Origin: Candidatus Bathyarchaeota archaeon
GTDB taxonomy: Archaea > Thermoproteota > Bathyarchaeia > 40CM-2-53-6
Length of the DNA stretch: 8,692 nucleotides
NCBI GenBank assembly: GCA_005884605.1
Contig: VBBE01000173.1
Coordinates: 1-8,692, forward strand
Direction of reading: 5' to 3'
The notes under the pieces were generated by a model. The model made no database searches, was not told the DNA's origin, and saw only the letters and a program-made list of their open reading frames with translations. Below are positions 1-8,692 of this stretch, in pieces (positions within the stretch are counted from its first letter, which is position 1; each line of letters opens with the position of its first letter). A program made the translations under genes and the position numbers.

Positions 1-2
1 GA

Positions 3-200
3 CAAGAATACTCAAAGAAAGGTTTGATCAGCGAAGGATACGTGAACAGTCTAGACAGAATGCGCACCGACAGGCACGAAGCCATCTATGGATTGGAGAC
101 GTCAGTCACAAAAACCCTGGCCGATCATGCGATCAACCAATGCAGAGAATTCATCGGCGCCGCGAAGAAGCTAATCTCCAATGAGAGGACCCTAGCTTGA
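3..200 (+). CDS. HEPN-domain protein, C-terminal part (5' end outside window)
   Basis: The frame is open from the left edge to a TGA at 198-200 and gives the last 65 residues of a protein. The segment KKGLISEGYVNSLDRM, then RTDRHEAIYGLE, then a final amphipathic helix (CREFIGAAKKLI) follows the C-terminal half of HEPN proteins of the UPF0332 type. In that family a helix is followed by R-x-x-A-x-Y (here R24 to Y29 of the visible part) and a last helix ending in a Lys-rich patch. Such proteins are usually small and helical, and often pair with a MNT nucleotidyltransferase as a toxin-antitoxin or nucleotide-binding module. The partner, if any, would lie upstream of the window. The family call rests on the remembered pattern of the domain only. 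The repeat copy at 193-274 begins over the last codons of this gene. Confidence 0.55.
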   Translation, partial: QEYSKKGLISEGYVNSLDRMRTDRHEAIYGLETSVTKTLADHAINQCREFIGAAKKLISNERTLA

Positions 201-274
201 TTGCTACTTGTTCCGTTCGTGAGGGGATCGGCGTGAAGTCGTTTGCGCCAGTCGCTCCGCCGACCCGACAACTG
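193..274. repeat. Interspersed repeat, copy 1 (possible structured RNA or gene remnant)
   Basis: The core 223-274 matches 6796-6846 in the same orientation at 44 of 52 aligned columns, with weaker similarity extending left to 193. A helix can form between 228-233 and 258-263, extended by 224-226 with 264-266. The other copy keeps this helix, with three G-C pairs replaced by G-U. On the - strand both copies also read as similar short peptides (for example SGRRSDWRKRLHADP here and SGQQSDWRERLHANP there), so a decayed coding origin is equally possible. Confidence 0.6.
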
Positions 275-472
275 CCAGTTTCAGCTGTCTTCCGGCTATT
301 CCTCAGACACGAGAACGAAACTGGCTTGGATGATCCAGTCGGTTCATTGTCAGCCAGCTCTCCAGACTAAGAGCAACAACGCTTCATCCGGGGAGCCATG
401 GAGGCTGTAAGACCCGCAGTGAAGTACTGGTCCGTGATGGAAAGGGTCGTCAGCCTCCTCCCTAGCTCTTGA
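233..472 (+). pseudogene. Possible small gene broken by one stop codon
   Basis: From GTG 233 the frame runs 45 codons to TAA 368-370, then stays open for another 33 codons to TGA 470-472. GAGGGG at 221-226 sits six bases upstream of the GTG, which is good Shine-Dalgarno spacing. The second half (for example RFIRGAMEAVRP and KYWSVMERVVSLL) has an amino-acid make-up like real protein. An ATG at 398 could start a 24-residue peptide on its own. A T7 run starts two bases after the TGA, as expected of an archaeal terminator after a gene. Against this, the same bases form strong hairpins and I recognise no family. It could be a decayed gene, a small real peptide, or an RNA element. Confidence 0.25.
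274..325. repeat. Inverted repeat, 9-bp stem with inner 5-bp stem
   Basis: GCCAGTTTC at 274-282 is the exact reverse complement of GAAACTGGC at 317-325. Inside it, TGTCT at 286-290 pairs with AGACA at 305-309. Bases 320-324 could instead pair with 335-339, giving an alternative fold. It directly abuts repeat copy 1. Confidence 0.5.
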
Positions 473-481
473 AGATTTTTT
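372..481 (+). terminator. Long hairpin followed by T7 run
   Basis: GGAGGCTG at 400-407 pairs exactly with CAGCCTCC at 451-458. Within it, GACCC (411-415) pairs with GGGTC (444-448), and outside it CTTCA (372-376) pairs with TGAAG (470-474). Seven Ts follow at 475-481. The T-run is a likely archaeal terminator. The stacked helices suggest either a structured transcript ending here or a hairpin inside a degenerate ORF. Confidence 0.45.
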
Positions 482-524
482 ACGAGCACACACTGTTCAT
501 GGGCGGGTGATAATCGAAGGTACC

Positions 525-534
525 GCTATAAGTG
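525..534 (+). promoter_or_regulatory. TATA-like box for the DsrE-family gene
   Basis: GCTATAAGTG lies with its centre near 529, which predicts transcription starting around 555. That gives a leader of about 14 bases before ATG 569, or a leaderless transcript if TTG 554 were used. Confidence 0.4.
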
Positions 535-568
535 GACGCCTCGGAAATCTAAGTTGAGAGGCCGGAGG

Positions 569-919
569 ATGAAAGCTGTAGTCCTAGTCTTGGCTGACAC
601 GGAGACCCATGAGGATCGAGGTCGGATCAGAAATGCTCTGGAGACTGCAAAGGAATTCAAGGATGCGGGAGACGATGTCAAACTGATCTTTGATGGCGCG
701 GGTACAAAATGGATTCCAGAAATCTCAAAGTCAGATAACAAGTATAATGAACTCTACACGGGGTTGAAGGACAGAGCTCTAGCCTGCAAGTACTGCGCCG
801 CGTCTTTCGGTGCTACGAAAGGAATCCAGGATGCTGGAGTTCCTTTGTTGGACGAATACCATGGTCACCCTAGCCTTAGAAAATTGGTATCGCTCGGATA
901 TCAAGTAATCTCGTTCTAG
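569..919 (+). CDS. DsrE-family protein
   Basis: 116 residues, the usual size for stand-alone DsrE/DsrF-like (YchN-fold) proteins. The N-terminal MKAVVLVLADTETHEDRGR is the first beta strand and loop. NALETAKEFKDAGDDVKLIFDG is the typical helix-strand unit. CKYCAASFGA carries the C-x-x-C pair, and the C-terminal part (GVPLLDEYHGHPSLRKL, then GYQVISF) matches archaeal DsrE-type proteins as I know them. Relatives take part in sulfur relay or persulfide handling, but the exact substrate here is unknown and no dsr or tus genes are nearby. ATG 569 was chosen because it starts the first strand directly. GGAGG lies immediately before it, too close to act as a normal ribosome site, so an in-frame TTG at 554 (five extra residues) remains possible. 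The gene appears monocistronic, with its own TATA-like box and a hairpin-containing spacer after it. Confidence 0.85.
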   Translation: MKAVVLVLADTETHEDRGRIRNALETAKEFKDAGDDVKLIFDGAGTKWIPEISKSDNKYNELYTGLKDRALACKYCAASFGATKGIQDAGVPLLDEYHGHPSLRKLVSLGYQVISF

Positions 920-961
920 TCGCTTGCGCAGTCATTTAGGAAGCGTCTTGGAGAGCTAGCC

Positions 962-1001
962 GTGAAGGCTGGCAATTGCGTTTTCCAGCCTCCGCGTTCA
1001 C
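962..1001 (+). repeat. Hairpin after the DsrE-family gene
   Basis: GGCTGG at 967-972 pairs with CCAGCC at 985-990. GTGAA at 962-966 pairs with TTCAC at 997-1001, leaving a six-base bulge on the right arm. It lies 42 bases after the stop codon. There is no T-run behind it, so it may be an RNA processing or 3' UTR element rather than a classic terminator. Confidence 0.4.
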
Positions 1002-1069
1002 CGCTCTTACGGGCTGATGTTAGGCCCAATCCACTTCTCCCCGAGAAAACAATCTCTGGAATGATACCT

Positions 1070-1123
1070 CTAGCGGGTCGTGTAGGCATCTATTTTAGCA
1101 ACGTAGGCCCGATGTTCCGCTAG
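1070..1123 (+). promoter_or_regulatory. Promoter region of the ATPase operon with flanking repeats
   Basis: A TATA-like TCTATTTTA at 1089-1097 predicts a start near 1120, about ten bases before ATG 1130. It is framed by an inverted repeat (CTAGCGG 1070-1076 with CCGCTAG 1117-1123) and a direct repeat GTAGGC (1082-1087 and 1103-1108). The arrangement resembles an operator around a core promoter. This is inferred from position only. Confidence 0.35.
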
Positions 1124-1129
1124 ATAGAG

Positions 1130-1417
1130 ATGGGAAAGAAGGAAGAGCCGAAGGAGCCGAAGAAGCAGAGTGAGGTTTCGAAGGCTGCTAAGGGATTCTT
1201 CTATGGTATGGCTCTGCATGGAATGGTAACCTACGCGTTGAGGCTGAGAATGCACATGGAGAACCTGTTCATGCTCATCACCATGGGCGACATGCTCGGG
1301 ATACCTGTACTACCGCCCTACTACAGCCTCAGGCTCCTACCCTACGCGGTCCCGTCTCTGAAGACATGGAAGCAGACACTGCTCAGAGATCGAGACATTA
1401 CCGACTCACTGTACTAA
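1130..1417 (+). CDS. Small Met-rich, probably membrane-associated protein upstream of ArsA pair
   Basis: 95 residues. The first 22 are highly charged (Lys/Glu-rich, KKEEPKEPKKQ). They are followed by two moderately hydrophobic stretches, about residues 24-40 (FFYGMALHGMVTYALRL) and 45-73 (ENLFMLITMGDMLGIP and onwards). There are seven Met between residues 27 and 55. The C-terminus (LLPYAVPSLKTWKQTLLRDRD) is amphipathic and charged. I do not recognise a named family. The ATPase gene starts 20 bases after the stop, so co-transcription is likely. Met-rich hydrophobic helices are what Get3/TRC40 grooves and SRP54 M domains use or bind, so a role as membrane partner or client of the ATPases is conceivable, but this is speculation. 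The start has no clear Shine-Dalgarno, consistent with a near-leaderless transcript. Confidence 0.7.
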   Translation: MGKKEEPKEPKKQSEVSKAAKGFFYGMALHGMVTYALRLRMHMENLFMLITMGDMLGIPVLPPYYSLRLLPYAVPSLKTWKQTLLRDRDITDSLY

Positions 1418-1437
1418 GGAGCTGTCAACAGACGGCC

Positions 1438-2436
1438 ATGAGCGCTGCGGTCAGCCCAGGCATGGCCGAGTACTTCGCATCCAATCCTGACCTCAGGTAC
1501 ATTCTCTTCGGTGGAAAAGGCGGGCTAGGTAAGACAACCCTATCCGCCGCGACCGCCCACTGGCTAGCGCGAAGAGGAAAGAGGGTCTGTGTCTTTTCGA
1601 CGGATCCCCAGGCGAGCCTCTCGGACATTTTCGAGAGGAAGATCTTCGGCCAGGGAGAGGTCGAACTCGCCTCAAACCTCTATGCTGTTGAGATCGACGC
1701 CGATCGGAGAATCGCAGAGTATCAGGAGGAGATTAGGAACAAGATCAAGGACATGTACAAGATGGAAACGATTCCCGAGGAGGTGGAGGATTACATCAAC
1801 TCGTCCGCCGCGGAACCAGCGATGGCCGAGTCAGCCACGTTCGACGCCATGGTTGAATTGATGACCGCAGGCAAGTTCGACTACTACGTGTTCGACATGA
1901 TGCCGCATGGACACGCAATAAGATTCCTGGGCATGGCCGACATTCTAGACCAGTGGGTCGAGAAGATCGTCACCGTGAGGAAGAAGGCTGGAGAGTACGG
2001 GGAGGCTGCGACTGTTATGGGCAACAAGGGAAGCCTTGTCCAGGAAGATCTCGTCCTGAAAGAGCTAGAGTACATCAGAGGACGACTCGACTTTGTCAGC
2101 ACAATGGTCCGCGACCGAAAACACACCGCGTTCTTCTACGTGCTCATTCCCGAACTAATGCCCATTCTAGACACACGAAAAGCACTGGAGATGTTCAGAG
2201 AGTTCAACGTGACAGTGAGCGGAGTAGTAGTGAATCAAGTATATCCGAAAGAGTTGAAGGACCAGACGGATGTTCCAGGCTTCTTGAAGAACAAGATATC
2301 CTCGCAGCAAGAATACGTTCACCAGATCCAGAATGAGTTCGGGGGCCTCATCAGAGGAATTGTGCCGATGCTTGACCGGGAGCCGAAAGGTCTTCAGATG
2401 ATATCGAAGGTAGCAGACATACTTTACGGGTCCTAA
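1438..2436 (+). CDS. ArsA/Get3-family ATPase, subunit 1
   Basis: 332 residues, single ATPase domain, the length of Get3 rather than of the double-domain bacterial ArsA. The deviant Walker A (P-loop) is GGKGGLGKTT at 25-34, with signature Lys27. Switch I is STDPQASLSD at 54-63 with the catalytic-type Asp56 present. Switch II is FDMMPHGHAIR at 152-162, where the family norm is DTAPTGHTLR. VVVNQVYP (263-270) is the adenine-loop region and MLDREPKGL (311-319) the C-terminal family motif. The only Cys is at 51, so the CxxC zinc motif of Get3 is absent. No arsenic-resistance genes are nearby, so a targeting or unknown membrane role is more likely than arsenite export. An upstream ATG at 1366 would overlap the previous gene by 52 bases, so ATG 1438 is preferred. 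AAGGAG at 1416-1421 is too far away (16 bases) to be a convincing ribosome site. Confidence 0.85.
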   Translation: MSAAVSPGMAEYFASNPDLRYILFGGKGGLGKTTLSAATAHWLARRGKRVCVFSTDPQASLSDIFERKIFGQGEVELASNLYAVEIDADRRIAEYQEEIRNKIKDMYKMETIPEEVEDYINSSAAEPAMAESATFDAMVELMTAGKFDYYVFDMMPHGHAIRFLGMADILDQWVEKIVTVRKKAGEYGEAATVMGNKGSLVQEDLVLKELEYIRGRLDFVSTMVRDRKHTAFFYVLIPELMPILDTRKALEMFREFNVTVSGVVVNQVYPKELKDQTDVPGFLKNKISSQQEYVHQIQNEFGGLIRGIVPMLDREPKGLQMISKVADILYGS

Positions 2437-2441
2437 CGACC

Positions 2442-3464
2442 ATGGAGACAGCGAAGCCCGGCGAGTCATTCCCGTCTTTCGTGTCAGCAAAGAAGGGATT
2501 GAAGTATCTCTTCTTCGGCGGGAAGGGCGGAGTTGGAAAGACAGCACTAGCCGGCGCAACAGCCTACTATCTCTCAGAGATGCTCGGAAAGAAGACGCTA
2601 ATCTCTTCCACCAATCCCGTCCACAGCCTCTCAAGCCTCTTCGGCCAAGACCTCTGGAAGAAAGGGACAAGGAAGATTGAAGGAACAAAAAACCTCTATG
2701 CAGACGAAATAGACATCTCGTCAACCATAGAGAGGTACAAGGGCGAGATCAAGGATCGGCTCGTCCAGTTTCTCAAGTTCGCAGACATCCCAGTTGATGT
2801 TGAACCGTTTATCGAAATCGCCACAACGAATCCTTCCTTCGAGGAATCCGCCATGTTCGACGACATGGTTGATCTGATCCTCAGCGGGCAATATGACGCC
2901 TACGTCTTCGATACAGCACCAGTCGCCCACACCTACAGACTGCTGGGCATGTCAAAGGTCTACAACCTCTGGCTCAACAAGATGATCAAGAGCCGTCAAG
3001 AGTCAATGTCTCTACGCACAAAACTTTCCTTCCGCAAAGAGAAAATAATCCAGGAGCTGAAAAAGGACCCACTGCTAATCTCGCTGGCTGGAACCAAAAA
3101 GAAGACGGAAGAGGCCAGAGAGATCCTTACGGACTCGGAGAAGACCGCATTCTTCTTCGTCACCTTGCCACTCGCCCTCCCTATCGCGGTGATTGAACGG
3201 TTCATCACCTGGGTCCAAGCCTTCCAGATACCCATCGGAGGGGTCATCGTCAACGAAGTCATTCCAAAGATCGATTTGGAAAAACTGTCGCCCTATGTTG
3301 CCCACCGGATGGAAGAACAGGCAGGCTACTTGAGACTGGCTGAACAGAAGTTTCCAGGAATGATACGGGCAGTGCTACCATTGTATGAAAGAGAGGTTAA
3401 CGGCCTGGACATGGTTTCCAGGATGGCCCAAAGCCTGTCTTTAGGCTCAGAATCGAGAATCTGA
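2442..3464 (+). CDS. ArsA/Get3-family ATPase, subunit 2, with Switch I Asp replaced by Asn
   Basis: 340 residues, starting five bases after the stop of subunit 1. The P-loop GGKGGVGKTA is at 26-35. Switch I reads STNPVHSLSS at 56-65. The Asp expected in the family pattern STDPAHNLSD is Asn58 (codon AAT at 2613-2615), and the later Asp is also Ser. Switch II is FDTAPVAHTYR at 156-166, close to the norm but with Gly replaced by Ala162. GGVIVNEVIP (266-275) and LYEREVNGLDM (314-324) are the C-terminal motifs. There are no Cys at all, so no zinc site. In yeast Get3 the equivalent Asp57 is needed for ATP hydrolysis, so this subunit may bind ATP but hydrolyse it poorly. The rest of the fold looks intact, including the helical insert at about 170-230 with many Lys and Arg, so it is not an obvious pseudogene. 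Confidence 0.85.
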   Translation: METAKPGESFPSFVSAKKGLKYLFFGGKGGVGKTALAGATAYYLSEMLGKKTLISSTNPVHSLSSLFGQDLWKKGTRKIEGTKNLYADEIDISSTIERYKGEIKDRLVQFLKFADIPVDVEPFIEIATTNPSFEESAMFDDMVDLILSGQYDAYVFDTAPVAHTYRLLGMSKVYNLWLNKMIKSRQESMSLRTKLSFRKEKIIQELKKDPLLISLAGTKKKTEEAREILTDSEKTAFFFVTLPLALPIAVIERFITWVQAFQIPIGGVIVNEVIPKIDLEKLSPYVAHRMEEQAGYLRLAEQKFPGMIRAVLPLYEREVNGLDMVSRMAQSLSLGSESRI

Positions 3465-3477
3465 ACGGTTTCTCGGC

Positions 3478-3524
3478 TTTTATATCTTATAAAGGCTCAA
3501 AATCATCCGGTATTCTTATATTTT
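3478..3524 (+). promoter_or_regulatory. Two TATA-like boxes upstream of cstA
   Basis: A first AT-rich box lies at 3478-3494 (TTTTATATCTTATAAAG) and a second, CTTATATTTT, at 3515-3524. The second predicts a start near 3545, so transcripts would have a leader of about 10 bases before TTG 3554. The first would give a longer leader of about 40 bases. The short T-run inside the first box could also help terminate the ATPase operon. Confidence 0.5.
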
Positions 3525-3553
3525 CACCGCCCAGACGCACTACATGATCATCG

Positions 3554-5386
3554 TTGTATGAATCGCTCATAGTAATGCTGAGCGGCATCATCGTCTACGG
3601 GATCGTCTACCAGTTCTATGTGAAATGGTTCGACCGGAGCGTCGTCCAGTCCGACCCCAACCGTCCCACACCAGCCCACACCTACCTAGATGGTGTCGAG
3701 TTCTTCCCATCAAACAAGTACGTCATGCTAGGCTGGCACTGGAAGAGCATCGCCGCCCTAGGACCCGTAACCGGTCCCGCCCTAGCAATAGTCTGGGGAT
3801 GGCTGCCCGGATTCCTCTGGATCCTGATCGGTAACTCGCTGCTCGGCTGGCTGCACGATTACAACTCGATGATGACATCAGTCAGGAGCGAGGGAGCCTC
3901 GCTAGGACCCCTCACTTACCAGATAATAGGAAAACGAGCCAGGCGGGTCCTAGTAGCGTTCCTCGCCTTCTATTCCATCCTGATTTTCGCCGCATTCCTC
4001 GGCGCTCTCCTACCAATCGTCAAGAACCAGGCATTCGTAGGCGCGTCAGCAATAGTCGCGTTCATGATCATCGCTGTAATTGGCGTCGCCTCAGGATATG
4101 CAATATTCAAGGCCAAGATCAACGTAGTTGCAGTGACGATCGCGTCACTGGTTGGAGTCGCCCTAACGGTCTATCTGAGCACCGCAGTATTCGGCTCCGC
4201 GATTGGAACAGCCTTCACAAGTGCAATCCCTGACCCGCAACTCCAGGAGGACGTGCTCCTAGCTTCAATGCTGGTCTTTAGCATACTCGGCGCAGTCCTC
4301 CCGCTCTGGAGCTTTGCAATGCCGATAAACTATCTCGGATTCTACGTCGCCTACTTCGTTGTAGGCGCGATCGTTGCTAGCTCCTTCATCGCGCCCCAGA
4401 CGTTCACCTCTCCCATGTTCACAAATTGGTTTTCGCCCGTCGCTATCGGAGCGGGAACCGGACTCATCAACAACGTCGCCTTTCCCTTGTGGCCTCTGCT
4501 GTTCGTGACGATCGCGTGCGGAGCCTGTTCCGGCTGGCACGGGCTCATCGGATCCTCCCTCTCGTCAAAACAGCTCGACACCGAATCGGACGCCCACTTC
4601 GTGGGCGGTGGCGGGATGCTTCTCGAAGGCGTCCTAGGACTCACCTCGGTCGTGGCAGTCGCTGCTCTCACGAGCAAGACCGGATGCGCAGGATCACTAG
4701 GCCTCTACGTTTGCGGAGGCGCTCAATATCTCGGAACATTCGGAATAGGATCCCTAGTTGGGAAGGGGATCATGGCTCTGATGGTCATCATCCTCGGACT
4801 AACATTGACTCAACTGGCTTTGCGGTTTGCGAGACTCGCAATATCCGAGATGGTCAAACTGCCCGCCCTGAAGAATGTCTACGTCACATCCATCATCGTG
4901 TCCATCATCACGTTCGTATTAACAAGCTCCCGGTTTGGAGCTCCTTGGGGATTCATCTGGACACTCTTCGGAGGGTCCAACCAACTTCTCGCGGGCGTTA
5001 CGCTCCTCGTCGCAACCCTATGGCTGACAAAGTCAAGACGTAGAGGTATCTTCACTGGCATACCTGCAATATTCATGCTAGTCACCACTATTGCCGCCCT
5101 AGGCTACACGGCCTACGCCACCCTGGACATTGCTCTCACCACGAACATCGCGACGTCTGCCACCCGTGCATACGGCAGCGCAGTTGCTGGGGTCATCGCA
5201 ATCATCCTGACCGCGCTGGGACTAGTACTCTCCTACGATGGCTTCAAGGCCTACCGGGGAATAAGAAGCGGCCTAGCAAGCACTCCCTCAATCTCGACAG
5301 GAATATCGCGGGCCTCCCCCTCTGACAACAAAGAGCCGACAAAATCAGCAGCACCGAGAAGTCCCGAAGATTTCAGCACCACGTAG
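3554..5386 (+). CDS. cstA: CstA-family carbon starvation / pyruvate-peptide transporter
   Basis: 610 residues and strongly hydrophobic, within the usual CstA range of about 500-700. Family landmarks in order are: an N-terminal membrane helix (about 4-22); RPTPAHTYLDGVEFFPSNK (37-55); GWHWKSIAALGPVTGPALA (60-78, normally GHHF-x-SIAG-x-GPI-x-GPA); WGWLPGFLWILIG (81-93); HDYNSMMTSVRSEGASLG (101-118); CGACSGWHGLIGSSLSSKQ (from Cys322); and FGGSNQLLAG (472-481). The last ~45 residues are a Ser/Pro-rich hydrophilic tail. CstA proteins import peptides or pyruvate during carbon limitation, in the cytoplasmic membrane. Substrate is not decidable here. TTG 3554 keeps the whole first helix, while the next in-frame ATG (3575) would cut into it. 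A five-codon ORF from ATG 3544 overlaps this start in another frame. TTTTT at 5396-5400 may terminate transcription. Confidence 0.9.
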   Translation: MYESLIVMLSGIIVYGIVYQFYVKWFDRSVVQSDPNRPTPAHTYLDGVEFFPSNKYVMLGWHWKSIAALGPVTGPALAIVWGWLPGFLWILIGNSLLGWLHDYNSMMTSVRSEGASLGPLTYQIIGKRARRVLVAFLAFYSILIFAAFLGALLPIVKNQAFVGASAIVAFMIIAVIGVASGYAIFKAKINVVAVTIASLVGVALTVYLSTAVFGSAIGTAFTSAIPDPQLQEDVLLASMLVFSILGAVLPLWSFAMPINYLGFYVAYFVVGAIVASSFIAPQTFTSPMFTNWFSPVAIGAGTGLINNVAFPLWPLLFVTIACGACSGWHGLIGSSLSSKQLDTESDAHFVGGGGMLLEGVLGLTSVVAVAALTSKTGCAGSLGLYVCGGAQYLGTFGIGSLVGKGIMALMVIILGLTLTQLALRFARLAISEMVKLPALKNVYVTSIIVSIITFVLTSSRFGAPWGFIWTLFGGSNQLLAGVTLLVATLWLTKSRRRGIFTGIPAIFMLVTTIAALGYTAYATLDIALTTNIATSATRAYGSAVAGVIAIILTALGLVLSYDGFKAYRGIRSGLASTPSISTGISRASPSDNKEPTKSAAPRSPEDFSTT

Positions 5387-5394
5387 AAAGATCT

Positions 5395-5401
5395 GTTTTT
5401 C
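5395..5401 (+). terminator. T5 run after cstA
   Basis: GTTTTTC at 5395-5401 begins nine bases after the cstA stop. T-runs alone can terminate archaeal RNA polymerase. If it is leaky, the next gene (51 bases after the cstA stop and without a clear TATA box) would be co-transcribed. Confidence 0.3.
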
Positions 5402-5437
5402 TAGACCAAGGACGAACTAGATTCCCAGTGGGTACTC

Positions 5438-6076
5438 ATGGCTTTAACTGACGTCGAGATCGTCGCAATCCTAGCAGTCGCCCTCATCATCACCTACTTT
5501 ATCGGAACATACTGGAAGCACAGAATCCTCAAACGATATGCCCATTGGTTCGAGGACAAATTCTCCCGGACGGCTAAAGTTCGTTACAAATCGTTTGGAC
5601 ATGCGGGCCTCAGAATAAAGTGTGAAATGAACAATCCATCCGACGGGTACAAAGAGCTAGAATTCGCCCTCTCACTCGGTGCGAGAGAGAATCTAGTCTA
5701 CTATCCGTACAAACTGGTCGCGAGGGACTCTGACAAACTAAACTGCTGGGCTACCCTGACTGACCCAGTCAAGTTCCAAGTTGAGATCACGAGGCAGAGA
5801 AAGAAAGCGAAACTCACCTGGGAGACAGCCGGCACTGAGGAAGTCAAGATCCCCCAACTCAGCGAGTTGGGCTACAAGGTCTATTCAAAGGGCCCAGATT
5901 TTGCGAACCGACTCGTCGAGAGGAGCGGCGTAGTCGCCAAACTCAAAGACCTAGACACTGTTGATTCTCTGGAGCTTGAGGAGGAACCGTCGAGGCTCCA
6001 CCTCGTAGCGAGTCTGAGCATGGACGATCTGCCTAAGCTGATCGACCTTATCTCTCTGGTCGGAAGATCTGTCTAA
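5438..6076 (+). CDS. Uncharacterised single-pass membrane protein
   Basis: 212 residues. One clear membrane segment spans residues 6-26 (VEIVAILAVALIITYFIGTYW), followed by a basic stretch (KHRILKRY), so the N-terminus probably lies outside and the roughly 185-residue remainder in the cytoplasm. That domain is mixed alpha/beta with alternating hydrophobic strands (AKVRYKSFGHAGLRIKCEM, then LEFALSLGARENLVYYPYK) and an acidic-then-helical C-terminus (LHLVASLSMDDLPKLIDLI). I do not recognise the family. ATG 5438 is the first plausible start, and no Shine-Dalgarno is visible. It follows cstA by 51 bases on the same strand with no obvious promoter between them, so it may act with the transporter, but nothing in its sequence proves this. 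Its stop codon overlaps that of the convergent gene. Confidence 0.75.
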   Translation: MALTDVEIVAILAVALIITYFIGTYWKHRILKRYAHWFEDKFSRTAKVRYKSFGHAGLRIKCEMNNPSDGYKELEFALSLGARENLVYYPYKLVARDSDKLNCWATLTDPVKFQVEITRQRKKAKLTWETAGTEEVKIPQLSELGYKVYSKGPDFANRLVERSGVVAKLKDLDTVDSLELEEEPSRLHLVASLSMDDLPKLIDLISLVGRSV

Positions 6077-6483
6077 CGAGAAACCCGGGTCGACGCCAAC
6101 GGGCCGGAACGCTCCAAGGTTTCCAATATCTTCGCTCTCAGCTCCTCGTAGCTCGGAAATCTGTTGAAGACCTTACTCCCATGAATCAACACGCACGGAG
6201 TCCTCAGGATTCGATGCCTTATCGACAACCACACACCCTGAGGGGATGCCGAGTCCACGGGATCCAACAGCACCAAATCACCGAACTCTGCCTTGAGCTT
6301 CTGCGCCACCTCTGAGAGCTGGAAATACTGTTTCTTGACATCCTCCGGATAGTCTTCCAGCTGTTCCGAGTAGGGAGACATGCCCGTCGCGTGCATGACC
6401 TCCATGCAGTGTTGACAGTGGGCAAATAGTGTGGGCATGATGCCGACAAAAGTAACCGTCAGGGGACGACGCGTCTTTGGCAA
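6073..6483 (-). CDS. Thioredoxin-fold protein with CxxC motif
   Basis: 136 residues. The first strand PLTVTFVGIMPTLFAHC leads into CQHC (Cys23, Cys26), the position of the thioredoxin-fold redox motif. Later LVLLDPVDSA is a central strand and RTPCVLIHG (94-102) has the cis-proline pattern (Pro96) opposite the active site. A helix (SYEELRAKILETLER) follows, completing a glutaredoxin/thioredoxin-like unit. A 35-residue insertion after the CxxC helix (about 36-66) is unusual for a minimal thioredoxin. No signal peptide is seen, so it is probably cytosolic: a thiol oxidoreductase, or possibly a metal binder. TTG 6483 is chosen because the only nearby ATG (codon 16) would delete the first strand. 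It overlaps the convergent gene by four bases. Confidence 0.75.
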   Translation of the reverse strand: MPKTRRPLTVTFVGIMPTLFAHCQHCMEVMHATGMSPYSEQLEDYPEDVKKQYFQLSEVAQKLKAEFGDLVLLDPVDSASPQGVWLSIRHRILRTPCVLIHGSKVFNRFPSYEELRAKILETLERSGPLASTRVSR

Positions 6484-6520
6484 CGAGAAACCCGATACCG
6501 CGCTATTGTATTCTTCATTG

Positions 6521-6536
6521 GAGCATATAAGTGCTC
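6521..6536 (-). promoter_or_regulatory. TATA box inside a short palindrome, upstream of the thioredoxin-fold gene
   Basis: Read on the - strand, CTTATATGC (6524-6532) is a good TATA box. It predicts a start near 6502 and a leader of about 20 bases. GAGCA (6521-6525) and TGCTC (6532-6536) are exact inverted repeats flanking it, which could be a repressor site covering the box. Confidence 0.45.
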
Positions 6537-6762
6537 ATTACAAACGCATTCTAGCCCCCAGAGACCAAGGGAGAGCAAGAATTCTGGCCTCTCCCCCGGG
6601 GTCCAACAGAAAGATGGACAGCCTACGTTTTGCCCTCGCTAGGCACTTCGAGAACTCTGCATGCCTATGCGCGGACATTCCATTCTCAAATTATCGTTTG
6701 AGTACCAGCTAAGTCATTGCAGACATCTCGACTTGCATTAGATAGCATATTTGATCGTCTTG

Positions 6763-6846
6763 TAGTTTGATCGCTAGTTCCTGTTCCACCTGTTAGGGGT
6801 TGGCGTGTAGTCGCTCGCGCCAGTCGCTCTGCTGACCCGACATCTG
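6763..6846. repeat. Interspersed repeat, copy 2
   Basis: The core 6796-6846 aligns with 223-274 at 44 of 52 columns. The helix TTGGCG (6800-6805) with TGCTGA (6830-6835), extended by 6797-6799 with 6836-6838, is kept through G-U pairs. The + frame that is open in copy 1 has a TAG as second codon here, so a shared + strand protein is not conserved. Confidence 0.6.
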
Positions 6847-6884
6847 TAGAGTTGAGCAATCGACGGGATCGCAGCTCGACTACA
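6845..6884. repeat. Hairpin directly after repeat copy 2
   Basis: TGTAG (6845-6849) pairs with CTACA (6880-6884). After a two-base bulge, 6852-6857 pairs with 6874-6879 through one G-U. Copy 1 is likewise followed at once by a hairpin (274-325), although of different sequence. Confidence 0.4.
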
Positions 6885-6898
6885 TACGGACTTTTCAA

Positions 6899-6905
6899 GA
6901 AAAAG
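6899..6905 (-). terminator. T-run after the secreted-protein gene (- strand)
   Basis: On the - strand the run CTTTTTC begins about 30 bases after the stop codon at 6935. It is a plausible short archaeal terminator. Confidence 0.35.
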
Positions 6906-6934
6906 GATTAGGGGTGTTCTGGCGCTAGGGCCGG

Positions 6935-7521
6935 CTAGGATATGGTGTAGCTTGTCAGCTGGAACGTTGCTGTGCCTGTGGTTCCATCGACGCCGACTCC
7001 GTTTTCGAAGAAGAAGCCGCTGTCGAACGAGACTCCGAGGTTTTTGATGTTGGATATTGACGCCGTGAAAGCTGCCATGTCGACAGTGCCATAGTGGCCG
7101 CAGAGGTCGGATGTGGGAGGTTTGACGTGAAGTACAGTCGCACTGATCCCGGACAATTATTCGGCGCCGATGCTGGGCAGCCGCCGTTCGGGTTACCCAC
7201 GAACATTGTTGTCGACGCTGAGGTGAGGACCTTTATTGTGGCTGTAAGCGTATTGCTGGTTGTCAAGCTTGCTGTGAAGCCGTTGGTCAATAGGTTCGCA
7301 TAACCTGCAGGGGTCGCTGTAGCGTCGGGAAAGAGGAATTCGACGCCTCCCGTTGGGACTGTGTTAGCGTGACTCGTCTTGATCTTCGATCCGATCAGCT
7401 CTAGAATTGCCCATTGTGAACCCGTCATTTGAAGCGACGTGTCCGCGTAGACAGTTACGACTGGAACCAGTAGAAGCGACGTGACCGCTAGAAATGCGAC
7501 TATTGGAATGAATGGCTTCAA
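6935..7521 (-). CDS. Secreted beta-rich protein, interrupted by a frameshift
   Basis: TTG 7521 starts a clear Sec signal peptide: MKPFIPIVAFLAVTSLLLVP, then VVTVYA, with a likely cleavage after YA at residue 26. The mature part is rich in Thr, Ser, Gly and Asn. It has two nearby Cys (115 and 123, in GGCPASAP and NNCPGS), probably a disulfide loop of an exported protein. The frame breaks at 7115-7123 (a gggaggttt tract). Before it the frame reads VRLYFTSN, and after it the -1 frame continues sensibly as PPTSDLCGHYGTVDM and GTATFQLTSYTIS to TAG 6935-6937. Restoring one base gives about 195 residues. Left uncorrected, the first frame runs into low-quality Ser/Gln-rich sequence and stops at 6955. 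I recognise no family. It could be a surface or pilin-like protein or a polymer-binding module. Confidence 0.65.
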
Positions 7522-7550
7522 GATTTTTCCCGGCGGCTACTTCAAAATAT

Positions 7551-7560
7551 CTATGTATTT
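7551..7560 (-). promoter_or_regulatory. TATA box for the secreted-protein gene
   Basis: On the - strand AAATACATAG (7560 to 7551) is centred about 26 bases before 7530. Transcription would start roughly nine bases before TTG 7521, which supports the short-leader reading and that start codon. Confidence 0.45.
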
Positions 7561-7667
7561 ATCGAACAGGTACACAATCGGGGACATGTGACAACGTATC
7601 GTAGTCCGAGAATGTCGAGTCTCGATATGAAAGCCAACGGAGTAGTAGCTTCGTTCTTTCCCCGGAC

Positions 7668-7884
7668 CTAACGGTTTCTGGAGTTTAGTCGGGCTATTGC
7701 TTCTCGTTTCGCCTCTTCGAGGACACTGTCCAGGATCTTCTGCGCGTTGCGAATTTTGGCCGATTTGAGGTGGAAGACTATGGTGGCGTCGTCGAAGTGC
7801 AGTCTGAGCATCTGACGGACCAGGTCGCGGACGATCTCGCTCAATCCTTGCCAGTCTCGGTACCTCTCCGTTTTGATGCTTCAA
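7668..7884 (-). pseudogene. Short helical protein, apparently frameshifted near its N-terminus
   Basis: On the - strand a clean coding-like frame ends at TAG 7668-7670. It contains RYRDWQGLSEIVRDLVRQML, HFDDATIVFHLKSAKI and KILDSVLEEAKREAIARL, an amphipathic pattern of helix, short strand and long helix. The frame has no good start. Upstream it hits TGA, and the only clean start is TTG 7844, 58 codons from the stop. If one A is removed from the A4 run (7871-7874 as T4 on +), TTG 7884 opens a 71-residue protein beginning MKHQTERYRDW, which joins smoothly. Family unknown; size and charge would suit a small cytosolic or nucleic-acid-associated protein. It may be a decayed gene, or intact with a sequencing error. 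Confidence 0.45.
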
Positions 7885-8006
7885 CCTGCCGTTACCGCCG
7901 AGGCTGCTTATGGCGATCAGCCGGAGGGTACCAGGAAAACGCCTAGAAAACAACCTAGGAGTCTATGTCGATGATAAGATCCGCTGATTTACGGACACGA
8001 AAGTGA

Positions 8007-8025
8007 AGAGCTTGGCGCCAGCTCT
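8007..8025 (-). terminator. Hairpin after the Ig-like protein gene
   Basis: AGAGCT (8007-8012) and AGCTCT (8020-8025) are exact inverted repeats around a GC-rich loop, about 20 bases beyond the stop at 8046 on the - strand. Only a weak pyrimidine stretch follows, so termination is a guess. Confidence 0.3.
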
Positions 8026-8045
8026 GGTCTGCTAGTCAGCGCGGG

Positions 8046-8692
8046 CTACTTGCTGGTCACTGCAACAGTTGCCGTGATGGTGTGGCTTGTTGTTCCGCTT
8101 GTTCCTGTTATCGTGACAGTGTAGGTCCCGCTGTTCGTGGCTCGCGTTGAGGTAATGGTTAGGCTGGTTGTGCCAGTCGGGTTTGCGGCTGTCAACGTTA
8201 CGCTATTGATAGGCGAGAGTACTGGCGGATGCTTGTTGGCGGGTTGGGTTGTTGCGGATAGGTTGATAGTGCCTGTGAATCCGCTAATGGCCGTTACGGT
8301 TATCGTGAGAGTTGTCGTGGAGCCTTTGGCCATTACGACGGATGCTGGGCTGACGGCGAGCTGGAAGTCAGGTGCCTGGATCGTGATGGTCTTCGACGCG
8401 ACATGCGTCGTCTGGTACGGGCTCTCATAATGGATCACTCCGGTGATGGTGTACGACCCGGGCGGGACGGGCTGGCCTTGCTGGTTGACCTGTTTCCAGT
8501 CGAGCATTCCCACGGTCAGTGTCTGGCCGGGCTGGATGGTGATGACGGTTATGACCTGGGCGCAGGGCGCGAACGGAGGCGGTACGTTTGTGTAGACTAT
8601 GTTGCCGGTGGAGTTGGTGATCTGGAACTGGAACCCGCTGCATGAGTCTCTGAATGTGAATGTTGCGGGCTGGGTTCCCCGGTTTGTCGCGT
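8046..8692 (-). CDS. Secreted protein with BsuPI-like and Ig-like domains, C-terminal part (5' end outside window)
   Basis: The frame is open from the right edge (first whole codon at 8690) to TAG 8046-8048, giving 214 residues. The first ~95 follow the BsuPI (intracellular proteinase inhibitor-like) pattern: FTFRDSCSGFQFQITNSTGN, then TIQPGQTLTVGMLDWKQ, then PVPPGSYTITGVIHYES. The remaining ~110 form an Ig-like (BIG/invasin-type) beta domain, starting DFQLAVSPASVVMAKGSTT, with ISGFTGTINLSAT and the closing NSGTYTVTITGTSG. Repeats of this kind are common in exported archaeal surface proteins. The gene probably starts well upstream of 8692 with a signal peptide and perhaps more Ig repeats. Two Cys (SCSGF and PCAQV) could form a disulfide outside the cell. 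An internal GTG at 8513 is not a start, since the conserved domain runs through it. Confidence 0.75.
   Translation of the reverse strand, partial: ATNRGTQPATFTFRDSCSGFQFQITNSTGNIVYTNVPPPFAPCAQVITVITIQPGQTLTVGMLDWKQVNQQGQPVPPGSYTITGVIHYESPYQTTHVASKTITIQAPDFQLAVSPASVVMAKGSTTTLTITVTAISGFTGTINLSATTQPANKHPPVLSPINSVTLTAANPTGTTSLTITSTRATNSGTYTVTITGTSGTTSHTITATVAVTSK

Follow-up and report, generated by a model that had tools for sequence, protein, structure and literature searches.

ATPases of the ArsA/Get3 superfamily have two ATP sites that are equal or fused into one chain, which makes the contribution of each hard to separate. Get3 is a homodimer. Bacterial ArsA is one machine built from two related, non-identical ATPase units; the E. 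coli protein is a single fused chain with Asp in both halves, a feature also found in an ArsA-family chain of C. reinhardtii, and three cysteines are important in the E. coli arsenite pump (PMC2963123). Closest to the genes described here are ArsA homologues that Castillo and Saier reported in 2010 together with CstA, CstX and CstY; these ATPases were proposed to energise CstA, and co-evolution of CstA, CstX and ArsA was noted (PMC2963123, section 3.2). Such Cst-associated ArsAs (clusters 14–18) are single-domain proteins of about 330 aa in operons with CstA, CstX and sometimes CstY, and adjacent pairs in cluster 15 are 31% identical in Pyrobaculum arsenaticum and 25% identical in Symbiobacterium thermophilum. 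In the sections of that paper drawn on here, no Asn is assigned to one member of a pair, homodimers are suggested and a heterodimer is unmentioned. Mycobacterial BagA/BagB (Rv3679-Rv3680) are likewise two Get3-like genes of one operon (PMC10597346), and structure entry 6bs3 is titled 'Get3-like A and B'. A pair with one altered site, carried on two genes, allows each site to be mutated alone and offers a handle on the 2010 proposal that ArsA-like ATPases drive CstA carriers.

The window, which is the whole 8,692-nt stretch of DNA analysed here, carries the following genes.

ends at 919, + strand: DsrE-like gene
1130..1417, + strand: CstX / cory-CC-star-like small protein, 95 aa, directly 5′ of S1
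1438..2436, + strand: S1, ArsA/Get3-family ATPase, 332 aa, ATG at 1438
2442..3464, + strand: S2, ArsA/Get3-family ATPase, 340 aa, ATG at 2442
3554..5386, + strand: CstA-family carrier, start codon uncertain (PF02554, E 8.1e-94)
5438..6076, + strand: CstY-like protein by hydropathy and description, 212 aa, with a single N-terminal hydrophobic stretch
6073..6483, − strand: 136-aa CXXC protein

The mechanical ORF of S1 opens at 1366, but the upstream gene runs to 1417; we placed the start at 1438 because the preceding gene ends at 1417 and relatives, including L001, begin S1 at the equivalent position. Five bases separate the S1 stop from the S2 start in the window, and 6 do so in L001, L002, L004 and L006, the last of which encodes an S2 that is 99% identical to that of the window. 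Both proteins belong to the ArsA/Get3 superfamily, scoring above curated cut-offs over the whole domain with PF02374 (cut-off 24.3; S1 237.9 bits, E 1.9e-70; S2 210.5 bits, E 4.5e-62) and TIGR00345 (cut-off 135; S1 232.8 bits, S2 207.2 bits). These coordinates and scores agree with the original prediction of two adjacent ArsA/Get3 genes five bases apart, and its view that they are paralogues was borne out by 33% identity over 331 columns (E 5e-57) and by their position as sister clades (99/96). Unlike BagA and BagB, S1 and S2 score far below both mycobacterial models (BagA, cut-off 400 bits: S1 56, S2 39; BagB, cut-off 521: S1 33, S2 21). In genome G001, which is 92% complete, PF02374 gave six matches and only S1 and S2 covered the whole domain. 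As single domains of 332 and 340 aa in an operon with CstA and CstX, the two proteins are Cst-associated ArsAs. The CstA-CstX-CstY-ArsA operon and the existence of pairs were already known (PMC2963123); the fixed Asp/Asn division, the S1 and S2 clades and their phylum-wide spread come from the present analysis, and no statement of a fixed asymmetric pair was found among the papers listed in literature searches on subjects that included cory-CC-star and CstA/ArsA/CstX, where the 2010 paper was the only listed one on the latter subject.

The 95-aa protein matches NCBIfam NF041419 (cory-CC-star) at 32 bits, under the 80-bit cut-off, and is at most distantly related to that family; of the 398 genomes in the phylum sample, 49 have a match with an E-value no worse than 0.01 and none reaches the cut-off. 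By size and place it corresponds to CstX as described (about 90 aa; PMC2963123), and cory is equated with CstX on grounds of size, position and the label cory-CC-star that plasmid records L133 and L135 carry. The window CstX is predicted to form a two-helix hairpin (mean pLDDT 81, pTM 0.52). Maximum hydropathy is 2.33 in the 212-aa protein (from residue 6) and 1.36, a weak value, in the small one. The 212-aa protein matches the description of CstY (about 210 aa, one TMS; PMC2963123) and is set alongside it by that description only. Neither the small protein nor the 212-aa and 136-aa proteins could be assigned to a Pfam family even with a lax limit, and a sequence search with the CstA carrier gave no solved structural relative.

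The residues on which the comparison of S1 and S2 turns are as follows.

1510..1536, + strand: S1 deviant Walker A, GGKGGLGKT; signature Lys in 44/44 S1 rows with a residue there (46 rows)
1603..1605, + strand: S1 Switch I catalytic Asp56, codon GAT, in FSTDPQASL; Asp 45/45
1894..1914, + strand: S1 Switch II, DMMPHGH; DTAPTGH in Get3
2517..2543, + strand: S2 deviant Walker A, GGKGGVGKT; both lysines (signature and Walker) in 47/47 rows with a residue there (50 rows)
2613..2615, + strand: S2 Asn58, codon AAT, in SSTNPVHSL, at the Switch I Asp position; Asn 121/121, 119/119 and 47/47
2910..2930, + strand: S2 Switch II, DTAPVAH; D-[TMC]-AAVAN in distant S2

S1 Asp56 and S2 Asn58 both align to the Asp that M. 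jannaschii Get3 has in STDPAHSL, confirming the Asp/Asn difference at Switch I that had been read from the two genes. In yeast Get3 this residue, D57, is the catalytic aspartate of switch I (PMC10248533) and positions the water that attacks ATP (PMC10248533, PMC12506534). The D57N protein, carrying the change with which the original prediction equated Asn58, binds ATP without hydrolysing it (PMC12506534). A comparable substitution occurs among structures of L. ferriphilum ArsA: in entry 9nbo, probably an engineered ATP trap, both Switch I positions are Asn and the title describes a closed state with MgATP. The 9nbl, 9nbm and 9nbw chains have Asp; two of these are open with MgADP, and the title of 9nbw gives a closed MgATP state for a time point of 1.5 minutes.

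The original prediction had asked whether Asn58 is fixed in S2, and one of the outcomes that would have counted against it, an S2 homologue carrying Asp, did not turn up in the rows examined. Asn was present in 121 of 121 rows comprising the best 120 S2 homologues and the window; Asp was present in 120 rows of the corresponding S1 set (best 120 S1 homologues plus the window), the remaining row being incomplete at that position; and a search started from a distant S2, from which the best 120 matches were taken, gave Asn in all 119 rows with a residue at that position (1/120 has none), these protein searches having supplied the best 120 of 8000, 7857 and 7562 matches, so that fixation holds for those rows only. 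The distant and close S2 sets share no rows, since Switch II is DTAAVAN in 120/120 of the former and DTAPVAH in all of the latter. One of the distant rows is labelled Anaerolineae bacterium (P0301) and carries Asn. In fetched loci together with the window (46 S1, 50 S2 and 51 other rows, near-identical contigs counted once), S1 had Asp in 45/45, S2 had Asn in 47/47 and other family members had Asp in 50/50, with 1 S1, 3 S2 and 1 other row truncated at that position; the 51 others include both genes of the split ArsA of Alicyclobacillus and ArsA/Get3 genes in unrelated contexts. Asn is encoded by AAC in 31 and AAT in 22 of 53 S2 rows (duplicates included), and because both codons occur in relatives, the residue is kept while its codon drifts. 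Given these counts, the difference between S1 and S2 is no chance event.

Switch II provides a second asymmetry, overlooked in the original prediction, reading DMMPHGH in S1, DTAPVAH in S2 and DTAPTGH in M. jannaschii Get3. The 46 S1 rows consist of DMPPFGH (30), DMMPHGH (15) and DMPPCGH (1), all of which fit the pattern D-M-[MP]-P-[HFC]-G-H, and S1 thereby retains the Switch II Asp, Pro, Gly and His in addition to the Switch I Asp. The 50 S2 rows comprise DTAPVAH (17), DTAAVAN (14), DMAAVAN (12), DCAAVAN (6) and a partial AAVAN (1). In 33/50 both the Pro and the His are gone, the distant form being D-[TMC]-AAVAN. Judged from these residues, S2 looks ATP-binding yet stripped for catalysis, and S1 looks competent for catalysis in an unusual way; its activity is an assumption, as its Switch II is also altered.

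A second outcome that would have counted against the original prediction, genes usually occurring apart, was not seen either: both types occur in 41 of the 44 genomes with either type, in 16 family codes, with lone copies at contig ends (S1 in G374; G083, G014 and the S2-only loci L009 and L010). In the class, presumably Bathyarchaeia, 35 of 151 genomes had an ArsA-family match (those of 32/35 were fetched; G006, G063 and G114 were left out) and 12 had S1 and S2 together; G014 and G083, of the same class, hold pair-type fragments at contig edges. In the phylum, probably Thermoproteota, 101 of 398 genomes had a match and 32 had both types, loci being fetched from all 32 genomes with adjacent matches and from some of the remainder of the 101. 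S1 lies 5′ of S2 on the same strand wherever both share one contig; in G126 and G473 the pair is spread over two contigs. Gaps between the genes, calculated from mechanical starts, mostly range from a 53-base overlap to 15 bases apart, with outlying values in G340 (overlap of 139), G261 (188, S2 ORF shortened) and G297 (393, S1 broken); pairs in L027, L114 and L116 escaped the gap classing, and their coordinates come from the loci themselves. S1 is interrupted in two genomes, G220 and G297.

The neighbourhood is conserved as well. A cory gene lies no more than 60 bases upstream of the pair in 41/42 loci with at least 400 bases upstream, G220 being the exception, and within 500 bases in 30/30 flanked loci. 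Where at least 2.5 kb is available on both sides (30 loci), CstA lies no more than 2.5 kb away from the pair in 29; it was absent from the 11 kb fetched around the pair of G321. A CstY-like relative occurs within 4 kb in 13 of the 30 flanked loci. S1 identities between loci rise and fall with the S2 identities (r 0.95 over 41 pairs, 0/2000 permutations being as high), a value much of which shared species history alone would yield. Loci L001–L006 appear, from their lengths, to duplicate contigs of G074, G086, G083, G098, G126 and G001; they were left out of the flank/synteny, correlation and fetched-loci residue counts and are still included in the gap, codon, CXXC and co-occurrence counts.

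S1 and S2 share common ancestry as sister clades. A careful tree built from 52 rows supported S1 (17 rows) at 100/99, S2 (17 rows) at 100/100 and S1+S2 at 99/96, and the Cst-associated single-gene proteins branched next to S1+S2 with weak support (82/79). In a quick tree of 131 rows, which left the S1+S2 fork open and from which near copies, fragments and anything shorter than 250 aa had been removed, S1 and S2 each fell on one side of a branch, requiring one D/N change. Both trees contain long branches and were rooted only at the midpoint. Matching S1 and S2 sub-clades of the quick tree hold the same loci, from patchily distributed genomes. Twelve single-gene relatives had a cory match on the fetched stretch, 10 of them archaeal and 2 plasmid-borne (Cytobacillus, Paracoccus); all 12 have Asp, and CstA is matched on the same stretch in all but L123, which lies where its contig begins. 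The most economical history starts from a single Asp-bearing ATPase of a CstA operon and needs one duplication and one D-to-N change in S2. One part of the original prediction did not stand: S1 and S2 had been regarded as the halves of ArsA on separate genes, whereas S1+S2 group beside CstA-associated single-domain ArsA and away from split ArsA.

Our preferred reading, to which we assign a probability of roughly 0.6, is that S1 and S2 form an obligate asymmetric heterodimer: ATP would be hydrolysed by S1 and retained by S2, with CstX linking this cycle to CstA. In favour of this reading, Asn is fixed in S2 and Asp in S1 and other family members examined, both subunits keep the signature and Walker Lys, gene order is fixed with the genes mostly between a few-base overlap and 15 bases apart, and the two are sister clades with a single D/N change and correlated identities. 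D57N Get3 binds ATP without hydrolysing it, and the Asn-bearing 9nbo ArsA is closed with MgATP. CstA lies beside 29/30 pairs, and co-evolution has been reported (PMC2963123). Under this mechanism, S1 and S2 would have arisen by duplication of the single ArsA-like ATPase of a CstA-CstX(-CstY) operon, and each subunit would supply its signature lysine to the nucleotide of its partner. The S1 site, with Asp56, would fire by hydrolysing ATP; the S2 site, which has Asn58 and among distant relatives also lacks an intact Switch II, would bind ATP without hydrolysis and serve to hold it or in a structural capacity. A single hydrolysis in each cycle would then open and close the dimer, and CstX may relay the cycle to the carrier CstA for regulation, assembly or energising. 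We infer the heterodimer, the dead S2 site and the coupling to CstA from these patterns, and some observations count against them: Switch II is altered in S1 too, S1 is broken in the two genomes named above, and the G321 pair had no CstA within the 11 kb fetched.

Such a dimer would resemble known relatives in part. With Get3/TRC40, S1 and S2 have in common the fold, the family cut-off, the P-loop and the A-loop Asn; they differ in being two genes, in having no CXXC and in the Asn at the catalytic Asp of S2. With bacterial ArsA they would share two related, non-identical units in one machine, which is assumed here, and the energising of a carrier would be analogous; unlike ArsA, they are separate genes, asymmetric and without ars partners. 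The residue tests agree with the suggestion that the pair is neither a standard ArsA nor a homodimeric Get3. A model of S1 and S2 read through as one chain gave no confident packing (pTM 0.48) and none that was ArsA-like (rmsd about 20 Å over both halves).

An arrangement of two homodimers, with S1 as the working ATPase and S2 as an ATP-sensing or decoy regulator of S1, has a precedent in Get3 and in the statement that Cst-associated ArsAs 'may function as homodimers' (PMC2963123). We regard it as unlikely, since strict co-inheritance, fixed order and tight spacing fit one complex better, as do the matching S1 and S2 sub-clades in patchily distributed genomes. More improbable, in our estimate, is a Get3-like targeting factor, a dimer that ferries CstX, CstY or CstA as hydrophobic client to the membrane. 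Among solved single-domain chains the nearest are indeed archaeal Get3 proteins, from M. jannaschii and M. thermautotrophicus, and a hydrophobic stretch is clear in the 212-aa neighbour and weak in the small one. However, that of the 212-aa protein is N-terminal and no tail anchor, and the zinc CXXC of the Get3 dimer interface is present in 0/50 S1 and 0/56 S2 rows (duplicates and incomplete rows included). Median hydropathy of the client-binding region gave no discrimination (S1 0.55, S2 0.65, others 0.60, M. jannaschii Get3 0.51).

We give little credence to roles that are reversed or equal, S2 being active through another residue and S1 impaired by its Switch II. It is true that S1 Switch II is unlike DTAPTGH in 46/46 rows, but S1 keeps the Switch I Asp and the Switch II Asp, Pro, Gly and His, whereas S2 is without the Switch I Asp in every row with a residue there and has mostly lost Pro and His from Switch II. 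That the genes are a split arsenite pump ATPase, with the ArsA halves as two genes, is very improbable and largely refuted: both genes are of the ArsA/Get3 family and real splits exist, as in the two adjacent single-domain ArsA genes of Alicyclobacillus (L132), beside arsD and an arsenic transporter, but apart from the two ATPases no ars gene occurs among the seven window genes scanned (581–6483), S1 contains a single Cys (residue 51) and S2 lacks Cys whereas three metalloid-binding cysteines are important in the E. coli pump, Asp is found in both halves of the ArsA of E. coli and of L. ferriphilum (9nbl) and in both Alicyclobacillus genes, and S1+S2 group away from that pair in the tree.

An extended form of the heterodimer reading is possible, and we offer it tentatively: a half-dead ArsA/Get3 in which S2 would be a permanent ATP clamp and S1 the sole motor, docked on CstX, with CstA gated or energised by ATP across an archaeal phylum. 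If so, nature would have fixed in one subunit the same D-to-N substitution with which Get3, and probably ArsA to judge from 9nbo, is trapped on ATP in the laboratory. Should ArsA-like ATPases drive CstA carriers as proposed in 2010, a secondary carrier would have gained an ATP subunit by a route unlike that of ABC transporters.

A small partner for CstA has a precedent, because E. coli CstA imports pyruvate together with the small protein YbdD, which it needs (PMC5847655). Counting against the preferred reading, the carrier family can also work without such an ATPase, since E. coli CstA uses YbdD and an ArsA-family profile search of E. coli at E 1e-15 gave no match; CstA and CstY without ArsA have been reported in Hyperthermus butylicus (PMC2963123). 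Homology between cory and YbdD is not claimed, as YbdD and the Cytobacillus cory-CC-star protein give no alignment. An Arg-Cys-Cys C-terminus is common to YbdD and two bacterial cory-CC-star proteins.

Three further genes lie around S1 and S2, the paired ArsA/Get3-family ATPase genes:

6073–6483, minus strand: gene for a protein of 136 aa that carries a CXXC motif (CQHC)
554–919, upstream of the S1/S2-CstA module: DsrE-like gene
8046–8690, minus strand: Thr- and Ser-rich ORF, open at the window end

The 136-aa protein may be part of the S1/S2-CstA module, because 9 of the 30 loci with at least 2.5 kb of flank on both sides encode a relative no more than 2.5 kb from the pair. From its CXXC motif the protein is perhaps thioredoxin-like; comparison with solved structures gave seven weak matches, one of them to a probable thioredoxin (E 0.12). 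Of the fetched loci, none but the window and L006/G001, which are closest to it, showed a relative of the DsrE-like gene. The terminal ORF has a composition like that of a secreted or surface protein.

Small genes also accompany CstA elsewhere, as follows.

L133:4652–4909 and L135:4657–4908: bacterial cory-CC-star proteins, on plasmids
L156:3683–3880: E. coli YbdD

All three proteins are small, adjoin CstA and end in Arg-Cys-Cys. YbdD and the L133 protein gave no alignment when compared, and the common ending would reflect convergence or very old kinship. Many loci carry a second cory gene, 3′ of S2 or ahead of the first (L097:6623–6883, L099:6512–6772, L112:3834–4139 and others); several of the encoded proteins end in Val-His.

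S1 is interrupted in two loci, by a TAG in genome G220 (L096:2984–3981) and a frame change in G297 (L142:3784–4786), which may represent sequencing error or decay; S2 is intact in both.

Two adjacent genes on an Alicyclobacillus plasmid (L132:4995–6780), next to arsD and an arsenic transporter, both encode the Switch I Asp and DTAPTGH, and are a true split ArsA. Among the 51 ArsA/Get3-family members in fetched loci that are neither S1 nor S2, 19 are single genes with DTAPAGG in place of DTAPTGH in Switch II (L044, L046, L048–L059 and others), mostly from the window's class.
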